Part shown: positions 1-64,000 of the stretch, piece after piece
How positions within the stretch are numbered: the first letter of the stretch is position 1
How the letters are laid out: every line of letters begins with the position of its first letter
Source: Cryptosporangium minutisporangium
Lineage (GTDB): Bacteria > Actinomycetota > Actinomycetes > Mycobacteriales > Cryptosporangiaceae
Reading direction: 5' to 3'
DNA length: 64,000 bases
Assembly (NCBI RefSeq): GCF_039536245.1
Contig: NZ_BAAAYN010000026.1
Coordinates: 94,088-158,087 of the forward strand
Translations under genes and position numbers: made by a program
Notes under the pieces: model-generated
Databases searched by the model: none
Told to the model about the DNA's origin: nothing
Seen by the model: the letters and a program-made list of their open reading frames with translations, nothing else

Positions 1-459
1 GGCGGCCAGTTCCGGACGATCGACACTGTGGACGACGTCCGCGTACCGGACGACCGAGCGGGCCTTGTTCCGCTGGAGCTGCCCGACGAAGTGCCACCGC
101 ACGTCGAGGGTGGGCAGCTCCGCGTGTTTGGCCTTGGCTTCCTGATCCTTGTTCTCCGCCACGTCCCGGACGCCCAGCGACGCCAGCGCCGCCACGTCGC
201 CCGCGGGCCACGTCTTGGTGACTGCGATCAGCGTCACGTCGGCGCGATCCCGCCCGGCGTCCGCACAAGCCGCGGCCAGCCGACGCTCGACGTGCTCCAG
301 CCCCGCGGCGAGCTCGGCCCGCCGCTCGGCCGAGACGGACCCGGCCGAGCCGGGGTCGGCCTGCTCCGAGCCGGACGCCGCCGGCCCGGAGGAGGCAGCA
401 TCCGACGCGGCGGGACCGGCAGAGCCGGTCCCGCCTTCGGCCGGGGACAGGGGCGTCAC
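1..459 (-). CDS. yggS: YggS-family PLP-homeostasis protein (3' part outside window)
   Basis: This gene runs off the left edge; 153 codons are visible. YggS/PROSC proteins bind pyridoxal phosphate and balance the cytosolic PLP pool without a known reaction. The frame from a GTG at 459 contains AVTKTW, whose Lys82 sits where the family's PLP-binding lysine lies, then the stretch starting AENKDQEA and the [12 protein letters not shown] segment, all family hallmarks. The GTG overlaps the ftsZ stop by four bases (GTGA), so it is translationally coupled. The first 44 or so residues are a low-complexity Gly/Ala/Ser leader not usual for the family, so initiation nearer residue 44 cannot be ruled out, though I see no good alternative codon. 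In related actinobacteria a pgeF (laccase-domain) gene usually separates ftsZ from yggS; it is missing here. Confidence 0.9.
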
Positions 460-1631
460 GCCCCGTTCTTGAGGAAGTCGGGCACGTCGACGTCGTCGAA
501 GATGACGCGCTTCGGCGCCGGGGTGGCCGGCTGCGGGGTCGGCGGCTGCGGAGTCTGGTGCGGCGCAGCGGAGACCGGCTGGTTGGCCGGCTGCCGCGGC
601 GCGTAGCCGGACTGGTCGCCGCTGTAGCGCTGCTGGGCCTGCTCCGCGTAGGACACCCGCGTGTTCGCCGCCCGGTAGGCGGGCGCGCCGCTGTCGAACC
701 CGGCCGCGATGACCGTGACCCGCACCTCGTCGCCCAGCGCGTCGTCGATGACCGTGCCGAAGATGATGTTCGCGTCCTGGTGGGCGGCGTCCGCGACCAG
801 CGAGGCGGCCTCGTTGATCTCGAACAGGCCCAGGTCGGAGCCACCGGCGATGGAGAGCAGCACGCCGTGCGCACCCTCCATGCTGGCCTCCAGCAGCGGG
901 CTGGAGATCGCCGCTTCCGCGGCCTCGACGGCGCGGTTCTCTCCGCGCGCACTCCCTATTCCCATCAACGCCGACCCAGCCCCGCTCATGACGCTCTTCA
1001 CGTCCGCGAAGTCCAGGTTGATCAGACCCGGCGTGGTGATCAGGTCGGTGATGCCCTGGACACCCTGCAGCAGGACCTGGTCGGCCATCTTGAACGCGTC
1101 CATCATGCTGATGTCGCGGTCGCCGAGGGAGAGCAGCCGGTCGTTCGGAATGACGATCAGCGTGTCGCACTCGTTGCGCAGGTCGTCGATACCCGTCTCG
1201 GCCTGCACCGCGCGCCGGCGCCCCTCGAACGCGAACGGCCTCGTGACCACACCGATGGTCAGCGCGCCGAGCTTCCGGGCGATGCTGGCGACCACCGGCG
1301 CACCGCCGGTGCCTGTTCCACCACCCTCGCCCGCCGTGACGAACACCATGTCGGCGCCCTTGAGCACCTCTTCGATCTCGTCCTTATGGTCCTCGGCGGC
1401 CTTCCGGCCGACGTCCGGGTTCGCGCCGGCACCGAGGCCCCGCGTGAGCTCACGACCGACGTCGAGCTTGACGTCGGCGTCGCTCATCAGCAGCGCCTGG
1501 GCGTCGGTGTTGATCGCGATGAACTCGACCCCTTTGAGGCCCACCTCGATCATCCGGTTGACGGCGTTGACACCGCCGCCGCCGATGCCGACGACCTTGA
1601 TGACCGCCAGGTAGTTGTGCGGAGGTGTCAT
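456..1631 (-). CDS. ftsZ: Cell division GTPase FtsZ
   Basis: Tubulin homologue that polymerises with GTP into the Z-ring at the division site and recruits the divisome. 391 aa, normal for actinobacteria. The glycine-rich nucleotide loop starts at G17, the tubulin signature GGGTGTGG lies at 103-110, and the synergy loop (NLDFADVK) follows near residue 210. A flexible Gln/Pro-rich linker (about 320-375) leads to the conserved C-terminal peptide [10 protein letters not shown], the docking site for partners such as SepF and FtsW. The start has a clear AGGAAGG ribosome site 8-9 bases upstream. It is separated from ftsQ by 463 bp, which suggests its own promoters in addition to read-through from the dcw operon. 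It ends overlapping yggS. Confidence 0.98.
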
Positions 1632-1757
1632 CGGTGTGCCTTCCTAGTGAGCAATGGTCCCGTGAGCGATGGAGAACCCATAGGCGTCGGAGCCCGGTCG
1701 AGGGTGGCCCGACGCCCATTTGAACCGGCGACGCAGCTCACGTGGCCGAACTCTCAC

Positions 1758-1786
1758 CCTCTAGTAGAGCGTTACTGTTATGTCAA
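1758..1786 (-). promoter_or_regulatory. Candidate ftsZ promoter in the ftsQ-ftsZ gap
   Basis: On the minus strand TTGACA (1786-1781) is followed after 17 bases by TAGAGG (1763-1758), inside a short near-palindrome CTCTACTAGAG. The -35 is perfect; the -10 is weak. It lies about 130 bp before the ftsZ start, in the 463-bp gap (1632-2094). I see no coding frame with family resemblance in that gap, so it is probably a regulatory region with more than one start site. Inference only. Confidence 0.4.
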
Positions 1787-2094
1787 GTGTTGCTGTGATC
1801 GGACGGTAGGCGCCTGCGCGGGCGTGATTCAAGCAGCCACGCGGGCGTGTCTCGCGAGGATCGCGGCGCACGCCCGGACCTGACCGTCAATGCCACATTG
1901 TTCCCTATAAGAGGTAAATGTCCAAAGTGATCGGCGTTGACCGACTTCAAGCGACCAAGCGGTCCCAGCTTTCCGTACCCCTGCTTCGTGCGCTACCCCG
2001 CGCGTCGCCGTACGACCACCCTCACCCTGAGCCTCAGGTCCACTTTCCAGACACTCTGTTATAGCCGTTTCTCAGCGGTACGGCCGCTCACGAG

Positions 2095-2886
2095 TCAGCG
2101 CACGGTCACGACGTCCGGCGCGCTGACGTCGATTCGTTTGCCGGACTCGCCGAGGAGCGCGGTCGCGATCTTCGCCTTGCGTGGGCTGTCGTCCGGCCCG
2201 CCCCAGAACACGACGCGCTTGTCGGTGAGCCGGACCTCGACCCGCTGCGGCGTCACCGCGACCACCACCGAGACGAGCTCACGCAGCTGCGGCGTCAGGG
2301 CACTCGCGACGGTCAGCGCGGCGCGGGTGGCCGGGTCGCCGGCCTCCGGGTCGGGCACCCGGATCAGCGGGAGCCCGGCCGGACGGGACGCCACGGCGCG
2401 GAACGGGTAGCCCTCCGCGTCGACCAGGACGTACCCGACGCCGCGGGCGGCCACCGCGACCGCGGTCCGCTCGACGATCGTCACGACGACGGTGTTCGGC
2501 CACGCCCGGCGCACCTGGACCGACGCGACCGCAGGCAGCTTCCCGATCCGGGCCGCGGCCGCCGCGGTGTCGAGCCGGGCCAGCGGTGTCCCGACCGGAA
2601 TCGCGGCGGCGCGGGCGACCTGCTCGGTCGTGACCGTCCGTTCCCCGCGCACGGAGATCGTCCGAACGCCGAGCAGCGCTGAGCCGAGCAGCGCCCACAC
2701 CGCGACCGACGAGACAACGACGACGCCCGCCACCAGCGCATACGGCGCCACCGCTCGGAGCCCGCGACGTCCCTTCCGGAACGCCCGCCGTCCGCCGGTA
2801 CGCGCCGACCTGTTGACCGCGTCCCGCCGGAGCCGCCAGCGCCGTGCCGGACGATCCGACTTGCCGTTCGTCGGTGTCCGCGCCAC
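2095..2886 (-). CDS. ftsQ: Cell division protein FtsQ
   Basis: Bitopic membrane protein of the divisome that links the cytoplasmic Z-ring to periplasmic synthases through FtsB/FtsL. 263 aa. A basic cytoplasmic tail (about 1-45) is followed by one membrane segment (about 48-70), a POTRA domain beginning VRTISVRGERTVT near 73, and the FtsQ domain with the typical RRAWPNTVVVTIVERTAVA stretch near 125-144. Start is an ATG with no competing upstream frame. It sits between murC and ftsZ as in other actinobacteria, but a 265-bp gap holding a palindromic repeat separates it from murC, so a separate promoter or processing point is possible. Confidence 0.93.
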   Translation of the reverse strand: MARTPTNGKSDRPARRWRLRRDAVNRSARTGGRRAFRKGRRGLRAVAPYALVAGVVVVSSVAVWALLGSALLGVRTISVRGERTVTTEQVARAAAIPVGTPLARLDTAAAAARIGKLPAVASVQVRRAWPNTVVVTIVERTAVAVAARGVGYVLVDAEGYPFRAVASRPAGLPLIRVPDPEAGDPATRAALTVASALTPQLRELVSVVVAVTPQRVEVRLTDKRVVFWGGPDDSPRKAKIATALLGESGKRIDVSAPDVVTVR

Positions 2887-3028
2887 GGTCTCCTCCCGCC
2901 CAGCCGCCCGTCAGAGGGCCGAGCGTACCGACGCCCAGCGAGGCCGCTCCGGCAGCGACACCCAAGACCTAGGTCACACGGAGTGTCGCCCGACAGGCGT
3001 TCCCCAGGGCACCACACCGCCAGCCCAC

Positions 3029-3120
3029 TTTCGGGAAGACCACCCGTGCCAGCGTCGGGAACGACGGATTTTCGGGAAGGCCACCTCTCGGCGCGGTTTG
3101 AGAGGTGGCCTTCCCGAAAA
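3029..3120. repeat. Palindromic repeat element, family A (three arms)
   Basis: A perfect 21-bp inverted repeat lies at 3069-3089 and 3100-3120 with a 10-base loop. A further copy of the arm, TTTCGGGAAGACCACC, lies at 3029-3044, 41 bp upstream in direct orientation. The core GGTGGYCTTCCCGAAA recurs at 50705-50721 and, degenerate, at 50748-50764. It is intergenic between murC and ftsQ. The stem is not followed by a T-run on either strand, so a plain intrinsic terminator is doubtful; a REP-like element or mRNA-stabilising hairpin fits better. Confidence 0.8.
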
Positions 3121-3151
3121 CGATCGCGCGCCCGCAGGCCCCGGGCGCCGG

Positions 3152-4573
3152 TCAGCTCACCAGGCCGGCTTGCTCCTCCAGCGCCGTCAGGATCTCCGCG
3201 CCGAGCATCGAGATCGGCGGAGCACCCATCGTGACGACGAGGTCGCCCGGACGGGCACGTCGAACCACCTCGGTGGCGACCGCGGACCACGAGGGCTCGA
3301 ACACCACCTGGTCGGGCGGCAGCGGCACCGCCCGTGCGAGCGGCGCTCCGCCCTGGCCGGGAAGGCGCTCCTCCCCGGGCCCGAAGACCTCCATGACGAC
3401 GACCTCATCGGCCAGCCCCAGCGAGGCGGCGATCTCGTCCTGGAAGGCGACCGTTCGGTACATCCGGTACGGCTGGAACGCCACGATCAGCCGGCCCTGC
3501 CCGGCGAGCCCGCGCAGCGTCGTGAGCGCCGCGGTCATCGACGTCGGGTGGTAGGCGTACTCGTCGTAGACCCGCACACCCGCGGCCACGCCCTTGAGCT
3601 CGAACCGGCGCCGGACACCGCGGAACTGCCCGAGGGACTCCACCGCCTTGCCCGCGTCCAGGTCGAGTTTGACCGCGGTCAGCAGTGCGGCCGCCGAGTT
3701 CAACGCCAGGTGGACGCCGGGCACCGCGACGCTCACCGCGCCGAGCTTCACGCCGTTCAGCACCGCGACGTACGAGGTTCCGGCGACGTCGCTGGCCTCC
3801 TCGGTGAGCCGGAGGTCGGCGTCGGCCGCGCGTCCGTACGTGAAGACCCGCCGCCCGGTCGACCGGGCGTACTCCCCCAGGCGCGTCGCACCGGCGTCGT
3901 CGGCGCAGACGACCACGACGCCGTTCCGGTCGACGCGGTCGATGAACTGGCGGAAGGCGGCCTCCAGGCCGGCCATGTCGCCGTAGGTGTTGAGGTGATC
4001 GGCCTCGAGGTTCGTGATGATCGCCACGTACGGCGAGTAGAGCAGGAACGTGCGGTCGCTCTCGTCGGCCTCGACGACGAAGTGCTGCCCGCTGCCGTGG
4101 TGCGCACCCACCCCGGCGTCGGCGAACTCGCCGCCGATGAAGAACGACGGGTCGACGCCGCAGTGCTGCAGCACCGTCGTCACCATCGAGGTGGTCGTGG
4201 TCTTGCCGTTGGTCCCGGCGATCGCGATCACCTGGCGACCGTTCATCGCGGTGACCAGCGCCTCGGCCCGGTGCAGGACCCGCAGCCCGCGTCGCCGGGC
4301 CTCGACCAGTTCGACGTTGTCGGCGGGGATCGCGGTCGAGTAGACGACCGTGTCGACGTCCGCGACGTTCGCGGGGGCCTGTCCGAGGTGGATCGTCGCA
4401 CCGAGCGCGCGGAGCGTCTCCAGGGCCGGCCACTCCTTGATGTCGCTGCCGCTGACCGGAATGCCTCGGGTGAGCAGCAGTCGCGCCACGCCGAGCATGC
4501 CGACGCCACCGATGCCGATGACGTGCACCCGGCCGAGGTCTTCGGCCGACAGCTTGGAAAGGTCTTCGGTCAT
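3152..4573 (-). CDS. murC: UDP-N-acetylmuramate--L-alanine ligase MurC
   Basis: Cytosolic ATP-dependent ligase that adds L-alanine to UDP-MurNAc, the first step of stem-peptide assembly. 473 aa, the usual length. The N-terminal Rossmann-like UDP-binding loop VIGIGGVGM is at 18-26, the ATP loop GTNGKTT at 120-126, and the C-terminal Mur ligase domain carries YDEYAYHPTS near residue 345, the MurC version of the conserved His motif. It lies 61 bp downstream of murG, in the expected dcw order. Confidence 0.97.
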   Translation of the reverse strand: MTEDLSKLSAEDLGRVHVIGIGGVGMLGVARLLLTRGIPVSGSDIKEWPALETLRALGATIHLGQAPANVADVDTVVYSTAIPADNVELVEARRRGLRVLHRAEALVTAMNGRQVIAIAGTNGKTTTTSMVTTVLQHCGVDPSFFIGGEFADAGVGAHHGSGQHFVVEADESDRTFLLYSPYVAIITNLEADHLNTYGDMAGLEAAFRQFIDRVDRNGVVVVCADDAGATRLGEYARSTGRRVFTYGRAADADLRLTEEASDVAGTSYVAVLNGVKLGAVSVAVPGVHLALNSAAALLTAVKLDLDAGKAVESLGQFRGVRRRFELKGVAAGVRVYDEYAYHPTSMTAALTTLRGLAGQGRLIVAFQPYRMYRTVAFQDEIAASLGLADEVVVMEVFGPGEERLPGQGGAPLARAVPLPPDQVVFEPSWSAVATEVVRRARPGDLVVTMGAPPISMLGAEILTALEEQAGLVS

Positions 4574-4634
4574 GCCGGCACCTCGCTAGCGCTCGGCGCC
4601 GTCATGTCCTCAGGTTCGACTGTGTACCCCGACA

Positions 4635-5750
4635 TCAGGCCCGCTCCTCCGCCCGCTGGTTCTCCCGGACCGCCTGGTACACCAGCGCGAGCAGGGCCTC
4701 GTCACCGTCCCGGCGACCGTACCCGGCAGCCGCGCGGCCCATGGCCGCGATCCGGTCGGGTTCACCCAACAGCGGTATCACGTTCTCCTCCAGCCACGAC
4801 GCGGACAACTCCGCGTCCTCCACCAACAGTCCGCCACCGGCGCGCGTCACCGGCAGCGCGTTGCGCCGTTGTTCGCCGTTCCCGTGCGGGTACGGCACGT
4901 AGACGGCGGGCAGCCCGACCGCGGCGACCTCGGCGCAGGTCAGCGCCCCGCCCCGGCACAGCATCACGTCCGCCGCGGCGTACCCGAGATCCATCCGGTC
5001 GAGGAACGGCAGCGTCACGTACTTCGAACCGGTCCGCTCGGGCATGATGTCGAGCGTGTTGCGGGCACCGATCACGTGCAACACCTGGATCCCGGCGGCG
5101 CCGAGCGCGCCGGCCGCGGCGGTGACCGCCAGGTTGATCGAGTGCGCGCCCTGGGACCCGCCGGAGACGAAGAGCACCGGCTTGTCCTGGTCCAGGCCGA
5201 AGTGCTCGCGGGCGGCCGCTCGTGCCGCGGCCCGGTCGAGGGTGGCGATCCCGCGGCGCAGCGGCACCCCGACAACGGTGCCGTGCCGCAGCGTGACGTG
5301 GTCCCCGCCGAGCCCGACGAACGGCGTCAGCCGGGCCCCGACCTTGTTCGCGACCCCCGCTGGGTCGTTCACCTCGTGCACGACCAGCGGGAGCTTCTTC
5401 CGGCGCGCGGCCAGGTAGGCCGGGAGCGCGACGTACCCGCCGAACCCGATGACGACCTCGGCGTCCACCCGGTCGAGGACTTCGGCGACCGCGGCCACGC
5501 TGCGGCGGACGCGGCCGGGCGTCCGGGCGAGGTCGGCGTTGGGGCGCCGGGGCAGCGGGTAGGCCGGTACCAGCTCCAGGTCCCAGCCACGGGCCGGGAT
5601 GATCTCGGTCTCCAAGCCCTTCGGGGTGCCGAGGCAGGTGATCCGCGCGTCCGGGTGGTACCGCCGGATGCACTCGGCCAACGCCAGTGCCGGCTCGATG
5701 TGGCCACCCGTCCCGCCTCCGGCCAGGACGACCGATCGCAACGCCGTCAC
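4635..5750 (-). CDS. murG: UDP-GlcNAc:undecaprenyl-PP-MurNAc-pentapeptide GlcNAc transferase MurG
   Basis: Converts lipid I to lipid II at the inner face of the membrane by adding GlcNAc. 371 aa, GT28 family. The first glycine loop GGGTGGHIEP is at 11-20, and the donor-side signature appears in FVSGGSQGAHSIN near 200 and CRGGALTCAEVAAVGLPAVYVPYPHG near 270-295, written here in parts: CRGGALTCAE followed by VPYPHG. The GTG start overlaps the ftsW stop by four bases (GTGA), indicating coupled translation with the SEDS protein. Confidence 0.97.
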   Translation of the reverse strand: MTALRSVVLAGGGTGGHIEPALALAECIRRYHPDARITCLGTPKGLETEIIPARGWDLELVPAYPLPRRPNADLARTPGRVRRSVAAVAEVLDRVDAEVVIGFGGYVALPAYLAARRKKLPLVVHEVNDPAGVANKVGARLTPFVGLGGDHVTLRHGTVVGVPLRRGIATLDRAAARAAAREHFGLDQDKPVLFVSGGSQGAHSINLAVTAAAGALGAAGIQVLHVIGARNTLDIMPERTGSKYVTLPFLDRMDLGYAAADVMLCRGGALTCAEVAAVGLPAVYVPYPHGNGEQRRNALPVTRAGGGLLVEDAELSASWLEENVIPLLGEPDRIAAMGRAAAGYGRRDGDEALLALVYQAVRENQRAEERA

Positions 5751-7075
5751 CGACGACCTCCTGTCCGTGCCCGGTGGGTGGACCTACCTAACGGGCGCCC
5801 GGCCCTGCCAGACCGTAACGCCTGCCGGGCCCGTCCGGGGCGCCCGGGCAGCTCGGGCAGCGGGATCCCCGCCCAGCGGACCCACCAGGCGCGGCCGCGG
5901 GCGTGCAGCGCGAGCACGGCCTCGGGCTCGTGCCTGGCGAAGCTGGCCAGCATTCCGATCACGAACATGGTCAGCACCAGCGAACTGCCGCCGGCCGAGA
6001 TCAGCGGCAGCGGGACGCCAGTGATCGGCAGCAGCCCCACCACGCCCCCCATGTTCACCAGTGCCTGTCCGGCCAGCCAGACCGTACCGGCGGCCGCAAC
6101 GAGCCGGCGGAACGGGTCGTCCACCCGCGCCGCGATACGCATGCCGGCCCACGTGAGGACGCCGAACAGCGCCACGACGACCAGGCAGCCGAGAACGCCC
6201 AGCTCCTCGCCGATGATCGCGAAGATGAAGTCGTTGTGGGCCTCCGGCAGTGCCCCCCATTTCTCCCGGCTCTGGCCCAGACCGAGGCCCCACCAGCCGC
6301 CGGTGCCGAGCGAGTAGAAGCCTCGCACCAGCTGATAGGTGTCGCCGTCCTGGTGGGCGAACGGGTCGGTGAACGTGGTCAGTCGCGAGATGCGCTCCTC
6401 GTTCCCGACGATCAACGGCACCAGCCCGACGACGCCGATCGCGCCGAGCGTCGCGAACACCCGGAACCGCACCCCGGCGGTCCAGAGCAACGCGACGAGG
6501 ATGAAGAGCAGCAGGATCATGCCGCCGAAGTCCTCGATGCCGACCAGCCCGAACAGCACGACCGAGCCGACGAGGAGCGGCACCGCGAGGTGCCGCCACT
6601 CGGTCAGCAGCGGACGCTTGCGCACCAGGACGGCCGCGCCCCACAGCACGAGCGCGAGCTTGGCCACCTCGACCGGCTGGATCTGGACGAACCCGAAGTC
6701 CAGCCACAGCGTCGCGCCGTTGACCTCCTTGCCGAAGAACGGCAGCAGCACCAACAGAATCGTGGCGAGCACGACCAGCGGCCAGCCCAGCATCGGCCAG
6801 ACGCGCATCGGCAGCCGCAGTGCCAGCCAGAACGCCGGGATCCCGATCAGCGCGAACGTCAGCTGCTTCGTGAAGATCGTGAACGCGCTGCCCGAGCTGG
6901 CGTACGAGTCGATGCTCGACGCGGAGAGCACCATGATCAGCCCGAGCCCGAGCAGCAGACCGGTGCTCGCCAGGAGCGCGTAGTAGGACGCCATCGGGCG
7001 GCGCAGCAGCCCGGTCACCACCCCCACGTAGCGACCGGACGCGGTATGGGCCTCCAGGCCCGCCGGCGCCGCCAC
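5747..7075 (-). CDS. ftsW: SEDS peptidoglycan polymerase FtsW
   Basis: Polytopic glycosyltransferase that polymerises lipid II at the septum together with its cognate transpeptidase FtsI. 442 aa with about ten hydrophobic segments. The long extracytoplasmic loop has the family stretch RISRLTTFTDPFAHQDGDTY and then EAHNDFIFAIIGEELG, and the last helices carry GVPLPLISAGGSS. A GTG at 7075 is taken as the start; another GTG about 17 codons in would also leave every membrane segment intact. The basic C-terminal tail (about 400-442) is Arg/Pro-rich. 82 bp separate it from murD. Confidence 0.95.
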   Translation of the reverse strand: MAAPAGLEAHTASGRYVGVVTGLLRRPMASYYALLASTGLLLGLGLIMVLSASSIDSYASSGSAFTIFTKQLTFALIGIPAFWLALRLPMRVWPMLGWPLVVLATILLVLLPFFGKEVNGATLWLDFGFVQIQPVEVAKLALVLWGAAVLVRKRPLLTEWRHLAVPLLVGSVVLFGLVGIEDFGGMILLLFILVALLWTAGVRFRVFATLGAIGVVGLVPLIVGNEERISRLTTFTDPFAHQDGDTYQLVRGFYSLGTGGWWGLGLGQSREKWGALPEAHNDFIFAIIGEELGVLGCLVVVALFGVLTWAGMRIAARVDDPFRRLVAAAGTVWLAGQALVNMGGVVGLLPITGVPLPLISAGGSSLVLTMFVIGMLASFARHEPEAVLALHARGRAWWVRWAGIPLPELPGRPGRARQALRSGRAGRPLGRSTHRARTGGRR

Positions 7076-7157
7076 TAGAGCGGCACCTCGTCCGGCCGCG
7101 TGCTGACCTCAGCGGTGGCGGAGGCGCCTGGCGGGAACGGTTCGACGGCGCGGAGCA

Positions 7158-8570
7158 CTAGCCGTCCAGAGGGGACGCCGCCGCCAGCTTCTCGACCGCC
7201 TCGGCGAACGCGTGCCCGCGCGCGGCGTAACTCGGGAACATGTCCAGGGAGGCGGCGGCCGGGGCCAGCAGAACGGTGTCACCGGGGCGGGCCAGCTCGG
7301 CGGCGGCTGCGACGACCTCGGTCATGGCTCCATCATCGGCCCTCGACACCTCCCGCACGGGGACGTGCGGCGCGTGTCGGCGCAACGCGTCGGCGACCTC
7401 GGCCCGGTCGACGCCGAGCAGCACTGCGCCCGCGAGCCGATCGGCCACGGTCGCCACCAGCGGCGCGACGTCGACGCCCTTCAGCTGTCCCCCGGCGACC
7501 CAGACCACCCGGGGATAGCCCCGCAGCGACGCTTCGGCCGCGTGGGGGTTGGTGGCCTTGCTGTCGTCCACCCAGGCCACGCCGCCGCGGGTGGCCACCA
7601 GCGCGTTGCGGTGCGGCTCCGGCTGATACGCGGCCAGCCCCGCGGCGACCGCGGCCGGGTCGACGCCGTGCGAGCGGGCCAACGCCGCGGCGGCCAGCGC
7701 GTTCGCGACGTTGTGCGGCCCGGGCGGCCGGATCTCGCCGAGCGTCCCCACCGCGGTGGCCTGCGCCGGGTCGGGGGTGAACGCGCGGTCGACCAGCAGG
7801 TCCTCGACGACGCCGAACTGGCCGGACGCCGGCGTGTGGAGGCTGAAGCCCACCCGGCGGCCGGGCGCCGCGGCGAGCAGTTCGGCTACCCTGGCGTCGC
7901 CGATGTTGCCGACCGCGACGGTCTCCGGCGAGTGCCACAGCTTCGCCTTCGCCGCCGCGTACCGGGCGAAGTCGCCGTGCCAGGACAGGTGGTCGTCGGC
8001 GAGGTTGAGCAGCGCCGCGGCGGCGGGGGCCAGCGTCGAGGACCAGTGCAGCTGGTAGCTGGAGAGTTCGACGGCGAGGACGTCGTAGGGCTCGCTCCCG
8101 GAGTCCGACCCAGCGAGCACGGCGTCGATCAGCGGCGTCCCGATGTTGCCGACCGCGGTCGCACGCAGCCCGGCGCTCCGCAGGATCGTCGCGAGCATCG
8201 TCACGGTCGTGGTCTTGCCGTTGGTGCCGGTGACCGTGAGCCAGGGAGTGTCGTTGGGGCGTAGCCGCCACGCCAGCTCCGGCTCGCTGAACACCTCGAT
8301 ACCCGCGGCCAGCGGACCGGCCAGCAGCGGGTGGTCGGGCCGGAAGCCCGGCGAGACCACGATCTGCTCGAGGTCGCCGGGCAGCTCCGCGGGGTCGACC
8401 AGGACGTCGACCCCGGAGTCGGCCAGCGCCGCCAGTGCCGGTGAGTCGACCCGGTCGAACACCGTGACCCGAGCGCCGACCTCGCGCAGGGCGCGGGTCA
8501 CCGCCGCGCCGGTGACCCCGGTTCCGCCGACGACGACGTGCCGGCCCGAGTACCACCTCCGGGAGGTCAT
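7158..8570 (-). CDS. murD: UDP-N-acetylmuramoyl-L-alanine--D-glutamate ligase MurD
   Basis: Cytosolic Mur ligase adding D-glutamate to UDP-MurNAc-L-Ala. 470 aa from the ATG at 8570, chosen because it overlaps the mraY stop as ATGA and because the Rossmann motif [10 protein letters not shown] starts 11 residues later; the frame stays open further upstream but only inside mraY. The ATP loop GTNGKTT is at 115-121. [13 protein letters not shown], the MurD-specific stretch that contains the Mur ligase Lys and Asn-His contacts, is in the third quarter of the protein. Confidence 0.96.
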
Positions 8571-9643
8571 TGCTGCAGCACACCCAGGTAGTCGGTGAAG
8601 AAGATCCCGAGTCCCGCGGCGACGAAGAACCCGGCGATGATCCAGAATCGGACGACGATCGTGGTCTCTTGCCACCCGGCCAGCTCGAAGTGGTGCTGCA
8701 GCGGTGCCATCCGGAAGACCCGGCGTCCGGTGCTGCGGAACGAGATGATCTGGATGACGACCGACATCGTCACGATGACGAACAGCCCGCCGAGGATCAG
8801 CAGCAGCAGCGTCGTCCGGGTGGTCAGCGCCAGACCCGCGATCAGTCCGCCGATGCCGAGCGCGCCGGTGTCACCCATGAACAGCCGGGCGGGCGGCGCG
8901 TTCCACCAGAGGAAGCCGGCGAGCGCGCCGGCCGCGGCCGCGGCGATCAGTGCGGTGTCCAGCGGGTCCCGGACCTCGTAGCAGTACCCGTTCGGCCCGG
9001 GAAGCCCGTCGCAGAGGTGCCGGTACTGCCAGAAGCCGATCAGGATGTACCCGGACAGAACCATGATCGACGGACCGGTGGCCAGGCCGTCCAGACCATC
9101 GGTGAGGTTGACGCCGTTGGCCGCTGCGATGACGACGAACGCGAAGAACAGCGCCGCCCCGACCTGGGTCAGATTCGCCCAGCTGATGTCCCGGATGAAC
9201 GAGAGCTTTTCGGACGCGATCGTGTAACCCTGCTCGTCCGGAAGGTTCAGCGCGAGAAACGCGAACCCCGCCGCGACCACGGCCTGGCCGATCAGCTTCC
9301 CCCGCTTGTTCAGCCCGAGGCTGCGCTTCTTCCGGATCTTGATGTAGTCGTCGACGAAGCCGACCGCGCCCATCCCGACGAACAGACCGAGCAGCGTGAC
9401 CGCGGTCGGGCTGATCCGGTGGTCCCCGATGACGATCTGGGCGACCACGTACGCGATCACCGTCGCGAGGATGAAGACGATGCCGCCCATCGTGGGCGTC
9501 CCACGCTTGGACTGGTGGTGCTTGGGGCCCTCCTCGCGGATCTCCTGGCCGAACTTCAGCCGGTGGAGATAGCGGATGGCGACCGGGGTGCCGAAGATCG
9601 ATACGACGAAGGCCACGAACGCCGCGGCCAGAACACTCCTCAC
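8567..9643 (-). CDS. mraY: Phospho-MurNAc-pentapeptide transferase MraY
   Basis: Integral membrane enzyme that transfers phospho-MurNAc-pentapeptide to undecaprenyl phosphate, making lipid I. 358 aa, ten predicted helices. Key signatures: [13 protein letters not shown] at 42-54, the catalytic-site acidic pair in GFVDDYIK near 95-102, and [13 protein letters not shown] near 180-192. The C-terminal part has [10 protein letters not shown], also family-specific. The GTG start overlaps the murF stop as GTGA. It is the membrane step between the soluble Mur ligases and MurG. Confidence 0.97.
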
Positions 9644-11106
9644 GCGTGGCCACCCCCGGCCGCAGGCGCGGCCACCGACTCGGCCAGCAGCGCGTCGACC
9701 ACCCGGTCGAGCCGTGCCGACCGAGACGCCTTGACCAGCACCACGTCGCCCGGCGTCAGCTGCTCGCTGAGCAGCCGCACCGCGGCGTCCACGTCCGGCA
9801 CGTGCACCGACTCCTCTCCCCAGGACCCTTCCAGGACCGCGCCGGCGTGGATTGCGCCGGCCTCCGGGCCCACCACGACCAAGCGGTCGATGTCCAGCCG
9901 CACGGCCAGCCGGCCGATCGCGTCGTGCTGCTCACGGCTGGATTCGCCCAACTCGGCCATGACACCCAGCACTGCCCACACCCGGCGCCGCCCCCGCGGC
10001 TCCGCGCCGACGTCGGGCGCCGGAGCTATCGGCACAGACATCGCGCGCAACGCTTTCAGTGCGGCCCGCACCGAGTCCGGGTTCGCGTTGTAGCTGTCGT
10101 CGACGATCGTCACCCCGTCGGCCCGCTCGGTGACCTCCATCCGACGGCGGCTCACCGGTACCGCGGCGCCCAGCGCGGCGGCGACCTCCTGCAACGGAAG
10201 GCCCAGCTCCAGCCCGACGGCGGCCGCCGCCAGCGCGTTGCCGACGTGGTGCTCGCCGTGCAGGCGCATCGTGACCTCGGCCGTCGTGTCCCCGGCCGCG
10301 AGCGTGAAGCTCGGCCGTCCGACGGCGTCCAGGCGGACATCGGTCGCCCGCACGTCGGCATCGGGTGCCTGACCGACCAGCACGACCCGGGCCTTCGTCC
10401 GGGGCGCCATGGCACGTACCCGCTGATCGTCGGAGTTCAGGACGGCGAGCCCTCCTGCGCTACCGGTCGGCAGGGCCTCCACCAGCTCACCCTTCGCCTG
10501 CGCGGTCACCTCGACCGAGCCGAACTCGCCGACGTGTGCGGTTCCGACGTTGAGCACGACGCCGATCCGCGGCGGCGCGATCTCGGTCAGCCAGCGGATG
10601 TGGCCGACCCCCCTGGCGCTCTTCTCGAGCACCAGATAACGCGTGTTCTCGTCGGCGCGGAGCACCGTCCACGGGTGGCCGAGTTCGTTGTTGAACGAGC
10701 CGGGCGGTGCGACGGTCGGGCCGAGCCGGACGACCACGCCGGCCAGCAGATCTTTGGTCGACGTCTTCCCGCTCGACCCGGTGACGCCGACGATCGTCAG
10801 CTGCGGCAGCCGGTCGACCACCGCCCTCGCCAGCTTGCCGAGCGCCACGAGCGCGTCGTCCACCAGCACGGTCGGGACGTCGCCGACCGGTCGGGTCGCG
10901 AGCACTGCGACGGCACCGGCGGCGATCGCACCGGCGGCGAAGTCGTGGCCGTCCACCCGGTCGCCGGCCAGCGCGACGAACAGGCCGCCGTCGGTCACCT
11001 GCCGCGAGTCGTACTCGACCGTGCCGGTGACCACCGTGGCCGGGTCGCAGTTGCGGAGGTCACCACCGGTGGCGGCGGCGACCTCCGCCAGCGTTAGCGG
11101 AATCAT
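9640..11106 (-). CDS. murF: UDP-MurNAc-tripeptide--D-Ala-D-Ala ligase MurF
   Basis: Adds D-Ala-D-Ala to the UDP-MurNAc tripeptide, completing the pentapeptide. 488 aa. The ATP loop reads GSSGKTSTK (110-118), the MurF variant of the Mur loop. [11 protein letters not shown] and [12 protein letters not shown] are further family signatures, the latter containing the Asn-Ala-Asn-Pro motif. ATG start overlaps the murE stop (ATGA), and its own stop overlaps mraY, so murE-murF-mraY-murD form one continuous coupled run. Confidence 0.97.
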
Positions 11107-12650
11107 GCCCGCGCTCCCCCGGAAGTGCGGGCGGCTACCGGAAGCCCGGCGAACGCGGCCGCGAGCACCTCGCGATCGTCGAACGGGTGCACCACTCCAG
11201 CGACCTCCTGGCCCTGCTCGTGTCCCTTGCCCAGCACCGCGACGCAGTCGCCGGGACCGGCCCGCTCCACCGCCGCGGCGATCGCGGCCGCCCGGTCGCC
11301 GACCTCGACGACCTCGGCGCGCTCTTCGGTCGACACCCGGGCGACGCCGGCGAGCATCGCCGCCCGGATCGCCGCCGGCTGCTCCGAACGGGGATTGTCG
11401 TCGGTGGCGACGAACAAATCCGCCCCGCGGGCCGCCGCCTCACCCATCAGCGGACGCTTTCCGGCGTCCCGGTCTCCGCCGCAGCCCAACACGCAGATCA
11501 GCCGCCCGCTGGTGACCGGACGCAGGGCGGCCAGCGCCGCCGCCACCGAGCCGGGATCGTGCGCGTAGTCGACGACGCCGACCGGGCCGCCTGATCCCGG
11601 GGAGACCCGCTCCATCCGCCCCGGCACCTGGCCGGCGTTCGCCACCGCGTCCACCGCGGTCGCCGACGGCACCCCGACGGTCGTCAGCACCGCGATCGCG
11701 AGCGCCGCGTTCTCGACGCTGTAGGCGCCGGGCATCGCCACCCGCGCGGGGGTAGGGACGCCGTCCGGCCCGGCGATCGTGAAGTCCTGTACGAACCCGT
11801 CCGGCCCGCGCTCGACGACGCGCCAGCGGGCGTCGGGTGCCCCCGCGACGGAGACGGTGATCGTGTCCGGGCCTGCCAGCCGCTTGCCCGCGGCATCGTC
11901 GACGTTGACCACCTCGCGGGCCGAGCGACCGTCGAACAGGCGCGCCTTGGCCTGGAAGTAGTCCTCCAGGTCGGCATGGAAGTCGAGATGGTCGACACCG
12001 AGGTTGGTGAACGCGCCGACCGCGAACCGGACGGCGGCCACCCGGTCGAGGGCGAGCGCGTGGCTGGAGACCTCCATCACCACCGCGGTGACGCCGCGCT
12101 CCTTCGCGACCGCGAGCAGCGCCTGCAGGTCGGGGGCCTCCGGGGTGGTCCGTACCGAGCGGAGCCGTTCCCCGGCGATCCGGGTCTCCACGGTGCCGAG
12201 CAGCGCGGTGGTGTGCCCGGCTGCCCGGAGCCCGGCCTCCACCAGGTAGGAAGTCGTCGTCTTGCCGTTGGTACCGGTGATGCCGACGACGGTCAGCGCC
12301 GCGCTGGGGTCGCCGTAGACGCGGGCGCTGACCCTGCCGAGCACGGCGCGGGGTGCGTCGACGACGAGCAGCGGCAACCCGGTGTCGCGGGCGAGGTCCG
12401 CGCCGGCGGCATCGGTCAGTACGGCGACCGCACCGGCCTCCGCGGCCCGGGCCGCGAACCGCGCGCCGTGGGTGCGGGCACCCGGCAGCGCGGCGAACAG
12501 GTCACCGGGCCGGATCGCCGAACTGTCGTGCGTGACACCGGTGATCCCGACGTCTCCGGTCGCGCTACCGCCCACCAGCCCGGCGAGTTCCGTCAGGGGA
12601 ACTTCCGCCGGGGCAGCAGGCCGCGGGGCGCTGGCGTAGGACACGGCCAC
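11103..12650 (-). CDS. murE: UDP-MurNAc-L-Ala-D-Glu--meso-DAP ligase MurE
   Basis: Adds the third residue to the stem peptide. 515 aa from a GTG at 12650, which lies 16 bases after the ftsI stop; the frame is open further upstream but that part is antiparallel-looking Arg/Ser-rich sequence inside ftsI. A second GTG two codons on is equally possible. The ATP loop GTNGKTT is at 126-132. The DNPRSEQP motif near residue 400 matches the DNPR signature of meso-diaminopimelate-adding enzymes, so the wall is very likely of the DAP type. No strong Shine-Dalgarno is visible, consistent with re-initiation after ftsI. Confidence 0.95.
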   Translation of the reverse strand: MAVSYASAPRPAAPAEVPLTELAGLVGGSATGDVGITGVTHDSSAIRPGDLFAALPGARTHGARFAARAAEAGAVAVLTDAAGADLARDTGLPLLVVDAPRAVLGRVSARVYGDPSAALTVVGITGTNGKTTTSYLVEAGLRAAGHTTALLGTVETRIAGERLRSVRTTPEAPDLQALLAVAKERGVTAVVMEVSSHALALDRVAAVRFAVGAFTNLGVDHLDFHADLEDYFQAKARLFDGRSAREVVNVDDAAGKRLAGPDTITVSVAGAPDARWRVVERGPDGFVQDFTIAGPDGVPTPARVAMPGAYSVENAALAIAVLTTVGVPSATAVDAVANAGQVPGRMERVSPGSGGPVGVVDYAHDPGSVAAALAALRPVTSGRLICVLGCGGDRDAGKRPLMGEAAARGADLFVATDDNPRSEQPAAIRAAMLAGVARVSTEERAEVVEVGDRAAAIAAAVERAGPGDCVAVLGKGHEQGQEVAGVVHPFDDREVLAAAFAGLPVAARTSGGARA

Positions 12651-12666
12651 AGACCCTACCGCCGAC

Positions 12667-14973
12667 CTATCCGTACAAGGTGATCGGTGGGGCCGCCCTG
12701 CCCGACGGTGACACGCCGTAACGGCGAAGCGTGAATCCGGCCAGGTCGGAGAAGACCGGACCGGCGACCGGGCCGCCGAGCCCTTCCGGAGTGTGAATGA
12801 AGATGCTGATGACGTACCGCGGGTTGTCGGCCGGAACGATGCCGATGAACGACGACACGTCACCCTCCATGTACTTGTTGCCCTCGGCCCGCTTACCGGT
12901 GCCCGTCTTACCGGCGACGAGGTAACCGGGGACCGCCGCCAGCGGCGCGGTGCCCTCCGACGTCGCGATCGCGGTCATGTCCCGGACGACGGTCGCCGCC
13001 GCTTCCTCGCTCACCACCCGCTCCGGCTTCGCCCGCTCGGTCGCCCGGACCGTGTTGTCGGGGCCGACCACGCTCTTGACCAGTTGCGGCTGAACCTTCA
13101 TGCCGCCGTTGGCCAGCGTCGCGTAGAGCGCCGTCATCTGCAGCGGCGTCGCCGCGACGCCCAGCCCGATCGGAATCGACCCGGCGGACGGGCCGCTCCA
13201 GTTCTCCGGCGGCTGGACGATGCCCCGCGACTCGCCGGGCACCCCGATCCCGGTCTTCGTCCCCAGACCAAACGCTCGCTGGTACGAGTAGAGGCGCGCG
13301 GCGCCGAGCTTGTCGGCGATCATGATCGTGCCGATGTTGCTCGACTGCGCCAGGATGCCCATCAGCGTGTACCGCGACGACACCGTGTGCTCGTGGGTGT
13401 CGGTGTACTGCTCCCCGCCCTTGTCGATGTGGTCCGGCAGATCGAGCACCGTGTTCGGCTTGATCACCCCGGCGTCGAGGGCGCCGGCGACCGTCAGTGC
13501 CTTGTGGACGGAGCCGGGTTCGACGACGGCCGCGGTCGCGAGGTCGAGGGTCGGACGCTTCTTCGGGCCGGTCCGGTCCGCGCTGACCATCGCGAGGATC
13601 TCGCCGCTCCGCACGTCCATCACGACCGCCGAGCCGTTCCAGGCCTTGGTCGCCGCGAGCCGCTCGACGAGCAACTTGTTCGTCTGATACTGCAGGTCAC
13701 GGTCGAGGGTCAGGACCAGGTCCGAACCGGCCTTCGCCGGCTCCGTGCGGTGATAGCCGTCCGGGATCTCCTGGCCGCCGGTGCCCTTGTCGTACACCCG
13801 CTTGCCGTTGACGCCCTGCAGGACGGAGTTGTACCCGGCCTCCAGCCCGGCCAGGCCGGTGCCGTCGGTACCGGTGTAGCCCACCACGTTCGCCGCCAGG
13901 TTCCCACCGGGCACCTCGCGCACCTGATCTTCCTGCACGATGAGGCTGGGGATCGTCTCCCGCAGCCGATCGACCGCGTCCCCGACCGCGAGCGGCACCT
14001 TTTTCTTCAGCACCACGTAGCGGTTCAGCGTGCCGTCTTCGCGGGTCTTCCGAACCAGCTTCTGCTTCACCGCCGCGGTGGTCATACCGAGTAGCGGCGC
14101 GACCGCCGTAGCAACCTCGCTGGCCTCGGCGTCGTTCTTGATGTACCCGGGGTCGGCCGCGATCGTCGCACCCTGGACGTCGTGGGCGAGCACGTTGCCG
14201 TCCCGGTCGAGGATCGCGCCGCGCGGGGCGTACAGCTCTTCACTGACCCGGCGGTCGGTGGCCGCCATCGTCGCGTACTGCGAACCCTCGGTGGTCTGGA
14301 TCTGGACGAGCCGGCCGCCGACCACGGTGAACAGCGCGAGTAGCACGGCCAGCGACACCCGCAGCCGAGCGCTCGGGTTACCGAGCCGGGCGATGCCCCG
14401 CTTCCGGCGCGGGGGCCGGGGCGGAGGGACGTGCACCGTCTGCCGCCGACGCGGCGGTGGATCCGTCCGGACGCGCCGGGATCGGCCACGCTCGGGACGG
14501 TCGGCGTGGCGCACCCGGGCCGAGGCAGGGGGACGTGGGGTCCGGGCCGTGCGGGGTTTCGGTGGCCGCGCCGGCTGCTCAGCGCTCTCCCGGACCGTGC
14601 GTCCGCGGGGGTGGTACTGCTGCGACTCGGCGAGCCCGGACCGGCGAGGACGTTCCCGCTCCCGCGACGGGTTCGGTTCCCGCGGAGGGCTCTGCCGCCG
14701 GGGCGGATCCGGTTCCGACGAGCGGCGCTGGTCCCGGGTGCGGCTCTCCCGCGGGCGGAACGGCACCACGTTCTCGGCGCTACCGGACCGCCCGGCCTTG
14801 CCGTTCCGGCCGGTCCGTCCACCGGCGACGGCCCTTCCACCGGCGGCATTGCCACCGGCGGCGACGTTGCCCCGGCCACCGGCGGTTTTGCCCCGGCCGT
14901 TGGCAGCCTTTTTTCCGGCGGCGTTGGCCCGGCCGGCGGACGGCCGATCGTCCCGTGGGGGCTTCGCCGCCAT
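12667..14973 (-). CDS. ftsI: Septal transpeptidase FtsI (class B PBP) with long basic N-terminal tail
   Basis: Class B penicillin-binding protein that cross-links septal peptidoglycan, partner of FtsW. All three active-site motifs are present: SVHK at 488-491 (nucleophile Ser488), SSN at 544-546 and KTG at 689-691. The dimerisation/pedestal region starts around 230 after a single membrane segment (about 203-222). At 768 aa it is some 150-200 residues longer than common FtsI proteins because of residues 1-200: a disordered, Arg/Gly/Ala/Pro-rich, strongly positive cytoplasmic tail. The ATG shares one base with the ftsL stop (TGATG). The tail could instead contain a later start, but no internal start with a better ribosome site stands out. 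Confidence 0.95.
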   Translation of the reverse strand: MAAKPPRDDRPSAGRANAAGKKAANGRGKTAGGRGNVAAGGNAAGGRAVAGGRTGRNGKAGRSGSAENVVPFRPRESRTRDQRRSSEPDPPRRQSPPREPNPSRERERPRRSGLAESQQYHPRGRTVRESAEQPARPPKPRTARTPRPPASARVRHADRPERGRSRRVRTDPPPRRRQTVHVPPPRPPRRKRGIARLGNPSARLRVSLAVLLALFTVVGGRLVQIQTTEGSQYATMAATDRRVSEELYAPRGAILDRDGNVLAHDVQGATIAADPGYIKNDAEASEVATAVAPLLGMTTAAVKQKLVRKTREDGTLNRYVVLKKKVPLAVGDAVDRLRETIPSLIVQEDQVREVPGGNLAANVVGYTGTDGTGLAGLEAGYNSVLQGVNGKRVYDKGTGGQEIPDGYHRTEPAKAGSDLVLTLDRDLQYQTNKLLVERLAATKAWNGSAVVMDVRSGEILAMVSADRTGPKKRPTLDLATAAVVEPGSVHKALTVAGALDAGVIKPNTVLDLPDHIDKGGEQYTDTHEHTVSSRYTLMGILAQSSNIGTIMIADKLGAARLYSYQRAFGLGTKTGIGVPGESRGIVQPPENWSGPSAGSIPIGLGVAATPLQMTALYATLANGGMKVQPQLVKSVVGPDNTVRATERAKPERVVSEEAAATVVRDMTAIATSEGTAPLAAVPGYLVAGKTGTGKRAEGNKYMEGDVSSFIGIVPADNPRYVISIFIHTPEGLGGPVAGPVFSDLAGFTLRRYGVSPSGRAAPPITLYG

Positions 14974-15539
14974 CAGCGGCCCGCCGACGGCGACGGCGAG
15001 GCCGACGAGCCGGACGACGCGGACGCGGACGGGGTGGGCGACGGCGGCGGGGTGGCCGGCACCGGCGTCCCCACGACCTTCCCTTCGGGCAGCACGACGA
15101 AGCCCGGGTCACCCGCGGGAACGAGGTCCAGCTCCTGCGCCCGCTTGGCCAGCTTCTCCGGCGACTCCTGGTTCTCCAGGGCCTGCTGCAGCCGCTGCTC
15201 CTCCTCGTCCAGCTTCTCCTGCCGGGTTTCGAGGTCGTGCAGGCGGAACGCGTTCTCGTTCACGGCGGTGTTCAGCAGGACCAGGCCGATCAGACCACCG
15301 ATCGCCAGCGCCAGCACGAGGACGACGAACGGCGCCCGGGAGGACGCGGTGACAGTGCGGGACGGGACCGAGGGCGAGGGCGGGACGCTGATCGGGGCCG
15401 CCTGGCGTCGCCTGCCGCCGGCCGGCTGAGCGGCGTTCGCGGCCGACCGGCCGGACCGGGCGGACTTGGTCTGGAGGGGTCGTCCTTCCCGGACGGCACC
15501 GGGACGCGACCGCAGGCCGGCACGTGAGCTCGACATCAT
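14973..15539 (-). CDS. ftsL: FtsL-like bitopic septum protein
   Basis: 188 aa. Basic, disordered cytoplasmic half (1-66), one membrane segment (about 69-91), then a heptad-like charged coiled coil (about 95-128) ending in the actinobacterial stretch LAKRAQELDLVPAGDPGFVV, and a Pro/Ser-rich extracytoplasmic tail. This is the architecture and the location (between rsmH and ftsI) of FtsL, which joins FtsB/FtsQ in the divisome. Sequence identity in this family is low, so assignment rests on topology, the short conserved block and synteny. Two adjacent ATG codons begin the frame; the second is better spaced from AGGTGA. Confidence 0.85.
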   Translation of the reverse strand: MMSSSRAGLRSRPGAVREGRPLQTKSARSGRSAANAAQPAGGRRRQAAPISVPPSPSVPSRTVTASSRAPFVVLVLALAIGGLIGLVLLNTAVNENAFRLHDLETRQEKLDEEEQRLQQALENQESPEKLAKRAQELDLVPAGDPGFVVLPEGKVVGTPVPATPPPSPTPSASASSGSSASPSPSAGR

Positions 15540-15612
15540 GTCACCTCGCCCTCACTGAGTTCCTCGAGTCCGAAGCCGTTCGGTGGCCCCGAGCCCGTTC
15601 CGTTCACCTCGC

Positions 15613-16650
15613 TCAGCGGCGTTCCGCCGTTCCACCGGACGTCGCCGCACCGAGCCGTTCCACCGCGCGCAGCCGCACCGGCGCGGCCCGCGGATTGGCC
15701 GCGATCTCCTCCGGGCTCGCGGTCTCGGCGCCACGGGTCAGCGCCCGGAACCGGGGGCCGTACTCGGGCAGCTCGACCGGCAACCCGGCCGGCGTCCGGT
15801 CCTGGGTCACCGCGGCGAACGCCTGCTTCACCAGCCGGTCCTCCAAGGACTGGTACGCCATCACGACGATGCGCCCGCCGGGTCGGACCGCGTCCAAGGC
15901 GGCGGGCAACGCGTCCCGCAGCGCGTCGAGTTCGCCGTTGACTTCGATCCGCAACGCCTGGAACGTGCGTTTCGCCGGGTTGCCCCCGGTCCGTCGGGCC
16001 GCTGCCGGGATCGCGTCGCGGACCAGCTCGACCAGGCGCGCGCTGGAGCTCAATGGAGTCCGTGCTCGCTCCCGGACGATCGCCGCAGCGATCCGCGGCG
16101 CGAACCGTTCCTCGCCGTACGTCCGCAGGATCCGAGCCAGGTCGTTCTGCGAGTAGGTGTTGAGGATCTCGGCCGCGGTCGGACCACGAGTGGTGTCCAT
16201 CCGCATGTCCAGCGGAGCGTCCCGGGAATAGGAGAAACCCCGCTCGTCCTCGTCCAACTGCAGTGACGAAACGCCCAGGTCGAGGAGGAAACCGTCCGGC
16301 GCCTCGACCCCGGCCTGCTCCAGCGCTTCGGGGATCTCGTCGTAGACCGCGTGCACGAACCGGACCCGAGCCGCGGCCGGGCCGAGACGCTCAGCGGCGC
16401 GGCGCAGCGCCTCCGGGTCCCGGTCGATCCCGACGACCGTCAGATCGGGGTGTGCGGCGAGCAGCGCGGCCGTGTGGCCGCCCAGGCCCAGGGTGCCGTC
16501 GACGACGACCGCGCCGGGGACGCTCGCCACCGGCGCGAGGAGTTCGAGACACCGGTCGAGCAAGACCGGTACGTGCACATCCGAGTGGGGAGCGGCGCTG
16601 CCAGCACTGCCGGGGACCGGGACGTGCGCACACGTCTGGTCGTCCGCCAT
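15613..16650 (-). CDS. rsmH: 16S rRNA (cytosine1402-N4)-methyltransferase RsmH
   Basis: SAM-dependent methylation of C1402 in the ribosomal P-site region. 345 aa from the ATG at 16650, chosen for its AAGGGGGCGGC ribosome site; the frame is open for 40 more codons but those fall in a repeat array. The SAM motif [10 protein letters not shown] is near residue 51, HVPVLL precedes it as usual, and [18 protein letters not shown] with PLDMRMD follows. The C-terminal half has [13 protein letters not shown], diagnostic for the family. Canonical second gene of the dcw cluster. Confidence 0.96.
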
Positions 16651-16663
16651 GCCGCCCCCTTGG

Positions 16664-16730
16664 CTCCGGTGCGCGTCCCTCCGGTGACTCAGTCCTCCGG
16701 TGACCCGTCTCCGGTGACCTTGTCTCCGGT
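16664..16730. repeat. Five tandem ~15-bp repeats between mraZ and rsmH
   Basis: CTCCGGT occurs at 16664, 16679, 16695, 16709 and 16724, spaced 15, 16, 14 and 15 bp; the middle three continue as CTCCGGTGAC. The array ends 14 bases before the rsmH start. Because spacing is not a multiple of three it is not coding repeat. The remainder of the 281-bp mraZ-rsmH gap (16731-16931) shows only a weak GGGCC/GGCCC hairpin. Confidence 0.7.
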
Positions 16731-16931
16731 ATCGAAGGCCGGGTGGCTGACCGTGTCGCCAGGTCCCCATCCGCTTCGCGTGGCCTGGCGCCGGGGAAGG
16801 TGCGCCAGGAGGACCGCCAAGCGGCTGGAGACCTCACGTCACGGGCCTCGTCCGGCCCTTGAATCAGTTCGTTCTGCGATGTCGTGGGGTCTGCTCGGTG
16901 TCGCGGCCGTGAGCCCCCTCATCGCCGCGGG

Positions 16932-17363
16932 TCAGAACACCCCGGGCAGCACCTCCTCCTCGACCTCGGCGAACGCTTCCTCGGACTCGACCAGGTAGTT
17001 GTCCCAGGCCTGCCGGTCCCAGATCTCGACCCTCGTGCTCGCCCCGATCACCACGCAGTCCCGGTCGAGACCGGCGTACTCGCGCAGGTGAGCGGGGATC
17101 GTGATGCGCCCTTGGCGATCAGGGACCTCGTCGTGGGCGCTGGCGAAAAACACCCGGCTGTAGGCCCGGGCCGCCTTGTGCGTCATGGGAGCCGCGCGGA
17201 GTTGCTCGGCGACGCGGCTGAATTCGGCCATCGGGAAGACGAAGAGGCATCGTTCCTGCCCTTTCGTCACCACCAATCCTCCTGCCAGCTCGTCGCGGAA
17301 CTTCGCCGGCAGGAAGAGCCGACCTTTTTCGTCCAGGCGGGGCGTGTGCGTGCCAAGGAACAT
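16932..17363 (-). CDS. mraZ: Transcriptional regulator MraZ
   Basis: AbrB-like DNA-binding protein that autoregulates the dcw operon. Starting at the ATG at 17363 gives [20 protein letters not shown] and 143 aa, the standard start and length; a GTG four codons earlier is in frame but sits only two bases from the AGGGGG ribosome site. The two tandem MraZ/AbrB repeats are visible, each with the DxKGR-type motif (DEKGRLFLP near 10-18 and DRQGRITIP near 90-98). Its operator lies just upstream and overlaps the promoter. Confidence 0.96.
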
Positions 17364-17400
17364 CGCACTCACCACCCCCTGGAATGGAGCATCCCAGACG

Positions 17401-17435
17401 CTCCATCACGCCCCACTGTACTCCACTTCCCCCCA
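17401..17435 (-). promoter_or_regulatory. MraZ operator: four boxes at 10-bp spacing
   Basis: On the minus strand TGGGG, TGGAG, TGGGG, TGGAG occur at 17435-17431, 17425-17421, 17415-17411 and 17405-17401, each pair separated by five bases. Known MraZ sites are direct TGGGN repeats with five-base spacers, so this is a direct match with one repeat more than the usual three. It covers the space from the -35 to just past the -10 of the dcw promoter, which fits repression by MraZ. Confidence 0.85.
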
Positions 17436-17442
17436 CCGTCAA
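17415..17442 (-). promoter_or_regulatory. dcw operon promoter
   Basis: TTGACG (17442-17437), a 16-base spacer, and TACAGT (17420-17415) on the minus strand form a good vegetative promoter. The start site would fall near 17408, giving a 45-base leader to mraZ. The spacer and -10 contain MraZ boxes. Confidence 0.75.
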
Positions 17443-17612
17443 CGACTCAAACCCGTAGCGGTCAGGTATCCGGGTGATGTCTCCGCAGGTCAGGGCGGTG
17501 GAGCGGGAGTGGAGCAGGTTGGCACACCCGAGCGACGCTCCAGCACCGTGCGCAACGGGAGCGTGGCGGAGGTCCACCGGGGGCCACGACGGGGCGACGG
17601 TGGGCTCTAACA

Positions 17613-17656
17613 CACCGGGCCGGTGACCCCGACCACTCGGGGGCACCGGCCCGGTG
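17613..17656 (-). terminator. leuS terminator hairpin
   Basis: CACCGGGCCGGTG (17613-17625) and CACCGGCCCGGTG (17644-17656) form a perfect 13-bp stem, with an inner CCCCGA/TCGGGG pairing in the loop. It starts 37 bases after the leuS stop and stands between leuS and the promoter region of mraZ. No T-run, as is common for high-GC terminators. Confidence 0.7.
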
Positions 17657-17692
17657 AAGTACGTCACCCGCCTCCGCGGCGGGTGCTCGGCG

Positions 17693-20617
17693 TCAGGCCA
17701 CGATCGTCACGATCCGGCCCGGCACCACGATCAGCTTGCGGGGCTGCGCGCCGCCCAGCATCGCGGCGACCTTCGGCTCGGCCAGCGCGGCCGCGCCTAC
17801 GGCGTCCCGGTCGGCGTCGGCCGGGACCGTGATCCGGGCCCGCACCTTGCCGTTCACCTGAACCGGGTACTCGACCTCGGCCGCCGCCAGCAGGGCGGGA
17901 TCGGCGACCGGGAACGGGTGGTAGGTCAGGCTCTCCTCGTGGCCCAGCTTCTCCCACAGCTCCTCGGCCAGGTGCGGGGCGAACGGCGCCACCATCAGCG
18001 CCATCGCTTCCACGACCTCGCGCGGCGTTCCGGCGGAGTTGCCGTAAGCCGACGTCACGTGGTTGGTCAGCTCGATCAGCTTGGAGACCGCCGTGTTGGT
18101 GCGCAGGCCCTCCAGGTCACCGCGGACGCCCTCGATGGTCTGGTGCAGCAGCCGCCGGGTCTTCTCGTCGGCCTGCTCGTCGGTCACCCGCAGCGCGCCG
18201 GACTCCTCGTCGACCGCGGTGCGCCACAGCCGCTGCAGGAACCGCATCGAGCCGACGACCGCGCGGGTCTCCCACGGACGCGACACGTCCAGCGGACCCA
18301 TGGACATCTCGTACACGCGGAACGTGTCGGCACCGAAGTCGGCGCACATCTCGTCCGGAGTGACGACGTTCTTCAGCGATTTGCCCATCTTGCCGTACTC
18401 GCGGTTCACCGGCCGGCCCTGCCAGGTGTAAACGCCGTTCTCCTCGACGACCTCGTCCGCCGGGATGTACGTGCCGCGCTCGTCGGTGTAGGCGTACGCC
18501 TGGATGTACCCCTGGTTGAACAGCCGCCCGAACGGCTCGGACGAGCGCAGGTGGCCCAGGTCGAACAGCACCTTGTGCCAGAACCGCGCGTACAGCAGGT
18601 GCAGCACGGCGTGCTCGACGCCGCCGACGTACAGGTCGACGCCGCCGGCCGGCTTGGCGGGCGTGGGGCCCATCCAGTACTGCTCGTTGGCCGGGTCGAC
18701 GAACGAGCCGTCGTCGGTCGGGTCCAGGTAGCGCAGCTCGTACCAGCACGAACCGGCCCACTGCGGCATCGTGTTGGTCTCGCGCCGGTACTGCTTCGGG
18801 CCGTCACCCAGGTCCAGCGTGACCGTCACCCACTCGTCGGCGCGCGCCAGAGGCGGCTCCGGGTCGGTGTCCGCGTCGTCCGGGTCGAACGTGCGCGGCG
18901 AGTAGTCGTCGATCTCCGGCAGCTCCACCGGCAGCATCGAATCGGGCAGCGCGACCGGCAGACCGTCCTCGTCGTACACCACCGGGAACGGTTCACCCCA
19001 GTACCGCTGACGGCTGAACAGCCAGTCGCGCAGCTTGTAGGTGGTGGTCGCCTCGCCGTGCCCGTTCTCGACCAGCCAGTCGAGGATCCGCTTCTTGGCC
19101 TCGGCGACGCCCAACCCGTCCAGGAAGCCGGAGTTGATCGCCGGCCCCTCGCCGGTGAACGCCTTCCCGTCGAAGCCCTCGGTCGGCTGCACGGTCCGGA
19201 TGATCGGCAGGCCGAAGACCTCGGCGAACTCCCAGTCGCGCTCGTCCTGGCCGGGCACCGCCATGATCGCGCCGGTGCCGTAGCCGGTCAGCACGTAGTC
19301 GGCGACGAACACCGGGAGCCGCTCACCGTTGGCCGGGTTGATCGCGTACGCGCCGGTGAACACACCGGTCTTCTGCCGCGCGTCCCCGGACCGCTCGATA
19401 TCGGACTTCGCGGACGCGGCTGCCTGGTACGCCGCGACGGCGTCCGCCGGCGTGGGCGCGCCACCGGTCCCGGCCGCGCCACCCTTCCAGGAGGCGGGGA
19501 CGTCGGCCGGCCACTCGTCCGGGACGATCGCGTCCAGCAGGGGATGCTCCGGCGCCAGCACCAGGTACGTCGCTCCGAAGACCGTGTCCGGGCGGGTGGT
19601 GAACACCCGAATCGGGGCCGCCGGGGCGGAGTGCCGTCCGCGGGCCTCGCCGTCCGCAGCGCCGGTCGCTACCCGGAAGTCCAGGTAGGCGCCGGTCGAG
19701 CGGCCGATCCAGTTGCGCTGCATGGCCTTGATCGACTCCGGCCAGTCCACCTGGTCCAGGTCGTCGGCCAGCCGATCGGCGTAGGCGGTGATGCGCATCT
19801 TCCACTGGCGCAGCCGCCGCTTGAACACCGGGAAGTTGCCGCGCTCCGACCGACCGTCGGCGGTGACCTCCTCGTTGGCCAGCACCGTGCCCAGGCCGGG
19901 GCACCAGTTGACCGGCGCGTCGGACAGGTAGGCCAGCCGGTAGCTGTCGACCAGCTTGCGCTGCTCGACCCGGGACATCTCCGCCCAGGGCGTCGGCGTC
20001 GAACGCGTGCCGGCCGCGAACTCGGCCTCCAGCTCGGCGATCGGACGGGCCTTGCCGGCGTCGCGGTCGTACCACGAGTTGTAGATCTGCAGGAAAATCC
20101 ACTGCGTCCAGCGGTAGTAGCCGACGTCGGTGGTGGCCAGCGCTCGGCGGCTGTCGTGGCCGAAGCCCAGCCGGCGCAGCTGCGCCCGGTAGCGCTGGAT
20201 GTTCTCCTCGGTGGTCTTCCGGGGGTGGGTGCCGGTCTGCACCGCGTACTGCTCGGCGGGCAGGCCGAATGCGTCGAAACCCATCGGGTGCAGGACGTTG
20301 TAGCCCAGCATCCGGTGGTAGCGGGCGTAGACGTCGGTGCCGATGTACCCCAGGGGGTGCCCGACGTGCAGGCCGGCACCGGACGGGTAGGGGAACATGT
20401 CCATCACGAACATCGGCCGGCCGCCGTCGTTGTGCCAGCCGGGCGTCGGAGCCGCCAGCGGACCGGTGGGGTTCGGCGAGTGGAACGTGCCCTCGGCCTC
20501 CCAGCGGTCCTGCCAGCGCTTCTCGATCGCCGCGGCCAGCGTGGCGGTGTAGCGGTGGGCAGGCGCGTCGGCGGCCGCGACGCCGGAGCCGGTCTCGCCG
20601 GGGTTCTGCTCGCTCAT
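17693..20617 (-). CDS. leuS: Leucyl-tRNA synthetase
   Basis: Class I synthetase charging tRNA-Leu, cytosolic. 974 aa, normal for actinobacterial LeuRS. The HIGH-type motif is HVGHP at 84-88 within [18 protein letters not shown]; the KMSKS-type loop is KMGKS near 743. The large CP1 editing insert carries [14 protein letters not shown] start at 20617 has AAGGAA seven bases upstream. The 289-nt leader upstream has a leucine-rich leader ORF and alternative hairpins, so expression is probably set by charged tRNA-Leu. Ends in a strong hairpin, so it is a monocistronic unit. Confidence 0.97.
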
Positions 20618-20733
20618 CGTGGGATTCCTTGGACTGAAAAGACTGGATAAGGGAGGGCTCGAGACACGAAAAAACCCCTCGTATGAACTCTTTTCAACCT
20701 CACCTGATCTCGCAGGCTGGGCACCGCCCTCAG

Positions 20734-20835
20734 GGTCGGTCGAAAGGAATTCACCTAGGAGGGGTAGCCGTGCTGACCGACCGCGTTGGTGGCTCCACCG
20801 TCGGTATTCGACGGCGTGCCGCGCGTCAGCACGGC
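20734..20835 (-). promoter_or_regulatory. Putative leucine attenuator in the leuS leader
   Basis: Two mutually exclusive pairings share one segment. GCCGTGCTGAC at the leader-ORF stop (20835-20825) is perfectly complementary to GTCAGCACGGC (20777-20767). The adjoining GGTCGGTC (20782-20775) can pair instead with GACCGACC (20741-20734). A local hairpin CGTGCCG/CGGCACG also overlaps the leader stop. A ribosome stalled on the three Leu codons, about 10 bases upstream, would cover the first segment and free the second pairing. Further down, GGGGTTTTTT (around 20673-20682) is a T-run that could act in termination. This is not a T-box: I find no AGGGUGG-type core. Confidence 0.6.
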
Positions 20836-20906
20836 ACGATAAGGAGCAGCCCGGCGCCAGGAGACTGGGTGCCGGCCACAGGGGTGGATACCTCGGCGCT
20901 CACCAT
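20826..20906 (-). CDS. leuS leader peptide, 26 aa, leaderless
   Basis: Short frame too small for routine gene calls: ATG at 20906 to TGA at 20828-20826. The peptide ends [10 protein letters not shown], with consecutive codons CTG CTC CTT for Leu, then ATC and GTG. A TATAGT hexamer ends six bases before the ATG, so the predicted transcript starts at the A of the ATG and has no 5' untranslated region. The stop codon lies within one strand of an 11-bp alternative pairing. Leu-Leu-Leu followed by Ile-Val just before competing hairpins in front of leuS is what a ribosome-mediated attenuator should look like. Identification is inferred; no homologue is claimed. Confidence 0.6.
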
Positions 20907-20912
20907 GACGGC

Positions 20913-20918
20913 ACTATA
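20913..20918 (-). promoter_or_regulatory. -10 element for the leuS leader transcript
   Basis: TATAGT on the minus strand, the best -10 hexamer in the region, six bases before the leader-peptide ATG. No convincing -35 is seen at 16-18 bases upstream. The rest of the divergent gap to moxR (20919-21213) holds a perfect 12-bp palindrome CGCGGATCCGCG at 21149-21160 and no supportable gene. Confidence 0.6.
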
Positions 20919-21213
20919 CCGCTACCCCGATCCGATCGCCGACGCCGTAAACCGCCTGACGCCGCCTGACAAAACAGTGCACAACGGTACGGATGTGCTG
21001 GGCAGCGCGGATCGCCTGGCGGTCGAGCTGGATCCTGGAAGAATGGCGACAGGTCCGGACGACTCCTGGCTGTTGTGCACCCTCGGGGACGCAACGTAAC
21101 CAGGCTGGAGTTCCGCCTCAGTAATCCCAGGTAGATCCTGCGCAGCGCCGCGGATCCGCGCTCGCAGTACCGTCCGAGCCGCTCCCGCAGCGGCCCGAGG
21201 AAGAGGGCAGTCG

Positions 21214-22218
21214 GTGACGACGCACGGCACTCTGGAGAACTACGGTCCACCGGCTGATTTCGGTGGTGTCCGGCTCGTCACCGACCGGATCGTCGCCAAC
21301 GTCGAGCGGGTGATCGAGGGCAAGACGTCGACGATCACGCTCGCGGTCGCCGTTCTCCTGGCCGAGGGTCACCTCTTGATCGAGGACGTGCCCGGTGTCG
21401 GAAAGACCAAACTCGCGAAGGCGCTCGCCCGCTCGATCGACGGTTCGGTCCGGCGCATCCAGTTCACCCCCGACCTGCTGCCGTCCGACGTCACCGGGGT
21501 GAGCATCTACAACCCGGAGACCCGCTCGTTCGAGTTCAAGCCGGGCCCGGTGTTCGCGAACCTGGTCGTCGGTGACGAGATCAACCGGGCGTCGCCGCAC
21601 GCGCAGTCGGCGCTGCTGGAGTGCATGGAGGAGCGCCAGGTCACGGTCGACGGCGTGACCTATCCGCTGCAGAACCCGTTCATGGTCGTCGCCACCCAGA
21701 ACCCGACGCACATGGCCGGTACCTACCCGCTGCCCGAGGCGCAGCGCGACCGGTTCACCGCCCGGCTGGCGATGGGCTACCCCGACCGTCGGTCGGAGCT
21801 GGCGATGCTCGACGGGCACGGCGAAGAGGATCCGCTCAACGGGCTGCGGCCGGTGTGCGACGGCAACGAGATCCGGGTGCTGGTCGAATCGGTCCGCCGG
21901 ATCCACGTCGCGGAGCCGGTCAAGTGGTACGTCATCGACTTGGTCAGCGCCACCCGCAACAACCCCGACCTACGGCTGGGCGCGAGCCCGCGGGCCAGCC
22001 TGCAGCTCCTCCGCACCGCGCGGGCGTTCGCGGCGATCGAGGGCCGCGACTACGTCCTTCCCGACGACATCCAGCGGCTGGCGGCTCCGGTGCTCACCCA
22101 CCGGCTGATCCCCACCGAGGAAGCCGTCTTCAACCGGCGAACCGCCGAGGTCATCCTCGCCGACCTGGTCGCCAGGGTTCCGGTGCCGGACGCCAGGGGC
22201 GGGCGTCGCCCCCGATGA
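21214..22218 (+). CDS. moxR: MoxR-family AAA+ ATPase
   Basis: Cytosolic AAA+ chaperone-like ATPase, usually paired with von Willebrand-type or DUF58 partners in maturation of envelope or metal-dependent complexes. 334 aa. Walker A is in EDVPGVGKTKLAKALA (58-73), Walker B in VVGDEINRA near 117-125, sensor 1 in VVATQNPTH, followed by the MoxR lid domain. The GTG at 21214 has GAGGAAGAGGG upstream. It is the first gene of a three-gene operon: 7 bases to the DUF58 gene, which overlaps the transglutaminase gene. Confidence 0.93.
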   Translation: MTTHGTLENYGPPADFGGVRLVTDRIVANVERVIEGKTSTITLAVAVLLAEGHLLIEDVPGVGKTKLAKALARSIDGSVRRIQFTPDLLPSDVTGVSIYNPETRSFEFKPGPVFANLVVGDEINRASPHAQSALLECMEERQVTVDGVTYPLQNPFMVVATQNPTHMAGTYPLPEAQRDRFTARLAMGYPDRRSELAMLDGHGEEDPLNGLRPVCDGNEIRVLVESVRRIHVAEPVKWYVIDLVSATRNNPDLRLGASPRASLQLLRTARAFAAIEGRDYVLPDDIQRLAAPVLTHRLIPTEEAVFNRRTAEVILADLVARVPVPDARGGRRPR

Positions 22219-22225
22219 GGCCGGC

Positions 22226-23671
22226 GTGATCCGAGCCGCCCTCCGGGGTCTCACGACCCGCGGCCGCAGTTTCCTCGCGGCCGCGGCGGCCGCGACGCTG
22301 TCCGCGTTCGTGCTTGGTGAACGAGAGCTCCTCCAGGTCGCCGGCCTGCTGGCGGCGCTCCCGGTGCTGGCCGTGATCGCGGTGGCCCGGACGCGATACC
22401 GGCTGTCCTGCACCCGTGCGGTCCATCCGGCCCGGATCCAGGCGGGCATGCCGGCCGCCGTGACGCTGCGGCTGGAGAACCTGTCCCGCGTCCCGACCGG
22501 CGTCCTGCTGCTCGAGGAACAGCTGCCCGCAGCGCTCGGCGAGCCGCCGCGGTTCGTGCTCGACCGGCTGGCCAGCCGGCAGTCCGGCAGCGTGGAGTAC
22601 CCGATCCGGGTGGACGTCCGGGGCCGGTACGAGATCGGGCCGCTGACCGTCCGGCTCTCGGACCCGTTCGGCCTCTGCGAGCTCACCAGGTCGTTCACCC
22701 GCACCGAGCGGATCATCGTCACCCCGCAGGTCGCTCCGCTGGCCGCGATCACGCTGGACGGCGACCGGTCCGGGACCAGTTCCAGCCAGCCGCGGTCCAC
22801 GATGGCGCGCGGCGAGGACTCGGTCAGCACCCGCGAGTACCGCCACGGCGACGACCGCCGCCGGGTGCACTGGAGGTCGACCGCCCGCACCGGCGAGCTG
22901 ATGGTGCGCCGGGAGGAGCAGCCTCGGGAGTCCACCGGCACCGTCCTCCTCGACACCCGGTTCGGCGCCCACCGCGGCAGCGGCCCGGCGTCCAGCCTGG
23001 AGTGGGCGGTGAGTACGGCCGCGAGCATCACCTGTCACCTGTTGCGGGCCGGATTCGACCTGCATCTGGTCACCGACGCCGGCACCGACCAGGCGATCAC
23101 GACACCCACCGGCGAGAGCGTCGCGCTCGGGCTGCTGGCCGAGATCGAGGCGAGCCGGATCCAGTCGCTCGGCATGGCCCTCGACCGGTTCCACCACGAG
23201 CGTGACCAGCTACTGGTGGCGATCGTCGGCCTGCTGAGCCCGGAAGAGTGCAGCCGGCTGGCCGCCGCGCGGACCGGCGGCACGTCGATCGCCGTACTGA
23301 TCGACTCGACCGCGTGGGCGTCCCTGCCGGCCGGCGCGAAGGCCGAGGCCGACCGCAAGTACCAAGAGAACATCGGCCGCCTTTCGGCCGCCGGGTGGAG
23401 GGTGCTCCCGGCACGGCCGGGAGCGCGCATCAGCAGTCTGTGGACGCTGGCGGGCGGGCACGGCGCGGGGCCGGGTGCGGCGATCGGACCCTCGTCCGGA
23501 GGCGCCGGATCCGGCTACGGGACGACGAACGGCCACGGGACGACGAACGGCTACGGGGCTTCGCACGGCATCGGGGTGCCCGACGGGCACGGCCTGACGA
23601 ACGGTTACGGAACCACCAACGGGTTCGGCGCCACCAACGGCAACGGTGGGCGCCCGGGAGCGGCTGGATGA
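22226..23671 (+). CDS. DUF58 membrane protein with Asn/Gly repeat tail
   Basis: 481 aa. Two hydrophobic segments at the N-terminus (about 14-55), a beta-rich region, then the DUF58 core with the signature REYRHGDDRRRVHWRSTA near 206-223 and a vWA-like part (LLDTRFG and onward). Always found next to moxR and a transglutaminase gene in actinobacteria, probably as the MoxR partner; the exact role is unknown. The last 45 or so residues are seven near-perfect six-residue units of type YGTTNG encoded by 18-bp tandem repeats, unusual for the family and probably an extracytoplasmic or flexible tail. Start GTG 22226 follows the moxR stop by seven bases; the stop overlaps the next gene as ATGA. Confidence 0.88.
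   Translation: MIRAALRGLTTRGRSFLAAAAAATLSAFVLGERELLQVAGLLAALPVLAVIAVARTRYRLSCTRAVHPARIQAGMPAAVTLRLENLSRVPTGVLLLEEQLPAALGEPPRFVLDRLASRQSGSVEYPIRVDVRGRYEIGPLTVRLSDPFGLCELTRSFTRTERIIVTPQVAPLAAITLDGDRSGTSSSQPRSTMARGEDSVSTREYRHGDDRRRVHWRSTARTGELMVRREEQPRESTGTVLLDTRFGAHRGSGPASSLEWAVSTAASITCHLLRAGFDLHLVTDAGTDQAITTPTGESVALGLLAEIEASRIQSLGMALDRFHHERDQLLVAIVGLLSPEECSRLAAARTGGTSIAVLIDSTAWASLPAGAKAEADRKYQENIGRLSAAGWRVLPARPGARISSLWTLAGGHGAGPGAAIGPSSGGAGSGYGTTNGHGTTNGYGASHGIGVPDGHGLTNGYGTTNGFGATNGNGGRPGAAG
23515..23640 (+). repeat. Seven 18-bp in-frame tandem repeats (DUF58 C-terminus)
   Basis: Units begin at 23515, 23533, 23551, 23569, 23587, 23605 and 23623, each 18 bp. The first two differ at one base; the last two are recognisable variants ending ACCAACGG. 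They encode six-residue units like YGTTNG, HGTTNG and FGATNG. Confidence 0.85.
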
Positions 23672-26001
23672 ACCGACGCACTCACGTCTCGATGGTCGCG
23701 GGCATCGCGACCCTGTTGTCCGCGACGTCGCTGACCGGCGTCCTGGAGGGCTGGTCCTGGCTGCCGGTGGTCGCCGGCAGCATCATCGTCGTGACGCTGG
23801 CCGGCGTCGGCGCTCGCGCGCTGCGGACGCCGCCCTGGCTGCAGCCGGTGGTGGGCGCGGTGGCCGTGCTGCTCTACACCACGGTCGTGTTCGGGCACGA
23901 TCGCTTCCTCGGTATCGTCCCGACGCCGGCCACGATCGCCGGCCTCCGCACCGATGTCTCCACCGCGTTCGCCGACATCGCCGAGCTGGCCGCCCCGGTA
24001 CCGCCCCGGCCCGGAATCCTGCTGCTCGCGGTCTGCGGTGTGGGACTGGTCGCGATCCTCGTCGACCTCCTCGCGTCGGTGCTCGGGCGGGCTGCGCTGG
24101 CCGGTCTCCCGCTGCTCGGCCTGTACACGGTGCCCGTCGCGGTCGACCGCGAGGGCATCGGCTGGCTCCCGTTCGCGCTCGGCGCCGCCGGCTTCTGCTG
24201 GCTGCTCGCCGCTCAGCACGGCACTACGCTGCGGCGCTGGGGCCGACCGTTCGGTACCGGCAACCCCGCTGCCCCGGACCCGCTGCGCGGAGTCGGAGCC
24301 CTGGTCGCCGGCCGACTCGCGGTGTTCGGCATCCTCCTGGCCGTGCTGCTGCCGGCCGGTGTCCCGGCGATGTCCGCGGAGGGCCTGCACTCGCTGTTCA
24401 AGGGCGGTCTGCCGGGCACCGGCAGCGGCCGGACCGTCACCGCGATCAACCCGGTCACCGAGCTGCGCGGACAGCTCAACCAGGAGGACCCGGTCGAGAT
24501 GCTGCGGGTCCGCACCAACGACGCCGATCCGTTCTACCTGAAGCTGGCCACGCTGGAGCGGTTCAACGGCAGCGGCTGGACGCTCCGCGACATGAAAGCC
24601 AAGCCGGAGGCCCGGGTGCGCAACGGCGTGCCGAACGTCTCCGGCATCGACGCGGGCATCCCGACTCGTTCCCAGGAGTCGTCGATCGAGATCGTCGGGC
24701 TCAGCCAGTCGCGCTACCTGCCGCTCTACTCCAACCCGACCTCGGTCGAGGTGGACGGCGACTGGCGGTTCGACCGCGGCTCGGAAGCCGTGTTCAGCAC
24801 CGTGGACACCACCGAAGGGCTCGAGTACTCGTTCCAGTCCCGGCGGGTCGTCTACAGCTCCGAAATGCTCCGGGACGCGCCGGAGCCGCAGGCGAACAGC
24901 GACCTCGTCCGCCGGTACACCGAGATCGACGATCCGGTGGCCAGCGTGCAGAGGCAGGTGGACGAACTCGTCGAGGGCAGGACTTCGCAGTACGAGAAGG
25001 CCGTCGCGCTCAACAGCTTCTTCTCCACGGAGAACGGCTTCGTCTACGACCTGAAGACGGCCGCCGGCACCACCGAGAGCGCGATCGTCTCGTTCCTCGA
25101 AACCCGGCGCGGCTACTGCGAGCAGTACGCGTCCGCGATGGCGTACATGGCCCGGTTGGCGGGGCTCCCGGCCCGGGTGGCGATCGGCTTCGGGGGCGGC
25201 ACCCGGAACGGCGACTTCTGGTCGGTCACCAGCCACGACGCACACGCCTGGGTGGAGATTCACTTCGCGGGCATCGGCTGGGTGCCGTTCGACCCGACGC
25301 CGGCGGATGGCGCGGGGCAGTCCGGTGACCTGGCCTGGGTCGACAGCGAGGTCACCGATCCGGGCGAAGTCACCGGCCAGACCCCGGCCGAGGAGAGGGA
25401 GGCCGCGGCGGCGCCGGCCGCCCCCAGGGCCGAGCCGACGCCGAGCAAGTCGGTCGACACCGCCAAGAAGGACGAGGACAAGGACAAGGACGACGGGCCG
25501 TCGTTGCTGGAGATCATCCGCACGATCCTGATCTGGGCGCTCGGCGGCCTCGTGGTGCTGGCGCTGGTGATCGCGCCTGCCCTGGTGCGACGTTGGGTGC
25601 GGACGCAGCGGCTGGTGGCGGCGGTCGGCGGCGGCGACCCGGCTGCGGCTGCACACGCGGCGTGGGACGAGGTCGTCGACACGCTCGTCGACCTGGACAG
25701 CGCGGCGGAGACCAGCGCGGACACACCGCGCGTGCTGGCTCAACGGCTCCGGGCGGACGGGCTGGACGGCTCGGCGCAAGGAGCGTTGGCGTTGCTGGCG
25801 CAGGCGGAGGAGCAAGCGCGGTACGCGCCGCGCGTCACGGCGGTGCCCGGGCTGGCCCAAGCCGTCGTCACCGTACGGGCGGCGCTGCACCAGCGGACGC
25901 CACGGCGACGCCGCATCATGGCCGAGTTCGTGCCGGCCTCGACGCTGGAGCGCGTCGGCTCGGCCGTCCGCTCGCTCCCCCAGCGGGCGCGCGGCAAGTA
26001 G
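23668..26001 (+). CDS. TgpA-like membrane transglutaminase
   Basis: 777 aa from the ATG at 23668 (ATGA overlap with the DUF58 stop). About six N-terminal membrane segments (1-235), an extracytoplasmic region with the DUF3488-type part, then a transglutaminase-like core whose papain-type triad is visible: Cys484 in RGYCEQYASAM, His526 in SHDAHAWVE and Asp542 in FDPTPA. A charged linker, one more membrane helix near 615-640, and a cytoplasmic DUF4129-like end follow. The family is linked to envelope integrity; the cross-link or protease substrate is not known. Last gene of the moxR operon, followed by hairpin terminators. Confidence 0.92.
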   Translation: MNRRTHVSMVAGIATLLSATSLTGVLEGWSWLPVVAGSIIVVTLAGVGARALRTPPWLQPVVGAVAVLLYTTVVFGHDRFLGIVPTPATIAGLRTDVSTAFADIAELAAPVPPRPGILLLAVCGVGLVAILVDLLASVLGRAALAGLPLLGLYTVPVAVDREGIGWLPFALGAAGFCWLLAAQHGTTLRRWGRPFGTGNPAAPDPLRGVGALVAGRLAVFGILLAVLLPAGVPAMSAEGLHSLFKGGLPGTGSGRTVTAINPVTELRGQLNQEDPVEMLRVRTNDADPFYLKLATLERFNGSGWTLRDMKAKPEARVRNGVPNVSGIDAGIPTRSQESSIEIVGLSQSRYLPLYSNPTSVEVDGDWRFDRGSEAVFSTVDTTEGLEYSFQSRRVVYSSEMLRDAPEPQANSDLVRRYTEIDDPVASVQRQVDELVEGRTSQYEKAVALNSFFSTENGFVYDLKTAAGTTESAIVSFLETRRGYCEQYASAMAYMARLAGLPARVAIGFGGGTRNGDFWSVTSHDAHAWVEIHFAGIGWVPFDPTPADGAGQSGDLAWVDSEVTDPGEVTGQTPAEEREAAAAPAAPRAEPTPSKSVDTAKKDEDKDKDDGPSLLEIIRTILIWALGGLVVLALVIAPALVRRWVRTQRLVAAVGGGDPAAAAHAAWDEVVDTLVDLDSAAETSADTPRVLAQRLRADGLDGSAQGALALLAQAEEQARYAPRVTAVPGLAQAVVTVRAALHQRTPRRRRIMAEFVPASTLERVGSAVRSLPQRARGK

Positions 26002-26011
26002 CCCCGGGAAG

Positions 26012-26039
26012 CCGCCCACGCGGGACCTCCCGTGGGCGG
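26012..26039 (+). terminator. Hairpin terminator after the transglutaminase gene
   Basis: CCGCCCACG (26012-26020) pairs with CGTGGGCGG (26031-26039) over a 10-base loop, starting 11 bases after the stop codon. First of three hairpins between two convergent genes. Confidence 0.65.
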
Positions 26040-26090
26040 TGCCCGGCCGCGTGGCACACCTGGGCGGCCCGGTGTCGAGGTGACAAGAAA

Positions 26091-26128
26091 CACAGTGGCC
26101 GCCGCCCGGAGCGGGCGCGGCCACTGTG
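26091..26128. terminator. Bidirectional hairpin between convergent genes
   Basis: CACAGTGGCCG (26091-26101) pairs with CGGCCACTGTG (26118-26128); the 16-base loop itself contains CGCCC/GGGCG complementarity, so the stem can extend. A short A-run follows on the plus side and TTGTC on the minus side. Confidence 0.65.
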
Positions 26129-26161
26129 AAAACTGCGTGCGGGAGCGTCACCTGAGACGCC

Positions 26162-26190
26162 TGCGCTGACCGGTGCTACCGGTCAGCGCA
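26162..26190 (-). terminator. DUF3040 gene terminator hairpin
   Basis: TGCGCTGACCGGT (26162-26174) and ACCGGTCAGCGCA (26178-26190) form a perfect 13-bp stem with a 3-base loop, 56 bases downstream of the DUF3040 stop. Confidence 0.7.
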
Positions 26191-26246
26191 GAGGTACTCG
26201 AAGACGGGGAGTGCCGACGACGGTCGACGCTCCCCGCTCGCTGCGG

Positions 26247-26663
26247 TCAGCGATCCTCGTCGGCCCGGCGCCGCCACCGCTCCTCGAGGCGATCGAGAAG
26301 CGACGACCGGTGCCCCCGGCTCCGTCCCTTGGTCTTCGGCTCGCTACCGACGGCGTGGAGGGGCCTCTGTTCACCGCGTCCGGTGTACAGGTAGGACTGG
26401 ACCCCCAGCACGGCGGCACCGAACATCACGACGAAACCGAGGATCCCCAGCAGCGGCACTCCACCAGGGGCGATCTTGCTGACCAGGCCGAAGACCATGA
26501 TCGCAACACCAGCGAGGAACAGAGCGACCGCGAGCGCACCACGTCGGACTGCGCGATGCCGGGGGTCGGTCGAGCGCACCTTGTCCGCGAACTTCGGATC
26601 ATCCGCGAGCAAGCCGCGCTCGATCTGCTCGAGCAGCCTTTGCTCGTTCTCAGAGAGCGGCAC
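26247..26663 (-). CDS. DUF3040 small membrane protein
   Basis: 138 aa. The N-terminus MPLSENEQRLLEQIERGLLADDPKFA is cut here to its start MPLSENEQRLLEQIE, the DUF3040 signature; a charged amphipathic stretch is followed by two membrane helices (about 42-61 and 68-90) and an Arg-rich tail. The family is restricted to actinobacteria and its role is not known; in mycobacteria and streptomycetes it lies near division and DNA-repair genes, as it does here next to dinB. GTG start with GGAGGAG four bases upstream. Confidence 0.9.
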   Translation of the reverse strand: MPLSENEQRLLEQIERGLLADDPKFADKVRSTDPRHRAVRRGALAVALFLAGVAIMVFGLVSKIAPGGVPLLGILGFVVMFGAAVLGVQSYLYTGRGEQRPLHAVGSEPKTKGRSRGHRSSLLDRLEERWRRRADEDR

Positions 26664-26746
26664 GGCACTCCTCCCCGCTCTTCAGGGCCGCTCCAACCGA
26701 TCCGGAAGCCCGGACATGGGCGACCGCCGTGGAACGGCCATTGCGG

Positions 26747-26789
26747 CTTTCCGACCATGAGTTTACGAGCGGTCCGCGATGTCGGAAAG
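26747..26789 (-). terminator. Possible dinB terminator
   Basis: CTTTCCGAC (26747-26755) and GTCGGAAAG (26781-26789) form a 9-bp stem with a 25-base loop in the 201-bp gap between dinB and DUF3040. It could equally be an operator for DUF3040. No other structure is seen in the gap. Confidence 0.4.
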
Positions 26790-26864
26790 ACAGACGGCCA
26801 CGCTGGTAGTCGGGGACCGGACAGGACACGGTCGAGAGGCGGTGTTCACTGCTCCGAAACCCGA

Positions 26865-28151
26865 TCACGGCTGTCCGTTTCCCTCCCCGTAGCCCTCTTT
26901 CGGGACCTTCTGACCTTTTCTTTCCCCACGATCCGCCGGACGCACCAACGCCGCCGGACGAACCGCACCGATTCCGAATCGCCGCACTGCCGCGTCCACC
27001 GCGCGGTCGGCTTCGGTCCAGCCGCGGTCGGCTTCCCCGAGCGTCGGCTGGCGAGCGACTGCCGCCGCCGAACCGATCCCTTCCACCCGGACACCGACCA
27101 GACGGATCGGCATCGTGGGCGACAACCCAACATACAATCGCCGCGCTGTGTCGTAGATCTCTTGGGTGCCGTCGGTCGGCGACGGCAACGTGCGCGACCG
27201 GTTGACCGTGGAGAAGTCCGCGAACCGTACCTTGATCACGACTGTTCTCCCCACCTGCCCGGTCGACCGCAGACGGGCCGCCGTCTTCTCCGCTAGACGG
27301 AGTAGTTCCCGATTGATCGTTTCCGAATCCGACTGGTCGACGTCGAACGTCTCTTCGGCCCCGATCGACTTGTCGGCCGTGTCCGGGACGACCGACCGCG
27401 GGTCGCGGCCCCAGGCCAACGCGTGCAGGTGAGCGGATTGCGCCGCCCCCACCGAGCGACGGAGCACCGGCAACGGCAGCCGGGCGAGGTCACCGACGGT
27501 CTTGAGACCCAGCCGGTCGAGCTGCTCGCCCGTGCGGTCGCCGACGCCCCAGAGCGCACCGACCGGGAGCGGGTGCAGGAAATCGAGGACGCCGTCGGCC
27601 GCCACCACCTGCAGACCGTCGGGCTTGCACAGCGTCGAAGCGAGCTTGGCCACGAACTTGGTCGTCGCGACGCCGACCGAGCAGGTGATCTGCTGCTCGT
27701 CGTGGACCCGCTCGCGGATCAACTGCCCGATCCGGGCCGGGGAGCCGAGCAGCCGCTGGGCGCCGGCGACGTCGAGGAACGCCTCGTCGAGGCTGAGCGG
27801 CTCGACCAACGGCGTGACGTCGCGGAAGATTTTCATCACCGCGGTGGATACCTCGGTGTAGGCGCCGTGCTGGGGCTGGATGTACACGGCCTGTGGACAC
27901 AGCCGCCGGGCCCGGGCGGTCGGCATCGCGCTCCGCACCCCGAACCGGCGCGCTTCGTAGCTGGCGGACGAGACGACCCCGCGTGGGCCGGTGCCGCCGA
28001 CCACCACCGGGCGTCCCCGCAGCGAGGGATCGCGGCGGACCTCGACCGAGACGAAGAACGCGTCCATGTCGACGTGCAGGATCCGGCACCCGGTGTCGTC
28101 GGCGGACCCGTCCCCCGGCCCCACCCGCCCCAGCCCTTGACTCCTACCCAT
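26865..28151 (-). CDS. dinB: DNA polymerase IV (Y-family, DinB)
   Basis: Translesion polymerase acting in the cytosol at stalled forks. 428 aa from the ATG at 28151; the frame is open 14 codons further to a TTG but there is no ribosome site there. The catalytic carboxylates are intact: Asp28 and Asp30 in HVDMDAFF, and Asp122-Glu123 in SLDEAFLD. The finger/palm YEARRFGVRSAMP and the little-finger region are present. Unlike the ImuB homologue nearby, this is a complete, active-looking enzyme. No LexA box is visible in the 142-bp gap upstream (28152-28293), which otherwise holds nothing I can name. Confidence 0.95.
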   Translation of the reverse strand: MGRSQGLGRVGPGDGSADDTGCRILHVDMDAFFVSVEVRRDPSLRGRPVVVGGTGPRGVVSSASYEARRFGVRSAMPTARARRLCPQAVYIQPQHGAYTEVSTAVMKIFRDVTPLVEPLSLDEAFLDVAGAQRLLGSPARIGQLIRERVHDEQQITCSVGVATTKFVAKLASTLCKPDGLQVVAADGVLDFLHPLPVGALWGVGDRTGEQLDRLGLKTVGDLARLPLPVLRRSVGAAQSAHLHALAWGRDPRSVVPDTADKSIGAEETFDVDQSDSETINRELLRLAEKTAARLRSTGQVGRTVVIKVRFADFSTVNRSRTLPSPTDGTQEIYDTARRLYVGLSPTMPIRLVGVRVEGIGSAAAVARQPTLGEADRGWTEADRAVDAAVRRFGIGAVRPAALVRPADRGERKGQKVPKEGYGEGNGQP

Positions 28152-28293
28152 GCTGCACGGCCCGTCGTGAACGACGCTGACAGCCGCGCGCAAGGCCTTG
28201 AGACCACAGCAAGGTCGCGGCGGCCTCGCGCGCGGACGTCAGCCCCGCCCACGACGGGCTCCAGGTCCGAAGTTCGGGGAGCATGCTCGGAGC

Positions 28294-29508
28294 TTAGGCG
28301 GTGCCTCCGACACTTCGACCCTCTCGAGCGAGGAGGAGGGGCACCTCGAGGTCGGACTGCGCGATCGAACCGTGGAGGCCGACGAGGCGGGACTCGCGGG
28401 GCTCCTGCTCGGTCGCGATCAGCGCGGTCTCCGGGCCCGCCGCGACGATCACGTCACCGAGCCGTCCCAGCAGCTCCGGCCGCACCCGTGGCCCGAACCA
28501 GCCGGCCTCCACCGCCGCGTCCCTGGAGAGCACCCAGGCAGCGTTGCCGAGCGTCTCCGCCCACGCCGCGAGGACGTCGTCCGCGGCGCCGGGGACCGCG
28601 TACACGTGCCGGGCCCGCGCCTCGCCGCCGAGCAGTGCCACCCCCTCGCCGAGCGCGGGATAAGCGTCCAGGTCGATCCGGACGGGAGGGTCGACCATGC
28701 CGTGATCACCGGTGACGACCAGCAGGGCGTCCGGGGGCAGCGCCGCGGCCAGCCGCTCCACCATCCGGTCGGCCACCGCGAGCTCGTGCCGCCAGGCGGC
28801 CGAACGCGACCCGTAGACGTGCCCGGTGCCGTCGACCGTCGAGTAGTAGGCGACGGTCAGCGAGCGCGGTTGTTCAGCGACCGCCTCCGCCGTGCGGGCC
28901 ACCAATGCGCCGGGGCTGTCCGCCGGCCGGTACTCCGGCCCTCTCCAGACCGCTCGGGTCAGTGGGGATTGCGCGAACGCCCCCGGACCGACGTGGAACC
29001 CCGGTAGGCCGGCCGCCACCGCTTGCTCGAACACGGTCGGCCGGGGCTGCCACCGCTCCGGCACGGTCGTCTTGTCCCAGCGCAGCAGGTTGAGCAGCAC
29101 ACCGCGCTCGGGATCGCGCACTTGGTAGCCGAACATCCCGTGCTCGCCCGGCGGCAGCCCGGTGCCGAAGCCGGCCATGCTCGTCGCGGTCGTGGACGGG
29201 AAGCCGACGGTCAGCGGTGGCTCCCCGTCGAGCGACGCGAGGAAAGGCGCGTCGGCGGTGTGCTGCCGCAGCAGAGCCGTGCCCAGACCGTCCACGATCA
29301 AGACGCAGACCCGGTTCGCAGCCGGTAGCCGCAGCCGGTCCGAGTATTCGCCGTCGGGGGACTGACCGTCCGCCTCGTCGAGGCGGACGCCGAGCGCCCG
29401 GACCGCCGCCGGCAGCAGTTCCGCCGCGGACCGACGCCCGTACGCGGGTGGGACCGGCGCACCGAGCGCGGTCGAGCCGCCGGGCTCGGCCGGAGGGGCG
29501 GTCGTCAC
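28294..29508 (-). CDS. Alkaline phosphatase-superfamily phosphodiesterase/nucleotide pyrophosphatase
   Basis: 404 aa from the GTG at 29508, which overlaps the methyltransferase stop as GTGA. Metal-binding motifs of the type I phosphodiesterase family are all there: the first Asp in LIVDGLG, the Thr nucleophile in GFPSTTATSMAGFGTGLPPG, Asp and His in STVDGTGHVYG, and the DHG motif in VVTGDHGMVDPP. No signal peptide or membrane segment is seen, so it is probably cytosolic. Substrate unknown; family members hydrolyse nucleotide pyrophosphates, phosphodiesters or phosphonates. Confidence 0.85.
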   Translation of the reverse strand: MTTAPPAEPGGSTALGAPVPPAYGRRSAAELLPAAVRALGVRLDEADGQSPDGEYSDRLRLPAANRVCVLIVDGLGTALLRQHTADAPFLASLDGEPPLTVGFPSTTATSMAGFGTGLPPGEHGMFGYQVRDPERGVLLNLLRWDKTTVPERWQPRPTVFEQAVAAGLPGFHVGPGAFAQSPLTRAVWRGPEYRPADSPGALVARTAEAVAEQPRSLTVAYYSTVDGTGHVYGSRSAAWRHELAVADRMVERLAAALPPDALLVVTGDHGMVDPPVRIDLDAYPALGEGVALLGGEARARHVYAVPGAADDVLAAWAETLGNAAWVLSRDAAVEAGWFGPRVRPELLGRLGDVIVAAGPETALIATEQEPRESRLVGLHGSIAQSDLEVPLLLAREGRSVGGTA

Positions 29509-30227
29509 CGCCGGGCCAGGACGTGGAGCTGGGTAGCGATGTCCCGGTACGGCGGACGCTCGGCCAGCGCCAGTTCGAGTGCCACCAGTGCCTCCAGCGC
29601 GTCGGGCTCGACGTCGACGACGGCGCCCGGCACCAGGTCGGCGAGCACCCGGACACCGTGCCACCGTTCGGGCGCAAGGCCGGCCTTGGTGACGAGCGCG
29701 GCGAGCGCCTCCAAGTCATAGCGGCGGGGCTCCAGGTCGCCGCTGAGCGCGTCCTGGGCTTGACCGAAGTGCCCGGCCAGAGCCCGCGCGAGCACCGTCG
29801 CGACCCGGTTGGCCACCAGCACGCTCGCGCACCCACCGGGACGCAGCGCCGCGGCCACCGCCGCGAGCGTCCGGGCGGGATCGTCGACGACCTCCAGGAC
29901 GCTGTGGCAGAGCACCACGTCGGCGGTGCCGGGCTCGACCAGGTTGGGCAGATCGTCGGCGTCGCCCTGGTACGCGGTGATCCGGTCGGCGACGTCACGC
30001 TCGGCGGCCCGCCGGGCCAGCGCGGCGAGCGCGTCCGGGCTCGGATCCACCACCGTGACCCGGTGCCCAGCCTTGGCCAGCGGGACCGCGAAGCCGCCGG
30101 TACCGCCGCCGGCGTCGACGACGTGCGCGGGGGCACCGTCGGTCGCGGCACGACGGTCGAGCTCCGCGTTCAGCACGGCCCAGACCACGGCGTAGCGCGG
30201 GTTGGCCTGCGTGCGGGTGCGGGGCAC
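29505..30227 (-). CDS. Class I SAM-dependent methyltransferase
   Basis: 240 aa. The SAM-binding motif I is VVDAGGGTGGFAVPLA near 35-50, followed by the acidic motif II (VTVVDPSPDAL), the post-I DADDLP and a motif IV region (DVVLCHSVLEVVDDP). This is the general small-molecule type of methyltransferase; the substrate cannot be told. GTG start with GGAGGTG a few bases upstream. Coupled to the phosphodiesterase gene by a 4-base overlap, and 51 bp downstream of dnaE2, so it could be read from the mutasome operon. Confidence 0.8.
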   Translation of the reverse strand: MPRTRTQANPRYAVVWAVLNAELDRRAATDGAPAHVVDAGGGTGGFAVPLAKAGHRVTVVDPSPDALAALARRAAERDVADRITAYQGDADDLPNLVEPGTADVVLCHSVLEVVDDPARTLAAVAAALRPGGCASVLVANRVATVLARALAGHFGQAQDALSGDLEPRRYDLEALAALVTKAGLAPERWHGVRVLADLVPGAVVDVEPDALEALVALELALAERPPYRDIATQLHVLARR

Positions 30228-30278
30228 TGGAGCACCTCCGGAGTTCGAGATCGTTCCCGTCGACCCTAGTGCCGCGGC

Positions 30279-33200
30279 TCACCGGAAGTCGCGCGACGTC
30301 GACGTCACCCGCAGCGGCAACGGCTCCAGCACCTCCGCGCTCACGCCGATCACACCCTCGACGTTCTGCAGCCGTCCGCGCACCAGCAGCGCCGCCGAGC
30401 CGCGCGCGACCCGCCGGTACCGGGTCCAGACCCCCTGCGTGCAGACGACGTTGAGCATCCCGGTCTCGTCCTCGAGGTTGACGAACGTGACGCCGCCCGC
30501 GGTCGCCGGCCGCTGCCGGTGCGTCACCACCCCACCGACCAGCACCCGGCTCCCGTCCCGGAACGCACCGAGCGACGCGATCGGTACCGCGCCCCGGGCG
30601 TCCAACTGCGAACGGACGAACTGCGTCGGGTAGCTGTCCGGCGAGACCCCGGTCGCCCAGACGTCCGCGATCGCCTCCTCGACCTCCGACATCCCGGGCA
30701 GCATCGGCGCCTCCACCCCGATCACGACCCCGGCGAGCCGGTCGGGCCGCCCCTGCGCCACCGCGCCGGCGGCCCAGAGCGCGGCCCGCCGGGAGAGCCC
30801 GAAACAGTCGAAGGCCCCGGCCGTGGCCAGCGCCTCGACCTGCGCGGTGGTGAGCGCGATCCGCTGCGTCAGGTTCGTCATGTCGGTGTACGGGCCGTGC
30901 TCCGCTCGCTCGGCCACCAGCCGGTCCGCCAGGTCGTCGCCGATCGTCCGGACCGCGGCGAGCCCCAGCCGGACCGCGTGGTCGAGCCGGGGTGGTGTCC
31001 CCGGCGGTGGGAACGCCGAGGGGCCGTCCGGCACGCCCAGCGGCTCCAGCGTGGCCTTGGCCAGGCTCGCGTTGAGATCGGGCCCGCGCACCGTGACGCC
31101 GTGCCGCCGGGCGTCGGCGACCAGCGACTGGGGCGAGTAGAACCCCATCGGCTGGGCGGCGAGCAACGCGGCGCAGAACGCGGCTGGGAAGTACCGCTTG
31201 AACCAGGAGCTGTAGAGCACCAGCGCGGCGAAGCTCATCGCGTGGCTCTCCGGGAAGCCGAAGTTCGCGAACGCGGCGAGCTGGCCGAAGATCTGGTCGG
31301 CGAGCTCGCCGGTGATGCCGTTCGCGGCCATGCCGGCGTAGAAGCGATCCCTCAGCGCGTCCATCCGCTCCGGGGACCGTTTCGAGCCGATCGCCCGGCG
31401 CAGCTGGTCGGCCTCGGCCGCGCTGAACCCGGCGACGTCGACCGCCATCTGCATCAGCTGCTCCTGGAACAGCGGGACGCCGAGCGTCTTGTGCAGCGCG
31501 TTCTCCAGCAGCGGGTGGGCGTACCGGGGTTTCTCCTGCCCGTTGCGCCGCCGGATGTACGGGTGCACCGATCCGCCCTGGATCGGCCCCGGCCGGATCA
31601 GTGCCACCTCGACGACCAGGTCGTAGAACTCCCGCGGCTTCAACCGGGGCAGCGTGGCCATCTGGGCCCGGCTCTCGACCTGGAACACCCCGACCGAGTC
31701 CGCCTCGCAGAGCATCGCGTAGACGGCCTTGTCGTCCAGCGGGATCCGGTGCAGGTCGACGAGCAGCCCGTGGTGGTCGCGCACCAGGTCCCGGCAGTAG
31801 TGCAGCGCGGTGAGCATGCCGAGCCCGAGCAGGTCGAACTTGACCAGCCCGGCGGCCGCGCAGTCGTCCTTGTCCCACTGCAGGACCGTGCGGTTCTCCA
31901 TCCGGGCCCACTCGATCGGGCAGACCTCGGTCACCGGCCGGTCGCAGAGCACCATGCCGCCGGAGTGGATGCCCAGGTGACGGGGGAACTTCAACAGCTG
32001 CTCGGCCATCTCGGCCACCGGCGCGGGCACCTCGGCTTCGCCGATCTTCCCCCAGTGCTCCAGCTGCTTGCTCCACGCGTCCTGCTGGCCGGGTGAGAAA
32101 CCGAACGCCTTGGCGACGTCACGGATCGCCGATTTCGGCCGGTAGCTGATCACGTTCGCGACTTGGGCGGCCCGGCGGCGTCCGTACGTCTCGTAGACGT
32201 GCTGGATGACCTCCTCGCGACGGCCGGACTCGATGTCGAGGTCGATGTCGGGCGGCCCGTCCCGCTCCGGGGCGAGGAACCGCTCGAAGAGCAGCCCGTA
32301 CCCCACCGCGTCGACGTTCGTGATGCCCAGCGCGTAACAGACCGCGGAGTTGGCGGCCGAGCCCCGGCCCTGGCAGAAGATGTCGTTCTGTTTGCACCAG
32401 GTGGTGATCGACTCGACGATCAGGAAGTAGCCGGGGAACCCGAGCCGCTCGATCACGTCCAGCTCGTGGTCGATCTGGGCGTAGGCGTCCGGACGCTCTT
32501 TCCGGGTGCCGTACCGGTCGAGGGCACCGATCTCGGTCAGGTGCCGCAGCCAGCTCATCTCGGTGTGACCGGCCCCGACCTCGCAGTCGGGCAGGTTCGG
32601 GGCGATCAGTTGCAGGTCGAACGCGCACTCGGCGGCTATTTTCGCGGCGTTCGCCACCGCACCCGGGTAGCGGGCGAACAACCGGGCCATCTCCGTACCC
32701 GACCGCAGGTGGGCGGTGGCCGCGGCCGGTAGCCAGCCCTCGATCTCGTCCAAGCTGCGCCGGGCCCGGACCGCGGCGAGTGCGGTGGCCAGCTTGCGCC
32801 GGGCCGGCGCCGCGTAGTGCACGTTGTTGGTCGCGACCAGCTGCAGCCGGTGCTCGGCGGCGAGCGCGGCGAGGACGTCGTTGCGCTCGGAGTCCAGCGG
32901 GTCGCCGTGGTCGGTGAGCTCCACGACGACGTTGTCCCGGCCGAACCGGTCGATCAGGCTCCGCAGCGCCCGGTCGGCGTCGCGCGGCCCGTCGACGACC
33001 GGGAGCGTCCCGTCGGCGCCGGTGGCGTCGAGCGCCCGCCGCACCGTGCCCTTGCGGCAGCCGGTGAGCACCAGCCAGTGCCCGTCGGCGGCCTCGGCCA
33101 GCTCGTCCAGCCGGTAGACCGGCCGCCCCTTCTCCTCGCCGCGCAGGTGCGCCTCGCTGATCGCCGTACAGAGCCGGCGGTAACCGTCCGGGTCGCGGGC

Positions 33201-33611
33201 GAGCACCAGCAGATGGTCGCCCTCCGGATCGGCCATCCCGTTCTGCGGGCCGGACAGCCCCAGGCTCAGCTCCGCGCCGAACACCGTCGCCAGGCCGTGG
33301 GCGGCGGCCGCCTCGGCGAACCGGACCACCCCGTACATCCCGTCGTGGTCGGTGAGCGCGAGCCCGGTCAGCCCCAGCCGGACCGCCTCCTCGACCAGCT
33401 CCTCCGGGTGGCTGGCGCCGTCGAGGAAGCTGAAGTTCGAGTGGCAGTGCAGCTCGGCGTAGGGAACGGTCTCCCGCGGGCGGGCCGCGGGCGCCGGTTC
33501 GTACGCTTCCCGCTTCCGCGACCAGCCGGGGGCGTCGCCGCCGTCCGGGATCTCCCCGGAGAGCGCGCGCTCCAGCTCCTTCCACGGCACAGGTGGATTG
33601 CCCCACCCCAT
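30279..33611 (-). CDS. dnaE2: Error-prone DNA polymerase DnaE2 (ImuC)
   Basis: C-family alpha subunit that performs mutagenic lesion bypass with ImuA' and ImuB. 1110 aa from the ATG at 33611 (GGGAGGGGAGC upstream); a TTG nine codons earlier is also open. The PHP domain begins YAELHCHSNFSFLDGASHP near 50; the palm carries PDIDLDIE with the catalytic aspartates, after RGSAANSAVCYALGIT. It ends in an OB-fold region with a GGVVTHRQRP stretch. Compared with replicative DnaE1 it is shorter and lacks the long C-terminal clamp and tau regions, typical of DnaE2. Last gene of the SOS operon. Confidence 0.95.
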   Translation of the reverse strand: MGWGNPPVPWKELERALSGEIPDGGDAPGWSRKREAYEPAPAARPRETVPYAELHCHSNFSFLDGASHPEELVEEAVRLGLTGLALTDHDGMYGVVRFAEAAAAHGLATVFGAELSLGLSGPQNGMADPEGDHLLVLARDPDGYRRLCTAISEAHLRGEEKGRPVYRLDELAEAADGHWLVLTGCRKGTVRRALDATGADGTLPVVDGPRDADRALRSLIDRFGRDNVVVELTDHGDPLDSERNDVLAALAAEHRLQLVATNNVHYAAPARRKLATALAAVRARRSLDEIEGWLPAAATAHLRSGTEMARLFARYPGAVANAAKIAAECAFDLQLIAPNLPDCEVGAGHTEMSWLRHLTEIGALDRYGTRKERPDAYAQIDHELDVIERLGFPGYFLIVESITTWCKQNDIFCQGRGSAANSAVCYALGITNVDAVGYGLLFERFLAPERDGPPDIDLDIESGRREEVIQHVYETYGRRRAAQVANVISYRPKSAIRDVAKAFGFSPGQQDAWSKQLEHWGKIGEAEVPAPVAEMAEQLLKFPRHLGIHSGGMVLCDRPVTEVCPIEWARMENRTVLQWDKDDCAAAGLVKFDLLGLGMLTALHYCRDLVRDHHGLLVDLHRIPLDDKAVYAMLCEADSVGVFQVESRAQMATLPRLKPREFYDLVVEVALIRPGPIQGGSVHPYIRRRNGQEKPRYAHPLLENALHKTLGVPLFQEQLMQMAVDVAGFSAAEADQLRRAIGSKRSPERMDALRDRFYAGMAANGITGELADQIFGQLAAFANFGFPESHAMSFAALVLYSSWFKRYFPAAFCAALLAAQPMGFYSPQSLVADARRHGVTVRGPDLNASLAKATLEPLGVPDGPSAFPPPGTPPRLDHAVRLGLAAVRTIGDDLADRLVAERAEHGPYTDMTNLTQRIALTTAQVEALATAGAFDCFGLSRRAALWAAGAVAQGRPDRLAGVVIGVEAPMLPGMSEVEEAIADVWATGVSPDSYPTQFVRSQLDARGAVPIASLGAFRDGSRVLVGGVVTHRQRPATAGGVTFVNLEDETGMLNVVCTQGVWTRYRRVARGSAALLVRGRLQNVEGVIGVSAEVLEPLPLRVTSTSRDFR

Positions 33612-33672
33612 GTCCGTGCTCCCCTCCCACCCGAACAACTACTGATGCGGACGCCGGACGAGCCGGCGGATC

Positions 33673-35235
33673 TCAGTCGTAGACACCGACGAGCTGCCAG
33701 CTACCGCCCTCCAGCGCGAGCAACAAGGCCGACGGCTCGGTGCCCTCGGCCACGTCCAGCACGACCTGCAGCCAGGCCCGCCGACGGGCTTGCACCGGGC
33801 TCCACCAGCGCTCGTCGGCGGGCCACGGACCGGCCCACCCGAGGACGTCACGGCCGGGACCGCTGCCGAGCCGCACCTGAGCAGGCAGACCGGTGAGTAG
33901 GTGCCGGCCGGTCACCCCGACCGGCTCGCCGTCGGCCCCGAGGACGCTGACCGGAGGCGGACCGGGGGGCACCGTGGCCGGGGCGGGCGGGGGGAGTCGC
34001 CCCGGCCACGGTGGTTCGAGGGGCAACGCCGGCTCCCTGGCGTCACGCCAGGCGACGTACCGGACCCGGCTCTCCGGGTCGCGACCGCCGCCGAGGACCG
34101 GCGTCACCACCGCGTCCGGACCGAGCAGGCCCTGCACCCGGGTCAGCGCCCGGTGCGCCCGCTCGTCGTCGGCGCCGGTGTCGCCCCAGAGACCCAGCTG
34201 CGCGCCGCCGTGCTCGACGACGTCCTCCGGCGCCAGCCGGACCACGGTGACGCCCGCCGTCGGCCGGTCTTCCCGCGAGCGCCCGGTCAGCCAGCCGTCG
34301 AGCTGCCAGCGGACGCGGTCGGCGATGTCGGCGACGGTGAGCACGCCGTCGTGCCGCCAGGTTCGGCTCAGTTCCTCACCGTTCGCGGTCGCGGCCTCGA
34401 TGATCAGCCGGGTGCAGGCGAGCCCGTGGGCGGCGAGCCGCTCGGCGAACTCCTCGGCGAGCGTCCGGGCGACGAACGCGACCGTGTCGACCCGCTCGGC
34501 CGGCGGATCGATCTCCCGGCGGGCCGACAGGTCCACCGGCGGGAGTCGCGCCACCAGCGGGCGGGGCTCCAGCCCACGGGCCAGCCGGTGCGCGGCCGCG
34601 CCGTCCGGGCCGAACCGGGCCAGGACGTCCCGGGCCGGTAGCGCGGCGAAGTCACCCACGGTGTGGACGCCCAGCCGTCGCATCAGGCTCACCAGGTCCG
34701 GCCGGTCGACCACCGTGAGGTCGAGCGGCGCCAGGAACGCCGGGCTCTCCCCGGGCGGAACGATGCCGCCGTGGCGGGCGGCCAGTGCGGCCGCGAACAC
34801 CCCCTCGGCGACACCAACCAGCACTTCGACGCCGCACGCCGCGGCGACGGCGTCCACCACCCGCTCGGCGACCTCCGGCTCCGATCCGAAGTAGCGGGCG
34901 GGGCCGCGGACCCGGAACGCGCACAGCCCCGGGCGGACGATCTCGACGCCCGGAGCGAGCTCCTCCACCGCCGCGACGATCGGTTCGAACGCCCGCGCGT
35001 CCCGATCGGGGTCGGCGTCGAGCAGCACCAGATCGGGGCAGAGCGCCTGCGCCTCCCGGCGGCGCAGGCCACGGCGGACGTTCTCGGCCCTGGCCACCTC
35101 GGAGCAGGCCACCACGCGGTTCGCGGCGAGCACCGCGACCGGGAGGTGCAGCGGAACGTCGGCGGCGGATGCGGCGGCGACCACCGGCCAGTCCGGCGCC
35201 CAGACGGCCGCGACCCGCGTGGGGGTGGCGCTCAT
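33673..35235 (-). CDS. imuB: ImuB, catalytically dead Y-family polymerase and clamp adaptor
   Basis: 520 aa. It has the Y-family fold but the catalytic carboxylates are absent: where DinB has DMDAFF this has APDWPV (13-18), and where DinB has SLDEAFLD this has RPGLCAFRVRG (101-111). The motif QLGLWG at 346-351 is the beta-clamp-binding signature of ImuB, by which it brings DnaE2 to the sliding clamp. A long Pro-rich linker (about 415-435) leads to a conserved C-terminal domain with DERWWSPVQARRRAWLQVV. Start ATG overlaps the imuA' frame at 35232-35235. Confidence 0.93.
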   Translation of the reverse strand: MSATPTRVAAVWAPDWPVVAAASAADVPLHLPVAVLAANRVVACSEVARAENVRRGLRRREAQALCPDLVLLDADPDRDARAFEPIVAAVEELAPGVEIVRPGLCAFRVRGPARYFGSEPEVAERVVDAVAAACGVEVLVGVAEGVFAAALAARHGGIVPPGESPAFLAPLDLTVVDRPDLVSLMRRLGVHTVGDFAALPARDVLARFGPDGAAAHRLARGLEPRPLVARLPPVDLSARREIDPPAERVDTVAFVARTLAEEFAERLAAHGLACTRLIIEAATANGEELSRTWRHDGVLTVADIADRVRWQLDGWLTGRSREDRPTAGVTVVRLAPEDVVEHGGAQLGLWGDTGADDERAHRALTRVQGLLGPDAVVTPVLGGGRDPESRVRYVAWRDAREPALPLEPPWPGRLPPPAPATVPPGPPPVSVLGADGEPVGVTGRHLLTGLPAQVRLGSGPGRDVLGWAGPWPADERWWSPVQARRRAWLQVVLDVAEGTEPSALLLALEGGSWQLVGVYD

Positions 35236-36044
35236 CCCGCCTCCACGGCGGTTCTGAGGTCCGGCACGACCGGCCGGATCCGAACGGCAGGAGTCCGCCC
35301 CAGCGGCTCCGGCCGCCCGACGGGTTCCGGCCGCCCGACCGGTTCTGGCCGCCCGATCGGCTCCGGACGGGCGGGCACCGCGGCCGGCTGGACGAACGGC
35401 GCGATCCGACCGTCCGCGGTCGGGAGCACCACCACTACTCGCCGGGGCCGTGCCGCGCCGCCACGCCCCTCGGCCACCACCGTGACCCGGCGCTGCCGGA
35501 GGCGCCCGTCGCCCCGTCCGACGCCGTGCCAGACCGCGTCGGTGAGCGAGAGACGCAGGTCGGCACCGGGCCAGGAGCCGATCCCGACCAGCACCGCTCC
35601 GCGCTGCCGGGCGCGTGCCGCCAACCGGCGTACCTCCGCGAGCCCGAGCATCCCCGGGTTCCCCACCGCCACCAGATCGACGCCGTCGAGCAGCGCCCCC
35701 ACCACCCCAGCCGGATCCGCGCCGGGCTCACGCACCAGCGCCAGCCGGTCGACCCTGACGCCGGCCTCGGCCGCAGCGACCACGCCGAGCGTCGGCAGTC
35801 CGACGACCGCACACCAGGATCCGGCGCTCGAGACCGCCGCGAGCAGCGCGACCAGCAGGCTGGTCGAACCGCCGACCGCGAGCGTCGAGCCGCGCGGCAG
35901 CCCACCGGCTCCGAACAGCGGCTCCAGCGGCTCCGGTACCGGCAGCAAGTCGGTGACCTGGTGCTTCTGCGTCAGCGTCGACGCCGCCGTGATCTTCTCG
36001 GCGAGCGCGGCCCGAGCAGCTGCCTTCGCACTCACCGCGACCAC
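35232..36044 (-). CDS. ImuA' mutasome protein with Pro-rich repeat tail
   Basis: RecA-like fold protein that joins ImuB and DnaE2 in mutagenesis. About 270 aa from the GTG at 36044, which has GGAG seven to ten bases upstream; the frame remains open to a GTG at 36215, eight bases from the preceding gene, giving 327 aa, but the extra 57 residues are low-complexity Arg/Ala and may not be translated. FGAGGLPRGSTLAVGGSTSLLVALLAA corresponds to the degenerate P-loop region (core GGSTSLL); it lacks the GKT of RecA. The C-terminus holds four six-residue units of type GRPEPV from 18-bp repeats. Overlaps imuB by four bases. Confidence 0.85.
   Translation of the reverse strand: MVAVSAKAAARAALAEKITAASTLTQKHQVTDLLPVPEPLEPLFGAGGLPRGSTLAVGGSTSLLVALLAAVSSAGSWCAVVGLPTLGVVAAAEAGVRVDRLALVREPGADPAGVVGALLDGVDLVAVGNPGMLGLAEVRRLAARARQRGAVLVGIGSWPGADLRLSLTDAVWHGVGRGDGRLRQRRVTVVAEGRGGAARPRRVVVVLPTADGRIAPFVQPAAVPARPEPIGRPEPVGRPEPVGRPEPLGRTPAVRIRPVVPDLRTAVEAG
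35301..35372 (-). repeat. Four 18-bp in-frame tandem repeats (ImuA' tail)
   Basis: Units start at 35301, 35319, 35337 and 35355. The common core is GGTTCCGGCCGCCC with variation mostly at wobble positions. Encodes a Gly-Arg-Pro-Glu-Pro-Val type repeat near the C-terminus of ImuA'. Confidence 0.85.
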
Positions 36045-36222
36045 CCGCCCATCTCCGCCGGGCACCGCCCGAGCGCGCGCAGCGGGTGCGCCCCGTCTGC
36101 TCCACTCCCCCGTTGCGCATGCATCGCGCCAACGCCCCCTGATCGTCTCCGCCCGTACTGCCGCCCGGAACCGGCGGAACAGCGTTGGTGTTCGTGCGGC
36201 CTTCCCCGACCGCACAGCCCGC

Positions 36223-36732
36223 TCAGCCCGCGCGGGGTGCGCTCTCCGGCAGCTGGGCCGGAAATCCGAGCGTGGTCTCGACCAGCGCGCAGAAGCGCTC
36301 CGCGTCGCGGAGCAGGTCGTCGGCCTCGCGCGTGGTCACCGCACGGGGCAGCCCGGCTTCGGCGGCGGCCCGCTTCACCGCGGCGGTGGCGAAGAACGCG
36401 GCCCACTCCCCCATCTCCGGAGCCACCTGGGTGAGCAGCACCCAGACGCTGGTCGGCCGCGACCGGGGACGGCGGACGCCCGGCGGGAGCGGGCGCGCCC
36501 GGACTGCCAGCACAGCCGCGGCGGCTCGCAGAGCGGCCAGGTGCGCGGTGGCGTAGCGGGGACCGGCCGACTGGGTGACCGCGGCCTCCCCGAGCCCGTG
36601 CCTGGCCAGGGCGAGCAGCTCCCGCGGAGTGCGGTGCGGCAGCGCCGAGGCCGGCACCGAGACCGGCGTCCCCCCGGATGCGTCGCCGACGGCCGTGGAC
36701 GGCCGGACCGAGACGGGGACCGGATAAGTCAT
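36223..36732 (-). CDS. SAV_6107-type HEPN protein in the mutasome operon
   Basis: 169 aa, all-alpha. The region PRYATAHLAALRAAAAVLA near 58-76 with RPTSVWVLLTQVAPEMGEWAAFF (here only its core VWVLLTQVAPEMGEWA) matches the SAV_6107 HEPN family that accompanies imuA'/imuB/dnaE2 in actinobacteria. It contains R59-YATA-H64, which fits the R-x4-6-H motif of catalytically active HEPN ribonucleases; whether it cleaves RNA is unknown. The ATG overlaps the DUF6504 stop (ATGA). Family membership is from recalled features; function is inferred. Confidence 0.75.
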   Translation of the reverse strand: MTYPVPVSVRPSTAVGDASGGTPVSVPASALPHRTPRELLALARHGLGEAAVTQSAGPRYATAHLAALRAAAAVLAVRARPLPPGVRRPRSRPTSVWVLLTQVAPEMGEWAAFFATAAVKRAAAEAGLPRAVTTREADDLLRDAERFCALVETTLGFPAQLPESAPRAG

Positions 36733-37145
36733 TCTTCCTCCTCGAGGATGTCGATCCTGGTGACGGTCCAGCGCCCGACAGTCCAGTCGAAGCGCAGGTC
36801 GAAGACGCCGGCGAGGGCGGGGGCCGGCTGCAATGCCGACGGGCTCGCCAGGACCCGCCAGACCTCCTCGTCAGGTGGACGGGATGCGGCCGGCGGTGGG
36901 GTGGACAGCTCGGTGGGGTCCTCCGGATCGGCGGCACGCGCCAGCCGGCGGGCTTCGAGCTCGTCCACCACGGGCGGGGAAGGTGGTGGAAGGTCGGGAC
37001 GCGTGGAGGAGGGGGCTGACCGGGATGAGTGTCGGATGCGGTGGTGCGTGAGAACCTCACGCACCCGGTGGATCTGACCGTTCCAGCGAAACTCCACCGG
37101 AGCGTCCGCGCCACCACCGCGCCGGACCTCGGTCTCCTCGGTCAC
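36729..37145 (-). CDS. DUF6504-like protein, first gene of the mutasome operon
   Basis: 138 aa. VEFRWNGQIHRVREVLTHH near 17-35 and the C-terminal EEVWRVLASPSALQPA plus FDLRFDWTVGRWTVTRI are two short beta-rich conserved blocks separated by a variable Pro-rich insert (about 45-85). This layout resembles the small DUF6504 family encoded with actinobacterial imu genes; function unknown. GTG start with GGAGGGGA five bases before it. That ribosome site is complementary to a hairpin loop in the leader, so its translation may be regulated. Confidence 0.7.
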   Translation of the reverse strand: MTEETEVRRGGGADAPVEFRWNGQIHRVREVLTHHRIRHSSRSAPSSTRPDLPPPSPPVVDELEARRLARAADPEDPTELSTPPPAASRPPDEEVWRVLASPSALQPAPALAGVFDLRFDWTVGRWTVTRIDILEEEE

Positions 37146-37172
37146 CGTTTCCCCTCCACGCCGTACTGCCGA

Positions 37173-37314
37173 GTGCCCGGATGGGCACCCGGCGCCGCTC
37201 GAGGGGAAGGCAGAGCGGCGCCACCGGCTCGGGCAAGGCGCTTCCCCTCGCCTTACCCGAGCCGGCAGCAGCCTTCACCGCCGGTCAGTAGGGTCGGACC
37301 CACCGGCGGTGAAG
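37173..37314 (-). promoter_or_regulatory. Four-hairpin structured leader of the mutasome operon
   Basis: Read on the minus strand, four hairpins follow one another. H4 pairs 37314-37302 with 37285-37273 (13 bp, perfect). H3 pairs 37265-37249 with 37240-37224 (17 bp, one mismatch). H2 pairs 37222-37213 with 37200-37191 (10 bp, perfect). H1 pairs 37188-37183 with 37178-37173. The H2 loop carries CTTCCCCTC (37209-37201). It is the exact complement of GAGGGGAAG in and beside the H3 loop (37249-37241), and also of GAGGGGAA in the ribosome site of the first gene (37156-37149). The whole gap 37146-37577 holds this leader, the LexA box and the aminotransferase leader, with no gene. Confidence 0.65.
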
Positions 37315-37351
37315 GAATCCGGCGGTGGGTCGCGACACCCGCTACCGGAAA

Positions 37352-37373
37352 GGTTCGAACGAGTGTTCGAACC
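37352..37373. promoter_or_regulatory. LexA (SOS) box
   Basis: GGTTCGAAC, GAGT, GTTCGAACC: nine-base half-sites in perfect dyad symmetry. The core TCGAAC-N4-GTTCGA is the LexA consensus of mycobacteria and relatives. It lies 207 bp before the DUF6504 start and so heads the DUF6504-HEPN-imuA'-imuB-dnaE2 operon. A TACAGT at 37379-37384 could serve as a -10 for the plus strand with a -35 inside the box, so the divergent aminotransferase gene might also be LexA-controlled. Confidence 0.85.
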
Positions 37374-37577
37374 TCTTCTACAGTAACCCTGCCCCGGAAC
37401 CGGCGCAACGCCGACGCGACGCCGTCTGCCCAGCGTGTTCGCTGCCTGACGGATAACGATCCCCGGAAACCCTTTCGCCACGGATTCCTTCGACGGCAGA
37501 GTGGTGGGCAACCGATTCACCGCCCCCTACGCCCCCACCCAAAACCGGAACAGACCATCGCAAGGAGCAAGAACACC

Positions 37578-38924
37578 GTGGACCGTCGTCGTCTCGCCGA
37601 CCTGATCAGCCGCGAACGCGCCCGGTACGCCGAACAGCACCCGCGTTCGGCGTCCGCGTTCTCGAACGCAAAGCATCTGTTCGGCCGCACCCCGATGACC
37701 TGGATGGCCAAGCAGGCCGGCGGGTTCCCGCTCTACCTCGCGACCGCACGCGGCGCCCGGGTCACCGACCTCGACGGGCACACGTACATCGACCTCTGCC
37801 TGGGCGACACCGGTGCGATGGCCGGCCACTCCCCCGCACCGGTCGTCGAGGCCGTCAACCAGCGCCTAGGCGTCCTCGGCGGCGCCACGGCGATGATGCC
37901 CACCGAGGACGCCGCGTGGGTCGGTGCGGAGCTGACCCGCCGGTTCGGCCTGCCGCAGTGGAGCCTGTCACTGACCGCCACCGACGCGAACCGCTGGGCG
38001 ATCCGGCTGGCCCGCGCCGTCACCGGCCGGTCGAAGATCCTGGTCAACAGCTACTGCTACCACGGCAGCGTGGACGAGTCGCTGATCGTGGTGGGGCCGG
38101 ACGGGAAGCCGGAGGTCCGCGAGGGCAACGTCGGCGCCCCGGTCGACACCCGGATGACCAGCCGCGTCGCCGAGTTCAACGACCTCGAGGGGCTCGCCGC
38201 CGAGCTCGCGAACGGCGACGTCGCCGCGGTGCTGATGGAGCCGGCGCTGACGAACATCGGCATCGTGCTGCCCGAGCCCGGCTACCTGGAGGGTGTCCGG
38301 CGGCTGACCCGGGAGCACGGCGCGCTGCTGATCAACGACGAGACGCACACGTTCTCGGCCGGCCCCGGCGGATGCACCCGCGCCTGGGACCTGGAGCCGG
38401 ACGTGCTGACGATCGGCAAGGCGATCGGCGGCGGCGTCCCGGTCGGCGCCTACGGGCTGTCCGACGAGGTGACCGCCCGGATCGAGGCTCGCGACGACCT
38501 GGACCTGATCGACATGGGCGGGGTCGGCGGGACGCTGGCGGGCAATGCACTCTCGGTGGCGGCGACCCGGGCGACTCTCGAGCACGTCCTCACCGACGCG
38601 GCGTTCGCCGGGATGACCGCGCTCGGTACCCGCCTGGCCGAGGGCACGGCGGCGCTGATCGCCCGGCACGGCGTGCCGTGGTCGGTGGCGCAGCTCGGGG
38701 CGCGGGCCGAGTTCCGGTTCGCGGACCCGGCGCCGCGCAACGGGGGCGAGTCGCACGCCGCCGGCGACGCCGAACTCGACGACTACCTGCACGTTTACGC
38801 CGCGAACCGGGGCGTGCTGCTGACGCCGTTCCACAACATGGCGCTGGTCTGCCCGGAGACCACCGAGGCCGACGTCGACGCCCACCTCGAGGTGCTCGAC
38901 GCCGCGGTCGCCGACCTCGTCTGA
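37578..38924 (+). CDS. Class III PLP-dependent aminotransferase
   Basis: 448 aa, aminotransferase class III (the glutamate-1-semialdehyde aminomutase/omega-transaminase branch). The PLP lysine is Lys281 in LTIGKAIGGGVPVGAYG; the Asp that binds the pyridine nitrogen is in LLINDETHTFSAGPGG, and YCYHGSVDE carries the ring-stacking Tyr. The start is a GTG with AAGGAG ten bases upstream. It is not a standard HemL: no haem genes adjoin it and the pocket residues cannot be judged by eye. It stands alone, divergent from the SOS operon; substrate unknown. Confidence 0.88.
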   Translation: MDRRRLADLISRERARYAEQHPRSASAFSNAKHLFGRTPMTWMAKQAGGFPLYLATARGARVTDLDGHTYIDLCLGDTGAMAGHSPAPVVEAVNQRLGVLGGATAMMPTEDAAWVGAELTRRFGLPQWSLSLTATDANRWAIRLARAVTGRSKILVNSYCYHGSVDESLIVVGPDGKPEVREGNVGAPVDTRMTSRVAEFNDLEGLAAELANGDVAAVLMEPALTNIGIVLPEPGYLEGVRRLTREHGALLINDETHTFSAGPGGCTRAWDLEPDVLTIGKAIGGGVPVGAYGLSDEVTARIEARDDLDLIDMGGVGGTLAGNALSVAATRATLEHVLTDAAFAGMTALGTRLAEGTAALIARHGVPWSVAQLGARAEFRFADPAPRNGGESHAAGDAELDDYLHVYAANRGVLLTPFHNMALVCPETTEADVDAHLEVLDAAVADLV

Positions 38925-39010
38925 CCATTCCATCGGAAAATGGCACCAACAGGCTCGCAAGCCGCTACCGTCACATCTCGCACTCTGCTCACGGCTCGAG
39001 GGAGACGACG

Positions 39011-39658
39011 GTGTCCTCGCTGCGCTTCCTGCCCACCCGGCGTCGGTGGCTACTGGTGGTCCTCGGCCTCGTGGTCGCGGTCGGGTTAGCGGTGACCTGG
39101 GCGGTCGCCGGGCGGGGCGGACAAGCCCCGGTCTCTACCCAGGCGATGTCGACGTCGGTACCCACCGACCCGACGGCGCTGTTCGGCAGCGGGTGCGACG
39201 CGCTGCCGGACAGCCCGTCCGACCCCGCGTCACCGTCCGGGATGCGCGGGCGGCCGGTCCGGGAGGTCGTCGAACGGCACCCGCAACTCACCACGCTGCG
39301 GGACGCGGTGAAGAAGGCCGGCATGCTGGACAGCTTCGACGGTCGGACCGGGCTGACCATGCTGCTGCCCACCGACGCGGCGTTCGACAAGGTACCGGGG
39401 TGGCAGCTGAAGCTGGCGCTGTCGAACAAATCGATGCTCACCGACATCCTGACCTACCACGTCATCGAGAAGCCGCTGAACCCGAAGCAGCTGAACCTCG
39501 ACGGGCCGTTCACCACCGTGGAGGGCAGCGAACTGCGCGTCCGCGGCTTCGGCGAGAAGCTGCGGCTCGGCGCCCAGAACGCCCACGTGACCTGCGGCAA
39601 CATCCCCACCAAGAACGCCACGATCTACTTCGTCGACACCGTCTTACTGCCGACGTAA
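39011..39658 (+). CDS. FAS1 (fasciclin) domain protein, membrane-anchored
   Basis: 215 aa from the GTG at 39011 with GGGAGA upstream. A short basic start and one hydrophobic segment (about 12-34) act as signal or anchor; a Ser/Pro/Thr linker follows, then a single FAS1 domain with the H1 region LTMLLPTDAAFDKVP near 117-131, the TYHVIEKPL motif near 151-159, and the C-terminal NATIYFVDTVLLP. FAS1 domains mediate cell-surface adhesion; mycobacterial MPT70/MPT83 are examples. The Cys at 62 is not in a lipobox. It is 86 bp downstream of the aminotransferase and ends before a bidirectional terminator. Confidence 0.9.
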   Translation: MSSLRFLPTRRRWLLVVLGLVVAVGLAVTWAVAGRGGQAPVSTQAMSTSVPTDPTALFGSGCDALPDSPSDPASPSGMRGRPVREVVERHPQLTTLRDAVKKAGMLDSFDGRTGLTMLLPTDAAFDKVPGWQLKLALSNKSMLTDILTYHVIEKPLNPKQLNLDGPFTTVEGSELRVRGFGEKLRLGAQNAHVTCGNIPTKNATIYFVDTVLLPT

Positions 39659-39751
39659 ACGTAGTAGTTCGCTCTGACCTGGACCCCGTTCAGGGCGGCG
39701 CTGGCAGTCGAGCGGGCCGACGCCGTGACATTTGGCTGGCCGTCATAAGGA

Positions 39752-39787
39752 GGCCCGCTCGCCTGTCAGCGTCGTCCTGAGCGGGCC
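39752..39787. terminator. Bidirectional terminator hairpin
   Basis: GGCCCGCTC (39752-39760) and GAGCGGGCC (39779-39787) form a 9-bp stem with an 18-base loop between the convergent FAS1 and GNAT genes. Confidence 0.65.
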
Positions 39788-39791
39788 GCCC

Positions 39792-40634
39792 TCAGAACAG
39801 GACCGTGGCGAAGGTGCCGACTTGGGTGAAGCCGCAGCGGTCGTAGACCGTGCGGGCCGCGTGGTTGAAGTCGTTGACGTAGAGGCTGACGATCGGCGCC
39901 ACCGTCCGGAGCGTGTCGGCGACCACCGCCGCCATCGCCGCCGTCGCCACCCCGGTACCGCGCCGGTCCGGGTGCACCCAGACGCCCTGCACCTGCGCGA
40001 CCCGGGAACTGACCGCCCCGAGCTCGGCCTTGAAAACGACCTCGCCGTTCTCCATCCGCACGTACGAGCGCCCGGCGCGGACCAGCTCGGCGACCCGCGC
40101 CCGGTAGGCGACCCCGCCGTCCCACTCGACCGGCGAGACCCCGATCTCCTCGGTGTACATCGCGATGCAGGCCGGCAGCAGGGCATCGAAGTCGCGCATG
40201 TCAGCCCGGCGCACCCACGGATCGGGGACCACCTCGGGCAGCACTGCGGTGGCGAGTAGCGGCTGCGAGGCCCGGACCTCCCGCGGCGGCCCCCAGTCCC
40301 CCACCAGGTCGTCCCAGAGCGGCAGCACCGCCTTGTCCGGCCCGACGATCGACGAGCAGACCCGTCCCTGCTCCCTCGCCACGTCGGCGAACGCTCGGAC
40401 CGCCTCCGGCTCGGTGGAGAGCGGCACCAGGTTCGCGCCGGAGTAGCAGAGGCCGCAGATGACCCCATCCAGGGTGTAACCCCAGAGCTGCGCACCCAGC
40501 CGCCAACGAGAAATGCCGTGCGACCCCACCCGGGCGGCGACGAACACGCTCGCGACCGGGTCGGCGTCCAGCAACTCCTCGACCTCGGCGCGGTCGGCGT
40601 CCCGTAGGACGCGCACCGGCCTGGTGGTCAGCAC
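39792..40634 (-). CDS. GNAT-family acetyltransferase (DUF4081-GNAT)
   Basis: 280 aa from the GTG at 40634, chosen because GGAG lies six bases upstream; the frame is open 30 codons further, with an ATG at 40688 lacking a ribosome site. The N-terminal half (about 15-140) is a DUF4081-type degenerate GNAT domain; the C-terminal GNAT has the acetyl-CoA loop VWVHPDRRGTGVATAAMAAV (motif A) and NDFNHAARTVYDRCGF (motif B). Lies directly downstream of ispG, a common actinobacterial order. Acetyl acceptor unknown. Confidence 0.87.
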   Translation of the reverse strand: MLTTRPVRVLRDADRAEVEELLDADPVASVFVAARVGSHGISRWRLGAQLWGYTLDGVICGLCYSGANLVPLSTEPEAVRAFADVAREQGRVCSSIVGPDKAVLPLWDDLVGDWGPPREVRASQPLLATAVLPEVVPDPWVRRADMRDFDALLPACIAMYTEEIGVSPVEWDGGVAYRARVAELVRAGRSYVRMENGEVVFKAELGAVSSRVAQVQGVWVHPDRRGTGVATAAMAAVVADTLRTVAPIVSLYVNDFNHAARTVYDRCGFTQVGTFATVLF

Positions 40635-40771
40635 GGACGGCTCCGACCACCGGCTCCCGGTTCGTGACTCACGTTTCCAGCCTGCCATGAACCAGGGGCT
40701 CTGGCCCACTGGCCCGACGGCCACGACATCGGGATCCGGCCTCAGGGAGGAGCGGTCCGTGCATTCTTCGA

Positions 40772-40812
40772 CCGGCCTTCGTCGAGGTCGCTCGATCTCG
40801 ACGAAGGACCGG
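40772..40812 (-). terminator. ispG terminator hairpin (repeat family B)
   Basis: CCGGCCTTCGTCGAG (40772-40786) pairs with CTCGACGAAGG-A-CCGG (40797-40812), a 15-bp stem with one bulged A and a 10-base loop GTCGCTCGAT. It begins 14 bases after the ispG stop. The loop-side sequence CGAGGTCGCTCGA is shared with the element at 45.8 kb. Confidence 0.7.
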
Positions 40813-40826
40813 AGGGTGCGGAGAGG

Positions 40827-41993
40827 TCAGTGGACCTCGACCGTCGGGCCCAGGCCGCGCAGCTCCTCGGGGAGTTCCGCACCCATCTCCTCGGCGAGCC
40901 TGAGCGCCTCCTCGATCAGCGTCTCGACGATCTGCGACTCCGGAACGGTCTTGATGACCTGTCCCTTGACGAAGATCTGGCCCTTGCCGTTGCCGCTGGC
41001 GACGCCGAGGTCGGCCTCGCGCGCCTCCCCCGGGCCGTTCACGACGCAGCCCATCACGGCGACGCGGAGCGGCACGGGCAGCCCTTCCAGGCCCGCCGTG
41101 ACCTCCTCGGCCAGCGTGTAGACGTCCACCTGGGCACGGCCGCACGACGGGCAGGAGACGATCTCCAGCCCGCGCTCCCGCAGGCCGAGCGACTCCAGGA
41201 TCTGGTTACCGACCTTGACCTCTTCCACCGGCGGAGCCGACAGCGAGACCCGGATCGTGTCGCCGATGCCCTCGGCGAGCAGCGCCCCGAACGCGACCGC
41301 GGACTTGATCGTGCCCTGGAACGCCGGGCCGGCCTCGGTGACACCCAGGTGCAGCGGGTAGTCGCAGGCCCGGGCCAGCTGCCGGTAGGCGTTGATCATC
41401 ACGACCGGGTCGTTGTGCTTGACCGAGATCTTGATGTCACGGAACCCGTGCTCCTCGAAGAGCGAGCATTCCCAGAGCGCGCTCTCGACCAGCGCTTCCG
41501 GCGTCGGGCGCCCGTACTTGGACAGCAGACGCTTGTCCAGCGAGCCCGCGTTGACCCCGATCCGGATCGGCACGCCGGCGTCGGAGGCCGCCTTCGCGAT
41601 CTCCTTGACCTTGTCGTCGAACTGCTTGATGTTGCCCGGGTTGACCCGCACCGCCGCGCAGCCGGCGTCGATCGCCGCGAAGACGTACTTCGGCTGGAAG
41701 TGGATGTCCGCGATGACCGGGATCGGACTCTTCTTCGCGATCGCCGGCAGCGCGTCCGCGTCGTCCTGGCTGGGGACGGCCACCCGGACGATCTGACATC
41801 CGGACGTCGTCAGCTCGGCGATCTGCTGGAGGGTCCGGTTGACGTCCGCCGTCGGCGTCGTGGTCATCGACTGGACGCTGACCGGAGCGTCGCCACCCAC
41901 CGGCACGTTGCCGACCATGATCTGCCGGGACACCCGGCGCTCGGTGAGCTTGGGAGCAGGGGGACGGGGCAGGCCGAGGGAGACGGCGGTCAC
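40827..41993 (-). CDS. ispG: 4-hydroxy-3-methylbut-2-en-1-yl diphosphate synthase IspG
   Basis: [4Fe-4S] enzyme of the non-mevalonate (MEP) pathway converting MEcPP to HMBPP. 388 aa. The TIM-barrel part starts with [18 protein letters not shown] (start of barrel near 38), and the cluster ligands are the two cysteines of SCPSCGR and the third in [11 protein letters not shown], the family pattern. GTG start; AAAGGA lies about nine bases upstream. It is the third gene of the dxr-protease-ispG run, 13 bases after the protease gene. Confidence 0.97.
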
Positions 41994-42006
41994 AGCAAGG
42001 GTCCTT

Positions 42007-43257
42007 TTATCGGGTGGTGAGCGTGATCGGGTTGATGATGTCGGTCGCGACCGTGAGCAAGGTGATGCCGCCGAATATCAGCACCACGGCATAGGTCACC
42101 GGCAGCAGCTTGGTGTAGTCGACCCGACCCGGATCGGGCTTCCCACGCTTGGCCGCCCACCACGACCGGACCTTCTCGAACCAGGCGATCGCGATGTGCC
42201 CGCCGTCCAGCGGCAACAGCGGGAACAGGTTGAAGACGCCGATGAAGAAGTTCAGGTTGGCCAGCAGCAGGAAGAAGATCGGCCAGATGCCGCGCTCGAC
42301 GACCTCACCACCGATTCGGCTGGCGCCGACGACGCTGACCGGGGTCTCCGGGTCACGTTCCTGGCCCATGAGGGCATCCCAGAGCTTCGGGATCTTCTCC
42401 GGGAAGTTGGCGATCGCCCGGAACGTGCCGGCGAAGATCTGCCCGGTGTAGTCGAGCGCCTGGCCCACGCCGTCGATCGGACCGTAGGTAACGGTCAGCG
42501 GGGCGTCCGAGCCCTTCGGGGAGACCCCGAGGAACCCGACCTCCTGCACGTTCGGCTTGTCGGTCCTGCTGATGTCCACGTTGCGGCGGACCGGCGTGAC
42601 CGTCGTCGTCACCGTCCGACCGTCCCGGACGTAGGTCAGCGAGGCCGGTCCCGCCGGCGCCTTGCGGACCAGCGCCACCAGTTCCCCGTAGGTCGGCGTT
42701 CCCACGCCGTTGAACGCGGTGATCCGGTCGCCGGGCTTCAGTCCGGCCGCGGCCGCCGGGGACTTGGGATCGCCCTTCTCCAGCGAGCAGTTGACGGAGT
42801 CCGGGCTCGCAGGCACGCAGTCGTTGACCGCGGCGAGGACGGCCGGTTCCTTGTTCGCGTCGTAGTTGACCCGCTCGGGGTTGGGCAGACCGACGAACAC
42901 CGCCGTGATCCAGAGCAGCAGGATGCCGAGGATGAAGTGCATCATCGATCCGGCGGACAGGACGATCGTCCGTTTCCAGACCGGCCGCTTCCAGAAGACC
43001 TTCGACTCGTCGGCGGGGTCGACCTCGTCCAGTGGGGTCATGCCGACGATGCTGACGAACGCGCCCGCCGGGATGGCCTTGAGGCCGTACTCGGTCTCCT
43101 TGCGGCGGAACGAGAACAGCGTCGGGCCGAAGCCGATGAAGAACCTCGTGACCTTCATTCCGAAGGCCCGGGCACTCCACATGTGGCCGGCCTCATGGAG
43201 CGCGACGGAGATCAAAATGCCGAGGGCGAAGAGAATAATTCCACCCGTGTACGCCAT
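42007..43257 (-). CDS. Site-2 intramembrane metalloprotease (RseP/Rip1 type)
   Basis: Zinc protease that cleaves membrane-bound anti-sigma factors inside the bilayer. 416 aa, about four membrane helices. The metal site is HEAGH at 21-25 in the first helix and LPLDGGHI near 365-372 in the third. A PDZ domain lies between, with [16 protein letters not shown] near 180-195. Equivalent to Rip1 of mycobacteria, also encoded between dxr and ispG. ATG start six bases after the dxr stop. Confidence 0.95.
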
Positions 43258-43263
43258 CGGCGC

Positions 43264-44547
43264 TTACCTCGACCCTTCTACAGCTGATGTAGCTGTCACA
43301 GCTGGTCCGGCGCCGGGCCCGTACGCACGGCGATTCGCTTCCGACCGCGCCCAACGCTCGGCGGAGAGAACGTCCTCGACGCTACCTGGCTCGTCCAATA
43401 GTTCGCCCGCGTCGGATCCCGCTGTTTCAGCCGATTCGACCACAGAACGTACGGTGTCAACGATACCGGTGAACGGGAGCACACCGGCGAGGAAAGCGGC
43501 GACGCACTCTTCGTTGGCCGCGTTGAAGACGGCCGGGAGCAGCCCACCGGCCTGGCCCACCTCGCGGGCCAGGCGCACGGCCGGGAACGCGTCGTCGTCC
43601 AGCGGCTCGAACGTCCAGGTGGAGGCCTTCGTCCAGTCGACGGGGGTGGCGGCATCCGGCACGCGGTCCGGCCACGCCAGGCCGAGCGCGATCGGCAGCC
43701 GCATGTCCGGCGGGCTGACCTGGGCGAGCGTCGACCCGTCGACGAACTCGACCATCGAGTGGACGAGCGATTGCGGGTGGACGACGACGTCCAGGCGGTC
43801 GTAGGGCAGGCCGAACAGTTCGTGCGCCTCGATCACCTCGAGCGCCTTGTTCACCATCGTGGCCGAGTTGATCGTGATGACCGGGCCCATCGACCACGTG
43901 GGGTGGGCGAGCGCGTCATCGGGCGTGACGTCGGCGAGGTCGGCGCGCTTCCGCCCGCGGAACGGGCCGCCGCTGGCGGTGAGGATCAGCTTCCGCACCT
44001 CGGCGGCGGCACCGCCGCGCAGGCACTGCGCCAGCGCCGAGTGCTCGCTGTCGACCGGGACGATCTGCCCTGGCGCCGCGATCGCTCGGACCAGCGGGCC
44101 ACCGGCGACCAGCGACTCCTTGTTGGCGAGCGCGAGAGTCCGTCCGGCCTTCAGCGCGGCGAGCGTCGGCGCCAGACCGATCGACCCGGTGATGCCGTTG
44201 AGCACCAGCCCGTTCTCCGCCATGGACCACGTGGCGAGTTCGGTCGCGGCGTCCGGGCCGGCGAGGATCTTCGGAAGGGCGAACCGGCCCTCGCTCCAAC
44301 CACGACGCTGCGCCTCGGCGTAGAACGCGAGCTGGAGATCCTGGGCGGTGCTCGCCCGCGCGACCGCCACCGCCTCGACGCCGAACTCCAGCGCCTGGGC
44401 CGCCAGCAACTCGACCTGTGCACCGCCGCCGGCCAGACCGACCACCCGGAACCGGTCGGAGTGTCGGCGAATCATGTCGAGGGCCTGGGTGCCGATCGAG
44501 CCGGTACTACCGAGGATGACCACCTCGCGCGAACTCATGGTGCCCAT
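43264..44547 (-). CDS. dxr: 1-deoxy-D-xylulose 5-phosphate reductoisomerase
   Basis: Second enzyme of the MEP pathway, NADPH-dependent. 427 aa. The NADPH loop is [12 protein letters not shown] at 12-23, and the metal/substrate region has [12 protein letters not shown] and [28 protein letters not shown] is also family-specific. Two start codons are possible: the ATG at 44547 (GGGA two bases before) and the ATG three codons on at 44538, which has better spacing. A C-terminal extension of about 30 residues after the usual end is Ala/Gly-rich. Confidence 0.96.
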
Positions 44548-44923
44548 TGTCCCGTACCGGGCCGCGGACCGCGCGGGCGGCCCAAATCGTTCTGCTGCTC
44601 GGTGTCCACATCTGAGCAGGTCAGACCGCAGAGGACGGGGTGGGCCGCCCGATCCGACGGGGGCTCCGCCGCCGAACCGTCCGGACCAGTCCGGACAGAC
44701 AGGACGTCGAACTACAAATCATCCGAACGGTTAGCGAGATCTCGGTCAATGACACTAACGATGAACAGTTCGCACTCGGGCGGTTACCGAAAGCCGCCGG
44801 GCTCGTTGAGCGGGATGGCAGGGCGGTTCCGCCGAGTCGATGGAGCACCGGGCGGCTCCTCGGCAGTCAGTACGGGACCGCCGCAGCGGAAGTTCGCGAG
44901 GGGGTCTTGGAGTCGTGACTGTG
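44548..44923. promoter_or_regulatory. Divergent dxr/TetR control region
   Basis: 376 bp without a supportable gene. CGAGATCTCG at 44735-44744 is a perfect 10-bp palindrome, and it is flanked by GTTAG (44729-44733) and CTAAC (about 44755-44759), an outer inverted repeat. On the minus strand TTGACC starts at this same spot. This is a plausible operator for the adjacent TetR protein, which usually represses its own divergent region. Inference. Confidence 0.4.
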
Positions 44924-45733
44924 ATGGTGAACCGTCGGGAGCGCGTCCGGGCGGCGACGGTCCAGGAAATTAAGGACGTGGCGCGGAGGCAGCTGGTCGG
45001 CGACGGGCCATCAGCGGTCTCGTTGCGGGCCATCGCCCGAGAGATGGGAATGACCGCACCGGCTTTGTACCGGTACTTCCCCAGTTTTGATCATCTAGTG
45101 CAGTCGTTGGTGACCGATCTGTCGACGGAGCTGTGCGCGGCCGTGGAGCACGCCCGCGACCTGGCGTCGCCGGACGACGCCGGCGCGCGGCTGCTGGCGG
45201 TGTGTCGGGCGTTCCGTGCCTGGTCGGTCGGTCACCCGGCGGAGTTCGGGTTGATCTTCGGCGCGCCGACGCCGGGGTACGGCACCCCGGCCTACGGGGC
45301 CGGCCCGAGCGGGCTGACGCCGACGCAGACCAGCCGGGCGGCGGCGAGCGACTCGGTCGGTTCGGACGGGGACGAGAGTGCGCCCGCGGCCGAGCGGCTG
45401 GACAACGGGGGTGCGCGGTTCGGCCGGCTGTTCCTGTCGGCCTTCGCGGACGTCTGGCGGGAGCGTCGATTCCCGACTCCGGACGCGGACGACCTGCCCC
45501 CGCGCCTCACCGAGCAGCTGGCGGCCTACCGTCAGCGGCTGGGCAGCACGCTCCCGCTGGGTGCGCTCGCGGTGGTGTTCGGCTGCTGGATGCGGCTCTA
45601 CGGACTGGTCAGCCTCGAGGTCTTCAACCACATGAGCTTCGCGCTCGAGGACCCCGAGCCGTTCTTCGAGGGAGAGTTGGCGGAGATCGCGGCACGGCTG
45701 GGCATCACCGACGTCGAGCCGGCCCTACACTGA
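44924..45733 (+). CDS. TetR-family transcriptional regulator
   Basis: 269 aa from the ATG at 44924 (GGAG 11 bases before; a GTG directly in front at 44921 and one at 44915 are alternatives). The N-terminal helix-turn-helix reads AIAREMGMTAPALYRYFPSF near 43-62, a textbook TetR HTH. The C-terminal ligand domain is of the TetR_C_25-like type (VCRAFRAWSVGHPAEFGLIFG), with a disordered Ser/Asp-rich insert near 115-150. Ligand and targets unknown; divergent from dxr, so control of dxr is possible but not shown. Confidence 0.9.
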   Translation: MVNRRERVRAATVQEIKDVARRQLVGDGPSAVSLRAIAREMGMTAPALYRYFPSFDHLVQSLVTDLSTELCAAVEHARDLASPDDAGARLLAVCRAFRAWSVGHPAEFGLIFGAPTPGYGTPAYGAGPSGLTPTQTSRAAASDSVGSDGDESAPAAERLDNGGARFGRLFLSAFADVWRERRFPTPDADDLPPRLTEQLAAYRQRLGSTLPLGALAVVFGCWMRLYGLVSLEVFNHMSFALEDPEPFFEGELAEIAARLGITDVEPALH

Positions 45734-45807
45734 CCGCTTTCCACGCTCCGTCGGAGCGTGTCGGTGCGGAACCGGGCCGCACCGGGGTCCGTCTTGTCTC
45801 CAGTGAA

Positions 45808-45870
45808 CTCTTTTCGACCGGCGGCTGCCGAGGTCGCTCGACCGCGAGGGTAGGTCGGAGGTCGAAAGAG
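45808..45870 (+). repeat. Palindromic element between TetR and EAL genes (repeat family B)
   Basis: CTCTTTTCGACC (45808-45819) is nearly complementary to GGTCGAAAGAG (45860-45870; one extra T). The interior TTCGACCGGC followed by CGAGGTCGCTCGA matches the element at 40.77 kb. It could terminate the TetR transcript. Confidence 0.6.
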
Positions 45871-45905
45871 CTCCTGAGCTCCAGCCCGGAGGGGAGCGCA
45901 CGCCG

Positions 45906-47372
45906 GTGAACCTGCGCGCCGCGGACCTCGGATGCGGCCACGCGGCCGTGCTCCGAGGAGCCGCCGGTCCGGTTACGACCGTGCCGACCAGCAGTTCGGC
46001 GCAGCCCCACACTCCGGCGCCTCGGCGCCGGAGTGGCCGGCGTCCGGGTCCGGCGGACGTCCGGCGGCTGCTGGCCGACGCACCCGGTGACGGCGACCGA
46101 GGGCCCCAGGTCTACGCCCAACCGATCCTCGACCTGGTGTCGGGCGCGTTGAGCGGCTACGAGGCGCTCGCCCGGTTCCGACGTTTCCCGGCGGCAACGC
46201 CGGACGACTGGTTCGCCGCCGCCCACCGGGCCGGCATCGGCGCCCAGTTGGAGGCCTACACCGTCGGCAAAGCGCTCGAACTGGGTGCGCGGCGTCCGGC
46301 GGGAACCGTGTTGTCGGTGAACGTGAGCCCGAGCGTCATCGACTCACCGGAACTGCAGGCGGTCCTGCCGGACGACCTGACCGGTCTGCAGTTCGAGGTC
46401 ACCGAGCACGAACTGGCCCACGACGGCGTCGAGTTGCTCGCCGCGCTGGACCGGCTTCGCCGTCGGGGTGCGCGGATCGCGGTGGACGACGTCGGCGCGG
46501 GCTTCGCCGGCTTCAAGCGGCTGGTCACGGTGGCGCCGGACGTCCTCAAGCTCGACCGGACGGTGGTCGCCGGGGTCAGCCGGGAGCCACGCAAAGTGGC
46601 GCTGGTCGAGGCGATCGTGCACTTCGGGGCACGAACCGGTGCCCGGGTGTGCGCGGAGGGCCTGGAGACCGTCGAGGATCTCGCGGCGGTGACGGATCTC
46701 GCGGTCGGGCTCGGGCAGGGCTGGCTGATCGGACGCCCGACCGCGGAGTTCGCGGCCGTCGACCCGGTCGCCAGACAGGCGTGGACGGCGGGTCAACCGG
46801 GCGCAGGCCGGGCACCCGGCCTGCGCCCGAGACAACTGCCCGACCTCGCCGAGGTGCTGGAGAGCCTCGCCGAGGTCCGGACGCTCGACGCGGCCGCCGC
46901 CGTTCTCGCCGGCGCCGCGACGCTGCTGGGGTGCCAGGCCATCGGGCTGGCGGTGCTGGAGCCGGCCGCCTCCGCAGCCGATCAGCCCCTGCTACGCCTG
47001 CTGACGCCGGAGGGTGCGCCGGATCCCCACGCCGATCGTCCGGGCGGGCCGGGGTGGCCGTGGCCGCTACGGCGGGCGCCGATCGCACAGCAGGTCGTGG
47101 AGGAGCGAGCGGTCGGTCAGGTGCTCGCCAGTGCCGTCGCGCCGGACACCGCGGAGTGCACCTGGCTCACCGCCACCGGAACTCGGTCGATGGTGCTCTT
47201 CCCGCTGGTGTCGGCGGGGCGCGCGGTGGGTCTGCTGGTCTGCGGACGGCGCCACGAACATCCCTGGAGCCGAGCGGAGCTGCGCCCGGCGCGGACCGTC
47301 GCCGCAGCCGCCGGTGCGGTGGTCGCCGCGCTCACGCCTCCCGGATGCCCCACGGAGAACCGTAGGCAGTGA
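45906..47372 (+). CDS. EAL-domain c-di-GMP phosphodiesterase with C-terminal GAF
   Basis: 488 aa, no membrane segment. The EAL domain (about 65-300) keeps the catalytic set: EAL at 86-88 in GYEALARF, Asn in SVNVSPS, Glu in FEVTEHEL, the DD pair in AVDDVGAGF, Lys in VLKLDRT, Glu in CAEGLET and the GQG loop. This should hydrolyse cyclic di-GMP. A GAF-like domain follows (about 325-480), with FPLVSAGRAVGLLVCG near its end, probably sensory. No GGDEF partner is fused. GTG start 45906. The 3' end overlaps the convergent saccharopine dehydrogenase gene by 41 bp. Confidence 0.9.
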   Translation: MNLRAADLGCGHAAVLRGAAGPVTTVPTSSSAQPHTPAPRRRSGRRPGPADVRRLLADAPGDGDRGPQVYAQPILDLVSGALSGYEALARFRRFPAATPDDWFAAAHRAGIGAQLEAYTVGKALELGARRPAGTVLSVNVSPSVIDSPELQAVLPDDLTGLQFEVTEHELAHDGVELLAALDRLRRRGARIAVDDVGAGFAGFKRLVTVAPDVLKLDRTVVAGVSREPRKVALVEAIVHFGARTGARVCAEGLETVEDLAAVTDLAVGLGQGWLIGRPTAEFAAVDPVARQAWTAGQPGAGRAPGLRPRQLPDLAEVLESLAEVRTLDAAAAVLAGAATLLGCQAIGLAVLEPAASAADQPLLRLLTPEGAPDPHADRPGGPGWPWPLRRAPIAQQVVEERAVGQVLASAVAPDTAECTWLTATGTRSMVLFPLVSAGRAVGLLVCGRRHEHPWSRAELRPARTVAAAAGAVVAALTPPGCPTENRRQ

Positions 47373-48546
47373 GCAGGTCGAGGAACGGCACCGCGTCGAA
47401 CGCCTCGGGGCCGAGGACGCCGGTCCCCGACCAGACCCCCGACGCCAATAGCTCCAGCGCGACCACCGGGTTGACCGCGGTCTGCCAGACCACGGCCTGC
47501 GCCCCGTACTCCGCCATCGTCCAAGCGTTGTCGACGACGTGGTGCAGGTACACCTCGCGTGGACGCCCGTCGACGCCGGTGCCGGTCACCCAGGTACCGG
47601 CGCAGGTCTTGCCGCTCATCCGGTCGCCGAGCGTCGCCGGGTCGGGCAGGCAGGCCGCGACGACGTCCCGCGGCGAGACCTCGACACCCCCGACCCGCAC
47701 CGGGGTCGTCCGGTCGAGCCCGAGCTGATGGAGCGTCTTGAGGACGCCGATGAACTCCGCACCGAGCCCGTACTTGAACGTCACTCGCTTCGCCCCGACC
47801 CAGCGCGGGATGAGCAGGACTTCTTCGTGCTCGACGTTCACGCACTCCACCGGGCCGATGTCGGCCGGGAAGTCGAAGATCTCCGGCTCGCTGAACGGCT
47901 CGGTGGTGAACCAGCCCCGACCGGCCTCGTAGACGACCGGGGGGTTGAGGCACTCCTCGATCGTCGTCCAGATGGAGAACGAGGGCGCGAAGATCGGCTC
48001 GCCGTCGTCGCCGGTCACCACCAGGTTCGCGCCGTCCCGAATCCCGATCTCGTCGATCTCGCTGAAGAGGTGGTCGGCGGCGTACCGCGCGAACACGTCG
48101 GAGAGCCCGGGCTCGACGCCCATGCCGACCAGCGCGAGCCGCCCGGCGTCCTTCCAGGCCGGTTCGGCGGCGAACTGGGCCTCCCCCAGCGCGGTACCGA
48201 CCTGCCGGTACGGCTCGGTCGGGTGCGGCGCGGAGAGCGACATCGCCATGTCGAGGTAGTCGACGCCGGCGCTCTGGGCGGCGGCGAAAATCGGAAGCAC
48301 GAAGCGGGGGTCGACGGCGTTGAGCACGTGGGTGATCCGGTGCTCGGCGATCAGGGCCTCGATCGCGGCCTGGTCCGAGGCGTCGACGGCGGCGGCCGCG
48401 AAACGGGGGTCGGCCGCGGGCAGGGCCCGGGCGGCCCGCGCTGGGTCGTAGTCGGCGACCACCATCGCCTCGAAGAACTCCCGGCGGGCGGCGATCGCGG
48501 CGACCGCGCTGCCCACTCCACCCGCTCCGACCACTAATACGCGCAT
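47332..48546 (-). CDS. Saccharopine dehydrogenase-like reductase
   Basis: 404 aa from the ATG at 48546 (GGGGAGG ten bases upstream). The dinucleotide loop VVGAGGVGSAVAAIAA starts at residue 5, followed by a Rossmann beta-strand ending VVADYDP. The catalytic domain contains GVEPGLSDVFARYAADH, common to the carboxynorspermidine/saccharopine reductase branch. Those enzymes condense an aldehyde with an amino acid; the substrate here is unknown. It reads convergently into the EAL gene, with a 41-bp overlap of coding ends. Confidence 0.88.
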   Translation of the reverse strand: MRVLVVGAGGVGSAVAAIAARREFFEAMVVADYDPARAARALPAADPRFAAAAVDASDQAAIEALIAEHRITHVLNAVDPRFVLPIFAAAQSAGVDYLDMAMSLSAPHPTEPYRQVGTALGEAQFAAEPAWKDAGRLALVGMGVEPGLSDVFARYAADHLFSEIDEIGIRDGANLVVTGDDGEPIFAPSFSIWTTIEECLNPPVVYEAGRGWFTTEPFSEPEIFDFPADIGPVECVNVEHEEVLLIPRWVGAKRVTFKYGLGAEFIGVLKTLHQLGLDRTTPVRVGGVEVSPRDVVAACLPDPATLGDRMSGKTCAGTWVTGTGVDGRPREVYLHHVVDNAWTMAEYGAQAVVWQTAVNPVVALELLASGVWSGTGVLGPEAFDAVPFLDLLTAYGSPWGIREA

Positions 48547-48677
48547 GTCGCTCAGCCTCCCCAGGCATCGCTCGCCACGATAACCGTGGCGCCGAACACC
48601 TGTCACCACCGCTTGCGCATGTATCTGCCGCGAACACCGCAGATTCCGTACCGCATGGGTAGTCCACGAGGAGCGGG

Positions 48678-49073
48678 TCAGGCGGTGGTGAGCACCAGCT
48701 CGTGGTCGGGAGGCACCGCGCCGACCAGCGTGCGGAACGCCCCGAACTCGTGCTGCTCCGCCGCGCTCTCCGCGTACGGCGAGATCCGGCTCAGCTCGGT
48801 GACGGCCATCCGGATCTCCAACGGGCCGAACACCACGTCGCCCTCCGCGGACCACAGTGCGTCCAGCGTCCGCGTCCACCCCTCGGGGACGCGCCCGAGC
48901 ACCGTGAAGAAGTCGGGCCCGAGGACGAGCGCGGGCTCCTCCGTCGCCGACGGCTTGCGTCGGAACAGGCCGGCCAGCCCACCCTTCCGCACCGGCCGGA
49001 CAGCGACGCTCAGCCGCCGGCCGGTCGGCCCCGGAGGATCAGCCGGTAGATCGCCGTCGGAGGGAGCAGCCAC
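48678..49073 (-). CDS. Unknown protein coupled to the MBL-Rieske gene
   Basis: 131 aa, not recognised. Pro/Gly-rich N-terminus (1-25), a basic patch GLAGLFRRKP near 33-42, then an acidic alpha/beta-looking part without signal peptide or membrane segment. The GTG start follows the stop of the MBL-Rieske gene directly (TGAGTG), so the two are translated together. Regular codon use suggests a real gene. Role probably related to its upstream partner. Confidence 0.65.
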   Translation of the reverse strand: MAAPSDGDLPADPPGPTGRRLSVAVRPVRKGGLAGLFRRKPSATEEPALVLGPDFFTVLGRVPEGWTRTLDALWSAEGDVVFGPLEIRMAVTELSRISPYAESAAEQHEFGAFRTLVGAVPPDHELVLTTA

Positions 49074-50627
49074 TCAGGCCTGCGCCGCCGCGGTCTCTCC
49101 CGCCGGGCTGCTCCGCAGGGGATGCCCGACCGACGTGAGACACGAGCCGTCCTTCAAACGCCACTTCCACCCGTGCATCTGGCAGGTGAGGACGCCGTCC
49201 TCCACTTTCCCGAACCGCTGCAGGTCGGCCTTCAGGTGCGGGCACCGCCGCTGCACCACCCAGCCGTCGAGCTCGGTGTCCTCGTCGTCGGTGCTCTGCT
49301 CGGCGTACCAGCCCTCGGCGTAGTTGAGGCGCTCCTCACCGAGGCACTTGAAGAACGCGTAGACGAACTCGTTGTACGGGCCGACCCGTGCCGCCGAGAA
49401 CCGGCACGAGAGGAACAGGCTGTTCACCCAGTCGATCTCGTGGATCGCGACCAGGTGCTCCAGCAGTTCCCGCGGAGCCGAGAAGCGGTACCGCGCCCGC
49501 TCCCCGTCCCACGCCCGGAACTCCCGCGCCACGAAGTCGAGCACCATGTCGACGTCGCCGCGCTCGGCGTCGACCGCGGTGAGCCGCACCGGGCCGTTGA
49601 TGCCCTCGGCCATCTTGTCGGCCTGCCGCATCAGCGGCTCGATCCACTCCTTGAGCGCGGGCAGCAGGTCGATCTCCGGGTGCGCCCAGCTCGCCTTCTC
49701 GGCCTCGAGCACGTCCTTCTTGCGTGCCGCGTAGGCCCGCAGGTACGGCTCCTTGTTCTCGCCGAACACCGTCGCCGGGTCGTACGGGTGAGCGACCGGA
49801 GCGCCGTCGGCGGCGAAGTCGCAGACCGACCCGGGCAGCAGCAGCCGCCCGTTGTCGTAGCCCTTCTCCGCCATGTGGTCGAGGAAGACCTGCTGGTCGG
49901 GGAAGATGTTGCCGGGATCGGTGCCGAGGTCGTTGAACTGCCAGAGCTGCTCGTCGAGGAAGCACGGCGGCCCCGCGATCGGCACGACCCAGGTGGCCTT
50001 GAGGTCGTCGATGTACCGGATCGTCCGGTCGAACTGACGCGCCCGCTTCTGTTCGCCGAAGACCTGCTTGGCGTGGTCGGTGAGCTCGTACACCATCGGG
50101 TACCAGATTGCCCCGGAGTACTGCAGCATGTGGATGTCGACGTGGCCGAGCTCGGCGAACGCCGACAGCTCGGTGGGTCGGGCGTCGTTCTGGTTCAGCA
50201 GCTTCGTCGTGCCGTCGTCGAGCCAGAGCGACGAGTCACCGATCGGCCCGTCGGTCGGCGAGATCAGCGCCTGGATCATCACCTTCAGACCGTCGAGGTC
50301 GTGGACCACACCGTTGGTCGTCCGGAAGATCTTCGTGAAGCCCAGGTCGCGCAGGGCGTCGTGGAGCTCGTCGGTGGGGTACTCCGGCAGCAGCACGGTG
50401 GCCGACTTGGAGATCCGCTTCAGGTTCTCCGGGTCGTAGTGGTCGCGGTGCAGGTGCGACACGTAGAGGTAGTCGACCTTGCCGATCTCGTCCCAGTCGA
50501 GCTCGGAGTTGTCCGGGAACGGGAACCACGACCCGAAGTACGCCGGGTTAACCCACGGATCGCAGAGCACACTGCCGTGAGCGGTCTCGATCAGGGCACT
50601 CGCGTGGCCCAGGCCCGTCACTCGCAC
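49074..50627 (-). CDS. MBL-fold hydrolase fused to a C-terminal Rieske domain
   Basis: 517 aa. The N-terminal metallo-beta-lactamase fold has SHLHRDHYDP near 57-66 (the HxHxDH metal motif) and IQALISPTDG further on. The C-terminal Rieske domain has C-P-H in RRCPHLKADL and C-x2-H in LTCQMHGWKW, the full ligand set for a [2Fe-2S] cluster. The layout recalls CMP-N-acetylneuraminate hydroxylase-type and UlaG-type proteins, and suggests a redox-dependent hydrolase or oxygenase on a cyclic or sugar-nucleotide substrate. Start GTG 50627. Substrate unknown. Confidence 0.85.
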   Translation of the reverse strand: MRVTGLGHASALIETAHGSVLCDPWVNPAYFGSWFPFPDNSELDWDEIGKVDYLYVSHLHRDHYDPENLKRISKSATVLLPEYPTDELHDALRDLGFTKIFRTTNGVVHDLDGLKVMIQALISPTDGPIGDSSLWLDDGTTKLLNQNDARPTELSAFAELGHVDIHMLQYSGAIWYPMVYELTDHAKQVFGEQKRARQFDRTIRYIDDLKATWVVPIAGPPCFLDEQLWQFNDLGTDPGNIFPDQQVFLDHMAEKGYDNGRLLLPGSVCDFAADGAPVAHPYDPATVFGENKEPYLRAYAARKKDVLEAEKASWAHPEIDLLPALKEWIEPLMRQADKMAEGINGPVRLTAVDAERGDVDMVLDFVAREFRAWDGERARYRFSAPRELLEHLVAIHEIDWVNSLFLSCRFSAARVGPYNEFVYAFFKCLGEERLNYAEGWYAEQSTDDEDTELDGWVVQRRCPHLKADLQRFGKVEDGVLTCQMHGWKWRLKDGSCLTSVGHPLRSSPAGETAAAQA

Positions 50628-50704
50628 AGCGTTCCGACCCTCCCGCGGCGAGCGACGTCGCCACCATCAACCGACTCCTGTTCGGCCTCCTACCGTAGCC
50701 GTGA

Positions 50705-50770
50705 GGTGGTGTTCCCGAAAAACCAGCGCTCGCGGCGGGCGGAGGGGGGCGGTCTTCCCGGAAAGCCGCC
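50705..50770. repeat. Two degenerate copies of repeat family A
   Basis: GGTGGTGTTCCCGAAAA at 50705-50721, then GGCGGTCTTCCCGGAAA starting at 50748 and closing with CCGCC at 50770, so the second copy is itself a small palindrome. Both match the arm of the 3.0-kb element. They occupy the divergent gap (50628-50801) between the MBL-Rieske and methyltransferase genes. Confidence 0.65.
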
Positions 50771-50801
50771 GCACGGTCGCCTCCACTAGGGTGGAGTCAC
50801 T

Positions 50802-51407
50802 GTGGGGGAGCATTACTTTTCGTCCGAACCGACCGCCGCGAGCGCGCCGCGCCGCGTGCGGCTGGCTCTGCGGGACGTACAGGTCGGCCTGGCCACCGAC
50901 AGCGGCGTCTTCTCCCCCACCGCCGTCGACGCCGGCACGCTCGTCCTGCTGGAGACCGTGCCGCCTCCGCCGTCCACCGGCGACCTGCTCGATCTCGGCT
51001 GCGGCTACGGGCCGATCACGATCACGCTGGCCCGGCGCGCCCCAGACGCCACGGTCTGGGGGGTCGACGTCAACGAGCGCGCCCGCGAGCTGGCCAGGAC
51101 CAACGCCGCGAGCGCCGGCTGCGCGGGCGTCCGCATCGAAGCGCCGGACGACGTTCCGGACACGGTGCGCTTCGCCACCATCTGGTCGAACCCGCCGATC
51201 AAAGTGGGCAAGGGCGTGCTGCACGGCATGCTCCGGCAGTGGCTGCCGCGCCTCACCGCGGACGGCGTGGCGTACCTCGTCGTCCAACGGCATCTCGGCG
51301 CGGACTCGCTGCACCGCTGGCTGGACACCGAGGGATTCCCGACCGAGCGGCTAGCCTCTCGCAAGGGATATCGAATCCTGACCGTTCGAGCGAAAGAAGC
51401 CTCGTGA
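50802..51407 (+). CDS. RsmC-type class I methyltransferase
   Basis: 201 aa. SAM loop DLGCGYGPITITLA near 63-76 and the catalytic NPPIKVGK near 130-137, the NPP[FYIW] signature of amino-N-methyltransferases acting on nucleic acid bases. Resembles the C-terminal, catalytic half of RsmC/RlmG, without their N-terminal pseudo-domain, so the target is probably a guanine in rRNA. GTG start 50802; a TAGGGT ten bases earlier suggests an almost leaderless message. Its stop overlaps the next RNA methyltransferase gene (GTGA). Confidence 0.87.
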   Translation: MGEHYFSSEPTAASAPRRVRLALRDVQVGLATDSGVFSPTAVDAGTLVLLETVPPPPSTGDLLDLGCGYGPITITLARRAPDATVWGVDVNERARELARTNAASAGCAGVRIEAPDDVPDTVRFATIWSNPPIKVGKGVLHGMLRQWLPRLTADGVAYLVVQRHLGADSLHRWLDTEGFPTERLASRKGYRILTVRAKEAS

Positions 51408-52024
51408 CCCGCCCCATCCACCAGCTCCGCGGTACCGAGCTCAAGCGGCTGCACCGCACCTGGCGCCGCCGCAGCGACAGCCGGCTCGCGCTGCTGCTGG
51501 ACGACGTCGGCAACCCGTACAACGTCGGCTCGATCACCCGGTCGGCGGCGGCGTTCGGCGTCGATCACCTCTATCTGTCCGGTTCGTCGGTGTCGCCGCG
51601 GGCGCCGAAGGCGGCCAAGACCGCGCTCGGCACCGACCGGTACCTGCAGTGGTCCGAACACGCCACGATCACCGAGGCGATCACCGCTGCCCGTGCGGAC
51701 GGCTACCGGGTCGTGGGGATCGAGCTCGCCGATCCAGCTGCACCGCTGGCCGACCTGAAGCTGGCCGCAGACGTCTGCCTGGTGCTCGGGCACGAGGAGC
51801 GTGGCATCTCGGCGACCGGCCTGGCCGAGTGCGACGCCATCGGCTACGTGCCGCTGATCGGACGGGTGGGCTCGCTCAACGTCGCGACCGCGGCGGCGAT
51901 CGCCTGCTACGAGGTGCGGCGGCAAGGCTGGGCCGAGAGCGGCGCCGACGACCAGGACGGGGCCGACCAGGACGGGGCCGACCAGGACGAGGCCGACCAG
52001 GACGAGGGCGACGACCTCGGATGA
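51404..52024 (+). CDS. TrmH/SpoU-family RNA 2'-O-methyltransferase with acidic repeat tail
   Basis: 206 aa from the GTG at 51404. SPOUT motifs are all present: motif 1 in LLDDVGNPYNVGSITRSA, motif 2 in CLVLGHEERGIS, motif 3 in IGRVGSLNVATAAAIACYE. It methylates a ribose in tRNA or rRNA; TrmH itself modifies G18. The core lacks an N-terminal substrate domain. The last 25 residues are an acidic tail of DQDGA/DQDEA units encoded by four 15-bp repeats. The stop overlaps the GH9 gene start (ATGA), an odd pairing. Confidence 0.88.
   Translation: MTRPIHQLRGTELKRLHRTWRRRSDSRLALLLDDVGNPYNVGSITRSAAAFGVDHLYLSGSSVSPRAPKAAKTALGTDRYLQWSEHATITEAITAARADGYRVVGIELADPAAPLADLKLAADVCLVLGHEERGISATGLAECDAIGYVPLIGRVGSLNVATAAAIACYEVRRQGWAESGADDQDGADQDGADQDEADQDEGDDLG
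51950..52009 (+). repeat. Four 15-bp in-frame tandem repeats (TrmH tail)
   Basis: Units at 51950, 51965, 51980 and 51995. The first two are identical (GACCAGGACGGGGCC); the third and fourth differ at one and two bases. Encodes Asp-Gln-Asp-Gly/Glu-Ala units. Confidence 0.9.
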
Positions 52025-53730
52025 CGGTCACGGCGGTGCGGGTCAACCAGCTGGGCTACCCGGCCGGGTGGCCACTGCGCGCCACCGTGGCGACCGACGC
52101 GTCCGCGCCGCTGGGCTGGCACCTCCGGAACGCCACCGGGGCGACCGTCGTCGCCGGTGAGACCACGGTCCACGGGTTCGACCGGGCCGCAGGCGAAACC
52201 GTGCACACGGTCACCGTGCCGACCGTCGCCGGCGAGGGTGAGGGGTGGACGCTCGTCGTCGACGGCGTCGAGAGCCCGGCGTTCGCGGTCGGTGCCCCCG
52301 CCGCCGGACGGTACGGCGGCCTCGCCCACGACGCCGCCCGTTTCCTCTACCTGCAGCGCAGCGGTACGCCGATCGACGATCCCGAGTACGGACGTCCGGC
52401 CGGGCACGTGGACGTCGCGCCGAACCGGGGTGATGCCGCGGTGGCGTGCCACCGGCCGGACTGTCCGCGTCGCCGGTGGCTGTTCGGCTGCCGTGGGCAC
52501 GATCTGCGCGGCGGCTGGTACGACGCCGGCGACCACGGCAAGTACGCGGTGACCACCGCGCTCACGGTCTGGCTGCTGCAGCACATCGAGGAGCGCACAA
52601 GGGGCGGCGACCCGGCTCTGCTGGACGAGGCCCGCTGGGGGCTGGAGTTCCTGCTCGCCGCACAGCTGCCGACCGGGGATCCGCAGGCCGGAATGGTGTT
52701 CCACGCCGTGCACGACGTCCGGTGGACCGGGCTGCCGCTGCGCCCCGAGCAGGATCCCGAGCCCCGGACCGTCCGGGCGCCGAGCACCGCGGCGACGTAC
52801 GGGCTCGCGGCGGTCGCGGCGCAGGCCGCCCGGGTCTGGGAAGTCCACGATCCGGTCTTCGCGGCCCGCTGCACGACCGCCGCCGACCGGGCGTGGAACG
52901 CTGCGACCGGCCAACCCACCGTGTACGCGACGCCCGCCGACGTCACCGAGGGCGGCGGCCCGTACGACGACACCGACGTCCGCGACGAGCGGTACTGGGC
53001 CGCCGCCGAGTTGGCGGCGCTCACCGGCGCGGAGGAGTACCGGTACGCGATGCTGCACTCCGGGCTGGACCCGATCGCGGCGCTGCGCGAGGGGTTCGAC
53101 TGGCGCTCGATGCTGCCGCCGGCCCAGCTGACGCTCGCGCTGGGCACCGGGTGGGTCGCCGCGTCGGCGGCCACCGCGGCGAGGGCTGCGCTGGCGACCG
53201 CCGCCGAGACGCTGCTGGCGACGATCGACGCCGAGGGCCACGGGACGCCGTACGCACCGCCGGACGGCCGCTACTGCTGGGGGTCGAACTCCCGGGTGCT
53301 CGCGCACGCGTTGACGCTCGGTGCGGCCGCCGACCACACCGGCGACCGGCGGTACTTCGCTGGCGAGCTGGCGTGCCTGGACTACCTGCTCGGCCGGAAC
53401 GCGACCGGGGTGAGCCAGGTGATCGGGTACGGCGCGCGGCCCGCGTCCCGGCCGCACCACCGCTTCTTCGCGCGGGCGGTCGACACCGCGTACCCGCCGC
53501 CACCGCCCGGCGTCGTCGTCGGCGGCCCGAACAGCGGGCTCGACGATCCGGTGGCCGCCGCCGCGCTCAGCGGTGCGGCTCCGCAGCGGTGCTGGATCGA
53601 CGACGTCGGCTCGTACGCGACGAACGAGGTGACGATCGGGTGGAACGCCGCGCTCGCCGCGGTGGCCGGGCACGTGGCCGCACGGCTGGCCCCGGCCCGC
53701 TCGTTACGTCCGGGCGCCGCGGCGGCGTGA
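52021..53730 (+). CDS. Glycoside hydrolase family 9 without signal peptide
   Basis: 569 aa. An N-terminal CelD_N immunoglobulin-like domain begins VRVNQLGYPAG at 7-17; the (alpha/alpha)6 GH9 barrel follows. Catalytic residues are visible: the Asp pair in YDAGDHGK (Asp168, Asp171) and the general acid Glu536 in ATNEVTIGWN, with RPHHRFF also conserved. GH9 enzymes are mostly endoglucanases, but some are cello-oligosaccharide or glucosamine exo-enzymes. No signal peptide precedes the domain: the ATG overlaps the trmH stop (ATGA) and CelD_N starts at residue 7. It is therefore predicted cytosolic, more consistent with an oligosaccharide exo-hydrolase. The 3' end overlaps the convergent metX by 27 bp. 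Confidence 0.88.
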   Translation: MTVTAVRVNQLGYPAGWPLRATVATDASAPLGWHLRNATGATVVAGETTVHGFDRAAGETVHTVTVPTVAGEGEGWTLVVDGVESPAFAVGAPAAGRYGGLAHDAARFLYLQRSGTPIDDPEYGRPAGHVDVAPNRGDAAVACHRPDCPRRRWLFGCRGHDLRGGWYDAGDHGKYAVTTALTVWLLQHIEERTRGGDPALLDEARWGLEFLLAAQLPTGDPQAGMVFHAVHDVRWTGLPLRPEQDPEPRTVRAPSTAATYGLAAVAAQAARVWEVHDPVFAARCTTAADRAWNAATGQPTVYATPADVTEGGGPYDDTDVRDERYWAAAELAALTGAEEYRYAMLHSGLDPIAALREGFDWRSMLPPAQLTLALGTGWVAASAATAARAALATAAETLLATIDAEGHGTPYAPPDGRYCWGSNSRVLAHALTLGAAADHTGDRRYFAGELACLDYLLGRNATGVSQVIGYGARPASRPHHRFFARAVDTAYPPPPPGVVVGGPNSGLDDPVAAAALSGAAPQRCWIDDVGSYATNEVTIGWNAALAAVAGHVAARLAPARSLRPGAAAA

Positions 53731-54837
53731 CCCATCCCCTGCTCCGTCCAACCGGCCGGCGGTGGCCGGCCCCGGGACGACAGCCGGCTGAGTGGGAGCG
53801 GCGAGGAGGTCGGTGACGATCGCCGCGACCTGCTCGACCTCGATCAGGAACCCATCGTGGCCGTACGGCGACCGGATCACCCGCACGTCCCCGGCTCCCG
53901 CGATGTGCGCGGCCAGCTCCCGCTGCTGCGCCAGCGGATAGAGCCGGTCGCTGTCCACCCCGGCGACCATCGTCCGTGCGGTGATCCGCCGCAGGGCGTC
54001 CGCCACACCGCCGCGGCCACGACCGACGTCGTGCCCGTTCATGCTCTCGGTCAGCGTCACGTAGCTCCCGGCGTCGAAGCGCCGGACCAGCTTCGCGGCG
54101 TGGTGGTCGAGATAGGACTCGACCGCGAAGCGGTCGGCGTCCTGCCGGGTGCGCCCGAACCGGGTGGCCAGCTCGACCTCCGAGCGGTACGTGACGTGGG
54201 CGATCCGCCGGGCGATGCCCAGCCCGGCGACCGGACCGGGCCCGGGGTGGTAGTCCCCACCGGCCCAGCCCGGATCGGCGCGGATCGCGTGCAGCTGTGG
54301 TGACGCCCAGGCGATCTGCTCGGCCGAGGCCGCCGCGGTGGTCGCCAGGAGCAACAGGCGCTCGACCCGGGACGGCGCCGACACGGCCCACTCCACCGCC
54401 CGCATCCCGCCCATCGAGCCACCGAGCACCGCGGCCCAGGCCGGTACGCGGAGCGCGTCGGCGAACGCGAGCTCGGCCGCGACCTGGTCCCGGACGCTCA
54501 CCCGGGGCCAGCGGCTCCCCCACGGCCGTCCGTCCGGAGCCGCCGACGACGGGCCGGTGCTGCCCCGGCACCCGCCGAGGACGTTCGGCGCCACCACCCA
54601 CCACCGGTCGGTGTCGACCGCTCGGCCCGGTCCGATCAGCCCGTCCCACCAGCCCGGTGTCGGATGGTCCGGATCGGCCGGACCGACGACGTGGCTGTCG
54701 CCGGTGAGGGCGTGCAGTACGAGCACCGCGTTCGACCGGTCCGGCGCCGGGGTGCCCCAGGATTCGTACGCGATCCGCACGTCCGGCAACGCACCACCGC
54801 ACTCCAGAGCCAGCGGCCCCAGCGACAGGATCGGCAC
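53704..54837 (-). CDS. metX: Homoserine O-acetyltransferase
   Basis: Alpha/beta-hydrolase that acetylates homoserine with acetyl-CoA, first committed step of methionine synthesis. 377 aa. The nucleophile elbow is GGSMGGM with Ser141; the Asp of the triad is in VAGVDSDRLYP and the His in SPYGHDGF. HALTGDSHV near 42-50 is the oxyanion region. The GTG start lies one base after the metY stop, so the pair is cotranslated. Some MetX proteins use succinyl-CoA instead; this cannot be told by eye. Confidence 0.94.
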   Translation of the reverse strand: MPILSLGPLALECGGALPDVRIAYESWGTPAPDRSNAVLVLHALTGDSHVVGPADPDHPTPGWWDGLIGPGRAVDTDRWWVVAPNVLGGCRGSTGPSSAAPDGRPWGSRWPRVSVRDQVAAELAFADALRVPAWAAVLGGSMGGMRAVEWAVSAPSRVERLLLLATTAAASAEQIAWASPQLHAIRADPGWAGGDYHPGPGPVAGLGIARRIAHVTYRSEVELATRFGRTRQDADRFAVESYLDHHAAKLVRRFDAGSYVTLTESMNGHDVGRGRGGVADALRRITARTMVAGVDSDRLYPLAQQRELAAHIAGAGDVRVIRSPYGHDGFLIEVEQVAAIVTDLLAAPTQPAVVPGPATAGRLDGAGDGSRRRGART

Positions 54838-54838
54838 C

Positions 54839-56206
54839 TCAGGCCTTGGCTGCCCGGAACCCCGCGTCCAGATCGGCCAGCAGGTCCTCCAGCCCTTCCA
54901 GCCCGACCGCCAGCCGGACCAGCCCCGGCGTCACACCGGTGGATAGCTGCTCGGAGGGCGTCAACTGGCTGTGCGTCGTACTGGCCGGGTGGATCACCAG
55001 GCTGCGGACGTCCCCGATGTTCGCCAGGTGGCTGAACAGCTCCAGCGAGTCCACGAACCGCTTGCCCGCCTCCACGCCACCGCGCAGCTCGAACGAGACC
55101 ACCGCACCCGCACCGGCGGGCAGGTACTTCTGTGCCGCGGCGTACCACGGGCTGGTCGGCAGGCCGGCGTAGTGCACGGTCTCCACTTCGTCCCGTTCGG
55201 TGAGCCACTCCGCGATCGCCTGGGCGTTCCGGACGTGCCGCTCGATCCGCAGCGACAGCGTCTCGATGCCCTGCAGGATGAGGAAGCTGTTCAGCGGCGC
55301 GATCGCGGCACCGGTGTCGCGCAGCTGCTGCACCCGGAGTTTCGCCGCGAAGGAACCGTGCCCGAGCGCGTCCCAGTACCGCAGGCCGTGGTAGCTCGGG
55401 TCCGGCTCGTGGAAATCGGGGAAGCGATCGGCATGCACACCGAAGTCGAACGTGCCACCGTCCACCACGACACCGGCGATCGCGGTGCCGTGCCCGCCGA
55501 GGTACTTGGTCGCGGAGTGGATCACGAAGTCCGCGCCGTGCTCGATCGGCCGGAGCAGGTACGGCGTCGGCACCGTGTTGTCGACGACCAGCGGTACGCC
55601 CACTTCGTGGGCGAGATCGGCGACCGCCCGGACGTCCAGCACGTTGCTGCGCGGGTTCCCCAGCGTCTCGGCGAAGAACAACTTCGTGTTCGGACGCGTG
55701 GCCGCGCGCCACTGTTCGAGGTCGTCCGGGTCCTCCACGAACGACACCTCGACGCCGAGCTTGGGGAGTGTGTAGTGGAACAGGTTGTACGTGCCCCCGT
55801 AGAGCGAGGCGCTGGAGACGAAGTGGTCACCGCTCCTCGCCAGCGTCAGGATCGCCGCAGTCTCGGCGGCCTGGCCGGACGCCAGCGCGACCGCGGAGAC
55901 ACCGCCCTCCAGCGCGGCGACGCGCTGCTCCAGCACGTCCTGGGTCGGGTTGTTGATCCGGGTGTAGATGTGGCCCGGCTCGGCGAGGCCGAACAGCGCG
56001 GCGGCGTGGTCGGTGTCGCGGAACACGTACGAGGTGGTCTGGTAGATCGGCGTCGCCCGGGCACCGGTCGCCGGGTCCGCGGTGGCGCCGGCGTGGATCT
56101 GCCGGGTCTCGAACGACCAGGCGCTGGTGTCCCGCTCCCGGGGCGAGTCGGGCACGGTTTCCGGAGCGGTCGCCTGGGGCCCGGGATCGGACGAGAGTTC
56201 GGACAC
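54839..56206 (-). CDS. metY: O-acetylhomoserine sulfhydrylase
   Basis: PLP enzyme making homocysteine from O-acetylhomoserine and sulfide. 455 aa, Cys/Met metabolism family. The PLP lysine is Lys234 in [11 protein letters not shown]; the start of the core [14 protein letters not shown] and [15 protein letters not shown] are family blocks, and [13 protein letters not shown] carries the Asp that binds the ring nitrogen. A short Pro/Ser tail (1-28) precedes it. GTG start with a perfect AGGAGG four bases upstream. The 101 bp before it (56207-56307) show no SAM riboswitch that I can recognise. Confidence 0.95.
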
Positions 56207-56307
56207 GGGGCCTCCTGGGTGCGGTACGCGGCGAACGCCGGGTGCAGCGGAAAGCCCACCCCCGGCTCGACCTCACCCTGACACAGATCCCGGATTAACG
56301 CCATAGC

Positions 56308-58701
56308 CTATCGAGAAGATAGGGAATGCGGTGCCTCGAGGAGCGCGTCCAGTGCCCTCACGTCCACCGGCTTGGAGTACAGGAACCCCTGGGCGCGGTC
56401 GCAGCGCAGCTCGCGCAGGACGTCCGCGCGCTCGGCCGTCTCCACCCCCTCGGCCACCGTGGACAGCCCCAGCGAGTGGGACAGCTGCAGGATGGCCTTG
56501 GTCAGCGCGGTGTCCTCGCTGTCCGCCCCCTCCGGACCCTCCATGCTGAACGCCCGGTCGATCTTCAGGATGTCCACCGGCAGCCGGCGGAGGTACGACA
56601 GCGACGAGTAGCCGGTGCCGAAGTCGTCGATCGCGATCCGGATCCCGCGGCTGCGGAGCTGCTGCAGCCGTGCCACCACGATCTCGGTCTCCGCCGCCGT
56701 GGCCGCGATCATCGTGGACTCGGTGATCTCCAGCACGAGCGCCTGCGGCGGCAGCCCGCTGAACCGGAGTGCACCGAGCACGGTCGTGACGAACTCCGGG
56801 TCCCGCAGCTGGGCGGTGGCCACGTTGACCGCCACCGAGATGCCGAAGCGCGAGTACCAGTCGGTGGCGTCCACGCAGGCCTGTCCGAGCACCCACGCGC
56901 CGATCGGCACGATGAGGCCGCTCTCCTCGGCGACCGGCACGAAGTCCGCCGGCGACACCCGGGCCGCGCCGGGGGCGTCCCAGCGCAGCAGCGCCTCGAC
57001 CGAGCTGATCCGCTCCGTGACCAGATCCACGACCGGCTGGTACTCCAGCACGAACTCGCCCATCGCCACCGCACGGCGGAGTCCGGCCAGCAGCTCCACT
57101 TGCTCCAGATGTGCGGTGCGCAGCTCCGGCCGGTAGCCGACCACCTGGTTCTTGCCGCCGCCCTTCGCGGCGTAGAGCGCCAGGTCGGCGTTGCGCAGGA
57201 CGTCGCTCGGGGTGGCCGGGCCGGTTCCGACGTACAGGCCGACGCTGGTCGTGAGGTAGAGGTCGTGCGCGGCGACGCGGAACGGTCCCCACAGTGCCTC
57301 GGTCAGGCGTCGGCCGATCATCGACGCGTGTTCGGTGTCGGCATCGGTCAGCAGGACCGCGAACTCGTCCCCGCCGAGCCGCGCCAGCAGGGTGCCCTCC
57401 GGCAGCGCCGCGGTGAACCGGGCCGCGACCTGGATCAGCAGCTCGTCCCCCACCGGGTGCCCGTGCGTGTCGTTGACGTCCTTGAACCCGTCCAGGTCGA
57501 CCAGCACCAGGGCGTAGGGCCGGTCGGCGTACTCCGGTCGGCGCGCATCGGCCAGCGTCCCGTCCAGCGCGTCGGTCAGCTTCGACCGGTTCGGCAACCC
57601 GGTCAGCGGGTCGTGCAGCGCTCGGTAGGTGAGCTGGCCCTGCAACGCCTGCTGCTCGGCGAGGGCCGCGCCGAGCGCGGCCGCCTGCGCGGCCTGCTCC
57701 TGTTCCCGGCGGTAGGCGTCCCGCGCCAGCCCGGCGCTGCGGACGGCCAGGTAGAAGCAGAAGCCCGTGGTCATCGCCACCGGGTACGCGACGTCCACCA
57801 GCGGATCGATCGGCCGTTTCTCGACCGCGGCGAACACGGCGAAGGCGGGGTAGGCGAACGTCGCGGCGCCGAACAGCGCCATCTTCAGGCGTCCGGCGGG
57901 CAGCTCGCCCTGCGGCTCCTGGCGCCGGACGGCGGTCGACCGGTGGCCGGCGGCGATCGCCAGGAACAGATAGCCGCTAAGCACGATGACGCCGGGCCCG
58001 GCCGTCGGAATCATGCCCACCGGGTGTGCGCCGCTGTCGACGCCCCAGAGGAAGTCGCCGGCGACGAACAGCAGCGACGCCAGGCCTACCAGCGCCTGAG
58101 CGGTGTGCCGGATCGCCACCACCAGCACGATCACCGCCATCGTCAGCAGCGTGAGGTCGGCGATGACGAAGACGAACGCGAGCGCGCGCTCGGCCCCGCT
58201 CAGGGCACGGAGGTAGGGGGCCAGCACCAGCAGCCACCCGATCGTGCCGACCCCGTAGCTGACCGCGAGCCCGTCGACGATCCCCTGGGTGCGGAACGGC
58301 CCGCTCCGCTTCACGATGCCGATCAGGCCAGCGACCAGCAGCGGGAACGACACCAGCCGGATCGCCAGCGCCACGGTCAGTGGCGACTCCGGCAGAACCG
58401 GGTGGTGCGGGACCACCTCGGCGGCGATCAGGCCGCAGAAGCGCGCGAGGACACCCGCGCCGATCAACCACCAGGGCCACGCCGGGCTCGGCCGGCGCGC
58501 GGCGACGCCGACGGCGTACCAGGCGATCGCCCACACGACGATGGCCAGGTAGAACGTCGGGGTCAGCGGGCCGGGCAGCACGTACAGAAGCCACGGCGCC
58601 AGCAGGGTGGCGCCGATGGCGACCACCGTGATCGTCCGCTCACGGGCAGCCCGGCGGTCCGCTTCCCGCGCGAGCGCGCTGGTTGCGGACCCGCCGTCCA
58701 T
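56308..58701 (-). CDS. Membrane GGDEF-EAL cyclic di-GMP enzyme
   Basis: 797 aa from the ATG at 58701, chosen for GAGG eight bases before it; an ATG 27 codons earlier (58782) lacks a ribosome site. N-terminal half: seven or eight membrane helices (about 20-310), then a coiled stretch, a GGDEF domain with intact RLGGDEF (GGDEF 443-447), and an EAL domain with EAL at 569-571 in SVEALLRW, the ITES, IDDFGTGYSS, LKIDR and AEGVET motifs. Both domains look catalytically complete, so it may make and break cyclic di-GMP. A decayed relative lies directly upstream. Confidence 0.93.
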   Translation of the reverse strand: MDGGSATSALAREADRRAARERTITVVAIGATLLAPWLLYVLPGPLTPTFYLAIVVWAIAWYAVGVAARRPSPAWPWWLIGAGVLARFCGLIAAEVVPHHPVLPESPLTVALAIRLVSFPLLVAGLIGIVKRSGPFRTQGIVDGLAVSYGVGTIGWLLVLAPYLRALSGAERALAFVFVIADLTLLTMAVIVLVVAIRHTAQALVGLASLLFVAGDFLWGVDSGAHPVGMIPTAGPGVIVLSGYLFLAIAAGHRSTAVRRQEPQGELPAGRLKMALFGAATFAYPAFAVFAAVEKRPIDPLVDVAYPVAMTTGFCFYLAVRSAGLARDAYRREQEQAAQAAALGAALAEQQALQGQLTYRALHDPLTGLPNRSKLTDALDGTLADARRPEYADRPYALVLVDLDGFKDVNDTHGHPVGDELLIQVAARFTAALPEGTLLARLGGDEFAVLLTDADTEHASMIGRRLTEALWGPFRVAAHDLYLTTSVGLYVGTGPATPSDVLRNADLALYAAKGGGKNQVVGYRPELRTAHLEQVELLAGLRRAVAMGEFVLEYQPVVDLVTERISSVEALLRWDAPGAARVSPADFVPVAEESGLIVPIGAWVLGQACVDATDWYSRFGISVAVNVATAQLRDPEFVTTVLGALRFSGLPPQALVLEITESTMIAATAAETEIVVARLQQLRSRGIRIAIDDFGTGYSSLSYLRRLPVDILKIDRAFSMEGPEGADSEDTALTKAILQLSHSLGLSTVAEGVETAERADVLRELRCDRAQGFLYSKPVDVRALDALLEAPHSLSSR

Positions 58702-58841
58702 CGGCGTGACCTCGCCGGTCCTGGTCCGGACGACCAGGCCGTCGGTCGGGAGATCGGCCACCGCCGGCGTCGGCGGGACCATGTGGGTTTGCACGGTTCT
58801 TTGTACGGACGGGAGGCACCCGACCTGAGGACTCGTGGCGA

Positions 58842-59326
58842 TCACAACCCGGTAGTGGAGTACTGCTCCGGTTCGGCCCACGGCCGGGCAGCCAGGCACT
58901 CCTCGACCCGATCGGCCGGTACCGGCGGGGAGAAGTAGTCGCCCTGCATGTACCGGCAGCCCAGCGCGCGCAGCCACTCGGCACGCTCGGCGGTCTCCAC
59001 GTGCTCGGCGACGACGCGCAGCTGGAGCGTCTGGCAGATCTGCAGGACGGCTCCGGTCAGCGCCGCGTCGACGACGGGGGCGTCCGGTACCGCGGGGCCG
59101 GCCGGGTGCCCGTGGCCAGCAGCGCAGCGATGACCCCGTCGCCGAGCAGCGTCAGCCCGATCCCGACGAGCACCATCGGCGCGCCCGGCGTCGAGTAGCG
59201 CAGGCGCGGCAGTTGGTCGGCGAGGACCGTGACGACCAGCCAGGTCACCGCGCCCGCGTAGACCGCGACCGCAGCGGCCATCGGCAGCAACGGCAGGACG
59301 CAGAGCGGCAGCAGGCCACCCGCCAA
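58842..59326 (-). pseudogene. Remnant of a second membrane GGDEF-EAL gene
   Basis: Two pieces of one ancestral gene in different frames. Upstream (about 59326-59100): a hydrophobic segment with VAVYAGAVTWLVVTVLAD and MVLVGIGLTLLGDGVIAALL, resembling the sensory membrane domain of the neighbouring protein. Downstream (about 59100-58842): the end of an EAL domain, LQICQTLQLRVVAEHVETAE followed by CRYMQGDYFSPPVPADRVEE, ending at a TGA at 58842. The whole GGDEF domain and most of EAL are missing, and the join shifts the frame near 59100. The spacing suggests one large internal deletion. Confidence 0.75.
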
Positions 59327-59480
59327 CGGACGCCCCAGGCCGCGCAGCGGTCCCGGCAGCCCTGTCAGTCGCGTTCTCGGCGCGCTCTAGCTATACCTCG
59401 TTCACGTTGTGCGACCGAGGGCGGCGCCGCGTCCACGCCGGTGGTCGGCACGGCGAAGGGCGCCGGGTATCCCTGGCACG

Positions 59481-59513
59481 CCGAAGGGCGCCGGGATACC
59501 CGGCGCCCTTCGG
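59481..59513 (-). terminator. lon terminator, 15-bp perfect stem with duplicated arm
   Basis: CCGAAGGGCGCCGGG (59481-59495), loop ATA, CCCGGCGCCCTTCGG (59499-59513), 12 bases after the lon stop. A second copy of the left arm, CGAAGGGCGCCGGGTATCC, lies at 59453-59471 and could pair with the same partner. Confidence 0.75.
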
Positions 59514-59525
59514 GTCGGTGCCGCC

Positions 59526-61952
59526 TCAGGCAGCCTGGACGGCCTGCGCGGGCACGGCCGGCTCCAGCGCGAGCGCGACCACGTCCGCCACGTCCTCCAT
59601 CAGGTGGATCGTCAGCGCGTCCCGGACGCTGGCCGGGACGTCGTCCAGGTCAGCAGCGTTGCGCGCCGGCAGCAGCACCTCGGTCAGCCCGGCCCGGTGC
59701 GCGGCGAGCAGCTTCTGCTTGACGCCGCCGATCGGCAGCACCCGCCCGGTCAGCGAGACCTCGCCGGTCATGCCGACCTCCGCCCGGACCAGCCGCCCGG
59801 TCAGCAGCGACGCCAGCGCGGTGACCATCGTGACCCCCGCGGACGGGCCGTCCTTCGGCACCGCTCCGGCCGGCACGTGCACGTGCAGCCGACGTCCGCG
59901 CAGGTCCTCGGGGTCGGCGCCGAAGCGGTCGCCCTGGCTCCGCAGGTAGGAGAGCGCGATGTGCGCGGACTCCTTCATGACGTCACCCAGCTGGCCCGTG
60001 AGAACCAGCTCCGGCTCCCCCTTGGAACCTTCGGCACCCGGGGCCATGTTGGCCTCGATGAAGAGGACGTCGCCACCGGCGCCGGTGACGGCCAGACCGG
60101 TCGCCACACCCGGAACCGCGGTGCGCTCGCCGGACTCCGGGGTGAACCGGGGCCGGCCCAGGTAGTCCTTCAGCGTCCCGGCCGTCACGTCGACCGGCGT
60201 CGCCGGTGGGTTGTCACCAGCCAGCTTCGTCGCGACCTTCCGCAGCACCCGCGCGAGCGAGCGCTCCAGCTGACGGACCCCGGCCTCGTGGGTGTAGTCA
60301 CCGGCGATGAGCTTCAGCGCGCCCTCGTCGATCGTGACGTCACCCGGCTCCAGGCCGGCGCGCTCCAGCTGGCGCTTCCAGAGGTGGTCCCGCGCGATCG
60401 CAACCTTCTCGACCTCGGTGTAGCCGTCCAGCCGGACGACCTCCATCCGGTCGATCAGCGCCTCCGGGATCGCCTCGGCGACGTTCGCCGTCGCGAGGAA
60501 GAGCACGTCGGACAGGTCGAGCTCCACCTCCAGGTAGTGGTCGCGGAACGTGTGGTTCTGCGCCGGGTCGAGCACCTCGAGCAGCGCGGCCGCCGGGTCG
60601 CCCCGGTAGTCGGCGCCGATCTTGTCGACCTCGTCGAGCAGGACCACCGGGTTCATCGCACCGGCCTCCTTGATCGCCCGGACGATGCGACCGGCCTGCG
60701 CGCCGACGTAGGTGCGCCGGTGACCACGGATCTCGGCCTCGTCCCGCACGCCGCCGAGCGCCACCCGGACGAACTTCCGCCCGAGCGCCCGCGCGACCGA
60801 CTCGCCGAGCGAGGTCTTGCCGACGCCGGGCGGACCGACGAGCGCGAGCACCGCGCCGCTCCCCCGGCCACCGACGATCTCCAGGCCGCGCGCGGCCCGG
60901 CGGTTGCGTACCGCCAGGTACTCCACGATCCGGTCCTTGACGTCGTCCAGGCCGGCGTGGTCGGCGTCGAGCACGTTCCTCGCCGCGGAGACGTCGGTGG
61001 CGTCGTCCGTGCGGACGTTCCACGGCAGCTCCAGCACCGTGTCCAGCCAGGTGCGGATCCAGGACGCTTCCGGCGACTGGTCACCGGTGCGCTCCAGCTT
61101 GTCGACCTCGCGCAGCGCCGCCTTCTTGACTTGTTCCGGCAGGTCGGCGGCCTCGACGCGGGCCCGCGGGTCCGCCTCGGGGTTGTCGTCGTCGCCGGAG
61201 ATCTCGCCGAGCTCCTTGCGGATCGCGGCCAGCTGCTGGCGCAGCAGGAACTCCCGCTGCGTCTTCTCCATCGATTCCCGGACGTCGTCCCGAATGGTCG
61301 CCGCCACCTGCAGTTCGGCCAGCTGCTGCTTGCCCCAGTCGAGCACCAGCTCCAGCCGGGCCACGACCTCGGGGGTCTCCAGCAGACGCAGCTTCTGGTC
61401 GATCTCCAGGTAGGGAGCCCAGCCGGCGATGTCGGCCAGCTCACCGGGCTCGGTGATCCGCCGGATCATCTCGACGACCTGCCAGCCGCCGTTGTCGCTC
61501 TCCCGGTGACCCAGGATCTCCTGGACGACCTCGCGGTACTCGGCCGCGAGCGTGTCGACCTTCTCCTGGTCGGTGGCGCTGACGCGGTCGGGCAGCGTGG
61601 TGGCCTCGACCCAGAGTGCGGCGCCCGGCCCGTTCACGCCGCGGCCGACCTTGGCTCGCGAGACCGCACGCAGCACGGCGGCCGGGCGTCCGTTGGGCAG
61701 GCGGCCCACCTGGTCGATCGTGGCCAGGACGCCGACCTCGCGGTACTGGCCCTCGATGCGAGGGACGATCAGTAAACGAGCGTCGTCGTCGTTCGTGTCC
61801 TTCGCCCTGGCCGAGTCCACGGCGGCTCGCGCTTCGCCGTCGAGCTCGACCGGGATCACCATTCCGGGCAGCACGACTGCGTCGGCCAGCGGCAGCACCG
61901 GCAGGGTGAGAGTGGTGACGGGCCCGCGCGGCCCGCCGGGGGATCGATCCAT
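59526..61952 (-). CDS. lon: ATP-dependent protease Lon
   Basis: AAA+ serine protease that degrades misfolded and regulatory proteins in the cytosol. 808 aa, LonA type. Lon N-terminal domain (about 14-200), Walker A GPPGVGKT at 373-380, Walker B in PVVLLDEVDKIG, and the Ser-Lys dyad: Ser704 in PKDGPSAGV and Lys745 in GGVKQK. A variable Asp-rich loop DDDNPEAD lies at 254-261. ATG start with GAGG upstream. A HAIR-like inverted repeat directly upstream suggests repression by HspR and heat-shock induction. Confidence 0.97.
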   Translation of the reverse strand: MDRSPGGPRGPVTTLTLPVLPLADAVVLPGMVIPVELDGEARAAVDSARAKDTNDDDARLLIVPRIEGQYREVGVLATIDQVGRLPNGRPAAVLRAVSRAKVGRGVNGPGAALWVEATTLPDRVSATDQEKVDTLAAEYREVVQEILGHRESDNGGWQVVEMIRRITEPGELADIAGWAPYLEIDQKLRLLETPEVVARLELVLDWGKQQLAELQVAATIRDDVRESMEKTQREFLLRQQLAAIRKELGEISGDDDNPEADPRARVEAADLPEQVKKAALREVDKLERTGDQSPEASWIRTWLDTVLELPWNVRTDDATDVSAARNVLDADHAGLDDVKDRIVEYLAVRNRRAARGLEIVGGRGSGAVLALVGPPGVGKTSLGESVARALGRKFVRVALGGVRDEAEIRGHRRTYVGAQAGRIVRAIKEAGAMNPVVLLDEVDKIGADYRGDPAAALLEVLDPAQNHTFRDHYLEVELDLSDVLFLATANVAEAIPEALIDRMEVVRLDGYTEVEKVAIARDHLWKRQLERAGLEPGDVTIDEGALKLIAGDYTHEAGVRQLERSLARVLRKVATKLAGDNPPATPVDVTAGTLKDYLGRPRFTPESGERTAVPGVATGLAVTGAGGDVLFIEANMAPGAEGSKGEPELVLTGQLGDVMKESAHIALSYLRSQGDRFGADPEDLRGRRLHVHVPAGAVPKDGPSAGVTMVTALASLLTGRLVRAEVGMTGEVSLTGRVLPIGGVKQKLLAAHRAGLTEVLLPARNAADLDDVPASVRDALTIHLMEDVADVVALALEPAVPAQAVQAA

Positions 61953-61976
61953 CGCCGTACCTCACAGCAGTCGGAA

Positions 61977-61997
61977 GTTGAGTCCGACCGGCTCAAT
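61977..61997 (-). promoter_or_regulatory. HAIR-like HspR operator upstream of lon
   Basis: GTTGAGT, seven bases, GCTCAAT, compared with the HAIR consensus CTTGAGT-N7-ACTCAAG: spacing is exact and 11 of 14 half-site bases agree. It lies 24 bp before the lon start codon. Streptomyces lon is a known HspR target. Confidence 0.65.
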
Positions 61998-62025
61998 GCT
62001 TACAGCGTTGCGATCATTCCCTCGC

Positions 62026-62074
62026 CGGTCGGCTGTTCGCTCTGAGCAGAGCCGCCGAGCGGAACAGCCGACCG
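62026..62074. promoter_or_regulatory. Long inverted repeat upstream of lon
   Basis: CGGTCGGCTGTTC (62026-62038) is exactly complementary to GAACAGCCGACCG (62062-62074); inside it GCTC and GAGC extend the stem past a one-base bulge, around a 14-base loop. It stands 74 bp before lon and 175 bp before the small plus-strand gene. Could be an operator (it includes GTTCGCTC, similar to half a ClgR site) or a repeat element. Confidence 0.55.
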
Positions 62075-62249
62075 TGAAGCCCGTGAGGCGGACGAGACGG
62101 ATGTATCGGCCAATCCGGTAGAACATGGCCCCAAATGGGGGACGGCAGCCGAGAATTAGGCCTTCCGGCTCGGGGAATTGTGCCATGGTCCGCGTGTTCG
62201 GTAACGGGCCGATGACAGGCCGCGAAACGCGGATCGAAAGGGAGGGCTA

Positions 62250-62468
62250 GTGCAGTACCACCGGCCGTTGCTCCAGGAAGACGTCGAGACGGCCCACCGG
62301 CTGCTCTCGATGCACCAACCCACGGCCCCGGACGGCCACGACCGGTCCTACTGCGCGAGCGCGACCCACTACACGCCGACTCTCTGGCCCTGCGCCCGCC
62401 ACCGCTGGGCGGTCGCCGTCCTCGCGGCCGACGAGCGAGGCGAGATCGACGACCCACCCAGCGACTGA
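62250..62468 (+). CDS. Small unknown protein (72 aa)
   Basis: Not recognised. GTG start with an excellent ribosome site, AAAGGGAGG five bases upstream, and ordinary codon use, so probably real. No membrane segment or signal peptide; His and Cys are unusually frequent (Cys at 35 and 48, several His), e.g. YCASATHYT and WPCARHRWAVAVLA, hinting at metal or redox binding. It lies alone, divergent from lon and convergent with the DUF6328 gene, whose stop is 16 bases away. Confidence 0.7.
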   Translation: MQYHRPLLQEDVETAHRLLSMHQPTAPDGHDRSYCASATHYTPTLWPCARHRWAVAVLAADERGEIDDPPSD

Positions 62469-62484
62469 TCGTCCGGTCGAAGTC

Positions 62485-63033
62485 TCACCGCCCGTCGGCG
62501 CCGGACTTCCCGTCGGCGTTGGCCTCCGCGCGCCTGACGCGCATCCGCGTCCACGGAATCAGGAACCACAGCACGATGAGGAACAGCAGCGCGGCGGCAC
62601 CGCCGGCCATCGCGACTTCCTTGCTGAACATCACGTCGAGGATGACGGTCAGCGCGCCACCGAGCGCTAACGAAAGCCAGACCAGGCCGGTCAGCGCGAA
62701 GATGTTCGCGATCTTGACCAGTTCGTCCTTCATCGCACGACGGAAAACCAGGCGGTGGTAGCCGACCGGCGCGATCAGGAAGCCACTGGAGAGCAGGGCG
62801 CAGATCAGAGCACCGACGTAGACCGCCCGGCCGAACGAGTCGACCTCGGTGAAGCGCTGCTGGAACACGATCGTTAACAAGAACGCGAAGAGAATTTGGA
62901 CGCCGGTCTGTGCGACCCGCAACTCCTGAAGCAACTCGTTCATGTTGCGGTCCAGCCGCTCCGCCGGCGTCTCATCCCGCCAGAGATGACCGCTTTCATC
63001 CTTGTTTCGTACTGGGTGCTCGTCGGTGGTCAT
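62485..63033 (-). CDS. DUF6328-like membrane protein
   Basis: 182 aa. The N-terminal block ETPAERLDRNMNELLQELRV near 21-40 followed by AQTGVQILFAFLLTIVFQQRF is characteristic of the actinobacterial DUF6328 family; four membrane helices are visible (about 46-62, 70-92, 108-132, 140-160), and the tail is Arg-rich. Function unknown. ATG start at 63033 with a GGGGGAC stretch upstream. Not in an operon. Confidence 0.8.
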   Translation of the reverse strand: MTTDEHPVRNKDESGHLWRDETPAERLDRNMNELLQELRVAQTGVQILFAFLLTIVFQQRFTEVDSFGRAVYVGALICALLSSGFLIAPVGYHRLVFRRAMKDELVKIANIFALTGLVWLSLALGGALTVILDVMFSKEVAMAGGAAALLFLIVLWFLIPWTRMRVRRAEANADGKSGADGR

Positions 63034-63091
63034 GGCACCGTCGTCCCCCGTTCAGGGGCTATTCAATCCTGGTTCACCTGCGGTGGCGCAG

Positions 63092-63862
63092 CTACTCGGT
63101 GGTCGCCACCGGCGCCAGGTCGATGCGGTACTCGAGCTCGGCGCGATCGCCGGGCACCACGATGTCGACCGCGGTCTCCACCGCGCGGTCGCCGGCGAAC
63201 ATCGTCCGGGTGATCGTGAGCATCGGGGTACCGACCGCGACCGAGAGCGCGCGGGTCTCCTCGGGCCGCGGCATCCGCGCCCGCACCAGTTCGTCGACGC
63301 GCGTGACGGTCACGCCGATGCTGGCCAGCGCCGCGACCGTGCCCCCGACCCACGGCTCGTTGCGCGGATCGGCCACCGGAGTGCCCGCCACCAGGTCGAG
63401 CGGCAGGTACGACATGCTCAGCTGCTGCGGCAGGTTGCCGTCGAGGAAGAGGATCCGGCGCTCCAGCACCGACGTGTCGGTGTCGATGCCCAGCAGCCCG
63501 GCGACCTGATCGGTGGCCGGAACCTCCTGGAAGGACGACTCGGCCCGGTACTCCGCCCAATCGAGCGGAGCACCGGTCGTGGCGGCGTCGAGGGCCTGGC
63601 GGTACCGGCTCGACGCGACGCGCCGGATCGGCAACGCGTCGCGGACGTAGGTGCCGCGGCCGTGGTGGGTGACGACCAGGCCCTCCTCTCGCAGCATCGT
63701 CATCGCGAGGCGCACGGTGTTCCGGGCGACGCCGTACCGCTGCATCAGGGTCATCTCGGAGGGGATCAACGAGCCGGGCCCGTACTCCCCGCTGGCGATG
63801 TCCGCGCGCAGTTGGTCGGCCAACTGCCGGTAAACGGCCCGGTCACCGTGCGGATCGATCAT
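63092..63862 (-). CDS. GntR-family regulator (HutC/UTRA type)
   Basis: 256 aa from the ATG at 63862, after which the GntR winged helix begins at once (VYRQLADQLRADIASGEYGPG); the frame is open 32 codons upstream but that is promoter DNA. The HTH is MQRYGVARNTVRLAMTMLREEG near 36-57 (core GVARNTVRLAM), then the UTRA ligand domain with the VLERRILFLDGNLPQQLSMS part. UTRA regulators sense small molecules such as sugar phosphates or histidine derivatives. Divergent from the gene starting at 63984, its likely target. Confidence 0.92.
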   Translation of the reverse strand: MIDPHGDRAVYRQLADQLRADIASGEYGPGSLIPSEMTLMQRYGVARNTVRLAMTMLREEGLVVTHHGRGTYVRDALPIRRVASSRYRQALDAATTGAPLDWAEYRAESSFQEVPATDQVAGLLGIDTDTSVLERRILFLDGNLPQQLSMSYLPLDLVAGTPVADPRNEPWVGGTVAALASIGVTVTRVDELVRARMPRPEETRALSVAVGTPMLTITRTMFAGDRAVETAVDIVVPGDRAELEYRIDLAPVATTE

Positions 63863-63901
63863 GCCGGGGACGCTACCGACGGTCGTTCTCACGATAGCTC
63901 G

Positions 63902-63931
63902 TTGACACGTTGGTACAAGTTGCACTACGGT
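63902..63931 (+). promoter_or_regulatory. Promoter and candidate GntR operator
   Basis: TTGACA (63902-63907), 18-base spacer, TACGGT (63926-63931). The spacer contains the dyad TTG-GTA-CAA (63910-63918), a possible GntR half-operator. Points toward the gene at 63984. Confidence 0.55.
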
Positions 63932-63983
63932 CGTGCTTGCCCCCACAGGGCGAATCACTTCGACGAAGCAAAGGGGATGCGGG

Positions 63984-64000
63984 ATGAATTCGTTCGTATT
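63984..64000 (+). CDS. Start of a gene leaving the window
   Basis: ATG AAT TCG TTC GTA, with AAGGGG seven bases upstream and a good promoter 50 bp before. Only five codons are visible (MNSFV), so nothing can be said on function. Divergent from the GntR regulator and probably controlled by it. Confidence 0.5.

Follow-up and report, generated by a model that had tools for sequence, protein, structure and literature searches.

The window, that is, the whole 64,000-nucleotide stretch of DNA analysed here, carries on its minus strand an imuA'-imuB-dnaE2 mutasome operon, with genes for ImuA', an ImuB-like protein and DnaE2 under a LexA box. Damage-induced mutation in actinomycetes is the work of the ImuA'/ImuB/DnaE2 mutasome, whose control has been described as transcriptional, by LexA and partly by PafBC. 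Downstream of the LexA box, five hairpins (H0 to H4) precede the GTG start of the first gene, DUF6504, at 37145. The features on this strand are, in the order of transcription:

37380 to 37385, minus strand: -10-like hexamer TACTGT, read from the sequence; TNTACT at this position in relatives
37357 to 37368, minus strand: LexA (SOS) box GAACACTCGTTC, read from the sequence, an inverted repeat
37318 to 37349, minus strand: H0, upstream hairpin from the fold, loop GUCGCG
37272 to 37315, minus strand: H1, 14 bp, arms 37315-37302 and 37285-37272; loop with CGACCC, kept in relatives
37224 to 37265, minus strand: H2, arms 37265-37249 and 37240-37224, separated by 8 bases; 17 positions, 94% complementary, loop AGGGGAAG (loop 2)
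37191 to 37222, minus strand: H3, 10 bp, arms 37222-37213 and 37200-37191; loop UGCCUUCCCCUC (loop 3)
37168 to 37193, minus strand: H4, arms 37193-37183 and 37178-37168; 11 positions with one mismatch, 91% complementary
37149 to 37157, minus strand: Shine-Dalgarno (SD) region GGAGGGGAA, complementary to loop 3
36729 to 37145, minus strand: DUF6504 gene, first in the operon, GTG start (PF20114, 4.1e-8)
36223 to 36732, minus strand: HEPN SAV_6107 gene (PF18726, 5.5e-36)
35232 to 36215, minus strand: imuA' gene (NF058630, 3.4e-51)
33673 to 35235, minus strand: imuB-like Y-family polymerase gene (PF00817, 2.7e-16)
30279 to 33638, minus strand: dnaE2, error-prone polymerase (NF004225, E=0)

In NCBIfam, the imuB-like gene is matched by DNA polymerase IV models, all below their cut-offs. 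ARAGORN found no tRNA between 36000 and 38500. A divergent open frame of the plus strand (37029-38924), whose class-III aminotransferase domain starts at residue 227, overlaps the leader with its first part, as a mechanical open reading frame only.

Of 69 DUF6504 upstream regions, 65 contain an exact GAACN4GTTC box, and the four without it all belong to f10 (f- and g-labels are the coded family and genus labels of the genome set). Just upstream of the box, 56 of the 65 regions compared have TTGAC, 15-22 bases and then TNTACT; at this promoter position the window reads TTGCGC and TACTGT in their place. Judging from the position of the promoter, transcription should start near 37373, and the hairpins would thus be contained in the mRNA. 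According to the earlier note, a start below 37190 would speak against a structured leader. Such a start is unlikely, because the promoter adjoins the LexA box on its upstream side in most relatives and the window has TACTGT there. A scan for terminators and sigma-70 promoters returned no match. The motif TGTCRGTG-N8-TANNNT, which we take to resemble a PafBC-type promoter, was found in five of the 65 upstream regions in its strict form and in eight in a relaxed form, and is absent from the window. In the f10 loci L040, L042, L045, L046 and L065, TGTCGGTG-N8-TACTGT stands directly before the LexA box, which suggests dual damage control in those loci.

The 231-base leader folds with an energy of -154.8, compared with -116.6 (sd 5.2) for shuffled sequences (z -7.4), and none of 200 shuffles was as low. 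Hence, the hairpins are real and not a matter of chance. The earlier note had described four hairpins with stems of 13, 17, 10 and 6 bp. All four are present, but H1 has 14 bp and H4 extends over 11 positions with a mismatch; H0 (37349-37318) is an extra hairpin beyond these. The same note had proposed that the loop of H3 is complementary both to the region of the H2 loop and to the ribosome site of the DUF6504 gene, and both matches exist. One is an exact 10-base inverse pair of CGAGGGGAAG (37250-37241) and CTTCCCCTCG (37209-37200), which reaches slightly into both stems; the other is an 8-base match of the H3 loop to GAGGGGAA at the ribosome site (37156-37149). In the minimum-energy fold, H3 opens and its loop pairs with the ribosome site.

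The leader is kept in all four genomes examined of the window's genus and in four of five genomes of its family, the fifth belonging to another genus. Within the genus alignment, the loops of H2 and H3 are constant, and H4 shows compensatory changes (GCCC/GGGC to GTCC/GGAC, and a flip of T-A to A-T). Covariation in relatives, which had been put forward as a test of the structure, turned out to be strong. In A4, a plain MAFFT alignment of 20 f10 and f13 leaders that was not fitted to the structure and from which the structure itself was derived, 94.0% of the stem cells pair and 25 of 33 pairs have changed on both sides. The covariation score is 0.442, compared with 0.191 after shuffling, and was reached by none of 500 shuffles. 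As a control, sliding the structure along the alignment leaves 35-45% of cells paired. When the window's genus is added, RNAalifold predicts 27 pairs, 22 of them with two-sided changes. Cells with G-U outnumber those with A-C by 48 to 10 in A4 and by 65 to 15 in A6, cells being mutually dependent and the p values of this comparison only indicative; this excess indicates that the leader acts as an RNA of the operon strand. Covariance model R1, built with the window's genus left out, detects the leaders of this genus, with 68.5 bits for that of the window and 61-75 bits for the remaining three. By its compensatory stem changes in homologues, the leader fits the structured cis-regulatory RNAs.

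DUF6504 (PF20114) is encoded by 68 of 298 genomes of the order, at 69 places, one genome having two. Upstream of it, GGGGAAG followed by TTCCCC within 75 bases occurs at all four f1 places, all 19 f10 places and the single f13 place, and at none of the 44 f16 places or the one f9 place. R1 matches 65 places in 64 of the 298 genomes, counts that are lower bounds, as are all those of the wide model searches, run with Infernal's stricter filters. Gene context covers 51 of the 65 places, the remaining 14 being f15, and the G142 place stops at a contig edge, with no gene in view. At the f13, f1 and other f10 places, the match lies directly before DUF6504. By tblastn, the leader is followed by DUF6504, HEPN and imuA' in the f5 locus, by HEPN, imuA' and imuB in f15 (L130), and by HEPN in the f14 loci L153 and L154; for the other 20 f15 and two f14 loci, the assignment was made by eye on the basis of the shared coding start, and no tblastn match was obtained for L151. 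In f14 leaders, H2 and H3 come immediately after the LexA box.

A second model, R2, comprises H2 and H3 and was built from 36 sequences. It matches at least 18 of 394 genomes of the class, 16 times before HEPN genes, once before nrdJ and once (L169) before neither. A HEPN gene lies downstream of the match in the window's own genome and in 15 others, 11 of which also have imuA' or dnaE2 within the locus. In a phylum-wide draw of 178 genomes, which includes genomes of this class, R2 matches the own genome only, where the element is single-copy. Altogether, the first gene behind the leader is DUF6504 or HEPN SAV_6107 of mutasome operons, and a LexA box usually precedes it; this constant position before one gene class is as expected of a structured cis-regulatory RNA.

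The match at L169 (f31; about 1500-1585, E 0.005) has a GGGGAAG loop, and tblastn finds no gene of imu type there. We take it as chance or as a further use of the hairpin, and prefer chance. In the same locus, a LexA-like GAACACCTGTTC is found at 1388-1399, 112 bases before the match. Among named genomes, a protein-based scan yielded 117 stretches with the pattern, and no relative was confirmed among them. A loose DNA pattern gave at least 119 stretches, which are mostly chance among the 80 listed; seven of these 80 match R2 (E up to 0.05), in assemblies named as Frankiales (four), Mycobacteriales, Frankineae and Actinomycetota. Stretches of 22-32 bases matching the loop and 3' arm of H2 (window 37250-37215) occur in many genomes of the order, and are probably chance or coding.

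The make-up of the leader is modular. Of 388 class genomes, 246 contain PF18726. Among 69 upstream regions (L173-L241), 22 were dropped and 47 used, namely those in which a LexA box lies within 1000 bases; these 47 and 14 leaders chosen as known matches make up a set of 61. In this set, in which leader ends were fixed by rule and some are cut short, the hairpin with the H1 loop (CGACC) occurs in 30 leaders (4.5 expected from shuffles), that with the H2 loop in 23 (0.5 expected), that with the H0 loop (UCGCG) in 20 (8.7 expected) and that with the H3 loop in 16 (0.9 expected). The 47-leader subset contributes 14 cases of H0, 20 of H1, 11 of H2 and 4 of H3. Several lineages have very short leaders with none of these hairpins, and many imu-type operons lack the unit. 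The unit is thus widespread but not obligatory. Seven f31 leaders (L207, L215 and L225-L229) have H2 and no consistent H3; hence, a two-loop switch is not the whole story. In several of these H2-only f31 leaders, TTGTCGGTG-like DNA follows H2 and could be a second promoter. Leaders without H2 and H3 may carry an H1-type hairpin with a UCGACCC loop, as in L179, L197, L204, L219, L234, L237, L239 and others. Searching by eye, we found no partner for the H1 loop CGACCC.

The complementarity of loop 2 (GGGGAAG) and loop 3 (CUUCCCC or CUUCCUC) is maintained. In 36 sequences chosen by their GGGGAAG, 99.6% of the loop 2:loop 3 cells pair; eight C-to-U cells keep a G-U pair and one is unpaired. Both loops are nearly invariant, and the kissing pair shows no two-sided covariation. 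The complementarities among loop 2, loop 3 and the SD recur in 15 families, within leaders selected by GGGGAAG, which extends the layout noticed in the window to relatives. In f15, the form CUUCCUC pairs with H2 through G-U and fits that family's SD, GGAGGAG.

Duplex energies were computed for 65 leaders, drawn from 15 families, after a 66th had been left out because of a contig end. The family mean for the loop 3:SD duplex is -12.4 kcal/mol, compared with -10.3 when the SDs of other families are used, and the mean is -11.6 when families are permuted (p=0.005). Within f10, the values are -13.0 and -12.1 (p=0.003), a difference confounded by relatedness, and f15 shows no variation. The native pairing is worse than the swapped one in f13 and f54 and about equal in f28, f37 and f14; for the family of the window, 13% of the 10-mers in the leaders match the SD as well as loop 3 does. 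The competing loop 3:loop 2 duplex has a computed energy of -12.8 kcal/mol. Given the nearly equal strength of the two duplexes, the RNA would be able to act as a second, translational gate. In folds that begin at H2 and extend 30 bases beyond the start, an average of 5.1 of the 7 loop 3 bases are paired with the SD, and the in silico controls still give 4.5 with a scrambled loop and 3.7 with a swapped SD. As the scrambled loop pairs almost as well, pyrimidine content accounts for much of this result. SD pairing falls from 0.79 to 0.54 when loops 2 and 3 are blocked. In f16, which lacks H2, CUUCCC is kept in 40 of 44 leaders (loci among L058-L104). These reduced leaders have one CUUCCC hairpin, and their SD is often GUGGGGAG, which is complementary to this loop, unusual, and similar to the missing loop 2. 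More than two loop:SD pairs are expected in 17 of the 40, genus g27 (10 leaders) fits poorly, and swapping loops and SDs within f16 revealed no co-adjustment (p=0.37). Altogether, these models weakly support a masking of the SD by loop 3.

The earlier note knew of no described RNA element for imuA'/imuB/dnaE2 operons, and our searches agree. At the gathering scores of Rfam 15, the window and seven loci gave no leader match; the only hit is an mraW RNA (RF01746) elsewhere in the window (16741-16850, minus strand, 61.5 bits). With E up to 5, the interval 36500-38000 of the window gave eight matches, the best at 22.5 bits and each far below its cut-off, and further loci with E up to 0.5 gave three, all sub-threshold. 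In searches of open-licence PMC papers, none of the titles listed describes this leader RNA.

We hold it very likely that a conserved, uncatalogued RNA-level leader lies before mutasome operons. In the comparison, its stems are kept through compensatory change and its loops in sequence, and the unit stands before the first gene, usually behind a LexA box. A conserved cis RNA is well supported, and an anti-SD switch is plausible. Our main reading, with a probability of about 0.5, is a cis-acting structured leader of the LexA-controlled mutasome mRNA in which H3 serves as an anti-SD gate. H3 would be an anti-Shine-Dalgarno hairpin; a kissing contact of its CUUCCCC loop with the GGGGAAG loop of H2, its neighbour, would leave the ribosome site free. 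With H2 occupied or melted, loop 3 would instead pair with that site, causing poor translation of the first gene. H0, H1 and the bases around loop 2 would form the sensing part for some factor. The odds for such a gate with a loop-loop alternative are about even, and within this mechanism we are least sure of the direction of control. A translational gate on a mutagenic operon would work after LexA has left. If many families keep such a leader RNA, mutagenesis would be subject to a second, post-transcriptional checkpoint, and the conserved loops make this checkpoint directly testable through paired mutations.

Parts of this layout are familiar from other RNAs. Translational riboswitches gate translation through an anti-Shine-Dalgarno helix in the mRNA leader. 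As here, their 5' leader is structured, one of its loops can pair with the ribosome site, and the leader itself contains a competing partner. In contrast, the present leader has two simple hairpins with a possible loop-loop pair before an SOS mutasome operon, and no ligand or aptamer is known. The actinobacterial 6C RNA of Rfam is a trans-acting small RNA of its own, with a C-rich hairpin loop. It resembles our leader in that this kind of loop can pair with G-rich ribosome sites; here, however, the loop lies within the mRNA that it may control, and Rfam gave no match at threshold. ANTAR-target RNAs of actinobacteria have tandem hairpins in leaders, some of them near the ribosome site, with hexanucleotide loops carrying A1 and G4 (PMC8164766). 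The tandem hairpins are a shared trait, whereas the loops of H1 to H3 have at least 8 bases and read CGACCC, GGGGAAG and CUUCCCC. Compared by eye, loop sizes and letters do not place the leader among the ANTAR-target RNAs.

The constancy of the loops can also be read differently. H2 (loop GUGGGGAAGC), together with H0 and H1, may be mainly a binding site for a trans-acting protein or RNA, with H3 as a lineage-specific add-on that couples binding to translation; we hold this to be possible but doubtful. It would explain why the loop sequences of H1 and H2 stay constant while their stems change, and it fits both the f31 leaders with H2 and without H3 and the presence of H1 in operons without H2 and H3. 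Moreover, the same loop as in H2 of the mutasome leader, GUGGGGAAGC, occurs on a covarying hairpin between nrdR and nrdJ in g122, gene identity being taken from L243 only. A 241-base probe matches 21 of 26 g122 genomes, two of them solely at the nrdJ coding end. The loop is present in all 19 loci read (L243, at 1565-1606, and L244-L261), and the 17 rows that differ from one another have 97.3% of their cells paired, with two-sided changes in 9 of the 13 pairs. These hairpins have no consistent CUUCCCC partner. However, the g122 hairpin may lie upstream of an nrdJ promoter, as a TGTCGGTG-type motif read by eye suggests, and hence need not be leader RNA there. The loop 2/loop 3 complementarity in 15 families also exceeds what an add-on would need, although these leaders were selected by GGGGAAG.

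The loops would be of little importance if the leader were a transcription attenuator or protected the mRNA. Long GC-rich stems just before the genes and the strong fold would suit these roles, but a simple T-run scan of 37000-37600 revealed no terminator-like site, and the loop letters are among the invariant positions, which neither role needs; we consider this unlikely. HEPN domains often act on RNA, and the HEPN gene is first or second after the leader in the loci checked, so that the SAV_6107 protein might bind or cut the leader of its own operon in an autoregulatory manner. This is very improbable, since many HEPN operons lack the leader and a survey of the superfamily gives 'No' for the conserved motif in SAV_6107 (PMC3710099). 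Finally, the inverted repeats adjoin the LexA box between divergent genes, as DNA operator sites might, but the stem sequence varies while pairing stays, and the G-U excess in A4 is explained by one strand only. An operator made of DNA rather than RNA is therefore scarcely credible.

Returning to the leader with H3 as its gate, the recurrence of GUGGGGAAGC allows a further, tentative idea that we consider rather improbable, namely that the hairpin with this loop serves two DNA-damage functions as a common sensor module: the mutasome, which is error-prone, and nrdJ, the B12-dependent ribonucleotide reductase. If true, one common factor would adjust both mutagenic repair and the supply of nucleotides at the post-transcriptional level, and H3 would convert the signal into ribosome access. 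In g122 itself, a TGTCGGTG-type element was seen by eye after several of the hairpins.
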